Below, piece by piece: positions 1 through 64,000 of a DNA stretch of 64,000 nt; the first letter of the stretch is position 1; every line of letters begins with the position of its first letter. The stretch comes from Anniella stebbinsi. Lineage: Eukaryota; Chordata; Lepidosauria; Squamata; Anniellidae. The position numbers and the translations under genes were made by a program. The notes beneath the pieces are model-generated. The model worked only from the letters and a program-made list of their open reading frames with translations, did no database searches and had not been told where the DNA came from. The stretch spans positions 45,616,001 to 45,680,000 of the forward strand of contig JARDYH010000002.1 of NCBI GenBank assembly GCA_029215795.1. Reading direction: 5' to 3'.

Positions 1-174
1 TGGGACATACTGACTTGCAATGATGGGAGTTGTAGTCCAACACCTTTGGAGGGCACCAGGTTGGGGAAGGGCTGCTCTAAACAAAAAAAGAGAAGTAGGT
101 GGCCCTAAGTTGTTCGTGATCAGTTTTCCACAACCCCACAGTCACCTCTGCATATCATATTCTCCATCCTGTCC
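1..174. repeat. dispersed SINE-like fragment at window edge
   Basis: Positions 23-85 hold the motif 'gatgggagttgtagtccaa' followed by a 'ggagggcaccaggttgggga' tail. The same core recurs, more or less decayed, near 5585-5720 and 25320-25450 in this window. That supports an interspersed repeat rather than a gene. I cannot name the family from sequence alone. No coding signal is seen here; the short open frame is not supported. Confidence 0.5.
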
Positions 175-355
175 TCATGGTTTATCTGCTTTGGGAGAAT
201 GAGAATTTCACTTGCACTTTCTGCCTCCTTAGGGAGAATGTGGCGTTAAGGCTTGGGAGCCTTAACTCCCAATTTCCCTGCTTTTTGGTGCTTGGTTGGA
301 AACTGTGGGGCCTTAACGTTGTTTTTGTAAACCGTAGGTTTTTTGTTTAATGAAT
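175..355 (+). repeat. 181-bp repeat, inverted partner of 46272-46452
   Basis: This segment is almost identical (about 5 differences in 181 bp by eye) to the reverse complement of 46272-46452, some 46 kb away inside RASA1 intron 4. It contains a 9-bp hairpin, GTTAAGGCT-tggg-AGCCTTAAC. Similarity stops abruptly on both sides, as expected for two insertions of one mobile family. At the other copy it adjoins sequence with a hammerhead-like core. The family is not identified. Confidence 0.7.
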
Positions 356-1789
356 TTCATGGCTTTCTGTAACGGATGACTGGATATTATACAGTTGACA
401 AGCAGCCAGCATCAGCTAGGATGTTACACCATTTTGACATCTAATATAAAATCAAAGCTAGTGATATGTGTTGCACCCACTTTTCAAAATAATAAATGAA
501 CCCCAGAAGGTATGCTCTCTCACTTGAAATCTGAGGGGTCTCACTTGAATTTTTCAATAGCCAATGTCCAGAAATAAAAGCTTTCTATGACTGACTCATG
601 AAAAGAAGCATTTCATGTTTTGTGTCTGTATTTGGAGAGAACCTGAAAAAAAATTCTACTGGACTAAAAACTCCCTGATTAATTCTGGAAGCACACAAGA
701 TGATACAGGAAAATATCCTAAATTAGAATAAGTTACAGTTTACTATATTATTTATTATAGCTCATTTTATGCTACATGCTTTTTCTTCCTGTTTGCATCT
801 TAAAGTAGCAGATTGTGATTATGTTTGTGGTCAAGTTTCAAGTCTGCATGGGCTGCATTTCCATCCATAGATATTTACTTAAAAGACCCATTGAATTTCC
901 TTGGTTCTTTAAAAGCAACGTATTTGCTTTTAGATTTGCCACTCTCAGCACTCTGCGCGTGCTATGTATGCCTGCTCCGTCTACCCTATTGTTCCCTGCA
1001 AGGCCCACCCAGGGCAGGTCAGTAAATTAAACCAAGGGATGAAGGATGGGATTCCATCAAGTTCAGCTGAGAGCATTTGCTGTAGGACATGGACCTAACA
1101 GGAACGGTGAGGCCAGGTTTCTGGCAGACCCATTTAGGCAACTTTATGGCCTGATAGTTCTCTGTTTGGTAGCCTGCAGAAGCCTCATAAAGCAATGGGC
1201 ATATGAACACTGTTATTATAGTCTGCCACTTTGTCTTTAGTAGTCTGCGGTCCAGACCTCTTCAGAAGGGGGAATAGTGTCATGTTATGGGGTGACCACA
1301 TGGAAAGGAGGACAAGCCATCCAAAATGGTGGCCAGCACAACATCTTGTGATACTAAATTCTATAGTTAACCAGACCTGTACACAGTATTCTAAGTGTGG
1401 TCACACCATAGATTTGTATAAAGGCAGTATGAGACTGGCAGTTTTATTCTCAATTACTTTTCTTATAATGCCTAACATGGAGTTTGCTGTCTTTACAGCT
1501 GTCACACACTGGGTAGACATTTTCACTGAGCTGTCAACCACATTCCCAAGTTTTTTTTTTCTTGTTTAGTCACTGCAGGCTCAGATCCCATCAGTGTATA
1601 TGTGATGTTGGGATGCTTTGCTCCAGTGTGCATCACTTTACAAATGCTTATGTAGAACTGTTGTTGCCATTTGATGCCCATTTTCCCACTATGGAGAGAT
1701 TCTTTTGGAGCTCTTGGTAATCTCACTTCATCTTAAAAACCCTAAATATTTTGAGGTCAGCAGCAAATTTGGCCATCTCACTGCTCACT
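356..1789. other. intergenic, nothing recognised
   Basis: AT-rich intergenic DNA. Open frames here are short and show no recognisable domain, codon bias or splice structure. No RNA gene or clear repeat boundary was seen. Confidence 0.5.
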
Positions 1790-2190
1790 CCTATATGCAT
1801 GTTGTGAAGAAAGTGGAGAGGGAGGCAGTTTCTCCCTTTCTCATAATATTAGAATGAGGGTGGAAGTGAGCAGTGACGTAGCCACGTTTGGTGATGATAC
1901 CAAATTATTTAGTCTTGCTAAAACAATGGAGGATTGTGAGGAGCTCCATAAAGATCTCTGCATACCGAGAGAATGACCATGAAAAGGGCAAATGCTGTTC
2001 AATGTAAGCAAGTGTAAAGTGATGCACATTGGGGGATCACAATTTCACATATACACTAACAGGATCTGAGCTAATTAGAGGTGACTGACCAAGAAAGAGT
2101 TTGGAGCAGGGGAGGTGGACAGCTTGATGAAAATGTTGATCTGGCTGCTGTGAAAAAGGCAACCTCCGTGTAAGGCGTAATTAGGAAAAG
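1790..2190 (+). pseudogene. old CR1-like LINE fragment
   Basis: Degenerate retroelement sequence. Around 1900-1925 and 2000-2035 the conceptual translation shows pieces typical of the CR1 reverse transcriptase C-terminal half: a DDTKLF-like motif and a later KCKVMHIG-like motif. They are separated by stops and frameshifts. The flank at about 1815-1855 (tttctccctttctcataat) recurs at 58622-58645, which supports a dispersed LINE 3' region. It is not coding today. Confidence 0.5.
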
Positions 2191-2479
2191 AATCCTAATT
2201 CTTTAACACTAATATGAAAAATAGTGGGTTCTCTGATTTGCACTTGATGTAATCTTACTATAGTAAAAATGACATATTTTAGTATTAGATTCATGACTGT
2301 ATTTGCGGTAAGTTAGTTGGGAAACAAATGTATTAGGAAGTGTGAAAAGTGAGTGTATTGCATCATTTGTGACAGACTTCACACGTAGTTTATGATATAT
2401 ATAGTAAGTAAAGAACAAACCCAAGGATGCCTTTCTGTGTGTATATATGAAAGAGGCAGGCACACAGACATAGATAGAC

Positions 2480-2700
2480 AGTGGGCCAGGCCTAAATTTC
2501 CAGCCTAACCTATCTTACAGGGTTGTTGTGAGGGTAAAAGTAGCACATTCCATACACCCAAACATTACCAAACATCTGTTTTACATTTCTGTGAAAGTGA
2601 ACAGCAGAAGAAACTCACTAGATGGTTTTGGGCCAGTCATAGACTCTTAGCCTAACCTACCTCATGGATTTTTGTGGGGGGAAATATGGCACTTGAAAGA
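2480..2700 (+). repeat. SINE 3'-body fragments
   Basis: Two partial copies (about 2485-2560 and 2625-2695) contain 'gccagtcat...agcctaacctac' and 'acagggttgttgtgagg'. These are the middle/3' body of the tRNA-derived SINE whose fuller copy lies at 4211-4440. They lack the tRNA-like head. Confidence 0.55.
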
Positions 2701-3894
2701 ATGATCAGTCTAGGGCTTTCCCCTTCCTCCTTACTAGAGAAGCTTCTTTGCAACTGATCAACTAAATGGAGTCTGAACATCCTCTTATAATAACAATGAA
2801 GGAATAATTCTTTAAAAATCAAATACATGGATTTTTTTTTAAAAAAAAAAAAGAGGGGGGAGCTTAACCCCTTCTCTTATGAAAAGCCTTGGTTCCTAAA
2901 TACAGAGCTCTCAAAGAGAAGTACAGCCAAATCCACACACCCCTTCAAGCTAGTGCAATGGGAATGAGACTCATTGCACTCAGTGGAACTTTCTTCTGAG
3001 CAGACATGCCTTGGATTGAATTGATATGAAAATTAATGATCAGCAGCCATAATCAAATGAACATACACACATGCAAAGCATGCAAGCAAGTTGGTAATTG
3101 TAGAGAGGGAATTCTCACTTACATCTCTCCCTCTCCGCCTTCTAAGGTTCCAGACTGTTTTTTTAAAATAAAGGCTACAATCTTCTACACACTTACCTGG
3201 GAGTAAGACCATTGCATTCACTCAATGGAACTTACTTCTGAGAAGAGACTACAGCACTGTCTTTGCTAGAGGAAGCAGCCATTGTAGCTGACGCAGAAGG
3301 GAGGGGGGGGAAAGACTATACTGAACGTGTGCCATAATCAAAATGGCCGCCGGATTTCTTAAAGAGGCACAGTTTAAATTTAATAAAATCCACTTAAGCG
3401 AATTTTTAAAAAAGAAAAGGAGTTCCACCTACACTAGAACAGGAGGAAGTAGACCCTGCCATTGCATTAATGAATAAGGCTCTCTGAAGGTAAGGACAGC
3501 TGCGCAAAAATAGTCGCAACCCCTGAGTTCAATTTTCGGTTTGGGATTCAGGGGATTCTTTAATCTTTTTACTTTAAACTGCTCTCCTTCCCTCAGTCTT
3601 TCACCAATCTTCTTGAAATTTTCAGGTAATGTAAAACAAACATTTATTTCTGGCACCTGTAAATTTCAAAGAGATTAGTGAAACATTTTCGATTTTATTG
3701 CTGTTAGAATGACCCCTCACCAATTATCACTTTAACATGTGGAACGTGTTTTTTACTGATGGCCCTTAACAAGGGAGGCACTGCCATGCCTCCCTTAATA
3801 TGGCCACATGTGTATAGATGTTGATTAATTATATGTCATGCATAATCCAGAATTGGAAATCGAGTGTAGACCTTAGAGATTTACATAAAGATAT
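2701..3894. other. intergenic with two short dispersed repeats
   Basis: No gene found. Two copies of a short reptile-type repeat, 'tcaatggaacttacttctgag' and variants, lie near 2925-3010 and 3175-3250. Related copies recur near 9610-9700, 22030-22075, 24345-24415, 58115-58205 and 63160-63260. A poly-T/poly-A junction occurs at about 2832-2851. Confidence 0.45.
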
Positions 3895-4030
3895 CATTAT
3901 CTTGGCCTGTACTTCCCACCTGTAAAATGGGGATAAACGTGACCCATCTCACAGGGTTTTTATAAGGATTAATAAGATATGGAATTTTGTTCTCCAGTAA
4001 GGGATGATAGGATTTGTGTAAAAGTGTTGT
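3895..4030 (+). repeat. MIR-like (CORE-SINE) relic
   Basis: The text reads 'cacctgtaaaatggggata' followed by 'catctcacagggtttttataaggatt'. This is the characteristic core/3' region of ancient MIR-type SINEs of amniotes. It is strongly diverged and non-coding. The call rests on recall of the consensus, not on an alignment. Confidence 0.55.
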
Positions 4031-4210
4031 GATCAATGATAATGAATGGTGGGTTGAGAGCTAAAGAGGTCCAGGTTCAGAAGGAGCCACTGCATTCTGC
4101 AGTGGCTACTTCTATAAGCTGGCCCCCTAAGCAACAGACAGATCTGGACTATTTTGTTCCATTGAAGCTATAGAAGTCATTACCAAGCTGCATGTGACAG
4201 GTGCTAAAGT

Positions 4211-4440
4211 GGGAGCCAGAGTGGCGTAATGGTTAGAGTGCTGGACTGAGAGTGAGGAGATCCGGGTTCTAGTCCCCACTCAGCCATAGAGCTCACTGGA
4301 TGATTTTGGAGCAGCCACTGAATCTCAGCCCAACCTACCTTACAGGGTTGTTATGAGGATACAGTGGAGAGGAGAAGAACCATGTAAGTTGCCAGGTTTC
4401 TTGCAAGAGGGAAAAAAGGTAGACAATAAATGTAATAAAC
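4211..4440 (+). mobile_element. tRNA-derived SINE (Sauria/Squam type)
   Basis: The 5' part is tRNA-like, with an A box TGGCGTAATGG at 4222-4232 and a B box GGTTCTAGTCC at 4265-4275. It is followed by a tRNA-unrelated body (cagcccaacctaccttacag, ggttgttatgaggatac). The 3' end is 'gacaataaatgtaataaac'. This layout is typical of squamate Sauria SINEs mobilised by BovB-type LINEs and is my main clue to the organism. The long non-tRNA body argues against a functional tRNA gene. Confidence 0.8.
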
Positions 4441-6070
4441 TGGAGATTACAGGTCTCTTCTAGGATATAGTGCAGAGTTCTCTAGCTAGTTCAGTTTTAG
4501 ATTATGCTGAAGTCATTGCTGTTTGCATTCATTTCACAACTATAAACTAAGAGTGAGGTGTTTTAGATTATTCCAATACCATTTTTGTCATTTATATGTA
4601 AGGCTTGAAATATTTAGCAGCAATGTTTATAATTTCAAGAGAGTTTCTACTTTGCAGAGGTATTTTGGTGGAAACAGAATTCTGAAAACAAACAAGAGTT
4701 TGTAACAGACCCCGGTAGGCAAAATCAGTAATTTAAGAGGCAATTTAAATGTCAGACGTAATTAATGTTATTTTTAAATGTGAGGCAGTCGACTGCTATT
4801 AAAAGAATGCACTGCCTGTGTGAGGTGCCAATGAATTAAGACACTATTTGAATATCTGTCTTTAATCAGCAGGAATGCCGTGTCATATGATTTTTGAATC
4901 ATGCAGTCTTAAACATAACACATTTGGCATGAATTTCACAACTCCAAATTTCTATAAGACCTTCAGAAAGCAATAAGAGATAAGGGAGCGGGGAACAAAG
5001 ATGAGTGTCATGGTAGATTCTGGAATTGCCTATGTGGAACTCCTATGGGGGTCAAAGAATATTGAGCTGATATGAGCCCAAGACTGATAAAGAAGGTTTT
5101 GTGATTTATCTTCAGAGACCTCAGTTATGCAGTCTTCGGAGCCAAAAAAATTACATCCCTTTCAACCTTGCACAAAATGTTGATTTTTGCCCCCAACAAG
5201 AACTGCCACATTTGCAGATAGGATGTTGAGTAGAGTGAAGCTGTAATCATTTTTTTTTTAAAAAAAATAGATGACTTGGTGGGTGTTTTTCACTTCTACT
5301 CAAGACCTACTGAATCAAGCATAACAGGGATGCACAAGGAGTTGGGAATATGGGCCCTGGGTTCTTATTGGGAGATAAGACCATGTATACGTCATTTGAA
5401 TTTGATAGTGCCCTACATTCATTTTGCCATTTACATGTATATTTTGTGCTTTAAAAATTAAGTGCGAAATGCCTGTGAGTGACTGGTTTTACAAAGGAGT
5501 TCAGGGCTGGTAGCTCCTTTCCTGTCTTAATCATCTGATGTCGTTTTCCCTGGATATTCATTCACCTGGTAACTTAGGATAGCGGTGGGCATCTTGTTGC
5601 CCTCCAGATATTTCCTTACAACTTCAATCAGCCCAGCCGGCATAGCCAATGGTGAGGGATGGTGGGAGATGTCGGCAAAAACAAATGGAAGGCAAAAAGT
5701 TGCTCACCCCTATCATAGTAGGCATGCAAATACGTATATTTTTAAAAATCAACTCTGGAAGGGGTGATCTTGAACGGAGGATGAATGGGGGAGGTGAGAG
5801 GGAGGGTTACTCTTTCTCCACCAGCTGTATATCCACTCCAAATCCCTCCCTCCCAAGCCCCATATGCAGGATTACAAAGGTAAACTCAAATGGTCTAATG
5901 TCTCTGATTCTTGATTGATCTGCCTGATTTGAGGAGTTTGTAGTGTTCCTGGAACTACATTCTCCTCCATTTCCTGCAGTCCTCACCCATCCTCCTCAAG
6001 TCTAGGGATTCTAGAGCAGAAAGGGACACACCATCACAAGGGCTGCACCCAATCTGCTCCGTATTTTGTC
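4441..6070. other. intergenic; one SINE-like remnant
   Basis: No gene seen. Positions 5583-5720 contain 'gttgccctccagatatttcc' and a 'catagccaatggtgagggatggtggga' body. This is the reverse-oriented form of the dispersed repeat at the left window edge. The remainder is AT-rich with no identifiable structure. Confidence 0.4.
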
Positions 6071-6425
6071 AGGTTAGGCTGCCTCTACAAGAGGCATTTA
6101 AAGCTCTTTCAAGGTGCATTAAAATTTTTACCTCTACAAGAACAGAGCGCAAATCGGGCGTAGAGGCGCACTTTCTCTCCGATTATGCGCATTATCGAAT
6201 GCGCGTTAAACTGCGAGTTTTAATTTGCGGCGGGAGTTAAAGTGCCTTACCGCCGTGTAAACATGCGATTCTCCGCATGTCAACAGTTTAAAGCGCGTTT
6301 CGGTCGTCCAGTAATGCGCTTCGCCGCCTCTCGTACAGAGGTATTAGGCGGAAATGCGCTTCTGCAAATATGCACATAATCGGCTAACCAGGCGCAAAGC
6401 CGAATTCTTGTAGATGAGGCCTTAG
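6071..6425. mobile_element. CpG-rich MITE-like insertion
   Basis: About 350 bp, exceptionally rich in CpG (repeated GCGC/GCGT/CGCATT words from 6145 to 6405) inside AT-rich DNA. Imperfect inverted ends are visible: AGGCTGCCTCTACAAGA near 6075 against the complement of TCTTGTAGATGAGGCCTTA near 6405-6425. No protein-coding capacity. A DNA-transposon-derived, non-autonomous element is the simplest reading. The family is unknown to me. Confidence 0.5.
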
Positions 6426-8880
6426 TAGGTCTGTAAAAAGAAAAGCTTGGTGGGGTAGTGACCCTAAAGAGGGAAATAAGGCTGGAGACAGAGTATGGAA
6501 AGACCATGAAGAGACCTGGGGCTATCTACATGGTGTTGCTTTCACAGCTAATCCCCCCACCCAAAACCTGCAGCATCGCAGTTGCGAAGAGACAACTAAT
6601 GTGACACATGGGCACAATTGAATGTGGAATATCCTGCCTGAAACTTCAGAGGATCAGTTACATTGCTGTAATACACAGCAAATAGTTGCTAACAACAGGG
6701 CTCTGAAAGTAATTTCTTCTTCTTCTGCTCAACTCCATAGAAGTGAAAGGATGCTTTCATGTACCTACGCAGCTTCAAAACAACAGGCACCCACTCTCTT
6801 TCAGCTGTGTTCCTGTATAGTTGCGAAGCTTTGACTCAACAGGCTTCAACAGCTGCACAACTGCAAAATAGTGCAGCAGTAGAAAGAAAAGGCAGCAGTT
6901 GAGCCCACATTCATAACAGTGCAGTTTCAAAGCAGCAGGGCTGGCTCCCCTCCACACTCCTGTATTTGGCAAAGTGCAATGGAAGGCAATGAGTTACTTC
7001 TGGGTAGCCATGTTTAGCCCTCTGCTCTCACACAGCCCATGCAACTTTCTCTTCAGCCAATCAGCACAGCTTCCACCAGCCCAAGCCAAAGCCAGCTGAG
7101 GTCACATGGACTCCCAAACTGCACTGAACCTGCAGGGACAGGAAAATCAGTCACAAAAAATGAGTTTGAAAAAATATGGATTTAGGGTAAGAAATGTTGT
7201 GCTAGCTATGGAGAGGGCACTTGGGGTGGAGTAGAACTGGAGTAAAAGCTCCATGTAGATACCCCTCTGAATGTAGGAACAGTATTTTGTGTTGAATGTA
7301 AAAGTATAACTGGAAAGCCAATTCAGAACTATATTTAAATATTATTTTAAAAGAGGTAAGGTGTTGTTTTGACAAAAAGTGTTGAGTTTTCAAATTTTTC
7401 CTATTTCATTCTAAATACACATTGCAGTGTAGGATTTATATTATGCTGAAGAACACAGAACCAGGCTTCAAATGAAAGATACAAATTGGTTGTGAATGAC
7501 AAATGTAGCTTACATACCCCAAAGCACTCAACCTGTCTGACAGATACAATTACACATGCTTGCATATAAATATGTAGGCTGATGGAAAGCAAGAGCCTTT
7601 TGCAAAAGTATAATAAGCATTCTCACATGTCTCTTTATTTTCTGTTAATTGCTGTGGTTTGACTCTTTCACAGTTCTCCACCCCACCCCTAGAAAAGATA
7701 CACCATCTGCTTGGTTACTCTGTTTTCCTGGTATCATGCCCATTTAAGCCTTCCCAGTTTCTGTCTATTTTAAGTAAAACACTCATTAAGGACAGTCACA
7801 GCTGTCACACAGTGGCATTTGGAAAGAAGCATTCTCCTTTTGCTTATGTGCCAAGACAATAAGAATATCACTTTTGTGTTTGATAATTAAACTTCTCTCC
7901 TCTTTGGAATTTATCTACTTTCATCTGCATCCTACAGAAGGTAACCACAAACCACAAATATCTGAAGGGTTTTTGGAAATGGCAATGAAAGGAACTGGGG
8001 AGGTGGGGCAGGGAAAGTAAGGGAGAGTAATTAAATATTGTATAATATCTGAGTGAGAGGGCTACAGATTAAAAAATCATTTTTTATTACTGGAATCCTA
8101 GAAGGTACTTATTCTTGAGGCATAAAACCCCATACCCTATCCCAAACTGCTTTTGAAATTGTTCTCACTTCAAAAGCAGTATGTCATAGAGTCATGCGAA
8201 AGGGTCTTCTTTCAGACCTAAGGCAGATAGAACTAGTTGCAGTTATTTGAATCCTAGCCAATAACTGGGCTAATACACATATTAGTCATAACATTCAGGA
8301 AGTCAGTTTATACTTATCAGTATTTCTTTTGTATTTTGCCATATTAGTTATATTTTTCATTTTACATTCTCTTACATTTCCAAAGCTCAGTCTGTAAAGC
8401 CCACATTACAGATTGAGGCGGCCATGGCATATTGTATCTGAAAATAGCTTCTCATGAAGAATTCATTCCCTGCTATACTGTAGTTTTGCTCCACCTGAAT
8501 TGACTATTCAGACACTCTACATTATATATTGGAAGTCATGTGACAACAGCCATTTTGGATCTCTGGAGAACAGTAAATGGACCACAACTTAACTGTAACA
8601 TAATTAATAACATCTCACAAGTGTTTGGTGCTTTAAAAGTTTAATGGCACTGTGGGAGTATGATTAAATATAATGCTATGTGCATTAATATTTTACATAA
8701 AACCAAAGGACGAAAAGAAAAATAAGCCTAAAGGCATATAATGCATCTTTGTAAATCAGAGTGGTTATATTGTTAAAGTTCAAGGCGTTGCTTAACGGGC
8801 AATTCAAAGATATTTTACACATTCTAAAAGCTGCTCTTGAAAGAAACTGGCCAAAGAAGCTAGGGTTAAAATAAGAAATA
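6426..8880. other. intergenic, nothing recognised
   Basis: No coding region, RNA gene or bounded repeat could be supported. The stretch is AT-rich with scattered short open frames lacking any family resemblance. Confidence 0.45.
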
Positions 8881-8885
8881 TAGTA

Positions 8886-9191
8886 GGGTGACCAGATAAA
8901 ATCCAGGTCAGGGCTCATGTAACTTTAACAGTTGTAGAGAAAAGGGAATTTCAGCCGGTGTCATTTGTGTGCAATTAGTTCCTGGTGAAATTCCTTTTTC
9001 ATCACAACTGTTAAAGTTGCAGGGGCCCTGCCTTCTTTTGTATATGGTCACTCTAGTATAGTGCCTGCACCTTTAACTGTTGTGATGAAGAGGGAATTTC
9101 ACCAGGAACTAAATGATACCAGCTGAAATTCCCTTTTCTCTACAACTGTTAAAGTTACATGAGCCCTGACCTGGATTTTATCTGGTTAGCC
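8886..9191. mobile_element. palindromic MITE, inverted-dimer form, TA-flanked
   Basis: The element begins GGGTGACCAGATAAAATCC and ends with the near reverse complement (GGATTTTATCTGGTTAGCC). It is flanked by TA on both sides (8884-8885, 9192-9193), the Tc1/mariner target signature. The entire 306 bp is a near-perfect inverted repeat. Each arm contains the motifs TTTAACAGTTGT and GAAATTTC-like words also seen in the 168-bp family members. No ORF. Confidence 0.8.
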
Positions 9192-9201
9192 TAAATATAG
9201 G

Positions 9202-9202
<1 letters not shown>

Positions 9203-9240
<38 letters not shown>
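9203..9240 (+). repeat. (CA)n microsatellite
   Basis: Uninterrupted AC dinucleotide run of about 38 bp, immediately downstream of the palindromic MITE. A length variant of the same tract lies in the duplicate copy at 11787-11823. Confidence 0.95.
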
Positions 9241-9243
<3 letters not shown>

Positions 9244-9306
9244 ATGGCAGCCTTAAAAGGTTCCAGTTTAATGTGCAAAGGTACCATGAATTTTCAAGAG
9301 TGCTTC

Positions 9307-10192
9307 TTATGGAACATCAGTGTTTGTTATTGAGCATTACTGGCCATACTCTTTCTGAGTAGAGTCTATGGGTTGCATGTCACTAATGGATATATATGTG
9401 TGTGAGCATATGCACACACCAGGTCTACATATTAGCATCTTGAAAAGATTTCCTTCAACAACCTCCTAAGCTGAATCCCCAAGTAACCTTTTACGCTCTA
9501 CTGAGTTACAAAAAAAGGAGGGAAGAGCTGTTGTACTGATAGACAATAGTGTGTACTCATTGTTGCGTACCTGCAGATATAGTACCTTTTCAGTTTACAC
9601 AAAGAGTTTCTCACAGTGCAATCCTACGCATGTCATCTCAGAAGCAAGCCCTGTGTTTAGTGGGCATTATTTCCACTTAACTGTGTATAGGACTGAAGCC
9701 TAAAATACATATTTTCAAGTTTCTTTCAATTGCCTGAAGGAAAATATCTGAAAGTGAAGGCAAACATTTCAAAATTTAGTCTGTATAGCATTATTGACAA
9801 TGAAAGTTTACTAAGTTAGTTCTATATAAATATGCACGGAGAAGGCCTGAGCAGTGCCAGCTCCAGGATTTTGAGGGCCCTTGGGCAAGACACCCTCTCA
9901 GTGTGTCTACCTTCTCATCACCATTTTCACCAACTCCTATTGCTCCGCATCCTCTTTCTCATCAACACTACCACTTGCTTGCTTGACAGGAAGAGAGCCA
10001 GTGAACAAGTAGGCAGTGGCATCTTCTCACCACCACCATTATCTGGGCCAGAGCAAGAGAAAGGTGAACATGCAGGCTGCAGCGATGAGCATTTCTAGGG
10101 GTCTTTCAGTGAGACCCTGGTGGGCTGTGGGCCCTTGGTAGGTGCCCACTCATGCCTACCTTCAACGCCGGCTCTGAGTCTTGACATTCTAT
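9307..10192. other. intergenic, no gene
   Basis: No gene supported. Near 9610-9700 is a decayed copy of the 'cagtgcaatcctacgcatg' short dispersed repeat. Positions 9850-10175 contain 'gccagctccaggattttgagg', later mirrored loosely by 'ggtaggtgcccactcatgcc', possibly an unclassified repeat. The boundary with the MITE at 10193 is sharp. Confidence 0.4.
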
Positions 10193-10419
10193 GGCTGAAT
10201 TCGGACAACACGAAAGTCAATGGTGGGGTAATAATCAACTTTACAGTTGTTCATCTAGGGGGTACACCCCACACAACATGGTAATAAATAATCAACTGTG
10301 GTGTCGATTAGGATCAGCGCTGAGTTGACTATGGCAGCATTCGGACGACACAATAGTCAATACAACTGACGATTGTCCCCCCCCCCCCAAGTTGCTTATT
10401 GTGTCATCCGAATTCAGCC
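10193..10419. mobile_element. Harbinger-type MITE
   Basis: 227-bp non-coding element. The left end is GGCTGAATTCGGACAACACG and the right end reads GTGTCATCCGAATTCAGCC, an inverted terminal repeat. It is flanked by the 3-bp duplication TAT (10190-10192 and 10420-10422). The termini match those of the 6.3 kb Harbinger transposon at 51358-57641 at 18 of the first 20 positions, so the larger element or a sister copy is the plausible source of mobilising transposase. A poly-C run (about 10378-10388) and an internal 'gcattcggacgacac' repeat of the TIR are also present. Confidence 0.8.
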
Positions 10420-10536
10420 TATAAGTAGCTATCTACTCCACCCCCACATAGAAGAATTTTCAGTTTCTTCTGGATATTTATCATGCAGAGCAATTACACA
10501 CTGTTGTCACCACTGAATTCAAAAGACGTGGGGATA

Positions 10537-10537
<1 letters not shown>

Positions 10538-10577
<40 letters not shown>

Positions 10578-10620
10578 TTAGTTATATCCTGCCTTTTTCC
10601 CAATACTGGGACCCAAGGTG
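10538..10620 (-). repeat. (ATT)n microsatellite with LINE 3'-tail remnant
   Basis: About 38 bp of ATT trinucleotide repeat is followed by 'atatcctgcctttttcccaa' and 'acccaaggtgg'. This is the reverse-complement form of LINE/SINE 3' tails seen in squamates ('...aaggcaggatat' plus simple repeat). A minus-strand retroposed tail is likely. Confidence 0.6.
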
Positions 10621-11460
10621 GAATACAGATGGTATTCCTTTATATTCTATGTATATCAGTTCTCTCTTCTATTTAATAACTGTTCAACTATGCTGATACT
10701 GGGAAAACATTAAATGTCACTTTGAATGTATGATTACTGTGATATAACCATAATGCCAGATGAATTTGCAGCCCACCATCCTATGCATTTTACTCAGCTC
10801 TTACAAAATCCACTCCTGCTGCTGTTGTAAACTGAGAACTACTTTGTTGACTAAGCAGAGCACCAACTAATCTAATCTGACATCTGTCATAAAATCTAAC
10901 ACTATCTAGATAAACAGTGTCTATCACACAATAAAGAGGCAGTGAAGAAAGAACCACGTTAATGTATTGTGTCCACCTTCTTCAGTAAAAAACAATTTTC
11001 CTTAAGTGCCACAATATGCTTTGCATGTGTGGCCATGTTCTCATGCTTTCCTTTGTACAACTGTATCAGTCAGGTATTCAGGAGCCAGAGTACAAACATG
11101 ATACAAAATAAACTTGTTGTAAGCCACAACTTATTCACCAGAATGTACAGCTATTAAATATAATGTTGTAAATTGCTGCATCTCAATAAAGCTACAAATA
11201 CTTGGCTTATTGGCCCATAGCTCTACTGATGCAGAAGTAATAAAGCATACATGTGTCCATTTACAAAGACATACAGATAGAATTCTCAGAGTAAAAGTCT
11301 TATGCCAACCTAACATACTTCTACAAAAAAGGCCATTTGTCAGTCAGACATGTTTCAACTCGTTTTGTCCTTGTGCAATTATACCAATAGATGAAAATTC
11401 CTTTTCCTTTCCTATGAGTGCTAAGGCAGTGAAGACATCCCGTATTGACAGAAGAAAATA
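10621..11460. other. intergenic, nothing recognised
   Basis: AT-rich sequence without supported genes, repeats or RNA features. Confidence 0.45.
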
Positions 11461-11465
11461 CAGCA

Positions 11466-11768
11466 GGGTGACCACATAAAATCCAGGTCAGGGCTCATGT
11501 AACTAACAGTTGTAGAGAAAAGGGAATTTCAGCCAGGGTCATTTGTATGCAATTAGTTCCTGGTGAAATTCCCTCTTCATCACAACAGTTAAAGTTGCAG
11601 GGACCCTGCCTTCTTTTGTATATGGTCACTCTAGTATAGTGCCTGCACCTTTAACTGTTGTGATGAAGAGGGAATTTCACCAGGAACTAATGATACCGGC
11701 TGAAATTCCCTTTTCTCTACAACTGTTAAAGTTACATGAGCCCTGACCTGGATTTTATCTGGTTAGCC
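11466..11768. mobile_element. palindromic MITE, inverted-dimer form
   Basis: The duplicate of the 8886-9191 element. The left flanking dinucleotide is CA instead of TA, a probable point change after duplication; the right flank retains TA. Both arms and the central 'ttcttttgtatatggtcactctag' are preserved. Non-coding. Confidence 0.8.
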
Positions 11769-11782
11769 TAAATATAGGAACA

Positions 11783-11786
<4 letters not shown>

Positions 11787-11823
<37 letters not shown>
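11787..11823 (+). repeat. (CA)n microsatellite
   Basis: AC dinucleotide tract, the homologue of 9203-9240 within the duplicated block. Confidence 0.95.
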
Positions 11824-11826
<3 letters not shown>

Positions 11827-11890
11827 AATGGCAGCCTTAAAAGGTTCCAGTTTAATGTGCAAAGGTACCATGAATTTTCAAGAGTGCTTC

Positions 11891-12251
11891 AAAGCGTGCA
11901 TTTCTCCAGTAAATTCACATTTCAGGATGCATATGGGATAGAGAAGAGGATGTAGCTTCTCTACATCCTTATTACTCCTTCCCCATTCCCATTTTTTATA
12001 AGAATGACAAAGAAAAACAAGCAACCACCTTGTCTTGAAGCACTGACCATTCTTTGCCAGAACAAAAAATGAAACAAAACAAATCATCATGTTAGTTTAA
12101 AATGCAACTAATTTGCCTAATTCAAAATGGATGAAAAGGCTGGTTGGCCAGTGTGTGAACAGAATACTGGACTGGAAGGACTTTTGGTCTGATCCAGCAT
12201 GGCTCTTATGTGAACTGAACCTCATATTCTTTACAATGCTTTTGCTATCAC
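11891..12251. other. intergenic, nothing certain
   Basis: No gene. The text 'aatactggactggaagga' to 'tctgatccagcatggctctta' (12165-12212) resembles a short LINE-3'-derived dispersed motif ('ggtctgatccagcatggctc') also present in altered form near 45890-45930. Confidence 0.4.
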
Positions 12252-12475
12252 ATTTTGCTAGCTTCTCCTCACAAATCTAGGATGACCATATGAAAAGGAG
12301 GGCAGGGTTCCTGTAGCTTTAACTGTTGTATTGAAAGGGGAATTTCAGCAGGTGTCATTTGTATGCATACAGCACCTGGTGAAATTCTTTCTTCACCACA
12401 ACAGTTAAAGTTGCAGGAACCCTGCCCTCCTTTTCACATGGTCATCCTAGTTTTTTGAGGAGAAGCTAGCAAAAT
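12252..12475. repeat. extended palindrome enclosing a 168-bp MITE
   Basis: The direct flanks of the MITE at 12280-12447 are themselves inverted copies. ATTTTGCTAGCTTCTCCTCA occurs at about 12252-12271, and its exact reverse complement lies at about 12456-12475. The palindrome therefore runs past both TA target sites, which a simple MITE insertion does not explain. Confidence 0.75.
12280..12447. mobile_element. 168-bp palindromic MITE (TA-flanked)
   Basis: Begins GGATGACCATATGAAAAGG and ends with the near-perfect reverse complement (CCTTTTCACATGGTCATCC). It is flanked by TA at 12278-12279 and 12448-12449, consistent with Tc1/mariner-type insertion. The body contains 'ctttaactgttg' and its complement symmetrically. 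Same length as the copies at 13820-13987 and 21161-21328. Confidence 0.8.
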
Positions 12476-12477
12476 TG

Positions 12478-13817
12478 AGACTGCTATGAGTTGAGACTGC
12501 TATGGTCGCCTTAGTGGATGATCTACGCCTGAGTATTGATAGGGGGAGTGTGTCCCTGTTGGTACTCCTGGACTTCTCAGCGGCTTTTGATACCATCGAC
12601 CGTGGTATCCTTCTGGAACGCCTGAGGGGATTGGCAATCAGGGGCACTGTGCTTCAGTGGTTCCGGTCCTATCTCTCAGGCAGGTTCCAGATGGTGATGC
12701 TTGGGGATAGCTGCTCTTCAAAGAAGGAGCTGCTATGTGGTGTACCACAAGGTGCCATCCTTTCCCCAATGCTGTTTAACATTTATATGAAACCGCTGGG
12801 AGAGATCATCCAGAGGCATGGGGCAGGATGCTATCAGTACGCTGATGACACCCAAATATATTTCTCTATGCCTTCGGCAACATTGTCAGCTAAGGATAGT
12901 GTGTCTCCTCTGAATGAATGCTTGGAGGCGGTAATGGGCTGGATGAGGAAAAACAAACTGAAGCTGAATCCAGACAAGATGGAGGTGCTTTCTGTCAAAG
13001 GCCACAGCCTGGGTTTGGAGGTGTGTCAACCAGTTCTGGATGGGGTTTCACCCCCCCTGAAAGACTGTGTTCGCAGCTTGGGGGTACTCCTGGATCCATC
13101 GCTCCAAATGACAGCCCAGATAGATGTGACGGCCAGGAGTGCCTACTATCAGCTTCGGCTGATATGCCAGCTGTGCCCCTTCCTAGAGTTGGAAGACCTA
13201 AAGATGGTAGTGCACGTACTGGTAACTTTGAGGCTCGACTTCTGCAATGCGCTGTACTTTGTGCTTAGTCCGGAAACTTCAACTAGTTCAAAATATGGCA
13301 GTCAGGTTGGTCACCGGTACACCTAGGGGTGACCACATAACACCAAACTTAAAATCACTCCACTGGCTGCCAATTAGTTTTCAGGCGAAGTATAAAGTGT
13401 TGCTCATTACCTTTAAAGCCCTACATGGTTTGGGTCCAGGTTACCTGCGGGATCGCCTTCTCCTGTATAATCTGCCCCGCACATTCAGGTCCTCTGGGAA
13501 GAATTTACTCCAATCAGCCAGAGCTAGGCTGACGAGTGTTACCCAGAGGACCTTCTCTTCTGCCGCTCCCAGACTGTGGAATGGCCTGCTGGAGGAGATT
13601 CGACAAATTAGCAGACTTCTGGAATTTAAGAGAGCTGTGAAGACTTCTCTTCCAGCATGCCTATCCAGTTGAATTTTAAGACATTTTTAATAATGTATTT
13701 GTTTTTATTTGTTTTAATGTTTTATCTATTTTACGATTCTTGTATTTATATTTGTTGTTGTTCCCCGCCTCGATCTGGATGGAGAGGCGGGTTAGAAATA
13801 AAATAAATAAATAAATA
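12478..13817 (+). pseudogene. 5'-truncated L2-clade LINE (RT pseudogene)
   Basis: Reverse-transcriptase fragment of a CR1/L2-group non-LTR retrotransposon. The first frame (from about 12502) shows palm motifs LLDFSAAFDTIDRG, GVPQGAILSP and the catalytic YADD in QYADDTQIYF. A frameshift near 13250-13265 moves the frame to RKLQLVQNMAVRLVTGTPRG, LHWLPISF and the conserved L2 C-terminal region, ending about 13672. The 3' end is an L2-type 'cgcctcgatctgg' hairpin plus an (AAATA)n-like tail at about 13793-13817. The endonuclease domain is missing, as expected for 5' truncation. The frameshift makes it non-functional. A second L2 with the same domain order is at 28665-29563. Confidence 0.85.
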
Positions 13818-13819
13818 TA

Positions 13820-13987
13820 GTACGACCAGATACAAAAGAGGGCAGGGCTCCTGCAGCTTTAACAGCTGGGATGAAAAGGGAATTTCACCAGGTGCTGCAT
13901 GCATAGAAATGACAACTGCTGAAATTCCCCTTTCAATACAACAGTTAAAGCTACAGAAGCCCTGCCATCCTTTTCATATGGGCACCC
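13820..13987. mobile_element. 168-bp palindromic MITE (TA-flanked)
   Basis: Inserted exactly at the A/T-rich tail of the L2 fragment, with TA on both flanks (13818-13819, 13988-13989). It begins GTACGACCAGATACAAAAG and ends with the related CTTTTCATATGGGCACCC complement. Same family and exact length as 12280-12447 and 21161-21328. Non-coding. Confidence 0.75.
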
Positions 13988-13989
13988 TA

Positions 13990-14437
13990 ATAAACCTCTC
14001 ATTTGTGCCCAACATGAATTTCTTGATTAGGCTTGTGAAGAGCTAGGAGTCTCAAACTAGGTATTGCAGCATCAGCATGTACATTCCTCGCTGCAGCACT
14101 ATGACAGCTGGCCAAAGCTCTCTGCTATAGTTTGATACTACTGATGAAGATGGCTAGAGTTCTACTGCAGCTACCAACTCAGCAGGAACCACGTGACACA
14201 ATGGGCACAATGAAGTTCTACCAAGCCATATAAAGTTTCTCACTCTCACCTGGTTCTGCAGTCTGAGCAAGCTGGTGGGTAAAAACTGAGGCCATATCTA
14301 CACCAAGCTGGATATAACATTTTGAAAACAGTTCCCACATACACTGCAATGGCCCCAACAGTAATTACCAATAATCTTTCGACCACCAATACTAGAAGAT
14401 ACCAAAGGTGGAGAAGCCTTTAAAGTATCATGAATCA
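13990..14437. other. intergenic up to LINE insertion site
   Basis: No gene recognised. Positions 14423-14437 (AAGTATCATGAATCA) are the left copy of the target-site duplication of the LINE that follows. The preimage sequence continues at 20988. Confidence 0.6.
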
Positions 14438-14538
14438 TCATCATCATCAACTTTATTGCGGCCGACAGGCCAGAAAAACAGATAAACAGTCAGTAGTATT
14501 TATACAGTATATTCACGGGTACGTTAAATCTGAACATC

Positions 14539-17500
14539 TTATATAACTACTTGAGCTCTGCAGACCAGTATATTATGGACAAATTTGGCTACTTGGGTTG
14601 TAATATATTTGTCTTTGCCCTGAAGTAAAAAGACTACTATTTCGCGAGGGTTCTTATCAGCTAAATCTTTAATTAGGGGGCCAATTAAGGTGATCCTATC
14701 ATCTCTATAGAAGATGCACTTAATCAACATGTGTTCGACCGACTCTACCTCTAAATTATTACACGGACAGAGTCTCTCTTCGATAGGGGTTTTCTTAAAT
14801 CTTCCTACCAGTAAGTTAGAAGGGAGGGCATTAAATCTTGCTAGAGAGAAGGCTCTTCTAAATTTGGGCACTGTTAACCATCTCAAATAGTTCATTCCAT
14901 CTTTGCCATCCTCTCTCAATAGCTCTAAAGAGTGTGGGGAACATGGGCCGCGGGCCTTACCCTTCAGCTCCTGAAGATCTATATCTTTCAGTCTTTGGCT
15001 CACAAGACTCTTAGCTACTCTGATGTCCGAATTAAGTAAAACAAAAGGAGGAAGCCCTATCAAGTGGATCTTCTGGGCTATCTCTTTCACCCATTGGGAG
15101 ACATAAGTGTCCAAGAGAACCTGGGACACTAAAGAATTTGGGGAAAGGCCATGATAGAGTTTAAGCCAGAATTGTATTGAATGGGTCCATGCCAAAGAGC
15201 TCAAAGAGGAAAGACCTGCTTCCAAATTAAGAACCGCCCCCGCTACACACCTAGGAGTTCCAAATAAGAGTCTTAGATAGGATGTCTGAGTATCTTCTAT
15301 CGAACGTTTGTTGAGAGGGAACCAGATTGGTGCGCCAAATAAAAATTGGGCAACTAATTTTGCTCTGAATGCTCTAATAGCCGATGGTAAAAATCTACCT
15401 CCCTTTTGATAGAAAAAGCGACATAACGCTCCCAGAGTCTGTTCAGCTTTTCCTTTAATAAAGGATAAGTGCTTTTGCCAACCCAAATTCTCCTGAAACC
15501 AGATCCCTAAGTACTTAATGGCATCAACCTGGTCGACTTTCCGCCCATCCATTCTCCAAGGGAATCTAACTTTTTTCTTCGCAAAAACCATGATTTTGGT
15601 TTTTTGGTAATTAATTGACAGTTTGTTAACATTACAATATTCTGCAAAGCTATCTAGCAGTCTATTAAGGCCTAGGCGTGTTTGGGATATCAGAACCGCA
15701 TCATCAGCATATAAGAGTAAGTTAACCCTAGAGTGACCTATTTTGGGCGGATGTGATTGAATTATGGAAAGCCAAGAGGGAAGATCTGCAAGATATAGAT
15801 TGAAGAGGGCTGGGGCCAGCACACAGCCCTGCCTAACCCCTTGTGAAAGGGTGAATTCATCTGTAACCTGTCCCTGGGATCCACAGCGTACTTGGCCTGA
15901 GGTATTAGAATACAGAGATTTTATCAGAAATAGGAGCCTGCCATCAATCTCAAGTTTCTCTAACTTCAGCCAAAGGCGTGCTCGGGATACCGAGTCGAAT
16001 GCAGCCTTAAGATCAATAAAGGCGCAAAAGAGTTTCCCTCCTTTAGTATTTGTGTATTTTAAAGCCAGGTGAAGCAGAGTCAAACAATGGTCGTTGGTGG
16101 AACTCCCAGGTTGGAAACCAATCTGTTCCTGCCCCAGGATGTTTCTGTCAGTGATCCAATCTCGCAATTTTATATTTAGGTAGCTAGCGTAGATCTTGCC
16201 CACCACTGATAACAAACTAATTGGTCTGTAGTTGCTTGGGTCACTTCTAGGACCTTTTTTATAGATTGGGATTATCACTGCTTTCCTCCAGACCGAAGGT
16301 AGATGACCAGAGTTATTTATCTTGGTAAAAAAAGGCGCTAAGATCGATGCCCACCACTCTGGGGCGCTCTTCAGCAGGTTAGTGCTAATTCCGTCCGGGC
16401 CTGGAGCCTTACCAGACTTCAGGTTGATTATCAGTTTCTCAATTAAAGAGGGGTCCACCAGCGGCCATACTGAAAAATTTGACTCAATAAGAGGGCAAGG
16501 ATTTATTTCGTTGTGTTTGTTAAATATAGATTTAAAGTATTCTTCCCAAGTTACCGCTGCTATTTGGTTAGGCAATGCACCAATCCTATCTCTTGTAGCC
16601 CCTGCCACTATTTGCCAGAAGACTTTATTATTTTTAGAAATTGTGGCAGCTATTAATAGTTGCCAGGATTCCCGGTCCGCTTCATACTTCTTCCGTCTAA
16701 GAAGCTTTTTATAAGTCTTCTTTAGGATGAAGTATTGAGCGGGAAGTTGTTGTTCGTTATTCTGGCGGTAAACAGCATACACCGTCTGAAGCTTTTTTCT
16801 TACTTCAATACAGTCTCTATCAAACCAGTTTTTACTTAGTCGTTTGGGCCCTATCTTATTGGTTTTAGGCTGTAAGGCATCAGATATTTCTTGGATCATC
16901 CTCTCATACGCGTCAACAGAGATTTCAGGGGAATGTGCGGCTGTTATTATATTGGTGTACTTAAGATAGCTGTCTGATTTTAATTTTTGGGCAAAAATGT
17001 CAGCCGACTCCTTCGTCCATCTAGAATTTATTCTATTAGTATGAGTTTGAATATCTAATAATGGGGTGCAAATATTCAACCGAAAGGGTCCCTCCAAGGC
17101 CAGTGCTAGCTCTAGTGGGCGATGGTCACTATCCAGTCGGTTGGCCACACTAAAATGTTTAACAGTGTTTAGCATCTGGTTATGGAGGATAAAATAATCA
17201 ATAACACTAGAACCCCTACCTGGGGTACAAGTGAATTCTCCATACTGGTCCCTATCAAATCGGCCATTCAATATACTTAGGTTATTTCTGGCGGTCATCT
17301 GTAACAGGCAGTGGCCGGCAAAATTAAAGTGCCGATCTTTAGATTGGCGAGCACAATTTATCGGGGATATTTTATCTGCATCATGTCCCACTGGGCCCTT
17401 TGATGGAGGAACTGAATAATTACTAGTTCTGGCATTAAAATCGCCCGCTAGTATTGGAAGGGCTTTTGGGAATTTAGCAAACAACTCCGTTAAAAAGCTT

Positions 17501-17904
17501 TCAGCCTTCAGCCAAACCTCATGGATAGCTTCTTTGCCAGATAATGGGGCAAGGTAAAAATTACAAAGCAACAGTTCAGACCTTAGGGTACCCAGATGTA
17601 TATGCAGTGCCTGTATCGCCGAATCGTGGGTAGAAAGTTTTGTTATGTCAATGTCTAAGGTCGTTGAAATTAAAATCGCCAAGCCTTGGCGATACCTGCC
17701 TTTCCCCTTATTTCGGAACGCTGGTAGGCATAGTGAGACAAAACCATTTACAAAAATCTCATCACTGGACCAAGTTTCCTGCAGGAATATTATATCAAAT
17801 CCCGCAAGGTATTTAAGAAGGCTGGGGTCCTTATTTTTAGGGCCCCAGCCAGCAACATTCCACGAGAGGAGCTTAAGTATGGTATTATCATCTCTGGCGG
17901 TTAG
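14539..17904 (-). CDS. LINE ORF2: endonuclease / reverse transcriptase
   Basis: Nicks target DNA and reverse transcribes LINE RNA (target-primed reverse transcription, nuclear). The open frame runs 1,121 codons from directly after the ORF1 stop. APE-type endonuclease motifs are in order: LLSWNVAGWG (about residue 12-21), FLQETW (40-45), LAGDFNA and, later, SDHRPL. Reverse transcriptase follows (NYRPISLLSV, AFIDLKAAFDS, QGVRQGCVLAP, catalytic LLLYADDAVL). The C-terminus has a C-x-C...H...C element around CPCNNLEVESVEHMLIKC. No in-frame AUG exists in the first 74 codons, although they include the endonuclease N and E residues. A start at the TTG at 17682 would delete them. Translation therefore probably depends on readthrough from ORF1. 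No frameshift or stop interrupts the domains. Confidence 0.9.
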   Translation of the reverse strand, partial: LTARDDNTILKLLSWNVAGWGPKNKDPSLLKYLAGFDIIFLQETWSSDEIFVNGFVSLCLPAFRNKGKGRYRQGLAILISTTLDIDITKLSTHDSAIQALHIHLGTLRSELLLCNFYLAPLSGKEAIHEVWLKAESFLTELFAKFPKALPILAGDFNARTSNYSVPPSKGPVGHDADKISPINCARQSKDRHFNFAGHCLLQMTARNNLSILNGRFDRDQYGEFTCTPGRGSSVIDYFILHNQMLNTVKHFSVANRLDSDHRPLELALALEGPFRLNICTPLLDIQTHTNRINSRWTKESADIFAQKLKSDSYLKYTNIITAAHSPEISVDAYERMIQEISDALQPKTNKIGPKRLSKNWFDRDCIEVRKKLQTVYAVYRQNNEQQLPAQYFILKKTYKKLLRRKKYEADRESWQLLIAATISKNNKVFWQIVAGATRDRIGALPNQIAAVTWEEYFKSIFNKHNEINPCPLIESNFSVWPLVDPSLIEKLIINLKSGKAPGPDGISTNLLKSAPEWWASILAPFFTKINNSGHLPSVWRKAVIIPIYKKGPRSDPSNYRPISLLSVVGKIYASYLNIKLRDWITDRNILGQEQIGFQPGSSTNDHCLTLLHLALKYTNTKGGKLFCAFIDLKAAFDSVSRARLWLKLEKLEIDGRLLFLIKSLYSNTSGQVRCGSQGQVTDEFTLSQGVRQGCVLAPALFNLYLADLPSWLSIIQSHPPKIGHSRVNLLLYADDAVLISQTRLGLNRLLDSFAEYCNVNKLSINYQKTKIMVFAKKKVRFPWRMDGRKVDQVDAIKYLGIWFQENLGWQKHLSFIKGKAEQTLGALCRFFYQKGGRFLPSAIRAFRAKLVAQFLFGAPIWFPLNKRSIEDTQTSYLRLLFGTPRCVAGAVLNLEAGLSSLSSLAWTHSIQFWLKLYHGLSPNSLVSQVLLDTYVSQWVKEIAQKIHLIGLPPFVLLNSDIRVAKSLVSQRLKDIDLQELKGKARGPCSPHSLELLREDGKDGMNYLRWLTVPKFRRAFSLARFNALPSNLLVGRFKKTPIEERLCPCNNLEVESVEHMLIKCIFYRDDRITLIGPLIKDLADKNPREIVVFLLQGKDKYITTQVAKFVHNILVCRAQVVI

Positions 17905-17907
17905 TCA
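17902..17907 (-). promoter_or_regulatory. candidate stop-codon readthrough site (UGA CUA)
   Basis: On the sense strand ORF1 ends ...GAA ATG ATC UGA, and the next codon is CUA, continuing in the same frame into ORF2. UGA followed by CUA is the established leaky-termination context (alphaviruses and several vertebrate readthrough genes). Here the following base is A rather than the G of the strongest UGA-CUAG form. A nearby ATG (GAGATGATA) is out of frame with ORF2. Readthrough itself is inference. Confidence 0.65.
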
Positions 17908-20181
17908 GATCATTTCATCTATTAAGTCCAATTTCCCTCCCTTATTATCAATAATACATCCATTCTTAGGTCTGCCAGGTTGTTTTCTAACTTCCAGATG
18001 ATGCAAATGAGGCTTTGAAAGTCCATCAGCGCTGTCATCTGCTGTGGTCCGGGCAAATCTTGAGCAGGTGTTCATGCTAATATTAGTATTAATGTCAGTG
18101 ATATCAATATTGTTAGTGGGTCCCGTCCCGCTGCAATTCCTACGTATGTCGGCTTCATTATCTCCGTAGCTCTTACTAGGTGGATTGCTATCTGTAGGAT
18201 AGCAATCTAATGAAGCAGTTACAATTGCCCGATGAATCGTTAAATTATTTTTTTGAGGGATTAAACACTCGTCATTTCGTGATCTAATGATATCAAATTG
18301 AGTGCTTGCCATATCTTTTGCCATATCTTCCTGCTCAGGCTCTGAATCTTGATTGATCAATCCTACCTTTTCTGGCATTCCACTTGTCATGTTTCTACAT
18401 GGCTTAGAGTTGGCGTTCTTTGCCTTAGATAATAATAATTTCTTCAGTGCAGATAATCTGTCCAGGATGAACTGTTGCTCTTGGGCAGGTAAGGCCTCAA
18501 AACTATTTATTAGTTGATTTTCCTCCTGGAAAGGGTCTTGTAATAGAGCACCCGGGTTAGACTCGGTACTACCCTCTTTACTGGGAGTATAATTGGGCAC
18601 ATGATTTGAGAGACTCAATCTGGTATCAGAGTTCCCTTCAGAGCAAATAATTGTCCTGGGGCTGATGGAAGTATTAAGATGTGGTCCAGGACTTCTGTTC
18701 CCGTACGTCGACTTAATGGGATCCCTAACACACAGTTTGGTCGGAGGGGCTGTGTTGAAGAAGTATCTGCTAACCAGCATACCTCTATCCCGCAGCCGCT
18801 CTCTTCTGCTGTATATCTTGGCGGCTGCATTCAGGGAATCAAAAGTCACCACTGCCCGAGCTGAAAAGTGATTAAAATAAAGATATTCTACTCCCAAAAC
18901 TCCAGCTTGAGAGAGGCATATTTGTGCAGACTCTGCAAGAATTGCAATGAGGTGATCTATTCTAGCAGGGTGTGATATCACTCCTTTTGGTTTAGGGAAA
19001 TTTGAGATTACTAATATCCTTGGGTTCCATTGTAGGGACCAATAAATCTCATCACCTGGATTAGATCTTTTCAACTCAGCTTTTGGCTGGTTAGGGGGCT
19101 GTTGGTTAGCCACACTTGGGGGCTGAGTAGGTTCGAGGAGGTCATCCGCCCTGCACTCATGTGTATTATCTGTAGTAGTAGATTTACTTGTACTCTTTTG
19201 GATACTGCCTTTCTTGACTTCCGAGGCAGGAGTTTTAGTTGCCTTGTTGTTTTTAATTCCTGACCTGGCAGGTTTACTTTTATTGTCCGTCTTATACTTA
19301 GTTCTTGACTCCGGCTCTTCCATTAATTTAAAAAGTCTGTCAAATTTCATTTTGGTGGATCTCCTGGTTTTGCTATTAGATTTTAAATTTTTTGACTTTT
19401 TTTCCAGTGCACCAAGAGATTTGCTAGATTTGTTATTCTGAATTCTCTTGGATTTAGTACGTCTTGCCCTGGTTTTTTGAGCTGGGCTTGCTGGAGCCTT
19501 TATACTGCTATTGAATGAGGGAGCTTGATTTGGGGCAATAAAAGTCATTTCACCTAACTTGACTTGAGCATTGGTTTTAGTTTGCTCAAGAGCAAAAGAT
19601 GTTAGTGTTGTTAAAAGATCCGTGGTCTCGGACAGATATTGCTTTATCAATATTAAATCGCACCTCCACTCCGTAATCAGATTCCTAATTTCTTTGAAAT
19701 GAAGATTCATTTGCAGTTCCATATTGGCTAAGATATTATTTTGCTCAACCTGTGGAGTCATAGAGCCATTTATTTTATATATTGCTAAAGCTGGTTCTTC
19801 ATACACAAGACCAGATGCTTTGATTTGGTTGGGAGAGCTAGGACTAGAGCCTCCATCTGCCGTTGCTGAGTCAGCCGTTTTTCGCCCGTTCATCTTTTCG
19901 AGCATTGTATCAGCATCGGCAATCTCTTCTGCTAGACTGTGTGTATATTCTTCAAGACTTTCAGGGTCCTCAGGCCGCATGATACATTGAGGACCCAGGG
20001 ACCAGTCTAGAGGTGGCTCTGTAGGTGCTGTTTCCTCCAGGTTATTGTATGCTTTAGCCCCTGGGTTATGTTGGAAAAAATTTGTAATTTTTAACTGCTT
20101 ATGGGTTTTAACATAAACACTCACATCTTCTGCTATAGGGATCATTCCCTTTGATTTATAGCCAACTCTTGTTAACACCAT
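17905..20181 (-). CDS. LINE ORF1 protein with RRM-like domain and PIP box
   Basis: A 758-residue ORF1p, presumably the RNA-binding RNP partner of ORF2. Residues 29-36 read QLKITNFF, fitting the PCNA-interaction consensus Q-x-x-[ILM]-x-x-[FY]-[FY]. Residues about 140-200 look helical and coiled-coil prone. Residues 230-335 are very rich in Lys, Arg and Ser (basic, disordered, likely nucleic-acid binding). Residues about 387-480 look like an RRM fold, with a RILVISNF strand and a later ARAVVTFDS strand. The C-terminal third is polar, with an acidic/glutamine patch near 560-600. No CCHC knuckle was found. The start is the first ATG of the frame, with stops upstream. The RRM assignment is by pattern only. 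Confidence 0.8.
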   Translation of the reverse strand: MVLTRVGYKSKGMIPIAEDVSVYVKTHKQLKITNFFQHNPGAKAYNNLEETAPTEPPLDWSLGPQCIMRPEDPESLEEYTHSLAEEIADADTMLEKMNGRKTADSATADGGSSPSSPNQIKASGLVYEEPALAIYKINGSMTPQVEQNNILANMELQMNLHFKEIRNLITEWRCDLILIKQYLSETTDLLTTLTSFALEQTKTNAQVKLGEMTFIAPNQAPSFNSSIKAPASPAQKTRARRTKSKRIQNNKSSKSLGALEKKSKNLKSNSKTRRSTKMKFDRLFKLMEEPESRTKYKTDNKSKPARSGIKNNKATKTPASEVKKGSIQKSTSKSTTTDNTHECRADDLLEPTQPPSVANQQPPNQPKAELKRSNPGDEIYWSLQWNPRILVISNFPKPKGVISHPARIDHLIAILAESAQICLSQAGVLGVEYLYFNHFSARAVVTFDSLNAAAKIYSRRERLRDRGMLVSRYFFNTAPPTKLCVRDPIKSTYGNRSPGPHLNTSISPRTIICSEGNSDTRLSLSNHVPNYTPSKEGSTESNPGALLQDPFQEENQLINSFEALPAQEQQFILDRLSALKKLLLSKAKNANSKPCRNMTSGMPEKVGLINQDSEPEQEDMAKDMASTQFDIIRSRNDECLIPQKNNLTIHRAIVTASLDCYPTDSNPPSKSYGDNEADIRRNCSGTGPTNNIDITDINTNISMNTCSRFARTTADDSADGLSKPHLHHLEVRKQPGRPKNGCIIDNKGGKLDLIDEMI

Positions 20182-20972
20182 TGCAGCTTGTAGGCAATTA
20201 GGACAATTATTAAGCTGTGACTAGAGCTTTAAAAGTCAGTTATTGCCTATCAATGTGTTGACAATTTTCTCTTGATGTGTTGGTTAATTGTTATTCGAAC
20301 AACGCCAGGATTTCGCTCCTGGGGAGTCAGAAAAGGCTCTGCACGTAGTGGTCTAGCAACGCCCCTACTGGTTTCCAAATTAACCTCTATCTTGTTCTTT
20401 ACTATCGTTGTTATTGTTGTTAATTCTTAACTTAAAGTTCATGCCAAATTCAATCCTCACTCTTTACTTTGTCGTTATCTTTGCTGCTGGCTTATTAAAG
20501 CTTCTCAGAACTTGCAGGCTGCCTTATCTTCTTTGCTTGTTATGTTCTAGTGTCTTTATCTCCTTGTTATTCTTAACATCTGTTACTTCCTATGGTAATA
20601 TTTTAAAGTGCAAAGTGCCGTAAAAGAAATTCTTAAAAATATTTGTTAGTGCCAGAGCTGTTTTAAAAGGTTTGACTTAAAATAGCTTAAAATTTCTTGG
20701 CTTTGAAGTATAAAATTTCAGAGAAGCACTTAACTGAGTTTGTTTGTTTGCAGAGCCCCAGGCGTCCTCCTAGCTTCCAAACGCTTCACTCATTTCCCTC
20801 AAGCAGCAAAGGCAGAATAAGACATTTCATTTCACTTATCTTGTCTTTTCTTATCTTTGGCCTGGCTTAATTTAGCAGGCAAGAATGTGGAGTGTAAAAA
20901 ATTACGGAGCTTCAAACAACAGCTACCGGCTAGCAGCCACCGGAAACGGAAGTCCCCCTCGATTAGCAAGTC
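20182..20972 (-). other. LINE 5' untranslated region
   Basis: About 790 bp between the 5' junction (20972, next to the target duplication) and the ORF1 start codon. The 5'-most part is relatively GC-rich (sense start GACTTGCTAATCGAGGGGG) and may hold an internal promoter, as in other full-length LINEs. No motif was identified with confidence. No long open frame on the sense strand. Confidence 0.55.
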
Positions 20973-21160
20973 AAGTATCATGAATCAATCTTGTTCTCAA
21001 ATTATGTGCATTTTTATAAACAAACACAGGATTACTTCTGCAATGTGAGATTTCTTCCAGAAGATGCCAATATTTGCAAACCAGTTTTAATTTGCGTTGT
21101 ATATCCATCATAGGTTCGGAACTATAAAACTTTCCTGATTTCTGTGCTTTTTTGTATCTA

Positions 21161-21328
21161 GAGTGAGCAGACACAAAAGAGGGCAGAGCTCCTGCAGCTT
21201 TAACTGTTGTGATGAAGAGGGAATTTCACCAGGTGCTGCATGCATACAAATGACGCCTGCTGAAATTCCTTTTTCTATACAACTATTAAAGATACAGGAG
21301 CCCTGTCCTCCTTTCCATATGATCCTCG
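21161..21328. mobile_element. 168-bp palindromic MITE (TA-flanked)
   Basis: Begins GAGTGAGCAGACACAAAAG and ends CCTTTCCATATGATCCTCG, flanked by TA at 21159-21160 and 21329-21330. The internal symmetric words 'ctttaactgttgtgatga' and 'acaactattaaagat' place it in the same family as 12280-12447. Somewhat more diverged. Non-coding. Confidence 0.75.
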
Positions 21329-21330
21329 TA

Positions 21331-22299
21331 CACATTATAGTAATCCAAAATATTCATGGGGTTTGATCTAATTTTGAAGCAACCGTGTTATGATATAGTG
21401 TCATCAGACAGGGGGAAATCGTGATTTCCTACTGTTGCTTCTCTGCTCCTATACCACTATACTTCCTCTTTCTACTGGCAGAAGAAAGAGGAAGTAAACA
21501 GAGACCATGTGGCCCATTTAGGGGACGTTTTTATGGCGCCACTTATAGTGCTAAACTGCTCAGAACAGCAGGCAAAGACCCATCTTTTTAAAGTGCACAT
21601 ATGTGGGAGGGAGAGGTTTACTATTTATAAAGTTGGATTTCCCAGCTTACTATATGGATGAACACTAAGGGTGCATATGGATGGAAGGCTCCTAGCGTTA
21701 CCAATCAAAAAACTTTGTAAAGTTTTCCTCCTTAACATACTTTTTTTAAAAGGTAGGAAACAAGACAGAAGTAGTGAGGAAAGCTCCCCCCCCTCTCAAA
21801 ATCCTGCACAGCACAGGCAGAGAGGGAGAGGCGGGCAAGAAATAAATATAGCTTATTAATTATTATTATTATCTGCCACCCCCTCAGAATCCCGTTTCCT
21901 CTGAGCTTAGTTGCAACAAAGTCTTGTGGCACCTTAAAGACAACAGATATATGTATTGTGGCATAAGATGTTGTGGACTAAATCCCACTCCAGGCATCCG
22001 AGCGGCTTATGATCCTGTTGCATCTTGAATAGTGCAATCCTATGGGTTCAATGGGACTTACTCCCAGGGAAGCGTTAAGACCCATTGTAGTCTTCCTACA
22101 ACAGACGACCACGGCTATCCGTTCTTGAAGTTGCCGTCCAGCTGTGGCATTTGAGAACAAGAACCGTGGCTAGGCCTTAGTAAGCTAGGCTTAGTGGTGG
22201 GGTCGGGAGCTGGCACCTACATGATGCAGGTTTAGCCGCATTTGAGAATGGCTCCTGCCTAACAGAATCACCTCCTCAGGTTGATTTTGGGGTGAGGGG
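21331..22299. other. upstream flank of RASA1, with short repeats
   Basis: No gene recognised. Positions 21905-21985 hold 'caaagtcttgtggcacctta' and 'ggcataagatgttgtggac', part of a dispersed repeat common in reptiles and also visible near 58975-59040. Positions 22025-22075 hold the 'tgcaatcctatgggttcaat' short repeat. GC content rises toward the CpG island. Confidence 0.5.
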
Positions 22300-22334
22300 G
22301 CGTTCCTTGCGGTAGGCGTCGGCGGCAGAAAGGC

Positions 22335-22346
22335 TGCGCATGCGCA
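22335..22346. promoter_or_regulatory. NRF1-type palindromic site
   Basis: Perfect TGCGCATGCGCA, the consensus binding site for nuclear respiratory factor 1, 443 bp upstream of the RASA1 start codon and inside the CpG island. Occupancy is inferred only. Confidence 0.65.
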
Positions 22347-22788
22347 GCCCGAGGAGGCAGGGGTGAAAAAGGGAGAAAGCAGCAGCAGCAATAGAGAAAT
22401 AAGGGAGTGGGAGGTGTTGTTTTTTTTACGAGCAGTCAACCTGAGCTCAAGCGAGACTGAGGAAACGCGTGAAGCTGTTGAGGAGAAGGAGGCGATTCGC
22501 TCGACAGAGAGGGGCGGGGGAGAAGGAAAGAGGTGAAGCGTAACGCCCGCTGCCGGGTTACCTCACCACACGGGAACTGACTGACTGACTGAGCCTCTGG
22601 GCGGCTCGCTCTCTTCCATTGTTCCCATTCACCGCCTCAGGCAGCGGGTCCACCCAGGCTCCTCCTTCCCCGCGGAAGTAAAGGCGGGCGAAATCTGTCC
22701 TTCTCTCCCCTCCGTCTCTTTGTCGCCTCCTCCCGGCCGCGCTCTGCCCAAGTAGGGGCGGGGAAGGGGTGGGGCGAGCCGGAGCAGC

Positions 22789-23222
22789 ATGATGGCGGCG
22801 GCCGAGGCTGGAGGCGAAGAGGGCGGTTCGGGAGCGGCCGGGGAGCCGGGGGGACGCTGCCCTCCAGCCGCCAACGCCCGGAGCAGCAGCAGCAGCAGCA
22901 AAAGCGCCGCCGCCGCCGTCCTTTTGGGGGGCTCTGGCTTGAACGCCTGTCCCGTGCCCGGATTTCACTCGCTGGGCTCCTCCAGGCCTGCCCCTGCGGA
23001 GATGTTCAAGGGCCCGTCGCCGCCGGCCCTCCCGCTTCCCGAGGGGGGTGGCGGCGGCGGCACCTTCACCGCCGCCGGGGGCTTCCCCCCGCTGCCGCCG
23101 CCTCCGCAACCACCGCTTCCGGCCGGGGGGCTGAGCACAGTCGATGAAGGCGACTCGCTGGACGGGCCCGAATACGAAGAGGAGGAGGTGGCCATCCCTT
23201 TGAATGCGCCCCCCACCAACCA
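22789..23222 (+). CDS. RASA1: RASA1 exon 1 (coding part): N-terminal low-complexity region
   Basis: Encodes the first 144 residues plus two bases of codon 145 of p120 RasGAP, a cytosolic GTPase activator that switches off Ras downstream of receptor tyrosine kinases. The start MMAAAEAG and the acidic end TVDEGDSLDGPEYEEEEVAI match the known vertebrate protein closely. The middle is Ala/Gly/Ser/Pro-rich, with a (AGC)6 Ser run and a Pro stretch at 98-109, and is poorly conserved. It is shorter than the roughly 180 residues before the SH2 in mammals. The first of two tandem ATGs is taken as start, as in mammals. The donor is CA|GTGAGT, phase 2. Confidence 0.93.
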
Positions 23223-25319
23223 GTGAGTATCGCCTCCTCCCTCCCCCCCACCATTCATCCCTGCAATGGGGAGCCTGCTGGTTCTGCCCCAGCGCCTCGG
23301 CTTCCCATTCCAGCACCGCACCCAGCGGGAACAGTGTGTGTGTCAAACTCCGGGCAACTCGCGAAAGTTTCTTTGCGCCCGCCTCTTTGTCCTCCCGCAT
23401 CCCCATCCCGTTGGAAGCAGCCTTAATTGATTTAGGCAGTTACCTGCCTGCCTTGAAAAAACAGAACCTGGGATTATATTTCCCCCGTTTTAATTAAAAA
23501 CTTGTTTTTTTAAAAAAAAAAATCACTTCGGCACAAATCTGAAAACGTTTCCTCCAAAGCATCCCGAAGTATGCATTTTGCCTGACCATATTTTTTTTAC
23601 AAGCCTCGCTACCATTTTCTCTAGGTAAGCTTTAGACGTTCGTGTGTGCGCAGAACCCGTAAGTAATTCTAAACTGCAGTGTGCGGTATTTCTGAGTGTG
23701 TATGTGACTTTTGTTTACCGTGTAGGCCTGTTTGTGCACCCCCTTCAAGCTCTGTAGGGTTTCCTGTCTTTCCCTGCCCTATTTGGAGATGCCAGGGATT
23801 GAGTCTGGGACCTTCTGCATGCAGAGCATATGCTCCTGCCACTGAGTTGGTCATGCTGAAGAGAGAACTTTTGGAAGTGTAGCTCATCATATAAGATGTA
23901 AGCAACCTTGCATCTATCAAAGTCTTTGACACAGATAAAGGAATTCTGTCTCTTTTTGCTATCTGGTCAGCCTTCACTGTTTAACATGTCTTCTCTTTAA
24001 AAAGCAATACATATATTAGTGGTGCTGTTAAGGGGGTGGGACTCACCTCAGGTCATGGCAAAATCTACTTGGGAGTCCTGACCTAGCACTTGAAGACCAA
24101 TGTTCTAGTATTTCCAGACATTTTTCTCACAATCAAAGCTCAAATGTATTATAAATAAATACTTGTTTTTTAAAAAAATTGAAATGGGAATCCAGTAACT
24201 TCATTCTAAAGATGCACACAAGATAATTTTGCATGTATTAATTGCCCTAACACCCAACAACTATTTGGAAGTATTCATAAGAGGGGTGATTAAAATACTG
24301 TATGGTAGAAGTGGGGGTTTCAGTATGTTTTAAGTGGCAGCACTGCTTGCTTGGAAGGAAGTCCCATTGAATTTTGTAGGATTTATTTCAGAGAAAACAT
24401 GCATAGAATCAGGATATGCATGATTGTGAGTGTCGTATGGAAAACAGGAGTGTAAATTATTTAAATATAGTCAAACTAGTATTTGACTTTATATAACATT
24501 AACTTCCTTCTAATTTTCCTTAGAACAAAATGGGTTGACCCTGATATGTTTTCCTTCACAGAGGTGTAGCTGTTGAAAATGCTTATGTTGGTATGAAAAA
24601 CCACCTGGATTTTTTTCAGGAAGTAGTCCTTGGTTGAAGCGAGCAAGATTCATGACCAAAAGTCTACAGTTTTCTGGCTGGATGTGTTAGTGAAGACAAA
24701 TATTGTTGGCAGGTTCCTTTCTGTGCCCTTTCCCTGCTGGCTTGATAGAGATTTCCCAGTAGCAGCCAAGGGAAATATTCTCTCTCCTCCCCACCCCCAC
24801 CCCGCACAAATCTTTCCTGCAGGAGAGAAAGCCAGGGAGCATGCTGGTTTTAGCCACTGTTCAGCACAGGATTTTGGAATCACACTTCTTAATAGTGGCT
24901 GAAATCCACCTGCCTCTTTTTCTTTTCTGTTTTTGGCAGGGAAAATTTGTGAGAGAGTGCTGGCTTCAGCAAGGGTTGGGCTGCGCCATTGAGTGTTGCT
25001 GAGCAGTAGCTAGAGAAGCCCCTGCCACACTTTGGAGCAGGAAAGGGTGGAGCGGATGGCCTGCTGGTTTGGCCTTGTATATTAAAGTACTCAAGGCGTC
25101 TTGGCCATGAAGCTGTCCAATCGCCCCCATCCTTCCTCCCAACCTTGGAGCTGAGATGGGAATCACCATGCAACTGTGGGGACAATCCCCGCCCACCTCT
25201 GCAGCTTCAGAGTTGGAAGGAAGGTTGCTTGCTTGTTAATACTCGGCAGAGGGTGAGCATAGTCAGTGTTAACGTCAAAGCCTTTTCATGACACTTTCCT
25301 ACAAAATCCACAATGGCAG
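23223..25319 (+). other. RASA1 intron 1, proximal part
   Basis: Intron 1 runs 23223-36509. This first part holds no exon. A short dispersed repeat ('ggaaggaagtcccattgaat') is at about 24345-24415. Nothing else could be bounded. Confidence 0.55.
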
Positions 25320-25455
25320 GTTTGGGGAATGTATGGCTGTCAGATGCTGTTGTACTACAACTCCTGTCAGCCCTAGCACAGATAGTGAGGGGTGATGGGA
25401 ATTGCCATCCAGGGACCTCTGAAGGGCCACATGGTCCCCATTCATGTGATTTGGG
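25320..25455 (-). repeat. SINE-like dispersed repeat
   Basis: Contains 'gctgttgtactacaactcct' and 'gtgaggggtgatgggaatt', a copy of the interspersed repeat whose other orientation lies at the left window edge and near 5585. Non-coding. Confidence 0.5.
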
Positions 25456-25559
25456 GAACATGTTGGTCTAGCCATGCTGCAGGTTAGATGGATGAATTAT
25501 GTGAGTATATTGATAATTTACTTTATCTAAGAAATGTATTAACTGCTCTTCAGCCAAAG

Positions 25560-26160
25560 CTGTAAGAGGCTTTCAACAAATTTATTCAAATGTAGAATTC
25601 ATAGTACAGTAAAATACAGCGATACAGAGCAGCAATAAAATTCTGGCATAAATATATAAGACCAGCAGATCTAAAATGTCTGGGCAAAAAAATCACTTTT
25701 TGGGGGGGTGCAGAAAAAGAACAGGGATAGTGCCAGGTAAACCTCCCTGGAGAGGGAATCCCAAGATTAGGTCTTTTGATGATGGAAAGATTTGGTGAAT
25801 GGACTTGGATAACATCTGGGCAGGTTCATGTGGGAGGCTGTGATCCTTCAGATATCTGGCTTCCGAGCTGTTTAGGGCTTCAAAGGTTAAAACCAGCACT
25901 AAAGTGTGCTTCATGCACCTGGCTGCAGTAGATATCTGGGGCTGTCCCACGTACAGGGCATTGCAGTAGTCTAGATGAGATGTTATTAGAGCTTAGATAA
26001 TTTGTGGCTAGGCTATATTTATCTAGGAGGGATCATAGCTAGCTCAACAGCCTTGCCTGGAGAAGAGTCTGAGCCACGGGGCAATTTGGCTCCCAAAGCT
26101 AAGGACAGATCTAAAAACATTTCCATACAGTGAGCTTGATCCTTTGGGTCCAATGTGTTG
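25560..26160 (-). pseudogene. old L2-clade LINE 3' fragment
   Basis: Minus-strand, strongly decayed. Words such as 'gggcttcaaaggttaaaacc' and 'cattgcagtagtctagatga' parallel 'ggctttataggttaaaacc' and 'gtgcattgcagtaatctaac' in the better L2 copy at 28665-29563. Conceptual translation retains only scraps of the C-terminal domain (TLVLVLTFEALN). Not functional. Confidence 0.6.
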
Positions 26161-28504
26161 TGTTTTCCAGTAGTGGCCTTACAACCACCTCTTTCAAGAT
26201 GAATGGAAACACCCCCACCACCCAACAAGGAGATATTTATTTGCCCCAGGACTCAACTAGTCATTATGTATGTGGCTTTATGATTTCTGTTTGGAATAAA
26301 CTCCAGAATTAAATATGAAATACCAGGGAATAGGAACTTAATCGGTCTGTTGGCAGAAATAGATACTCACAACCTTGTGGGTGTGTAGTGGGTAACCTGG
26401 TATAGCCTGAGTAATAGACTTTTTGAAGAACTTACTGTTTTGTTAAGAGAAGGCTTCTAGGCTATAATACAGGCTTCTGGATTTTTTATGTTGGAAATTC
26501 TGTAGACATGATCAGACATGATTTTTTTGTGTTTGATAAACTGTAGACATGATCAGTAAACATGGCTCTAAGAAATGAGGTCTTTTTAAAGGTGTAAACT
26601 TACAATTCCTGGTGGCTGTAGGATGTAGCAGATTTCCCTTTCTGCAGGCAGAGAAAGAGAGGTCTAGTCTCAGATGCCACCCTGTAGAGGAAAGGTCTAC
26701 TACCAGTGCTCTGTGCCATTGGTGATTTGACAGTGGATAGGGCAAAAAAAGGCATGTTGGGCACAGATCCAGGGAAGTTTGGGATCTAAAGTCCTTTCCT
26801 TCAATGGACATCGCTCCCCCCAACTTACACAACGTGGGGGAAAGTATGGTAGCCTTGAAACTGGCATAACAATTTCAATTGGGGATGGGGCGGGGGAGGA
26901 CAGAGTAGTAAGGGATGGCAAAAAGGGTAAATTGCTCCCCGCTTCTGTCCTGTTGGCTAGAGCATGGTAGGGCTTCTGATTTTGCTGTTCCTGTACCGCC
27001 AATTCCCCCTTCCATGCCACCCATAAAATTACTCTGGCTGGTTGCAATCTTGTATACATGCCTGGGAATAAGTTCTATTAAGCTCATTGAGATTTATCTT
27101 TGTAGACATGTATAGGGTTGTACTGTTAAGGTTACTGGACTGTTTGCTAAGAGCTTCATAAAAGCTTTGGGGTATTATAGAATCTGAGAGGTGCAATGGA
27201 AGTAAAGAACAGTTATATATGTATTAAATTGGTTATTTATCTTTGCCAAGTTATGTAAAGCTTCTTTCGTATATTTGGAGTAAGATTCAGCTTCCTGTAC
27301 TGGTAAGGTAAGAATTTCCTTTTAGTAGATAAAGGTGTATTTTTCTGATCTGTTTTTTTCCCCTGGGGAGAATTAAGATTCTCTATAGAACAGTGGTATG
27401 GTATACATTAAATATATATGGGAAGGCCATTTGTAGGTTTTCAGTGTTTGATGGTATGAATTATGTGTGGTTATTAAGAGGCTCTTAAAAATTACTTCAT
27501 AGAAAAACATGTTCCTTAAATAATGCATGATATATATAGAAAATGACAGATTTCTTACCCCGTTTCATTGATCTTAGTAGAGTTATGTTTTAAAGATGTC
27601 TTATATGTCTTTCCTTGCAGTACTTCTTTAGTCTCTTTAGAGTGAACCATACAAAATTACACAAATATTTATGGTAATATGTGGTTTATAAAAATATGGG
27701 AATCTTGATGTTCTAATATTGGGTAAGATCCAACTTTGTAGTTCCACCAGTGGAATGGATACTTCTGGAGGAATGAGAGCCTTTGTCTCCTCCCTGCTTG
27801 CAGCTCTCTGCTCTGGAGGATTGGGGGACCCCCTGCTGGTGGAATGACAAAGTTGGATCCAATCCATTATATTAATAAAATACCTGAAGCAAATACTTTT
27901 GAGATCTGCTAGGATTGAGTGTTAAATTTATCTTTGCTTCAAAATTATGGAGCAGTCAGTATTTAAAAAAGGAAGTCCAAGACTAACACTTCCTTTCTAA
28001 ACCCTGATTCACATTTGTGGAAGGATATCTCCATGGTTTTAGTGGAACTTACTGTACATTGCAGTTCTAAATGTACATATGTGGGAGTATGTAAAACTGA
28101 AATCAACTGTTTTTTAGCACATGTATTTAGATGCAAATGAGGTTTGCAACCTGATCCTAAGATGTAGCCAGAGTACAATCTTGTCTAGAAATGTTAATAT
28201 TTTTAGATAGCTATTAGGAGTGGGCAACTAATGTTCAGGTTTAGATTTGATGTGATATTCAAGCTTGAATTAAAATTAACTTTTGAATGTTTTATATTTA
28301 TGTGAAGTTTGAAGTATGCTTATGTTACTTCTCAGCACAGTTCTGCTTGCACTTTAAACATTGGTGATAATTGTGCCTGTGTTGCTGCTGGAACAGCTTA
28401 TTTTATTGGCTTGATTGGAAGTGTCATATGAGACAGGATTACATCTTAACAAGGCAATTAAAAGGAAAACAAGAACAAACCAGTGTGAATACACAAGGGA
28501 CTAA
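26161..28504 (+). other. RASA1 intron 1, no recognised content
   Basis: AT-rich intronic DNA without supported coding exons or bounded repeats. A small inverted pair 'atccaacttt' near 27729-27858 may be a relic element. Confidence 0.4.
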
Positions 28505-29704
28505 GGGCCAAACTACTACTAGATGACTGCATGTAATGACTTGGTCCGCATGTAACGACAACTCAGAGCACTGGTTGAATCATGGGTTGCCATTATGTGT
28601 GAATCCTGCAGTATGGCTTAACTATAGGTTGCTAACTGTGAACACCCCAGAAAGAGGACCCATAGTTATTTATTTATTTATTACATTTGTATACCGCCCC
28701 ACAGCCGAAGCTCTCTGGGCGGTTTACATAGGATTAAAAACAAATAAAAACAATATACAAAAATTAAAACAGCAAAAACATAGAACATACACAGAACATA
28801 CACACAATCTGTACATTTAAAACCACTTCAACACTTCAAAAAGCTACAAAAACAAAACAAACCCAGGCTCCTCAGATATTGCCAAATGCCTGAGAGAAGA
28901 GGAAAGTCTTGACCTGGCGCTGAAAAGATAACAATGTTGGTGCCAGGCGGGCCTCGTCGGGGAGATCGTTCCACAATTGGGGAGCCACCACAGAGAAGGC
29001 CCTCTCTCTTGTTGCCGACCTCCGAGCTTCCCTCGGAGGAGGCACTCGGAGGAGGGCCTTAGATGTTGAACGTAGTGTTCGGGTAGGTTCATGTCGGGAA
29101 AGGCGTTCCATCAGGTATTGTGGTCCCAAGCCGTGTAAGGCTTTATAGGTTAAAACCAGCACCTTGAACCGGGCTCGGAAACATACAGGCAGCCAATGCA
29201 AGCGGGCCAGAGTAGGTCTTATATGTTCGAACCTACTGGTTCCAGTTATCAATCTGGCCGCTGCATTTTGCACAAGCTGCAGCTTCCGAACCACTTTCAA
29301 AGGCAGCCCACGTAGAGTGCATTGCAGTAATCTAACTTGGAGGTTACCAGAGCATGGACAACTGAAGCCAGGTTATCCCTGTCCAGATAGGGGCATAGCT
29401 GGGCCACCAACCAAAGTTGGTAGAAGGCACTCCGTGCCACTGAGGCCACCTGCACCTTAAGTGACAGAGATGGTTCTAGGAGAACCCCCAAGCTACGAAC
29501 CCGCTCCTTCAAGGGGAGTGCAACCCCATCCAGAACAGGTTGAACACCCTCCATCCGGTCAGCGGATGGGTTGTTGGATTATGAACTTTGGGTTGTTCAT
29601 GGTTAACAGCCCATAGTTAAACCATAGTGCATGATTCATACATAATGACAACCCACGATTCAGCAACAACCCATACTCTGGGTTGTTACATGAGAACCAG
29701 GCCC
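28505..29704. mobile_element. TIR MITE interrupted by an L2 insertion
   Basis: The outer ends mirror each other. The left contains TTGGTCCGCATGTAACGACAA (first 20 at 28541) and the right ends with the complement of GGGCCTGGTTCTCATGTAAC (to about 29703). The words 'gggttgc/gggttgtt' repeat inside. Related to the MITE at 38131-38490. The two halves are separated by an L2 fragment (28665-29563), so the DNA element is older than that L2. Precise outer boundaries and target duplication are uncertain. Confidence 0.55.
28665..29563 (-). pseudogene. 5'-truncated L2-clade LINE (RT C-terminal half)
   Basis: Minus-strand. The upstream frame (29554 to about 29297) encodes VQPVLDGVALPLKERVRSLG and LDYCNALY. 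A frameshift leads to the second frame (about 29300-28872) with RKLQLVQNAAARLITGTSRF, RLHWLPVCF and FKVLVLTYKALHGLGPQYL, the conserved L2 C-terminal block. The 3' UTR ends in a reverse-complement (TAAA)n tail at 28666-28682. Only the distal reverse-transcriptase region survives. A shorter relative of the same subfamily is at 44287-44541. Confidence 0.85.
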
Positions 29705-30030
29705 AAAAATGTAGCTGTGCTCCCCAATAAAGATTACAGCATTGGGGGAGTAGGAGTGTAATGATTTGCCCCCACAGTGCAGTCCTGGTGAAAATCACCC
29801 CACCCACACGTTGATGACTCTGGGAGAGAAGATGCCATTGGCTCCGACAGCAGTTTCTCTTTTTGGGGAATAGCAGTTTGGGGGGGGGGGCAGAGGGGTG
29901 ATTTTGTTCAGGACTGTGGTACAAGGAATTGTGGGTTCTGTGGTCCTGATTAGGGGCCCCTATGGCTTCTTAAAAATATATATCAGACATGTTGCTGTAG
30001 TTACACAGTTAACATATTGTCTAATAATAG

Positions 30031-31251
30031 GTAGGGGTGTGCACGCCCAAAATTATCGTATCGTTATCGGAAAGCACTTTAAAAAAAATTTTTGTATCGG
30101 ATTATATCGTAGGTTAATCATATCGTCTTTGTGATAATTATCGGAAATCCGATATTTAATTTGCAGCCCCATTGTGCCCTATAGAGCTGAATTATTTATT
30201 TTTAGAAAAAATGCCTATAACTTCTGTATTTTAAAAGTTAGAGGCTTGAAACTTGGTCACAATGCTTATGGGGTATGCCTAAGTATGTGTATGAAATTTG
30301 AGATCGATCCCTCCAACCTTAGATTTTATATGAATTTATTAAAGAACGTTTAAGTTCTGACAGGTCAGAATGACAGCTCACCACGTGCGTTCAGTCAGAC
30401 CTGTCAAAAAGTTGCACGATCTTTAAAAAATGCATATAAAATACAGGGGTGGAGGGATTGATCTGAAATTTGGCACATGTGTATCAACATGTGCTAGACA
30501 TGTGTATGAAATTTGAGATCAATCCCTCCAACCCTTGATTTTATATGAATTTATTAAAGTTTGTGCAACTTTATTGACACAGCTGGTTGACCTGGCCCCG
30601 TCAACCAGCTTTCAGAAGGAGCACGATCTTTAAAAAAAATCATAGAAAGTCGAGGGTTTGAGCAAGTGCTCTGATTTTTTTTGGCAAATGACCAGCCAGA
30701 TCCCATCTTCAATGTCACACAAGTTTCAAGTTTTTATCTTTTAAAATGAAGAAGTTACAGCAGGGGTGGGGCTTTTGGGGGACCCCCTATAACTTTTTAA
30801 TTTGAAAAGATACAGACATGAAACTTTTTGGACGTTGCAGATTGGATCTTGCTAGTCCTGGCTCCCCAAGTTTCATGGCATTTATCATTTCAAATAAAAA
30901 AGTTATGCATGCGTTTCCCCCAATGCAAGCCTATGGGGAAAAAAGCAAACAAGATGACAGCACGGAGGCCCGGTCAACCAGCTGTGTCAATAAAGTTGCA
31001 CAAACTTTAATAAATTCATATAAAATCGAGGGTTGGAGGGATCGATCTCAAATTTCATACACATGTCTAGCACATGTTGATACACATGTGCCAAATTTCA
31101 GATCAATCCCTCCACCCCTGTATTTTATATGAATTTTTTAAAGATTTTGCAACTTTTTGACAGGTCTGACTGAACGCACGTGGTGAGCTGTCATTCTGAC
31201 CTGTCAGAACTTAGTTACATACAAAACTCTTCTTGAGTTTTGTATGTAACT
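30031..31251. mobile_element. foldback (long inverted-repeat) DNA element
   Basis: Arms at 30351-30598 and 30967-31213 are reverse complements over about 248 bp with only scattered mismatches, separated by 368 bp. A module reading 'gaaatttgagatc...atccctccaac...ttttatatgaatttattaaag' appears at 30295-30345, again inside the left arm and inverted in the right arm, so the element is internally repetitive. The left terminus 'taggggtgtgcacg' resembles hAT-type ends, but no matching right terminus is found. No coding capacity. Confidence 0.65.
31213..31251. repeat. perfect 17-bp-arm hairpin
   Basis: AGTTACATACAAAACTC, a 5-base loop (ttctt), then the exact complement. It abuts the right arm of the foldback element and may be its terminus. 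Confidence 0.85.
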
Positions 31252-33000
31252 ATTCAGACTGGGCCATAGATACCTAATAGCAAACCATGATTTGATCTGA
31301 GCCTCGACTGTTTTCCTTATTTTCCCCTCTACTTCTGCCCCCTTCAGATGTAGCAGTAAACTGTCTGCTGCAAACCAAGATACCAGCGAAGGAATTGGCT
31401 TGTGTGCTCCCTCCCTTCTCCTCTTATACAATCCAATTCACTCCCTGATACAGTGAGCACAAGGACAAAACATATCTGTTTGCAAAATAATCAGTGTTCA
31501 GGGGAAACATGATTCCAGAGTCATTATTTCAAGTGTTTGTTTCAACATCTTTGTTTTAAATGCCCTTACTCACCTACCTAGGGCATGCCATTACATGCCA
31601 ACGTCCTTTAGAAGTAATTTAATAAGGGAGTAGTGAAGGCTGCTTGGCAGGAACTGAAGATTCTCAAATACTGTCTATGTTACAAACTTGTGTGAATAAA
31701 TTTCTAAGTTAATCACTGTGATTTTTTTTAAAAAAATAGTTAAATTGTGAGGTGCAAGCTTTTAAATGTAGACAACTGATTATTCTTAGAGATGTAAAAT
31801 TCCTGGAAAGTTTGAATCCATGGGGGGTAAATACTGCTTTTGTTTTCTGTGGAGAAACTAACATTTGAGATAAAATAAAAATACATGCAATACTTTATCA
31901 TCAAAAATAACTTATTTGCTGTTTTAACCACGTAAAATATATCATAATGTGGCATATAAAATGGTACTATTTGACATATTTATGAAATGTACAGAGCAAT
32001 CCTGTGAAATCCTCAAAAGTAAACTTGCTCTAGGTAAGCATGCATAGTATGTCCTAGTTGTTTGAGGGAAGCAGTTAAAAAGTTGACTCCAAGTGCAACA
32101 GCATGCTGGCCAGTTAAATGGAAAGAGAAAAAAGGGAGATCAGGATTTTATACATTTTAATTTAGCTTTACTATTCAACAATTATTTGTTATTGCCATTG
32201 ACCTGATCCTTTCCCCAAGTCTTCTGCAGAGATCTTGGTGGAATTGGGTGGTCTTTTTGTCTTTACAGTGCACTTCAGAGAAGCCAGAGCAGCAAGGGAG
32301 GCTTATGCTATTCTGCGTTCTCCAAAGCCCAGTCTGAAGTGAGACACAGCGCTTGTCCTCGTCATGTCCAGTCACAGCACTTGAGGAAGGAAGTGTCCTT
32401 TCCTCTCTCTTTGTGCCAGATTTCAGAGAGAGAAAATGGGGTGAAAGACTCTTGTGCTGCTGGTTCAGAATTTAGCATGAGAGGAGAAGTTGATAGCTCT
32501 TTCCTCAAGTTATCTGCGTTTGGTAGAAGGTTTGGTGCGGTGGGGAACCCTCTTGTGGTCCTGAAATTTGTGGAAAGCTCAGAGGAGGGTAGGACATGGT
32601 ACAGAGTATTAATCAACAGGGATGGTCACCAGTAGCAGCCAGATTTGTGGAATCAAGTATGCATTGATGTGGATTTTCCAGAAAATAATTCACTTTTCTA
32701 AATAGATCAAGTGCACAGTCCTAAAGTATGTTACGTTAATATTATATGCTGTACAACAACCTCAAAAGTATTCAGTACCCAAAATAGTTAAGGGAAGGGG
32801 GAATCAGTAAAATACATTTAATATGATTTTAAGCATTATATCCAAAGCATTTAAGTTTATCTTGGAAATTATTTTATTGGAATAGTTATAAATATTTTAG
32901 GCCATGAGAATTCACTAGTGCACACTTCTTTTACATTTGTTTAAATTCTAAGGAGAAAAATAACTCAACTATGGATATACTCATTTTAGTGTGCCTGAAG
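31252..33000 (+). other. RASA1 intron 1, no recognised content
   Basis: No exon, RNA gene or bounded repeat identified. Confidence 0.4.
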
Positions 33001-34015
33001 ATCTTTGTGTATAAAGATCGTTTATGTTAACCATGGTTTGTTGCTTTAGCAATTAATTGCCTTTCAAACAATCAAACTGCTTTGTTTTTGTTTTTTCTTG
33101 TTTCTGGGTTGTTTCTCCCATGCTTGATTTGTTAGCCTACAGAGTGGTTTTGTTTTCAGGCTACTCTTCCTGGCCACCTTCGTTTCAGAGCAATGCAAGC
33201 AAAACAGGTTCTAGATTTAGACCGCAACAAACTTTGGACAGGTTTGAACAGAAGATAGATCTGGATCTACTGGTGGATCTACTGGTGGCTCTCTGGGTGC
33301 TTTGCAATTTCCAGTTGTTTAATAATAAGAGCAACAAAATTACTCCCCTGCTCTAAATTGTATTGCTGAAATGAAGAAAGCTTGGAGTGAGCAGGATTGG
33401 ATTTCTTTATGAAAGGACTGAGCTTCATTCAATTCTGGTACTCAAAAGAAATTCTTGGGCTCAGAATTCTTTTAACTCTCAAGAGTATGTATTTTGTATA
33501 AAGCTGCTGTTGGTGGATCTTTGAGTTCTACTACAAAAACAAAGTAGATCCTTCAAACCTCAAGTCTGCTCACCCGTTTTAAACAAGTCAATCTTTGTAA
33601 GCCAACAAAAAAACACTTTTTGGTTTTAGCTGATTAACAAACCATGGCTTGTTTAAATGATGAGTTTAGACAGAGTAAGTTAGATCTTAACAAACCACAC
33701 TTTGGCTTAGCCATCACATGCGAACCAGGGCACTATTACATAGTTTACATGTCACAACAATTCAATTTTGTAAAAAACTGGATTGTTGTGAATGAGTGTG
33801 CTTGTTCCGGCTGCCTGATTGTTCCAACTCTGGGTTGTCTCTCCCCGAACAACCTTGAATTCCTGGTTCAAATGGCATGCTGAACAACTTGGGGACATAG
33901 CATACCTGGGTTGTTTAGCTCTTCCTGCCCTTGGCATGAGTGATCAGGTGGTAGGAACAAAAACAAAACTGGGTTGTTGTGACATTCAAACCCACCTTGT
34001 GCTTCCTAAGGATTA
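33001..34015. repeat. degenerate MITE-like sequence with GGGTTGT words
   Basis: Repeated 'gggttgt' and 'aaccatgg' words (33028, 33105, 33643, 33834, 33908, 33971) and the phrase 'catcacatgcgaaccagggc' at 33713 recall the MITE family at 38131-38490. No clean inverted termini were found. An old member or cluster is plausible. Confidence 0.35.
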
Positions 34016-35196
34016 GTTGTCTGAAAAAGTTAATTACAACTTCTGATTTTAAATTTGGCTGTATTGTATCTGTTCCAGTTGCATGTTTTGATGGGTATTG
34101 CATCCATTTCTTATGATACTAATTAATTCTTTGAAACACATTTCTAAAATTTGAATAATCTTTAGAAAAATATTACAACAGGAAATTTTCTATTCCACAT
34201 AATGATATGAAAATATGTTTAACCATCTTTCAAATTCCAGTACTTTTATCAGATTTGCGCCTGATTTCCTGTTGTTAGGGTTGGAATGCTACTTTGTAGT
34301 CCAATGCATACTTGCTTGGAAATAAACCCTGCTGAAGTTATTGGGACCTCTTTCTAAATTAAAACAAAACAAAACAAAACAAAGGTAGCTGTGTTGATAG
34401 TTAAAAAAAAATCCAAAATCCCTGTTAGTTTTATACCATTATTAGGCCAACCGAAAGAACACAAAAAATGTGTAAACTTTCAAGATCTCCAGATCTCATC
34501 ATCTGCCAACATGTTACCCAAAGCAATGTTACAAAAAAGTGTTTGGGGAGAAGGGTATAGGTCTTAGGAAAAACTGTCACAAGACATGACCATTTTCTTT
34601 GTAGCTTCGAGCACTGTAGTATAACTTTGATCTATCAGAAATCAAGCTGCCACTCACCTCCATCCTAAGAAAAATATGGAACTGTGTCAAAGTCTGCATT
34701 TTAGTGTGTGTCCTGTTTTCTAGAGGTGTATTACCTATAGGAGTTTCCTCAGGATATTCACTAGAACAGTTTACTGCCATGTTTGCTAAGTGTGACCTAC
34801 TTCCATGGTCTGTTCCACTTTTTCATTTTTGTTAGCCAAAATTATGCCAAGGTAAGATTGTATATTAAGTATGATTAATGAAGCATATAAATATAACCAA
34901 TTCATCAGGATTTTGTGTTTTATATTATTAGTTTAGAGAAATAGACCAGCCTGAGTATTTTTCTTAATGTATGTTTAGTTAATTATCCCCCCTCCCACAA
35001 AAGGGCCTAAGCCTATATGTTTTGGTTTTTAAAGGAAATTAAAATAGAGAAGGCAGTGGCTAGGGAACAGGGACTTCAGAGTGATGATTTTTTCTTAGCA
35101 TCCCAGTTCTTAAGAAGGAGTGTCATAAATTTCTTGTTACATTGGCTATAGCTTCTTCTACAAAAACATCAGCAGCTTCATCAAGCAATGGTGATC
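34016..35196 (+). other. RASA1 intron 1, one dispersed-repeat remnant
   Basis: An (AAAAC)n run at 34361-34382 is followed by 'ggtagctgtgttgatagtt' and 'tttcaagatctccagatctc', part of a dispersed reptile repeat. Otherwise nothing was recognised. Confidence 0.4.
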
Positions 35197-35455
35197 TGCT
35201 TGCAGGAACATCTTTCTACAGCTGGATTTGTTTCTAGAAGGGGGGGCTTCCTGCGCTAAAATAAATTATGTATTCAGTTCCTCCAGCTTGATTCATCCAT
35301 CCATCACCTTAGTATGTGCATCTTTCAGGATTCCAGTTCAGTAAAGCGAACATAGTGCCTGACACCATTTCCCCACCAACAAGTAATTGATGCTATGAAG
35401 GCTGAATTCAGCAGCATCACTTTGATATTATGCAGCATATGGCTGTATTTGAGAT
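35197..35455 (+). repeat. intronic duplication copy 1 (partner 35918-36205)
   Basis: Collinear with 35918-36205. Both contain, in order, 'cttgcaggaa', 'cactaaaattatg/cgctaaaataaattatg', 'tgcatctttcaggattc', 'gacaccatt', 'tatgaaggctga' and 'tattatgca(g/a)catatggct'. Moderately diverged. It ends about 1 kb upstream of exon 2. Confidence 0.75.
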
Positions 35456-35917
35456 CTTTGGATTGGCGGTCATGGGGCTAAACAATCACCCCCTCTATAT
35501 ATTTTATTGTAACTGTTAAATAGAAAACATTTTCCACTAGAGCAACTGGCTTTCAGACCTGTGCCTGGGCTTGGCAAGGATGAGGCAAGCAGTGGGTGAT
35601 CAGCGCATATTGTTAATTCTTGCCTTTCTGTTGCCTTCATCAGGTCATGGGCCAGCTCTTGGAAACTGATTGGAGGAGGTGCAAGAAAGAAATACAGTTC
35701 CATTAGCTACAGAATAAATAGTTTAAGTGTTAAACCGTGGTGGTATGGAGCCAGTGGCCTTGCTAGGCAGTGCAATGTGCCGCTACTTTATTATTTGGTG
35801 TCATATTTCAAGCTAGTGTTGGATTTATACCCCACAAGCTGAAGTGTGGGTTTGGCCAGGTGTGAGGCAGGTCACCCTATATTCTACCTGTAGTACCAGT
35901 GTATGTTTGCAGGAACA

Positions 35918-36205
35918 TTTGATGCTTGCAGGAATGTTTTCCCACAGAAGAATTTGATTCTAGAATTTTCTGCACTAAAATTATGTACATGGTTCCCCCA
36001 GGTTGATACCTGCATCCATCACCTGAGTCTGTGTGCATCTTTCAGGATTCTAGGTCAGTAACGACTATAATGCTTGACACCATTCACAGTACTGATAACC
36101 AGGGCAGAGACTATGGTCGCCCTCCAACAAGGAATTAAAAATATGAAGGCTGACAGCAACCATCTCTTCAGTATTATGCAACATATGGCTATAAACTGAA
36201 GTCTT
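35918..36205 (+). repeat. intronic duplication copy 2
   Basis: Second copy of the segment at 35197-35455. It carries about 40 bp of extra sequence (around 36085-36125). It lies 305 bp upstream of exon 2. No conserved coding frame links the copies, so exon duplication is not supported. Confidence 0.75.
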
Positions 36206-36509
36206 ACTAAATTTTATAGAGTTGTAGCCTCTCTGCAGCTGTTTGGATAAGTCATTGCTGCTACTTCTGTTCATAACTGCCAAAAAGAATGTAAAGCATA
36301 GGAAGGTTGGCTTATTGTGATAGCAGTCACCACAGCCCTTCTGCAAACCTTCAGTTAAGCCCCCCCCCCCCCCGGTCTCTTTAAACACTTGTGATTATGC
36401 TGTGGTATATGATAGTTATAGGAGATTTTAACCACTCGATGTCCACAGGCTTTCAGTTTATCATATGGGTTGAAGTTAACATACAATGTCTTTATGCTTT
36501 GATTTCCAG

Positions 36510-36662
36510 GTGGTATCATGGAAAGCTTGACAGAACTATTGCAGAAGAACGCCTTCGACAGGCAGGGAAATCTGGAAGTTACCTTATTCGAGAGAGTGAT
36601 CGAAGGCCTGGATCATTTGTGCTTTCATTCCTTAGTAAAACCAATGTTGTTAATCACTTTAG
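36510..36662 (+). CDS. RASA1: RASA1 exon 2: N-terminal SH2 domain, first half
   Basis: 153 nt. It completes the split Gln codon and then encodes WYHGKLDRTIAEERLRQAGK and onward to NHF, plus two bases of an Arg codon. It contains the phosphotyrosine-binding FLVR-type motif, here YLIRES, whose Arg contacts phosphate. This domain docks RasGAP on phosphorylated receptors and p190RhoGAP. Near-identical to the mammalian SH2 over this span, except SKT where mammals have SQM. Splice sites are tttccag|GTGG and CTTTAG|gtgagt. Confidence 0.95.
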
Positions 36663-38130
36663 GTGAGTATTTATATGATATGTTTTTGAAAAAGCTGACT
36701 GTTTATACATATACACTTTGAAGTTGTACGTTTTGAAGCTTAGCAAAGCCTCTGTGTGTCATTTGAAGGCTTTTGTTTTTCCTGATTCAAGACTTCAGAG
36801 GACAAAATTAGTTGTGGAAGCAACATGGAGAGTGGGAGGCAATGAGTGCAGTAGCTGTAATGGGAGGGGAGGAAGGTGTATTGAAGTGACAATGGTGTGG
36901 GGGCATTTAACTTGGTGTCTTTCACATTTTCCTCTTTCAGAAGACACTTTGCATATTGATTGCCAAGGAATCCCTATGTATGGTGGAGAACTCTGGAGCA
37001 TGTTTGAGGGTACATGTTCAGTTCATGCATGGGTCAGGTCCATGGGACCTCATTGTTTCCCTGAAAGAACTGACAATGTGTCCTGGAAAATACACCAGCA
37101 ATTCAAATAAGATTGCAAGGATTAATTGCTCATCGTGTTTCATTTGCTAGGGTTCTGCCCTTTTCCTATCCCTTACTACTCTGATGAAATGTTCTAGTAG
37201 CCTGAGATCTCTGCTCTGGGCTCGCAGTCCTGCTGTGTGCTCTGTAGCCAATTTTTTCCTCTATCTGCAGAGGGGGAAAGGATATATGTGGACCAAACCG
37301 TGAGATGTTTGTGTGGCTGCTAACATCTAAACAACTATGGCCGCCCTGCTTGGCACTCTCTGCAGTTTCAGATTAGGGAGCTTGAGCTTTCTAGCTTTAA
37401 GTTGCAAACAGGGAGAAAATCAGACAAGGCTGCTCCAGCTGCTTGGAGACTGGCAGCTGCCTAAGCACTATCCACATGCTCCACAGCTGTTACTTCTTTC
37501 TATCTTGAATGTATGCCTGTATTCTGGAGGTGGGGATCAGAGTTGTTCCTTTCCCACCTTCTAGAAAGAGGTGGGAGAATCTTTGACCAGTAGTTTTTGA
37601 GCCATCTAGTAGCTATTGAGCCATCTAGTAGTTTTTGTTTTGTTTTTTAGGTTAGACAGGAGTATAGGGACTCATCTGATTTCCTGGTTGCAATTCTTAA
37701 TCTCCATAGTTGATCAACAGTAACTGGTTGCAAGCCTGACACATCCACCACTGCCTGCATATGCAGAGAAAGATCAGTAGATGGGCAAGGGTTCTAAGAA
37801 ACACAGTATGGAAGTCACAACTTCATCTGTTTGCTAATGGTGGTTGCTAAATGCCTCTGATAAATTGGCAAATAGCAAATAGTGTTAGATGTAGTGATTG
37901 AACTAGATTCTTAGGCTTACGTTTGTTAAATCTTATCAAACTATGAGGCATGTAACTCCCTAAAATAGTTGTCAAATTTTGAGGAAGGAAAACTCTACTT
38001 TTTCTGAGGTTTTCTACCATGCATTAATTTTGTGTACCTGTAGGTGGAAGTAAAGGGATTCTTTACACACACACACGCACACACACACACACTTATCTCA
38101 CTCTTAATTTTCTGAATGCATGCATATGTA
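36663..38130 (+). other. RASA1 intron 2, mostly unremarkable
   Basis: Intron 2 spans 36663-38808. There is a short direct duplication 'gagccatctagtag' at about 37599-37634 and a (CA)n-type tract at 38066-38092. No exon or gene. Confidence 0.5.
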
Positions 38131-38490
38131 GGCCTGGTTCATATGCAATAACAACCTAGGGCTTTTAAAAACAACAACAAAAACCAACCTGGGTTATTGC
38201 GAACAACCTGGTGTGTGCTAGTTAACATGGCTTGAGTGCTCCTGCTTGGTTCCTCCTGTCAGTGGGAACAACTAAACAAAACAACCCTCCTCAGATAATC
38301 CAGAGTTCCTTGTTTGCATGTCATCATAAACAGCTCAGGGATAGTGTGTCCTTGGATGGTTTAAGTGCTCCACTGGCAGGAGGAGCCAAGCAGGAGCACT
38401 CAAGCTATGGTGACTAGCACGTCGACTCATTCACGACAACCCATATTTGAAAAAGATGACCTTGGGTTGTCATTGCATGTGAACTGGGCC
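38131..38490. mobile_element. TIR MITE in RASA1 intron 2
   Basis: 360-bp element. The left end GGCCTGGTTCATATGCAATA matches the complement of the right end TTGCATGTGAACTGGGCC, with mirrored AACAACC/GGTTGT words inside. The flanking trinucleotides (gta, tta) differ by one base, compatible with a 3-bp target duplication that has mutated. No ORF of note. Same family as the interrupted element at 28505-29704. Confidence 0.65.
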
Positions 38491-38808
38491 TTAGTGTTAG
38501 ATTTATGCTTTAAATCAGAATTCTCCTCACATCCCTTGATGCTTTGGAATAAATGTTGTAATAAATGAATATATTATTATCATTGTTATTATTATTATTG
38601 CTCTTATCAGCGCTGGCCAACGATGGTCAGTTGTTAGATATAACGGGGTGGGGACATCTAGAGAGCAGCAGGTTGGGGACATTTCTTTAAAGTTTTCAGA
38701 AGTTAAGTTCAACAAAGACTGAAGTAGTGTGAAAGTATGTATTTTTGTATTTATTTGTGCAAACTTATTAAACATTCTACTAACGGTAGCCGTTATTTTC
38801 TCTCCCAG

Positions 38809-38944
38809 GATTATTGCAATGTGTGGTGACTATTACATTGGCGGACGACGGTTTTCTTCACTTTCTGACCTAATAGGTTATTACAGCCATGTATCTTGTT
38901 TGCTTAAGGGGGAAAAATTGATGTCTCCTGTAGCACCTCCAGAG
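38809..38944 (+). CDS. RASA1: RASA1 exon 3: N-terminal SH2 domain, second half
   Basis: 136 nt. Its first base completes the Arg codon, followed by IIAMCGDYYIGGRRFSSLSD and on to VAPPE. This forms the C-terminal half of the first SH2 domain, including the beta strands and helix B that complete the specificity pocket. Splice sites are tctcccag|GATT and CCAGAG|gtatat. It joins exons 2 and 4 without frame loss and is near-identical to mammals. Confidence 0.95.
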
Positions 38945-41904
38945 GTATATAATTTTTTTAAAAGGAGTGTTTGTCTTTTTCCTGAAATGTTTACAAATAC
39001 ACCTATTTTGATTTGAGAATGTGTATAGAAATGAAGGCCCGGTGGAGAAGGGACAACAGGAAACAGGACTTTTCCCCCTTTTTTCCCAAGGACCAAGTTT
39101 TCACAAAAACAACAACAAAAAAAAGCAATCAATATTTATTTATTTGTTTATTTATAACATTTCTTAGTGGCCTTTCAGGGCAGAAGCTCTCCCAAGGCGG
39201 CTTACAACCACACATAAAAACAACCATATATAAAAACAGTATACACATTAAAAGCAATAAAAACATAAAAGTAAAATATCAATTAAAACAATAAGAGCTA
39301 ACATTAAAATTAGTAATAAAACAGCAAGGGTAACAGCAGCAAAACAGTATTTTAGAGAAGGCCTTCTTAAAAGCTTGTAAGGATGGTGCATGGCGGATAT
39401 AAAGTACTTTATTTTGGAACAAAATATTAATGACAAGGTGTTCTTATATTGCTATGTGGCCTTCCCGCCCCCCCAACAAATTCCTAAAAAATATGTAATA
39501 GGAAAACTTTTGCGTGAGACTAGAAATATAACCATTCTGGAATTTTTAAAGCCATGGGGAGAGATGGATTTTTAATCCTGTCTATAAGATGCTTAATGTA
39601 GTTATTCCATTTCTTATTAAAATTGATCTAACGTGTCTTTTACTGATAGACATTTAGGGATGCTACAAGTCATGCTCAGTTTTACAATTTGTGAAGAAAA
39701 TGTGCATTCTTGACGGTTTTAGGGTTTGGTGTTTAGAGTCTTCTATTTCTGGGCCTGTTCTGGTTAGATCCCGTAGCAGTCAGTGAAAGTAGTTCTAAAA
39801 CTTGCATGTGAGACAAACATTGTAGGTTATCCGCCACCTCCACCACATGCAACAGAACAATGTGTGTGTTATTTCACCTATGTTTCTTTCTTTTTTAATA
39901 ACTCTTTGAATCTTGGGTCTGTGGAACTCATTGCTGCAGTCTTTAATAAAGTTGATAATTAAACCTTACCAATGGAAAATGCTGCCTCAGTTATAAAAAC
40001 TGTAACCATTGTCACCAGAATAAATCATTAAAAGAAGCACAGTAGCCTGGTTCCTGGTGTAAGCATGGGATTGACACCACCACTGGCGACAACATTTCTA
40101 AATGAACAAAAAGTAATATGTTTGTTAAGGGGAATTATCACTCTTCAAATAACAGATTGCGATTACTTAAAGATCCTTAACTTAAATATGCTTGGTTACC
40201 ACTCGTAATAGGTAAGAGTCTTCCATAGTTTATTTAATAATCAGTAGTGCTTCCTTCAGACCAGATTTGTCTAAATTCCACCCCAACCAATTATTTACAA
40301 ACAGGTGCATAGACCAGTCTTAGTCTGCCTCCAGTACTTCCTGGTGCTTCTGTCTTCTAGGATGATTTAAGTGTTTCCTCTGATCAGACATGAAATAAGA
40401 AGCTAAAATATATTACATATAACTTAATTTTATGAGCAAACCATCATGTTTGGTATATTAAACTTAAAAGTATAGTATATTCAGACAGTAATTATAAATT
40501 TTGCTGAGTTTACTTTTAAGTGTTTTTATTTTTAATGTTAATATTTTGAGCAAACTTAGTTACACGTAATATGTTTTATGTTTCTAAAGTAACAAAGTGA
40601 CTGTAGATCTCTAAAGAACGCTAAAAAAAAGTTATTTCATATTTTTCCATTTCCCCCCAAACTTCCATTTTTTCTGGAATATCCTGTTTTTTCTCCCCAT
40701 GGCTTCAACTTTTTGTAAACTTTAAATCGTAAAGAATGTACAGTGGTGTTGTATATATTAGCAGGTAACTGGATGCTATAGAAATATTCAGTGATGGAAG
40801 TGACTGCTTTTTAGAATCCTACTTTTGCTGTGCTAGAGAAATAATCTGGTGCTGTGATTCATCCTGCATGGTAGGAAAAAAATGAGATTAAATACTAGGT
40901 TCAGAAAGTTATGAAACAAATCAGCTTGCTTCCCTTCCTGCATGGATGAAGATAGGAAGCAGAGGAGGAAAGGCTTCATCCTGCTGGGTCCCAAACAGCA
41001 TTGGGGATCAGCTCCCCTCCCTTCCTGTCTCTCCCTGTGTGAGAAGGCAGGCATTGTAGAGAACCTCTAAATTCCCAACAAGATTACAGCTCAGGGCCTT
41101 CCTCTCCTATCACTTCATCTTACTCCATTGGAACATTATGGGACTGAAAGAGTGGAAAGGCCCACTGCACTTGATCCTGGCATGAATAGAGAAGAAGCCA
41201 CATAGTGCTATAGTTCCCTGTGCTTTTACTGTTGTCTCCTGGGTACTTTGACCACATCAACAAGTGGAAAATAGTAAAATGGGAGTCACAGTAGATCTCA
41301 TTTTCCCTTTTCATAAAGTTTAAACTTCATATCAGTAGCACTTCTGTGGTATCCCAGTTTAAACTCCCACCCCCAAAAGGTAATGTAAAAATATGGTTGC
41401 AGTGCTCTGCTTATTTGCACATGGCAAACTAATTTGGCCATGAGGCTAGTGAATATGCTGGCTACTACTTAAACTAATTTATGGGAGTATATAATACAAA
41501 TAATGCACATATTTTGTGTGCTTGAGTTACAAAAGACTTACTCCAGAAAGCTGCTTAGTATGGCCAAAACTTGAAAGAAATTCCACTTTTCTTCTTTCAT
41601 TCTTAGTTTGAATTAGAGCTCTTTTTAGTTCTGATAAATGAATGATCATTTCGTCTTTCTGTTGACTTTGACAAAATATTGTCAACAAATATTGTGATTT
41701 TAAAAACCATTTAAGCGTTTGCTGACTTTAGATACTATCTTATTAAAAGAATCAGTAGTCTAGGGAGCTCTTGTCTATAAATCAGAAGTACATATTCAGG
41801 ATCTAGTCTAGTGTATTGGATCCTTTGTCTTGAACCCTTATTGCTCGCATTCCAGTCAAGTTTTGAAGTCCTGCATAATAGCAGACCATTTTTGTTTTTT
41901 ATAG
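38945..41904 (+). other. RASA1 intron 3
   Basis: No exon other than those listed. Apart from the LINE 3' tail at 39127-39380, the sequence is AT-rich and unrecognised. Confidence 0.5.
39127..39380 (-). repeat. LINE (L2-like) 3' UTR/tail fragment, minus strand
   Basis: Begins with a 'tatttatttatttg' tail. It is followed by 'gcagaagctctcccaaggcgg' (compare 'gccgaagctctctgggcgg' in the L2 copies at 28665 and 44287) and an A-rich 'acataaaaacaaccatat' region. A retroposed L2-type 3' end inserted in reverse orientation. Non-coding. Confidence 0.6.
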
Positions 41905-41975
41905 CCAGTTGAGGACCGCAGGAGAGTCCGAGCCATTCTACCATACACTAAAGTGCCAGAAACAGATGAAATAAG
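41905..41975 (+). CDS. RASA1: RASA1 exon 4: SH3 domain, N-terminal part
   Basis: 71 nt. Encodes PVEDRRRVRAILPYTKVPET followed by DEI, plus two bases of a Ser codon. ALPY-type first strand and RT loop of the RasGAP SH3 domain, which lies between the two SH2 domains and binds partners independently of GAP activity. Splice sites are tttatag|CCAG and ATAAG|gtatag. Frame is continuous with exons 3 and 5. The intron that follows (41976-61856) is the repeat-expanded one. Confidence 0.93.
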
Positions 41976-42096
41976 GTATAGTTTGTAAGAATTATAAATA
42001 CTGCATGTGGTGATACAGGTGCAACAGTCTACGTTTGTATTTGGGGACACATTTGTTAATACTTACATTAGAATTGAGAGGATGGTGAGCTGCATT

Positions 42097-42235
42097 TTCT
42101 CCAGGTTGGTGTGAAGAAGGCATCCCACAATGGGTTCTCTCCCCCTATCGCCCAGGAAAAAGCAGGGACCATATGACTAAAACTTTTGAGTATTCTATTG
42201 GTCCCAGGCTCCTCCTTGTCAGTTTGTCCCTGCTT
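42097..42235 (+). repeat. DIRS left inverted terminal repeat
   Basis: Begins ttctccaggttggtgtga. It continues through 'catcccacaatgggttctct', 'gcccaggaaaaagcagggac' and 'ctcctccttgtcagttt'. The reverse complement of 57733-57899 shows the same series. Sequence up to about 42440 appears to be DIRS leader, with an ATG at 42408. Confidence 0.85.
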
Positions 42236-42454
42236 TTTGCCCAGGGCAGAGTTAACTCTCATCTCCTCCTACTCAAAACATCTAATGTCTTAAAACTCTC
42301 AAAGTTTTAATTTTTCTTACCTCTTTAAATATCCATCTCCTCAGTAATTCTTTCTCCTTTTTTTTTAAAAAAGTCCTCTTTTTCTGCTCTGCCTTTTGTT
42401 TTCCTCATGGCCCCTCTGGCTGTGAAAAAGGCCTTTATGCTGCAAGAAAGAACA

Positions 42455-45160
42455 AAACAACCATGGATCGTTAGGAGACCATTGAAAGACAAAAGCCCTA
42501 CAAAATATGATGAATTCCATATTGTTCAATGGGAAGATCCCGGAGACCTGGAGGACAGCCTATATAACGCTGATACCTAAAGGAGGACAAGATCCGACAC
42601 TGACAAAAAACTACAGGCCAATATCACTGTTGAATAATGATTACAAATTGTTTACATCAATTTTAGCAGAAAGACTTAAAAGAACATTACAAGAATTTAT
42701 ACATGAGGATCAACTAAAAGTCAACTAAGAGATAACGTGAGAAGTGTTTTAAATACTTTGGAGTACTTAGAAAAACATCTGGAAAAGCAAACGGCACTGA
42801 TCTTTTTGGATGGGGAGAAAGCATTCGATAATTTGAATTGGATTTTTTTTGTTTAAAATTCTGGAGGAAATTAACTTTGGGGCAAACTTTATAAAATGGA
42901 TCAACTCAATCTATAGTTCTCAAAATGCGTGAAAACTTATTAATGGAGATTTGACAAAATCATGCAAAATACAAAGAGGAACAAGACAAGGTTGTCCATT
43001 GTCACCACTATTGTTCATCTTGGCTTTGGAAATTTTGAACAGAGATATTAGGCAAGACGAGAGAATTAGAGGGGTGACTATAAAAAAAGAATCTTATAAA
43101 TTAAAAGCATTTGTGGATTTGGTGTTTACATTAGAAGAACCCCTAAAAGGAATTGGAATTTTGAGGAACAAATTGAAAGAATATGAAGCAGTATCAGGTT
43201 TTAATGTTAATAAACAGAAGACCAAGATGTTAACAAACAATATGAAATCTCAAGAGCAACTAAAGCTGATAAAAAAAGCCAGGCTTTAAGATCAAAAAGA
43301 AGGTAAAATACTTGGGTATCACACTGACATAAGAATTCTATGCTATTTAGTAATAACTACGTTAAGGTCTAGAGTGAAATTAAAAAAGACTTCGAAAGAT
43401 GGTATAAGGTTCAATTGTCGCTCCTGAATGTATTACCAAGAATGTTGTTCATATTTCAGACAATACCTATTCTGTCTTCGGAGCAACCATTCAAGCGATG
43501 GCAGAGAGATATAGCTAGATTTATATGGCAAGCAAAAAAACCAATTGTTAAATATAAAATACTACAACATGCAGATTAAAGTTGTATTTCTCTGCCTGTT
43601 GCTTGGTATGAATGAAAGAGTGGATATTGTTGAAAACAAATTATTATTAGAATTGGAAGGGCATGAACTGAGATATGGGTGGCATGGATACCTGTGGTAC
43701 GACAAAGCGAAGGTCAACGTAAAATTTAATAATCATTATGTGCGACTTGTAATTTTGAGAACATGGAACAATTATAAACGTAGATTGTGTCAGAGGGTCC
43801 CACTTTGGATATCAGCTCAGGAGACACATCATAGAAGAGAACTGTCAAGTCTACGTAAGCGGTTAACATATAAAGATGTACTAGAAGCAGTACAAGGGGA
43901 ATATAAACTAAAACCAAGAGAGAGGTTAATAAAAGAAGGTTATGTATGTCAATGGTTTCCCTATTTGCAAATTGCGGAAAGGTTTAAAATAGATTTTAAA
44001 AATGTGGGGATTTGAACAAACAAAATCTGAATATGAAAAGGCATTATATACAAATGATGAACATGTTATTTCAAAAAAATATAAGTTGTTGAAGTTTGAG
44101 ACGGAAGATGAACAGGTGAAAGATTGTATGATAAAATGGGCACAAAATTTTGGGTATAATATAACAATGGATCAATGGGAAAATGTGGTTGAAAGATTTA
44201 AAATTCACTTTAAGTACTAGACTTAAAGAGAACTTTTACAAGATGATGTATAGATGGTATATGTCTCCATCAAAATTAGCTAAAATGTATTTATTTATTT
44301 ATTTATTTTATTACATTTGTATACCACTCCATAGCCGAAGCTCTCTGGGCGGTTTACATAAGATTAAAACAATTAAAACCAATATACAAAAATTAAAACA
44401 GCAAAAACATATAATATACACATAATATACACATACATTTAAAACCACTGTAATAACTCTAAAAATCTATAAACCTACAAATAAAACAAACCCATGCTCA
44501 TCAGATATTGCTAAATGCCTGAGAGAAGAGGAAAGTCTTGACCTCTGGAACTTGTTGGAAATGCGAAGAGAAAGAGGGAACCTTTTATCATGTATGGTGG
44601 ACTTGCAAAAGAGCAAAAGCTTTATAGATACAAATTCATTCCCTGATGCAGAAGATATTAAAGATTAATATACAATTGAAACCGGAATACTTCCTTTTGG
44701 GGTTAATGGATGATGAGACGAAAAATAACTGTGGAACTTTAGCTTTATATGTGACGACGGCAAGACTGTTATATGCACAAAACTGGAAAAACACAACGAT
44801 ACCTACAATGGATGAATGGATTTTGAAACTATTGGAGATGGCAGAGATGGCGAAACTTGCGTCAATAATCAGAGAAAAGTCAACAGCTAGATTTAGCACT
44901 GAATGGAAACCTCTTATAGATTATGTGAAGGGGCAAGAGAAACATGATTTGTTCATCTGTGGATTCAACGAATTAAGAAAGGGTTAAAAATAGAGAGAGG
45001 AAAATGTGGAATGCATATAGCATAGTTATACAGTTTAGCGATAAAATGTGATTATTTGCCTTTGCTGGGGAGAAATGCGGAAGCCACTGTAAATCTGTTG
45101 ATCATCCTCTTTTAGTGTGTTTTTTCATACCTGTGAAAACAGAATAAAAAAGAAAGACAA
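42455..45160 (+). pseudogene. 5'-truncated L1 LINE, frameshifted
   Basis: L1-type ORF2 remnant. The reverse transcriptase start is at 42507-42728 (ETWRTAYITLIPKGGQDPTL, KNYRPISLLNNDYK). Then come broken frames with a corrupted catalytic box near 43105-43130 (FVDLVFTLEE where F-A-D-D is expected) and QGCPLSPLLFILALEI at 42979-43026. The C-terminal domain is at 43545-44280 and 44546-44985 (CWKCE-type zinc knuckle and HVWWTC). Multiple stops and frameshifts. An L2 fragment splits the C-terminus at 44287-44541. The flanks aagaaagaacaaaa (about 42442) and aagaaagacaaaag (about 45151) may be the target duplication. Confidence 0.8.
44287..44541 (-). mobile_element. L2 3'-end fragment inserted in the L1
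   Basis: Starts with an (ATTT)n tail and reads 'catttgtataccactccata', 'gccgaagctctctgggcggt' and ends 'agaggaaagtcttgacct'. It is almost the same sequence as 28675-28915 of the L2 at 28665-29563. The L1 frame resumes immediately after (ctggaacttgttggaaatgcg), which dates the L2 insertion after the L1. Confidence 0.85.
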
Positions 45161-45165
45161 AAGTA

Positions 45166-45481
45166 GGGTGACCAGATATAATCTAGGTCAGGGCTCATGT
45201 AACTTTAACAACTGTAGAGAAAAGGGAATTTCAGCCAGTGTCATTTGTATGCAATTAGTTCCTGGTGATATTTCCTCTTCATCACAACTGTTAAAGTTGC
45301 AGGGGCCCTGCCTTCTTTTGTATATGGTCACTCTAGTATAATGCATGCACCTTTAACTGTTGTGATGAAGAGGGAAGTTCACCAGGAACTAATTGCATAC
45401 AAATGACACCGGCTGAAATTCCCTTTTCTCTACAACTGTTAAAGTTACAGGAGCCCTGACCTGGATTTTATCTGGTCACCC
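45166..45481. mobile_element. palindromic MITE, inverted-dimer form (316 bp)
   Basis: TA-flanked (45164-45165, 45482-45483). It begins GGGTGACCAGATATAATC and ends with the complement (GGATTTTATCTGGTCACCC). The arms of about 150 bp are near-perfect reverse complements. This is the best-preserved copy of the dimeric form also at 8886-9191 and 11466-11768. It sits at the 3' end of the L1. Confidence 0.8.
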
Positions 45482-45483
45482 TA

Positions 45484-46061
45484 ATCTAATTGAAATCAGA
45501 TTTTATTATTTCTGATCAATATAGCATGTAATAAAACATAGGTACCAACTTGTATAATCTGTACTATAATCTGTACTATACTATATACATGCCAACTATT
45601 AAATACAGAGCATCATACACCAGTGAGCTGCTGGCCATCCTGCAGGACAAAGTAAACAAAAACAGCTGAAGTCTATTCTATTTTATCAGGTGCAAAACCA
45701 AGCAGCCTCTTCAGAAATTAGTAGTAGTAGTAGTAGTAGCCCACCTTTCTACCAAAAATGGCACTCAAGGTGGTTTACAGAATGAATTAAAATTAATTAA
45801 AACAATGCTTTAAAATATGATAAAAGCTTAACAATTATAGGAAAAACTATTTTTTAAAAGAGCACCCAACCAAAGAATGTAAGAAGAATGATACTGGATC
45901 AGATCAAAGGCCTATCTAGGCCAGCTTTGTATTCCCACAGTGGCGAACCAGAATGCCTATGGGGACCCAGAACATGACATGAACACAATACTATCCTCCT
46001 GCTTGTGTTTCCAAGTTATGGTATTGAGTGCCATACAGCCAATGATGCTGGAGTTAATATA
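45484..46061. repeat. unassigned spacer with LINE-tail fragments
   Basis: Contains a (GTA)n run (45721-45738) followed by 'gcccacctttctacc' and 'actcaaggtggtttacagaa', a minus-strand LINE 3' tail. Then 'ctggatcagatcaaaggcctatctagg' (45898-45924) matches a common LINE-3'-derived motif. No gene. Confidence 0.45.
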
Positions 46062-46455
46062 TGAAACTCCAAGGGGAAGAGAGCATCCACTAAGTCAAAA
46101 AAGAGAGGAGAGTGAAGTGTTTCTCGGAATGCTGAATGCTTTATTATTATACGCCCAACGTGTTTCGGCCTGTAAGGTTTTATGTAGAAAGCCTTCATCA
46201 GGGGGTTGATAAGATACGTCTGCAGAAGTTTCTTAACAAAATGATAGTCTCTCATGATGTTACTCATTATGATTCATTAAACAAAAAACTTACGGTTTAC
46301 AAAAACAATGTTAAGGCTCCACAGTTTCCAACCAAGCACCAAAAAGCAGGGAAATTGGGAGTTAAGGCTCCCAAGCCTTAACGCCACATCCTCCCTGAGG
46401 AGGCAGAAAGTGCAAGTGAAATTCTCATTCTCCCAAAGCAGATAAACCATGATCT
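46062..46455 (-). repeat. mobile repeat containing hammerhead-like core
   Basis: The 46272-46452 part is about 97 percent identical by eye to the inverse of 175-355. Upstream of it in the sense (minus) direction sit CTGATGA (46195-46201) and GAAA (46163-46166), separated by a potential GGCY/GGCC helix, as in the hammerhead ribozymes of Penelope-like elements. Stem III is only partial and stem I is not evident. Family identity is unproven. Confidence 0.4.
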
Positions 46456-46489
46456 GGTTAGCCTAGACAAAAGCCCTAGTACTGTCCTC

Positions 46490-48150
46490 GCTCCCTCACA
46501 GCAGGAGAGCAGTTTCGCAGGCTGGGTTGGAGAGAAGGGGAAGCAAGATCACTGGCCCATAGGCATCTACCGCTTGCCGAGTATTGCCAAAGATCACAGA
46601 AGCCTCACTAGAGGCTAAGCTCAAGGGAGTCGGGGCACTGGTAGCTGGTCATCAGAGGAGGAGGAGGAATCAGCTCAACAACCACTAAACGCTGAAACAA
46701 TCAGAAGGGTGAGATTGAGGGCACGTTACTGTCCCACTGGGAAGCTTCTCGCCAAATTGAGCAGGCAGCCATTTTGCATGGCAGTTGCAATCCACAATCC
46801 ACACTGCCAAAGTGAAACCTCCCCTCCCCCAACCCTTTTACCTCCAGGCAAGGGAATTGGGAACTCCACCCCTCCACTATTAAGGACATGACTCCCAGCT
46901 AACAAAAGCTGTTCTGGATTATTTAACTGTTCTACCTCTTGGAGAAACAAACTTTTAAGAGCAGGAGAGGTGATAAAGCGTAACAGCAATTCACACACCT
47001 CTGAATTTTTTTTCTCCTCTAAACACTTGAAATAATTAAAATAATAAAGGAAGAAAGGATAAAACCAAAGTTAAAAATTCACAGCCAAGTCAAACTAGTA
47101 CTATTACCAGTCCACATTCCTCTGCAGACTGAAGGGAAGATTCACCAGACCCATGCTCCATAGTCACAGGCAGCAATACTAAAACACAAACTGTTTTTTT
47201 ACTGAGTGTCACATGCACAGTGATTCATCCATGCATTCCCATCAGGATCTCGATTGATTCATCCATGCATTCCCATCAGGATCTCGATTCCGATGAGGAG
47301 GAGGGATAGTGGTCAGACATAAAAAGGGCAGAGAAAAAATCATCTGCTAGTTTCTTTAACAAAGATGATTATTTTGCCTTGATTTTCCAAAGCAATTGCT
47401 TCCCTAGCCATTAACTCCAAGAAAACAAAGAAAGAACAATGGTTGTCCAGAGGAGTGGGGATGTTCCTAGAACTCAAGCCTGTGACAAAGAGCCACCTTT
47501 TCCTATTTCTTTCAAAAAGATACTAAAGGAAAAGTGGAAATCATCCTTCAAGGTAGGAAGAGTGTTAATACTGCTAAAAAAATGTACACACTTCCACACA
47601 ACATTATGGAAGAACTTAAAGCACCCCCGGTAGATGCTCCAGTAGCACTACTTTCAGGGGCAATAATGCCAAAGATGGGGATGCCCCCTCAAACATCAGG
47701 AGGAGAGAAAATCTGATGCTGCAGTAGAGAAAACCTGATGCTGCCTGTGAAGCAGCAGCATTAGGACTAAGAGCCTCAGCTGTCTCCTATTTCCACAGAG
47801 TGGAAGCCATAATAAATCATAAAGAACTAAATCTGGCTTCTTTATATAGGAGCCTAGGAAAGCTCTCTAAGTAATTTACCTTCTTAACTAATGTTACACA
47901 AGACACCCTTCAGTTTATTGCCCAGTCTATGGCAGTACCGTGGCACTCTATCTGGCTCAAGCTCTGGACTCTAAATAATGTTTCAAGAGCAAATTTAGCT
48001 TCCATCCTCTTTAACGAGAGCACATCTGTTTGGAGAGAAAGCCTTAAAAGAACTCCTTATAGAAATCAAAGACAGCAAAAATAGGTCATGTCTTCCTCAT
48101 CCAGAAGAGGGACCAAACAAAAAATTAAAAACAAAAACAAATTCACAAGA
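46490..48150 (+). pseudogene. DIRS gag-like remnant
   Basis: Stop-ridden in all frames. Conceptual pieces such as SDEEEG, a KDDYFAL-like run at 47360 and RKSDAAVEK at about 47705-47735 follow the order seen in DIRS capsid-like ORFs of reptiles, from what I recall. A 34-bp tandem duplication lies inside (47220-47287). The assignment depends mainly on position between the DIRS terminal repeat and its reverse transcriptase. Confidence 0.5.
47220..47287 (+). repeat. 34-bp perfect tandem duplication
   Basis: The unit starting gattcatccatgcattccca (34 bp, ending ctcgatt) is repeated twice head to tail with no mismatch. It lies within the decayed DIRS gag-like region. Confidence 0.9.
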
Positions 48151-48469
48151 ATTTACTCTTTCACTCTTTCAGCTTGGTCCACATCACACTTCCAGCCTAA
48201 TAACAACCTCTGCTAGCTATTTTGTCAGACCAACCTCTTCTTCTCAGCCTTCTAAATCAGGATGCAACCATTCTGACACCAAGGACCCATCTGGGAGGAA
48301 AGCTCTAGCACTCCCTCACAACATTGGAAAAATCTGCATTGGATTGCTGGGCCCTAGACACCATCAGCAATGGCTACATCAAAGAATTCTGGAAAGAACC
48401 CTCTCCCAGGTTCATTCCTTTACCAACATTATGATCAACTACCAAGAGATACCCTGTAACCAAAGTCAT

Positions 48470-50150
48470 TCTGCACCTGTTACAGACAAGAGCTATAGAA
48501 GCAGTACCACCACAAGAAAAATATGAAGGCATCTACTCGATCTTCTTCACTCTGCCAAAACAGGATGGAGGATGGAAATCTGTACTGGACCTCAAACATC
48601 TCAACAAGTTTGTCAGGTACAGATAATTTCACAAGGAAGCACTGTGAACCATCACAGAAGCCCTTCACAAGGAGAGTTCCTTATGTCAGTTGATCTGATG
48701 GAGGCCTACCTCTACATCCTAGTAGCACCACACCACAGAAGATTTCTTCACTCTATGTAGTAAAACCATAATTTCCAATAGAAAGCAATGCCATTGACCT
48801 AAGCTAAGCTCCCAGGGTTTTCACCAAGCTCTTGATGCCCTGGTAGCTCATCTTTGGCACAAAGGTGTACACATCTACCCATATCTGGACCACCTACTCC
48901 TCAGGTCTCCCTCCAGTCACAAAGCATTACAGGACATGGAACCTGACCATCAACTGCCCCAGAAGTCATGGATTTGTAATATACAAAAAGAAGAGCCACC
49001 TGACTCCCACTCAAGTCTCCTCTACACCTAGAAATCCTAATCAGTGCATCCACGGGATATCTGTTTCTCTCCCTGGAATGAATATTCAAGCTCCAACTCT
49101 ATCAAAGAACCTCCAGTTTCAACAAACAACAGATCTAGTGGAAGTAGCACACCAGCTAGGCCTAATAATAACATGCCTAGGCATCATCCCATGGGCCGAG
49201 TTCCACCTTCCCTTCCAAGCTCAGATTGCACAGTACCATCACTCTACATATACCTCAACACATCAAAACGTCCCTCTACTGGTGACGATCTCAGCAGATA
49301 CAGAAAGACACCTTCCAGGAATCAACCAGAATCATATTCACAACAGACGCCAGCTTCAAAGGCTAGGGAGCCCACTGCAGCATCCAAGTGACTCAAGGCA
49401 AATAGCATTTATGGAGGAAAAAAGACATAGCATCAGCTGGCTAAAACTGAGAACAATACAACTAGCCCTGAAACACTTCTCACTTCAGCTACAGCAGTCA
49501 CGCATCCTTATAAGGATAGACAAGATCACTGCCATGGTGCACACAACTCATCAAAAAGTACCAAATCACTCTCTTCATCTAGAAGCCCAGACCATGTACT
49601 TGGGGCAGCCAGCTATCACAACACATCACGGGAATACTGAATCACACCGCAGTTTTCCAGAGTTAACAGCAAATAGATACAAGGGAATGGAGCCTCTACC
49701 CTGCAATCTCCAAAGATATTCAGCAACAGTTTGGTTCACTAACTCTAGACCTATTTGCTTTATGACTCAATCACAAGTTATCAAGGTTCCTTTCAAGATT
49801 CCACTATTACCGAACCGAAGGAGTAGACACACTAAACACCAACTGGCCAAAGGGAAAGTTCAGTGCCTTCCCTCCATTTCCACCACTAGCTAGAGGGTTG
49901 TAAAATATCAGAAAAGAAGGATTAACAGTAGTCCTGATAGCCTAACAGTGACCCTGCAGACTGTGGTTCTCAGAAATCCTAGCCCTAGCTCAGCAAGGAC
50001 CATGGTGTGTGCCACAAGTCAGATCTCTGGGTCTCCACGCAGACCCACAATGGTTCTGGCTATTTGCTTGGCTACTGAAAGGACAATCTGCACCAACAGA
50101 GCCTACTCAGATTCTGTCATAAACTCCCTACTACCATCACATAGGGATTC
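48470..50150 (+). pseudogene. DIRS reverse transcriptase / RNase H remnant
   Basis: Around 48540-48615 the translation reads FTLPKQDGGWKSVLDLKHLN, the first RT motif of DIRS and gypsy-like elements. At 48690-48735 is a VDLMEAYLYILVAPHH-like motif A, with the aspartate retained in frame. At 48868-48910 is YLDHLLLRS, where the second Asp of the catalytic DD pair has become His. At about 49332-49360 is FTTDASFKG, resembling RNase H. The frames are interrupted by many stops. The long open frame 48865-49893 reads out of register with these motifs and is accidental. Confidence 0.7.
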
Positions 50151-50479
50151 CACAACATGGATATATGAGATAATATGGAAAGTGTTTTACAGATAGAGCA
50201 GGGGGAAGGCAACAACAACAAAAGTCAACATACAAACAGTAGGCAAATAGGAGCTTCTAGCCTTTTTACAAGAAGAATTTGACATGGATCTTAAGCCAAG
50301 CACATAACACAGACAAATTTCAGCCATATGATTGGTCCTCTCCAAAGCAGGACAACCACCACTAAGCTTGCATGCTCATTTCAAAACAGATTTCTCCATG
50401 GAGCATCACTTATAAGCCCTCCTTATAAGTCCATAGATTTCCCTCATGGAACATACAAGTTGTCCTCTCAGCACTACTC

Positions 50480-51110
50480 AAAATCCCATTTGAGCTGCTT
50501 AAAGCAGTGCCACTAAGGAACCTGTCACAAAAGCTCCTCTTTTTGGTTGCCATCACATCTACGTGAAGAATATCTGAACTCTCAGCCCTCTCAATTAGAA
50601 AAGGGCTTATCATTTTTCAGAGGGATGCAGTCATTCTCTGGACGGAGTCAACATGCTTACCTAATGTCAACTTCCTGTTTCACAGACCACAGGAGATGGT
50701 TCTGTCTTTTTCTGTCCTAATCCTTCTCAGCCCTGGGAGAAGGACTGGCACAAGCTGCATGTACACAGAGCAGTCAAAATTTATATAGAATGCACACAGT
50801 CTTTCAGACAATCAGATTCACTGTTTATATACTTCCCTTCCATAGCCATGGGTAAGGAAGTATCTAGTCCCGCCTTGGCTAGACGGTTAAAAGCATGCAT
50901 TTTCTCCATGTAAATGGCTTCATACATCCCCAAACTTTTAAGTGACACTCCAGTGACCTTAAGCACCAGTGCACCCTTAGAAGAAATCTGCAAGGCTGTG
51001 ACCTGGACAAATCCAAATTATTTTACCAGACATTATAAAATTGACACACATGCCTCAGTGGATGCTTCCTTTGGAAGGAGAGTTTTCCAACAGGTACTTA
51101 CATCACAATA
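50480..51110 (+). pseudogene. DIRS tyrosine recombinase remnant
   Basis: Instead of an integrase, DIRS elements encode a tyrosine recombinase. Fragments in order: RISELSALSIRKG at about 50563-50605, and the C-terminal ICKAVTWTNPNYFTRHYKID with THASVDASFGRRV at 50987-51085. The latter includes the R-H-Y catalytic end. A stop-rich interval lies between. Inactive. Ends about 60 bp before the internal complementary region. Confidence 0.75.
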
Positions 51111-51165
51111 GATTGATTCACTCTAACTTATATTCCCACTCTAATTGGAAGTTAGCTTTAGCATG

Positions 51166-51263
51166 TCCCATTGTGGGATATCTTCCTCACACCAATCTGG
51201 AGAACGGAACATTGGTACTTACCGAGAAGGTTCCTTCTCGGTTGGTATGCAGAAGGTATCCCA
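51166..51263. repeat. DIRS internal complementary region
   Basis: 51168-51205 is the reverse complement of the outer left terminal repeat (compare 42097-42135). 51201-51263 is the reverse complement of the outer right terminal repeat (57837-57899). Joining both ends head to head is the template structure DIRS elements use to form circular DNA. Confidence 0.85.
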
Positions 51264-51357
51264 ACCACTCCCTATGTTTACTGAGCTGCTAACCACTTCA
51301 TGCATATCTGCCTCTGTGTTCACTGGACAGACCTCCTTATGGAACATCAATGACAGT

Positions 51358-51564
51358 GGCTCAATTCGGACGACACGTTAACCAACGGTTGTTAAGTTAA
51401 ACAACCGTCAGTGGGTTAACCTAACATGTCATCCGAATTCAGCCACACCACGGTTAACCAACCCACAGTTGTTTAATTGCGGTTTTAAACAATGGAGTTA
51501 AACAACTCACTTGCGAGTTGTTTAAAAGTTAGTCAATTGACTAACATGTTGTCTGAATTCAGCC
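51358..51564. repeat. Harbinger left subterminal repeat array
   Basis: The TIR motif recurs inverted at 51426-51444 (ATGTCATCCGAATTCAGCC) and 51546-51564 (ATGTTGTCTGAATTCAGCC). GTTAACC/GGTTAAC words lie between. At the right end similar motifs are at 57555-57572 and 57622-57641. Likely transposase/Myb binding sites. 51358-51444 alone has the structure of a mini-MITE. Confidence 0.75.
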
Positions 51565-52340
51565 ACTTGAGGTGCGTGGGTTAAACAACTGAGGTGAGTA
51601 TGTTAACGGAAAAGACCATAGAGGAGAGCGGCAGGAGCAGCAGAAAGCGGACGGGAGCTCAGGCGCGGATGAAACGGAGCGCTGGTTTCACCGCCATAGC
51701 AACTGGGACGCCCGCCTCCCCCACCAGGCAGCCAGCAAGGAGCTCAAAAAGGAGCCTGCTCCTGCAAGCACTCATGTAGGGTGCCGAGTCAGCCACCCAA
51801 ACGGAAAGGGAAGTGCACCAGAACAGAGCCAAGGCAAAAGGGGGGGGGGGAGGGGGAGACGGAACAAGCACCAACCCCAGGCGCCCAGGAACAAGGAGTA
51901 GCCCCCCCCAACAGGGGGAACGACACCCCATCCAGAGTAGACCCCCACCGCAATGCCACCCCCACCCTTGCATCACCCAGAAGGACGAGGGATGGGGAAG
52001 CAGCATCCAGATAGCTCCCCCCCCATTCGCCCAACACGGCTGGACAGCGAGCATAGGCGAAACCTATCTCCAAGACGCTAGAAATGCCAAGGCAATTGGT
52101 GCCCGTGGGCGACAACCAGCCACCTGCGGATGTTGTGGAAAACCAATGAAGGCATGCACAACAATCCCAAGGACACGAAGAGGCCCCGGCCACCAAAGAC
52201 AACAATGCCTACGCACAGGGCACATTCATAGCAAGCACTAGAGCCCACCAGCACCCACCGACACACATCCACACGGGACTGGGAAAGGCAGCCCAAGGCA
52301 CAGACCACCCTCAACACCGAACCACACACCCATTGGCAAC

Positions 52341-54539
52341 ATGGAGCCAGAGGGAGAGGGGCCAAGGGACGATCTGGCTGAGGACACCGGCTCACAATCC
52401 CCTGAAGAGGGGAGCAGCCAGGACCCCCAGGAAAGATGCAGAGCGCTGCGCTGGTCCGAGGAGGAGATCGGCCACTTCATAGAGCTCTGGGGGAGCCCGG
52501 AAGCCAGGAGGATCATGGCCACTGCCAGGCACGATAAGCTCTACCCATGGCTAGCCGAGAAAATGCAGGAACGGGGATACGACCACAATGGAAAGCAATG
52601 CAAGGACAAGCTCCACAGACTCAAGAGGAAGTTCAAGGAGATTGTCACTCACAATAAAAGAACCAGCACCCAGCCATGCACCATGCCCTTCTACGATGAA
52701 CTGTCACGCCTGCTGTTGGAGCGTCTCAATGTTGTCCCGGGCCACACAGCAGGCAGCGGGGTCGCCACCAACGAGCCTCCGCGCACACGTCGGCGAGCAC
52801 GGCTGGACCAAGGGGTGCAACGGGAAGAGGGCCCCACCGCACAGAAACAGGAGCCCCCGGCAAGGCCGGTCGACCCACGGCCAACACCCCCCGCCAAGGC
52901 CGCCCCGAAACCATCATCTGCTCTTCCTGCCAAGGCCGCCCCGAAACCGTTATCTACTCCTCCTGCCAAGGCCGCCCCGAAACCATCATCCACTCCTCCT
53001 GCCAAGGCCGCCCCGAAAGCAGCATCCACTCCTCCTGCCAAGAAAGTTGCGAGGGCAGCATCCACACCCCCTGCCAAGAAAGTTGCGAGGGCAGCATCCG
53101 CACCCCCTGCCAAGAAAGTTGCGAAGGCAGCAGCTGAAGCATGTCCGGCCAAGGTGAGGCCGATGAGCCGGCCCGCAGCATCCACCTGTGCCACCCAGGA
53201 CAGCCACCGCCTCAAGGAGCATCACCCCCACGCCTGCCTCCTCCAGCAGCAGCAGCCCCACAGCCTTCTTACGCCTCATCTGTGCAGACATGCAGGTGGA
53301 GGACCCCGCACCTATCTCCCTGGTGCCAGAGACCCAGCAGGGAGAGGAAGAGCCAGGGCCGTCCCGTACGCGGGACACTCTCGCGAAGGGGAGCTTGGCT
53401 GCCACCGTTGGGCGAGTGGCACGGCCAGTGCCAGCGCCACGCAAGTGGCTAGGGTCCTCGAAACACGCAACTATGGTGCAGGGAATACCGCACGGGATCC
53501 TGGATGTCGTCACGGAGACGGGGCCTGTGTCCCAGGAGGAACAGGAGGAAATGGAGCTGCTCGTGGAACAACAGGTGGGCAATGTGCTCAAGCCTGAAAT
53601 GTCGCCGTCCCAGGAAGAGCTGCTCAATATTGATACGCAGGCCTCCAACGAAACGTACATGGAGATGGAGGCGATGTAGACGGAGGCGCCGTCGAAAGTG
53701 GAGCTTGAGGCTGGGGAGGCCGTGCTGGAGCGGGAGATCGAGGGGTCCCCACAGCCGGAGGACGAGCTGATGGAGGGAGGGGCCCCCCTACCACCGCACG
53801 TAGGTGAGCACGGTGAGGTTGAGGCCGAAGAATCCCGTCCCCTGACCAACGCGCAGAGGTGTGTCTGGATGCGCAGGGCAGACCGGCTGCAGGTGGCGAG
53901 GGAGTGGTCTCTGTCACGGAGACAACTGGGGAGCGCATCCACGACCTGTTCACACAAATGGCGGCCGAGGAGGAGGCCAGGCGCACCAAGGAGCGCGTCC
54001 TCACCGTGTGGGCCACACGCACAGCCGCACAAGCCGTGGAGGAGTGCGCCTAAGCCACACGGGAGGTGGGGAGGGAAGTGCGTATAGGTCTGGAGCGCCA
54101 TGTCACCGGCATGACCGAGGCCATGGCCGCCACCGATGCCATCATCGACCGAGGCATGCGGGAGCGCACAGCAGCCATCAACCGCCAAACCAAGGTGCTC
54201 AGGAAGCTTGCCCAATCCTTCCGTGGAGCCTACCATGGGCCACCGCAGCCTGCGCCCTACATGGGGCCATACGGATACATGGCGCCGCCGCAGCAACAGC
54301 AGTACATGCCCCCACTGATGGCCGCACCGTATCGGGCCCCACGGTCAGCGGCATCAGCAGCAGGTGCCTCAGGGAAGTCAGGGGGGGAGGCCGGAGGGCA
54401 GGTGCACCGGAGCATAGGCGGCCGCCCAAAGAGGGGCCCCGCCATCCCACCAGACACCGACGACGAGGGCGAGGAGGAGGGCGAGGAGGAGGAGGAGGAG
54501 GAGGGGTTGGAAAGGCCCACTCAGGACGACATGGCCTAA
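52341..54539 (+). pseudogene. Harbinger Myb/SANT-like DNA-binding protein gene, broken
   Basis: Harbinger elements pair their transposase with a Myb-like protein that brings it to DNA and the nucleus. The N-terminus (from 52341) is acidic, followed at residues about 35-130 by a trihelix/Myb-like domain (RWSEEEIGHFIELWG, KQCKDKLHRLKRKFKEI). Next come about ten tandem units of PPAKAAPK/PPAKKVA type (about 52888-53135). After about 53150 the plausible frame shifts to the one containing VEDPAPISLVPETQQGEEEP, with an in-frame TAG at 53677-53679. A further shift near 53890 leads to a C-terminal part with a Met/Pro/Gln-rich tract and an acidic run (DDEGEEEGEEEEEEE) ending 54539. An intron could explain some frame changes, but the stop suggests decay. 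Confidence 0.75.
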
Positions 54540-55397
54540 GGTGAGGTCGTCCTACGAACCCCTAGACCCATCCCCCATAGAACCATAGGGACGTGCAGTT
54601 GTATTCCCTCCCGCACCCCTATACGCGATAGGACCCCGTTAGATACGCGTCCCTCTGGCCGCCGCCTCCCTCAGCTCAAGGCTGTGTCCATCAGCATCCC
54701 AATGCAACAATGTTGCACGTGCTGGATGCCTCTCGTTCCCGGCCCTATCTCCCCTCATTGCAGCCAGAACCAGGCGTGATGGCAACACCCTACAGGTCCG
54801 ACGGCCACCAAGCAGGGCGCATTGTCCGACGCCGAAGGGCCCTTCGGCGCGGAGGTTGGTAACTGGGCTGTTAGGCGGTATGCATTGGTGTTATTGTGGC
54901 TTCTGTGTCACTGATGGCTCTCTCTCTCCTCTCCCCCCTTCCGTTCTTGCCTCCCAGGGAAACTGCACTTCCTCCGCCTTGCCATCCAAGGCACGCCGTC
55001 TCCACGCTCTGGAGGTGGCCCTGGGAGAAATAATACGTCGCATTCGACGTCAGGAACAAAGCGTCCGGTGCTGGCGCCGTCCGAACCACGGCCAGCCGTA
55101 GGGTTGTGTGGCAGCTTGGAGGCTCATGCCCATTCCCCTAGTCACAGCGTAGTAATGGCCCGCTCTGCCGATTCCCCATCACGCACCCCACTCCGGCCGC
55201 TTCCTGTCACTCCCCTCTGACTTGTAGGTGCGTTTTAGCCTAAACAAATCCTCCTGTCCTCCCATTCCCACGCTAACAATGTTGATGGTCCCAAGCTCCA
55301 TCTCTAGTCCCACCTCCCTCCACCTTCCTGCTCCGTCTCGTCCACCGCTCCTCCCGTCCCGCCCGCCTCCTCTCTGGCCCGCCCGGCATTTGAAAGG

Positions 55398-56792
55398 ATG
55401 TCCTGGAGGGAGCTCGCGACGGCCTGCTTGCAAGGAGCGATCCAGGCGGCCACGCAAAACTACGCCGATGCTGACGAGGAGGACCTATTCCATGCCCGCC
55501 TACGCCGGCTAGGTGAGGACATGCCCGCGAAGCCAGTGTTCAGGAGGGAGACCTTCCGCTGGCCGCTCGGAGCAACGGAGGCTGTGCCTTGTCTTCAGGC
55601 CTCAATCCTGCCACTGGTTCGTCCCCGTGCGGCCTCCGCGTTGCTCGCGGAGAAGTTGGCCGAAGGAGCCCTGCACCGCGCCCCACCCCTCTCGACATCG
55701 GCCGAGCTTCTTGCCGAGCGTGAAAGCGTGCACCGCTGGGTGCTCCCCCGGACAAACGCCGTGTGGCATGAGATGCAGGACTTGGAGGACTGGGATGATG
55801 AGGGCTTTTGTGGGAGCTTCCGCATGTCTCACGCAACGTTCGAGGTGTTGGTGGCCGAGGTGACCCCTGTCCTACAGCGGGGGTGTACAAATATGCGCAG
55901 ATGTATTCCAGTCTCCCGTCGCCTCGGCCTCACACTGTACAAGCTGGCGTTCAATGTGGGCTACTTGCCCCTGTTGACCATCTTTGGGGTGGGCGTGTCT
56001 ACCACATGTGAAATCTTCTGTGAGATGTTGAGCGTGCTGAATGAGCTGTACCTGGCTGACGTCATCCGGGTGGGGGACGAGAAGGAGAACATGCGTGGCT
56101 TCCGTGCCCTGGGCTTCCCATGGGCGGTGGGGGCAATGGACTCAACCTATGTGCGCATCCTGGCTCCGCCCACCCGTGGCAAGGAGTACTTCAACCGCAA
56201 GCATTTCTACAGCATGGTTCTGCAGGCAGTTGTGGATGCCAAGGGCCGCTTCCTGGACGTGTATGCGGGCGTGTCTGGGCGGAGCCATGACACAGCTGTC
56301 TTCTGGAACTCCCCCCTGGCTGCCAAGCTGATATCGGGGCGCTTCCTGAAGTCTGGTCCCGCTTCCGTGTGTGGCCGTGAGGTGAGTCTGCTCCTCCTAG
56401 CTGACCAGGCCTTCGCCCTGCAGCCGTGGCTGATGGTCCCATAGCACTACCCGCGCACCAGCGTGCAGCGTAAATACAACTACTACCATTGCCGTGCCCG
56501 CCTGCCCGTGGAGCGTGCCTTTGGGCGTCTGAAGGAGCGCTGGCGCTCCCTGTTCAGCTTGTTGGACTTGCAGGCCGACATCATTCCAGACGTGATGGTG
56601 TGCTGCTGCATCCTGCACAACATCTGCGAGTCCCGTGGGGACGTGTTACTGGCTGAGCACCCCGACCTCCCTTGGGAGGGCGAGGACGCCGATGCCATCG
56701 CTGTGGATGGGCGTGACGTCGAGCCTTTGCCGGGGCCAGAGAACCCCGTTGGGGAGCGTCAACGCCCGTGCGGAGACGTCCCGGGTGCGTGA
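55398..56792 (+). pseudogene. HARBI1-like transposase gene with one premature stop
   Basis: DDE-type transposase (DDE_Tnp_4-like) that cuts and joins Harbinger ends. From 55398 the frame encodes an N-terminal helical region (SFRMSHATFEVLVAEVTPVL). The catalytic core follows: GAMDSTYVRI (first Asp), SGRSHDTAVFWNS (second Asp), LLADQAFALQPWL, then VERAFGRLKERWRSLFSLLD (Glu), CCCILHNICE and an acidic tail. A single TAG at 56442-56444, in the block where relatives read P-Y, splits the frame. The same frame is open again to 56792, giving about 465 codons. Without that stop it would look intact, so decay is recent, or this is a polymorphism or assembly error. Confidence 0.85.
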
Positions 56793-57085
56793 GAGCATCA
56801 GTGCCTGGATCTGGCTGCGCTACCCCGACCCCGTGTGAGCATCGGCTGTGTACTCCCATCTGCGGACTGGCATCTCTCCCTGGCATGCCGCCCCTCTCCA
56901 CCTCGTCCCCTTGGCACATTTCGTGCTTGGCTCCCAGGGTGTGTGGCCTTGGCCATCCCCTCTCCACCGCTGTGCCTTCCAGCCGCCTCCTCCTCCCTTC
57001 CCGGGGGCACCTGTCCTTTCTGTGGGCTCTGCCCTGGCATACTGGTGCCCATGTGCCTTACTGCCTATGTCTGCCTTCCCTGCTG

Positions 57086-57091
57086 AATAAA
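57086..57091 (+). terminator. AATAAA polyadenylation signal after transposase
   Basis: Canonical hexamer 294 bp downstream of the end of the transposase reading frame, followed by a T-rich stretch. A plausible 3' end for Harbinger transcripts. Confidence 0.55.
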
Positions 57092-57732
57092 GTTTTCCAA
57101 ACCACCCCACTCTTGCCTTCTTTTCTGTGTGTGCGAGAGACGCTGTAGGAGGGAGTGGGGGGGCTGGGGGTCTTCCTGGTGACTGGCAGGTCTCCCGTGT
57201 AGGGTGGGTGGTGGGAGGCTCCCTGGGGCATGGGTGCCAACGTTGGAATTGCAGCACTGAGCGCGGGGTGCGGGTGTTGTATTGGTGCTGCTGTTGCTCT
57301 TGGCAGGCTCTTTGCCCAGGGCTGCTGAGTTCCGCCCCCCTGACTGAGGCAGCCAATGGGGTTTGGAAGGCGTGTCCTGCATCATCCAAGATGGCGGCGC
57401 CCATGGATTTCGGCCGCATTGCTTGTTGGGATACCTGCTGGAGGACTGCCGGAGTTTGGAAAGTGGGGAAAATGGCGGCCGTGCTGTCCGTCAAAACCGA
57501 GCGCGTTATTAACCACCAGGGTGGTTAACTTAACTTTGCATCCCCTGCTGCAGCGTGTCATCCGAATTGAGCTCGCCTTTTTAACACACCGTCAGTGGGT
57601 TAAGTCCTCTCAGTTGGTTAACGTGTCGTCCGAATTGAGCCAGTGTGACCATATTGTTTGTTCCTAGTTGTATTTAACCTTTACTCCTACCAGGAGATCG
57701 AACTGTACTCTTTTCTTCTGAGCTATAACCAT

Positions 57733-57899
57733 GGACGAAACTGGCAAGGAGGAGCCTGGGACCAGTAGAATACTCAAAAGTTTTAGTCATATGGTCCCTG
57801 CTTTTTCCTGGGCGATAAGGGGAGATAACCCATTGTGGGATGCCTTCTGCACACCAACCCAGAAGGAACCTTCTCGGTAAGTACCAATGTTCCATTCTC
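57733..57899 (+). repeat. DIRS right inverted terminal repeat
   Basis: Contains 'ggaggagcctgggaccagta', 'ggtccctgctttttcctggg' and 'gtgggatgccttctgcacac', complements of the left repeat. It ends 'ctcggtaagtaccaatgttc'. It extends about 30 bp beyond the left repeat, the asymmetry normal for DIRS elements. Confidence 0.85.
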
Positions 57900-58932
57900 A
57901 TTTAAATGGTTTGAGAACTGGTTGAGTTAAATGATTTTAATAGTTTTGTATTTCAATGTAAGGATTGCTTCTTTGGGCAGCACCTTGGTAAAGAATATAA
58001 AAATAAATAGCAAGATGGTTGATGATTAATTGCTGAGAGAACTCTGCCTAACTAGTGGAAATGGTGTATTATCATAACATTTAGAGCAGTATAAGGTCCA
58101 GTTTAGGCTTCAGGCTTCAATCCTTTACACTTTACTGGCAGTAAGACTTACTGAACTCAGTAGGACTTACTTAGGAGTAGATAAGCATAGGATTGTACTG
58201 TTAACCCAGGGTAGTTCTTAAAGCATATCAGTACCTGGGAGTAAGCTCTGTTGAATTTGGTTGGATTTATTTTTAAATAGATGCGTGTAGTATTGCCATG
58301 TTAGTTATTGAAACTATTTTAAAAGACGGGGTCATGATTTAAGAATGTTGGCAAAATCAAGCTGTCAGCTATAGCCAGCTACTTTCCTTCCTCCACTACA
58401 CCTGGTGCTGAATATGGCCCTTGTAAATAGGCTTTGGGCTATGATTTTATTGTTATTTTAAGAATGGGCTTAGTGCTATAAAGACAAAAAGAGGTTCCTG
58501 GAAGCTTGACGCTATGGAATTTTTTTTTAAGAGTATGGGCCTTTTTGATTTATAAAAAAGACGAAGGGGGACATGGAAGAACTTTATAAAATTATTGATG
58601 GGTAGGAAGAACAGAAAGCATTTGTTCCCCTCTCATAATATTAGAATTTGGCAGCACTTAATAAAGTTGATTAGTGATAGGGTTAGGAAAGATGAAGCCA
58701 AGTACTTCACATAGTACATTATTAACATGGTGTAGAACCTGTGGTGATAGCTAACAGCTTATATGTCTTTCAAAAGGATTAGGCAATGTCACGGAGATCT
58801 ATAAAAGATTAGTAACTAGGATATTTGAATGGGATCTCGGGAATGAAGTGGCATATTTTTGAGTATTGCATACTGAAGACAAAACAGAATGCCCGTCTGT
58901 CATGCCCTGCTTGTAAGCATCTGGTCTTCTCT
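57900..58932 (+). other. RASA1 intron 4 after the DIRS
   Basis: No exon. Holds a 'gtaagacttactgaactcag' short dispersed repeat (58130-58205). A minus/plus ambiguous LINE 3' relic (58560-58810, 'catttgttcccctctcataa') is related to the one near 1815-1855. Confidence 0.45.
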
Positions 58933-60830
58933 AGTTCTAGAGTGGTAGTCTATAGTAACAACAACAGCAGAAGAGTCCTGTGGTATTTTAAAGGCTAACA
59001 TATTTATTGTAGTGCAGACTTCCACAACACATCTAAAAGACACCAGGTTGGGGATGTTGCTGAAGTGCAACCTTTTGTGGTCTTCATCAGATGTTTGAAT
59101 GTTACACTAAACCATGTGTGTGAATGAATGTGTATAGAGGAAAGACATTAATATCTTCAAAAAGGGCAAAAAGGAGGAACCTGGGAACTATGGATCAGTC
59201 AGTCTGACATCCATCCTTGGGAAAATTATGGAACAGATTATAAAGAAGTCAGTCTGTAAACACCTTGAAAACAATGCAGTGATTACTAGAAACCAGCATG
59301 GATTTGTCAAGAACAAATCCTGTCAGACTAATCTGATCTCATTTTTTGATCGGGTAACCTCCCTTGTGGACTGTGGGAATGCTGTGGATATAGTATATCT
59401 TGACTTCAACAAAGCTTTTGACAAAGTGCCCCATGACATTCTGATTAACTAACTAGTGAAAACTGAGCTAGATGGAACAACTATTAGGTGGATACACAGT
59501 AGGCTCCAGAATCAGACTCAAAGACTGCTTATCAATGGTACCTTTTCACACTGGGGGGAGGTAACAAGCGGGGTATCGCAGGCTCAGTCCCAGGCCCAGT
59601 GCTCTTCAACATTTTTATTAATGATTAGGACAAGGAGGTGCAGGGAATGCTTATCAAATTTGCAGACGACACAAAATTGGGTGGGATCGCTAATACCCTG
59701 GAAGACAGGAACAAACTCCAAAGTGATCTTGATAGACTGGAGCGCTGGGCTGAAAACAACAGAATGAAATTTAATAGGGATAAATGCCAAGTTCTACACC
59801 TAGGAAAAAGAAACCAAATGCACAGTTACAAGATGGGGATACTTGGCTAATCAAGACAAAAAGCGAGAAGGATCTTGGAATTGTTATAGATCACAAGCTG
59901 AATATGAACCAACAATGTGATGTGGCTGCAAAAAAAGCAAATGCTATTTTGGGTTGCATTAATAGAAGTATGGCTTCCAATTCGCGCGAGGTACTGGTTT
60001 CCCTCTTTTCGGCACTGATTAGGCCCCATCTTGAGTATTGCATCCAGTTCTGGGCACCACACTTCAAGGAGGATGCAGACAAGCTGGAGCGTGTTCAGAG
60101 GAGGGCAGCGAGGATGATTAGGGGTCTGGAAACAAAGCCTTATGAGGAGAGATGGAAAGAACTGGGCATTTTTAGCCTGGAGAAGAGAAGATTGTGGGGA
60201 GACATGATAGCACTCTTCAAATACTTGAAAGGTTGTCACACAGAGGAAGGCCAGGATCACTTCTCGATCAACCCAGAATGCAGGACACGGAATAATGGGC
60301 TCAAGTTAGAGGAAGCCAGATTCTGGCTGGACACCAGGGAAAACTTCCTGACTGTTTGAGGAGTACGACAATGGAACCAACTACCTAGGGGGGAAGTGAG
60401 CTCTCCCACATTAGAGGCATTCAAGAGGTAGCTGGACAACCATCTGTCAGGGATGCTTTAAGGTAGATTCCTGCATTGAGCAGGGGATTGGACTCAATGG
60501 CCTTATAGGCCCCTTCCAACTCTACTATTCTGTGATTCTGTGATAAACAATGAGCACAAAAGGCCATGACATGGACAGGGTAGTGGTATGTCTGCGGTGC
60601 TTTTATAGAGATAAAAATGTTTAGAAATATTTATATCAAAATGTGACAGACCTTTTGGACCCTCTGAACCCATGTGCATTTATGTACCTATCAATTGAGG
60701 ATAACTTTTCACTCCCTTGAGAAAATGGACTCTGGTACGCAAAAGCTATGCAACAATAAATGTGGTGATTTTTAACTTTCTGTAGGACTCTTCAGAGTCA
60801 AGTCGTTGACCACTGCTGCAACAAAAATGC
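58933..60830. repeat. foldback repeat split by CR1
   Basis: The left part (58945-59030: 'agcagaagagtcctgtggta', 'atttattgtagtgcagactt') is loosely the reverse complement of the right part (60735-60830: 'caacaataaatgtggtgatt', 'gtaggactcttcagagtcaa'). The CR1 fragment sits between. Interpreted as an older inverted-repeat element into which the CR1 inserted. Confidence 0.45.
59150..60545 (+). pseudogene. 5'-truncated CR1 LINE, frameshifted
   Basis: CR1 reverse-transcriptase half, closely like the bird/reptile CR1 consensus. It opens with GKIMEQIIKKSVCKHLENN, then IVYLDFNKAFDKVPHDILIN (motif A). A stop is at 59450, followed by WGEVTSGVSQAQ and, in another frame, LIKFADDTKLGG (catalytic F-A-D-D). 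A third frame from about 59800 has KSEKDLGIVIDHKLNM, RPHLEYCIQFWAPHFKEDAD and SLEKRRLWGDMIALFKYLKG. The 3' UTR ends with the CR1 signature 'ctattctgtgattctgtgat' at 60525-60544. Several frameshifts, no endonuclease domain. Inactive. Confidence 0.9.
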
Positions 60831-61856
60831 TAGAACTAATGGACCTAAGTGCTAGCCATAAATTTTCATTTATACAAAGACAAGGTTCACTGATAAAAGA
60901 ATCCATGTAGCAATCAGTGCCATTGTAGATCTCATTTTGTCCAAGAGTCTCTTCATTTATAAGAAAAACATATGAAATACGCTAAAGAATGCGATAATTT
61001 GAACTAGCTAGATGTGACTGACAGAAACAGTTGACTCAATTTGCCTTTTGAAATGAACGTTTTTAGACATACCAAATAGCCCAGTTTAGTTTATTAAAGT
61101 TTGGGTAAATACAGGAGACCAAAGAAAACTCAATCAGAGAAAGCCATCTCTTTCCACTCATCCCCACTTTCTCCAGTTGTTTCTGGGAAACATAGCCATT
61201 TACCTTCATCAGTACCAGGAGAGAGCCTGCAAAAGTTCCACCTGAGTTGTTGACCAATTGCATTTAAAGCAGGGGAGCACAGCTTGCAGGCCACATGGAC
61301 TTCCCCAAGACCTTAACTGATCTCTCCAACCCCCACCCCATCTCCAATAATCGTGCTACAGATTACTCTTCCCTTACTTCTAGTAGCAGCGAGAAAAGAG
61401 CTATCTGTATAGGAATTGCTGGGGTAGGGGCTTAGTGGGGAAGAAAGAGGAATATCCAAAAGGATCACTGGGGTGTGTGCAAGCTAGTACATTTGCGGGC
61501 CCTGACCTCTGAGCCAGCATTACATGCAGCCCTTGTGTTCAAAGTAATTGATAAGTATTTGTTACAGAATAGTATTTATATCCTGTCTTCCAGCATATAA
61601 ATCCTTCCAAGGAAGTTTACATGTAACATAAAAAAAATACTTGTTTAAGAACACAATAAATAACATCAGCATATATCAAGTAATCAGAATGTGTGGGGCA
61701 GTTGGTGGTAGATAGCCCTGTAGGGTGCATTTTCTTTTTTTTTTAAAGTGCATTTCATTTCATATAAGAGGTTTTATCAGGATGATGATTGTATAACATA
61801 GCTTGTCAGCCTTTTGGTCTAACTAGAATCTGTTTCATAACCTTAATTACCTACAG
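60831..61856 (+). other. RASA1 intron 4, distal part
   Basis: No exon apart from the next listed. A 'tatatcctgtcttccagcat' minus-strand LINE 3' tail lies at about 61570-61690. The acceptor region before exon 5 is ctacag. Confidence 0.45.
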
Positions 61857-61974
61857 CTTCCTTAAAGGAGATATGTTTATTGTCCACAATGAATTAGAAG
61901 ATGGATGGATGTGGGTTACAAACCTACGTACAGATGAGCAAGGCCTTATAGTAGACGACCTAGTGGAAGAAGTG
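61857..61974 (+). CDS. RASA1: RASA1 exon 5: SH3 domain, central part
   Basis: 118 nt. The first base completes the Ser codon split with exon 4, then FLKGDMFIVHNELEDGWMWV and TNLRTDEQGLIVDDLVEEV. It contains the SH3 diagnostic ELEDGWMWV (conserved Trp of the ligand groove) and the GLIV...LVEEV end. Differs from mammals at one visible position (VDD for VED). Splice sites are ctacag|CTTC and GAAGTG|gtaagt. Confidence 0.95.
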
Positions 61975-63396
61975 GTAAGTTACGCTATACAAGGAATATT
62001 TAGGCACTGAAATTTAAAAAATAACAGTAAAAATGTAAAATAGGTAGGTAACCTTTCAAATTACTAAACAAATGCAACTGATTTTCTGTTCTTCGTTCCT
62101 ACTGTGGATTAGTTCAGATGTGAACACATAGTTTGGTGTTAACACATTTTGCTTAGTAAACTAGTTCCATCTATGTGTCCTAACCTGTAAATTATAATTT
62201 CTGTTTTCTATACAAGCTAGGAATTAATTCTGGTTTGCAGGGCTAGTGAAAACTATAGTTTTCTGGTTCAGATTTAACAATAAACTGTGGTTTACCACAA
62301 ATCAGGAAATAATGAAGCAGAGTGCATATGAATGCAAGGCTCATTTCTGTAATGTGAAAGCATGGCTTGGCGTTGCATGCAAACTGACCATATGCATTGA
62401 ATCAGTGTAACCAAAATAATTACTACAGTGTGGATTGTTATTTTTATAAAGAAATGGGGGGGGCAGAAATCCTGAAAATTTGACCTTGTTTTGTGTGCTG
62501 TAGATGTGTTAAAAAAACCCTTCAGAAGGGGGTCAGTAAGGTTAAAAACCTTTCAGTAAGATACTCATCATTAGCATGTAGGCACTATTAAAAAGGAAGT
62601 CTGTATTGTCACTCCTTCCAGAGCAGAGTAGTTTTCTAAATTTCCTGTTGATAGAATGCAGATATGAAGGGCTAGTTTGGGTGAGGGGTTACAGATGAGT
62701 GCCCCAATAGATCTCACATTTTCAAATGTAAGTCTTTGTTTACCTTTGTGGCTGAGCCAATTGCATTTTATTTCCCAGCACAGGAATGTTGGCATAATCC
62801 TGCTATGCAGCATTAAGGCTTGGCATGCTGTTATTGGGTCGATAAAGTTAGCCAATGCTCTCTCTGTTATTGGTTCAATAAAAGTTAGACCATATCTATA
62901 GTTCTCTCAAAAGTCAAAAGCAATCTTTTCTCAGCTGTATGGTTTGTTTTCTGGGGCACTAAAAGAGACTGGCTCTGGTGCTAATGTAAAAACATTCTTT
63001 ATTCAAAGGATTGTTCTAAAAATTTTTTTTTATAATTGAACAAAGAGCGTTTTTACATTAGCACCAGAGCCAGTCTCTTTTAGTTCCTCAACTACCATTG
63101 GTGCTTTTCCCCTTCTATCACATTGTTTTCTGGGGCAGACATAAAATATTTGAGTGTCTTAGGCTGTAATGCTATAAACACTTTCCTGGCATAAGCCCCA
63201 TCAAACACAGTGTTACTTAATTCAGAAAAAAATATGCCTAGGACTGCACTGTTAATTTCAGATATCTCAAATACTTCAAGATCCAAAAATATTTTAGTTC
63301 TGCTTAACTCATTACCTAAAGTTTGCCGAATGCTTTATTGTTGGTTGCTTTTATTGCTTTGTTGTGTTTGTAATTTTTGTGGCTTGTTTTCATTAG
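61975..63396 (+). other. RASA1 intron 5
   Basis: 1.4 kb. 62100-62400 has MITE-like words (aaactgtggtttaccac) without clear ends. A strong inverted repeat with flanking direct repeats occupies 62944-63137, and a short dispersed repeat lies at 63160-63260. Confidence 0.5.
62944..63137. repeat. hairpin insertion with 15-bp direct-repeat flanks
   Basis: TTGTTTTCTGGGGCA occurs at 62944-62958 and 63123-63137. Between them, about 62959-62994 is the exact reverse complement of about 63048-63083 (36 bp, arms beginning ctaaaagagactggctctgg). Imperfect pairing extends toward an AT-rich loop, and about 39 bp of unpaired tail precede the right flank. The flanks look like a target-site duplication. Confidence 0.75.
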
Positions 63397-63428
63397 GGAC
63401 GAGAAGAAGATCCACATGAAGGGAAAAT
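63397..63428 (+). CDS. RASA1: RASA1 exon 6: SH3 to second SH2 linker
   Basis: 32 nt. Encodes GREEDPHEGK plus two bases (AT) of the next codon, expected to be Ile at the start of the second SH2 (KIWFHGK in mammals). Splice sites are cattag|GGAC and AAAAT|gtaagt. The remaining exons, encoding the second SH2, PH, C2 and Ras-GAP catalytic domain, lie beyond this window. Confidence 0.92.
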
Positions 63429-64000
63429 GTAAGTGTGCTTTCTAGAACATATCTATGATGCATCGTAAATGTCTGAATTACACACACTCTTCTAGAATTC
63501 AAATTCTAGAATTCTTAATATGCTAAGGCTGAAATTCCAGGGAACAGAATGGGTATTCTGTCCGAATACTAAGATGTAAGTGATACACATAGCAAGTAAG
63601 GTACTGGAAAAAGATACTGTGTCACAAAAGTCCAGTGTTACTTTTAGAGTTCAAAGAGAATTATTTCCAAGATTTCTCAAGGAAATGTACCACTTTAATC
63701 TGAGGTAGTAAAGCTTAATCTGGATTGTTCTGTTCAGCATTGGCAACAATATTTAAAATAGATGCGGACAAATTGAAAGAATTTATAACTACTATGAAGA
63801 TGATAAAATGTCTAGAACACAAATCTTTTTGTATGAATGGAGTATGTTAATCTTGATAAAAGAAGAGCAATAGAGATATGCCTGTGGTTTTGAAAAAAAT
63901 CCTGAACTGTTTGGTGATAGAGCAAGATGCTGAAAACAATTTCAGTTCTATTTCATATGGGAAAGAATTACAGCTTTTGCACTGTTGCCTACCAGATGTC
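63429..64000 (+). other. RASA1 intron 6, truncated by window end
   Basis: AT-rich intronic sequence after a consensus GTAAGT donor. No second-SH2 exon motif was found before the edge. Confidence 0.7.

Follow-up and report, generated by a model that had tools for sequence, protein, structure and literature searches.

How are the endonuclease and the reverse transcriptase of a LINE translated when their reading frame lies directly behind the stop codon of ORF1, in the same frame as ORF1, and holds no AUG ahead of the endonuclease core? This question is raised by an element on the minus strand of a 64,000-nucleotide stretch of the genome of Anniella stebbinsi (contig JARDYH010000002.1), which we call the window. 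A sequence-only reading of the window had proposed that ribosomes reach ORF2 by reading through the UGA stop codon of ORF1. The features on which our analysis is based are collected in Table 1.

Table 1. Features of the LINE and its junction between ORF1 and ORF2; positions are those of the window.
Feature	Position	Strand	Remarks
Full-length LINE, 6,535 nt	14438..20972	-	perfect 15-bp direct repeats on both sides; 5' UTR to (TGA)n tail
Target-site duplication, 3' side of the LINE	14423..14437		direct repeat, AAGTATCATGAATCA
Target-site duplication, 5' side of the LINE	20973..20987		direct repeat, identical AAGTATCATGAATCA
5' UTR, 791 nt	20182..20972	-	5 upstream ATGs, with ORFs of 7-20 codons each
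ORF1, 758 codons from ATG	17908..20181	-	N-terminus MVLTR common to Rhineura floridana protein P0066
Possible RRM-like stretch, ORF1 residues 389-464	18790..19017	-	strand-helix-strand-strand-helix; AlphaFold2
ORF1 stop codon TGA	17905..17907	-	
CTA, codon next to the ORF1 stop, opening the ORF2 frame	17902..17904	-	
ORF2 frame, 1,121 codons	14542..17904	-	first in-frame ATG at codon 203
Nearest downstream ATG, out of the ORF2 frame	17889..17891	-	
AUA codon 9 of the ORF2 frame	17878..17880	-	context ACC AUA C; candidate near-cognate start or former AUG
Hairpin, 31 nt	17820..17850	-	54 nt past the stop; -20.2 kcal/mol
Apurinic-type endonuclease (Exo_endo_phos), ORF2 residues 13-261	17122..17868	-	Pfam, E 1.1e-10
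Reverse transcriptase (RVT_1), ORF2 residues 549-802	15499..16260	-	Pfam, E 4.5e-37

The bounds of the LINE could be set, and the element recognized as full length, because a perfect 15-bp target-site duplication flanks it on both sides. A (TGA)n simple tail can be read at its 3' end, adjoining one copy of the duplication. An endonuclease and a reverse transcriptase in ORF2, a target-site duplication, a simple 3' tail and a separate upstream ORF1 together place the element among the APE-type LINEs with two ORFs, and an RNase H domain was absent from it in Pfam searches at E values of up to 1. ORF1 and ORF2 together comprise 1,879 intact codons, and the observed/expected ratio of CpG is 0.48 in the LINE versus 0.36 in the window outside it. 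Because of these intact codons, the perfect duplication and the CpG ratio, the copy is apparently young, and it would have been active recently.

The ATG of ORF1 (20181-20179, minus strand) lies in a good context, with G at both -3 and +4, and the frame to which it belongs is free of stops from 20220 to 17908, stop to stop. This start codon is further supported by a protein (P0066) of Rhineura floridana, a worm lizard, which was the sole relative of ORF1 when 7,992 candidates were scored with an E value limit of 0.001; it is 27% identical to ORF1 and begins with the same five residues, and it also agrees with a squamate host. Pfam revealed no convincing domain in ORF1, the only match being PRIMA1 with an E value of 0.061, below the cut-off of that family. 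The AlphaFold2 model of ORF1 shows an order of elements resembling that of an RRM, which is only suggestive because the mean pLDDT was 31.7.

Among the candidates scored, the nearest relative of ORF2 was a protein (P0001) from an assembled contig that matches almost the whole of ORF2 at 37% identity. It resembles ORF2 in this respect and differs from it at the N-terminus: P0001, which is known from its protein alone, starts with a predicted ordinary Met in MKSKNLKLLSWN, five residues ahead of LKLLSWN. The best match of ORF2 to the structures of L1 ORF2p, by sequence, covered residues 487-803 only. The start positions of 103 ORF2 relatives were compared, 52 of which align up to the start of the endonuclease. 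With the position of query residue 10 as the reference, 46 of these begin up to 31 residues before it or a little way inside it, and the other six extend 49-247 residues upstream; these statistics are weak, because gene calling always opens a predicted protein with a start codon. Two of the relatives, P0041 and P0043, carry approximately 180-220 additional N-terminal residues ahead of the endonuclease.

The junction between the two ORFs proved to be as the sequence-only reading had described it. On re-reading the sequence, we found that the TGA is directly followed by CTA, that the same frame stays open for all of its 1,121 codons (17904-14542, minus strand) up to a TAA at 14541-14539, and that the endonuclease motifs WNVAGWG and FLQETW are present after the stop. 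The earlier statement that 74 post-stop codons lack an AUG was true but too low: 202 codons pass without one, and the first in-frame ATG, codon 203, falls inside the endonuclease. The nearby ATG, which is the sole ATG between the ORF1 stop and the endonuclease core, is out of frame with ORF2 as had been claimed, and its own frame closes after 33 codons. Thus, the ORF2 frame offers no AUG on or just behind the stop of ORF1, and the only codon of note there is the AUA at codon 9.

The stop itself precedes LKLLSWN, which forms the first endonuclease strand, by 9 codons, and it lies close to the point at which most of the relatives open their ORF2. Because of this position, the intact codons and the perfect duplication, we suggest, from the sequence of this one copy, that the TGA is the native end of ORF1 and not a product of random decay. 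Simple arithmetic indicates that a random stop would fall within approximately 15 codons of the ORF boundary of a 1,879-codon frame with a chance of approximately 1.6%, and CTA makes up 28 of the 1,879 codons of the LINE (1.5%, the post-stop CTA included). A random lesion that yielded both a stop and a following CTA at the boundary is therefore unlikely, with the limit that the motif was picked out after it had been seen.

The context had been called a known leaky one, and UGA CUA is indeed the regression-derived consensus for high readthrough in human (PMC4359377, available in part), with the limit that the base at +7 is A in the LINE and that the best tested base there is G. In HeLa cells, one UGA CUA U context gave a readthrough of 0.61% and two UGA CUA G contexts gave 0.99% and 2.29%, compared with 0.27% for the control; UGA CUA A is not among the contexts in the accessible part of the same paper (PMC4359377). 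The human genes LDHB, AQP4, SYTL2 and CACNA2D4 possess the same six bases as the LINE, and in three of them the next base is G and in one it is T, whereas it is A in the LINE; moreover, the extension of LDHB measures 18 nt, whereas that of ORF1 would measure 1,121 codons (PMC4359377, in the portion available).

These observations suggest a mechanism in which the TGA would be the genuine terminus of ORF1, the full-length LINE would have been active in recent times, and a small share of the ribosomes would decode UGA CUA as sense, so that ORF2 would be appended to the C-terminus of ORF1. RNA structure approximately 50-90 nt past the stop might assist this step. The outcome would be much ORF1p and little of an ORF1-ORF2 fusion, presumably the active enzyme, as with Gag and Gag-Pol of the gammaretroviruses. 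We regard a native stop with readthrough at UGA CUA, possibly aided by RNA, as the best explanation of this locus, and rate its probability close to, though not quite at, an even chance. It is ranked above its rivals because under these both the common frame and the CTA would be matters of chance. The frame, the context, the lack of a usable AUG and an excess of structure over the 90-120 nt directly downstream of the stop all fit the readthrough proposal; its exclusion of reinitiation was too broad. Against readthrough stand the fact that it is read from one copy of the LINE, the A at +7, the alternative offered by the AUA at codon 9, the Met start of P0001 and the layout of one distant locus (L002, below).

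The excess of structure was found by folding of a single sequence. Among 1,000 synonymous shuffles of ORF2, 12 folded at least as well as the 90 nt directly behind the stop and 24 at least as well as the first 120 nt, and the windows at +50 and +0 ranked second and third of the 66 along ORF2 in this analysis. Dinucleotide shuffles yielded no excess of structure for the 60 and 80 nt directly downstream of the stop (z of +0.16 and +0.41, respectively), and an excess appeared only from 100 nt on (z of -2.75 to -3.67). The window at +1150 outscores the post-stop windows in both tests, and the window at -300 scores about equally in the dinucleotide test. The 31-nt hairpin, which was chosen after it had been seen, was matched or beaten by 2 of 1,000 synonymous shuffles. 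Elements that stimulate readthrough usually lie approximately 8 nt past the stop, and this hairpin lies farther away. Hairpins of 31 nt that are at least as stable form six clusters on the minus strand and four on the plus strand of the window, the post-stop hairpin and its antisense included; the antisense (17819 area, plus strand) folds better, at -25.1 kcal/mol.

The rival that survives best is that ORF2 is translated by termination and reinitiation at a non-AUG codon, most simply at the AUA of codon 9, 24 nt past the stop, which would release a free ORF2 protein whose N-terminus coincides with the first endonuclease strand. The sequence-only reading had ruled out reinitiation at an ORF2 AUG; this holds, as no AUG start is usable, but it overlooked non-AUG starts such as the AUA. 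Of the first ten codons in the ORF2 frame, this is the sole near-cognate one, and the A at its -3 position makes for a strong context. In the alignment, the N-termini of two relatives (P0009 and P0057) lie one residue ahead of the first endonuclease strand, exactly at the place of codon 9, and that of a third (P0059) does so by extrapolation. Near-cognate AUA starts are weak, however, and reinitiation would turn both the shared frame and the UGA CUA, with CTA at 1.5% of codons, into coincidences. In favour of reinitiation, ORF2 of SART1 and of L1 is held to be translated in a manner coupled to ORF1 (PMC5972666 and PMC2881922, both available in part), and the start of human L1 ORF2 is thought to be independent of its AUG (PMC5009743, in part). 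On balance, we consider this explanation unlikely.

A little more unlikely is the scenario that the copy is damaged, in that an AUG of the family became AUA at codon 9 by one transition, with the frame and the stop context being accidental. ACC AUA C is indeed a single change away from an AUG in strong context, just where a start would be expected, and a start lies close by in 46 of the 52 relatives, which is partly forced by gene calling. Nevertheless, in a copy with 1,879 intact codons the one lesion in evidence would have to fall on the start codon, and the scenario also requires the same frame by chance, eight spacer codons free of stops and, again by chance, a stop that fits the readthrough consensus; by our estimate, moreover, a codon one step from ATG is not rare within 9 codons.

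Still less probable, in our view decidedly so, is a family with a single long ORF in which this copy alone acquired the TGA, by mutation of a codon such as CGA or TGG. The continuous frame, in which CGA occurs 8 times and TGG 28 times, would fit this, and single-ORF elements are known in L2 subgroup 4 and CR1 subgroup 6 (PMC4120745, in the part available), but a random stop within approximately 15 codons of the domain boundary has the chance of approximately 1.6% given above for 1,879 codons, and only six of the 52 relatives extend more than 31 residues upstream. Finally, that the UGA is read as selenocysteine, or is bypassed by splicing or frameshifting, is very improbable: its only merit is that UGA is the codon for selenocysteine, which is itself unlikely here because neither a SECIS nor any other Rfam match was found in 14400-21000 at E values of up to 1, and frameshifting is needless as ORF1 and ORF2 share a frame.

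Further copies of the LINE were searched for in several collections. Searches of viral contigs with ORF2, with P0001, with ORF1 together with P0066 and with the junction DNA found no copy of the same family, and a search of them with an alignment of 11 proteins found one distant reverse transcriptase. The DNA of the 3' end hit three records among the viral contigs; we took these as chance because two of them share a 21-base match only and the third shares none. In prokaryote genome contigs, ORF2 found nothing and the alignment found ten distant loci, which are 23-30% identical. In a collection of 5.8 billion proteins, no copy of the same family was present among the approximately 8,000 candidates sharing the most words that were scored per search, the candidates being 0.55-1.75 times the length of the query, so that shorter fragments of the same family would be missed. 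Within the 64-kb window, DNA comparison detected no second copy of the LINE, and protein comparison detected two weak reverse transcriptase matches, 26% and 43% identical over short stretches.

The start of ORF2 was reached in only one of 14 loci, L002, which is also the sole distant locus that could be read across the junction. Its upstream ORF ends in TAG and is followed by 42 nt with two further in-frame stops and then by the ATG of ORF2, in the same frame as the upstream ORF (L002:1049-1094). The contig is filed under a Marinifilum MAG and is probably eukaryotic contamination.

Known systems offer both likenesses and differences. In MuLV, gag and pol are structural and polymerase ORFs in the same frame, and one stop between them, a UAG, sets the ratio of the products (PMC5009743, in part). 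The LINE might follow a similar plan but differs in being non-LTR, in having UGA CUA instead of UAG and in that no pseudoknot is shown for it, and its readthrough is putative. Mammalian L1 resembles the LINE in that ORF1 is followed on one RNA by an ORF2 for endonuclease and reverse transcriptase, and the translation of its ORF2 is unconventional. In L1, however, a 63-nt spacer precedes an ORF2 AUG (PMC5972666, in part), whereas the LINE described here runs on in one frame and lacks such an AUG. In SART1 of the silkworm, stop and start are coupled in UAAUG, and ORF2 depends on translation of ORF1 reaching the stop (PMC5972666, in the part available); the same dependence would hold here, whereas the LINE has no ATG that overlaps the stop or lies in frame near the endonuclease.

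Diversity of ORF1 is well documented in the Jockey group, and in L2 subgroup 5 a domain is placed after a stop and a start codon (PMC4120745, available in part). The term readthrough is absent from the main text of that paper, as far as it was available, and the open-licence full-text literature contained, among the matches listed, no report of stop readthrough between the ORFs of a LINE.

How ORF2p is synthesized from the RNA of ORF1p is unclear even in human L1, whose ORF2 is considered likely to begin in a novel way that needs no AUG (PMC5009743, in part). If readthrough is true of the LINE described here, two ORFs in the same frame with a consensus leaky stop between them would be a simple answer to this problem in one lineage. 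The polymerase would then act as a fusion tethered to a presumed RNA-binding ORF1 part, and this tethering might favour cis preference. A wider proposal is that this is a family of vertebrate LINEs without a separate ORF2 start, which would obtain its endonuclease and reverse transcriptase only as an ORF1-ORF2 fusion, through programmed UGA CUA readthrough with an RNA stimulator on the 3' side, a strategy like that of retroviruses for Gag and Gag-Pol that would have evolved independently in a non-LTR retrotransposon; we put this forward tentatively, as something somewhat short of an even chance.

Other mobile elements were observed in the rest of the window. A short, partly palindromic repeat of approximately 170-430 bp occurs at 8876-9306, 11456-11890, 12278-12449, 13818-13989, 21158-21330 and 45162-45484, and two of its copies flank the LINE. 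The copies match one another in both orientations, the best pair being 95% identical over 438 bp, and the repeat looks like a non-autonomous DNA transposon. At 12490-13326 on the plus strand, Pfam detected an RVT_1 fragment of another LINE family, and DNA within or near it (13016-13459) resembles 29553-29100 at 66%. Pfam also identified, near each other on the plus strand, a Myb/SANT-like protein (52242-53597) and a DDE_Tnp_4 transposase (55308-56444), a pairing that we assume to be the one found in Harbinger-type DNA transposons. The Myb protein contains 36-bp tandem repeats (52893-53132), which encode a stretch rich in alanine, proline and lysine.
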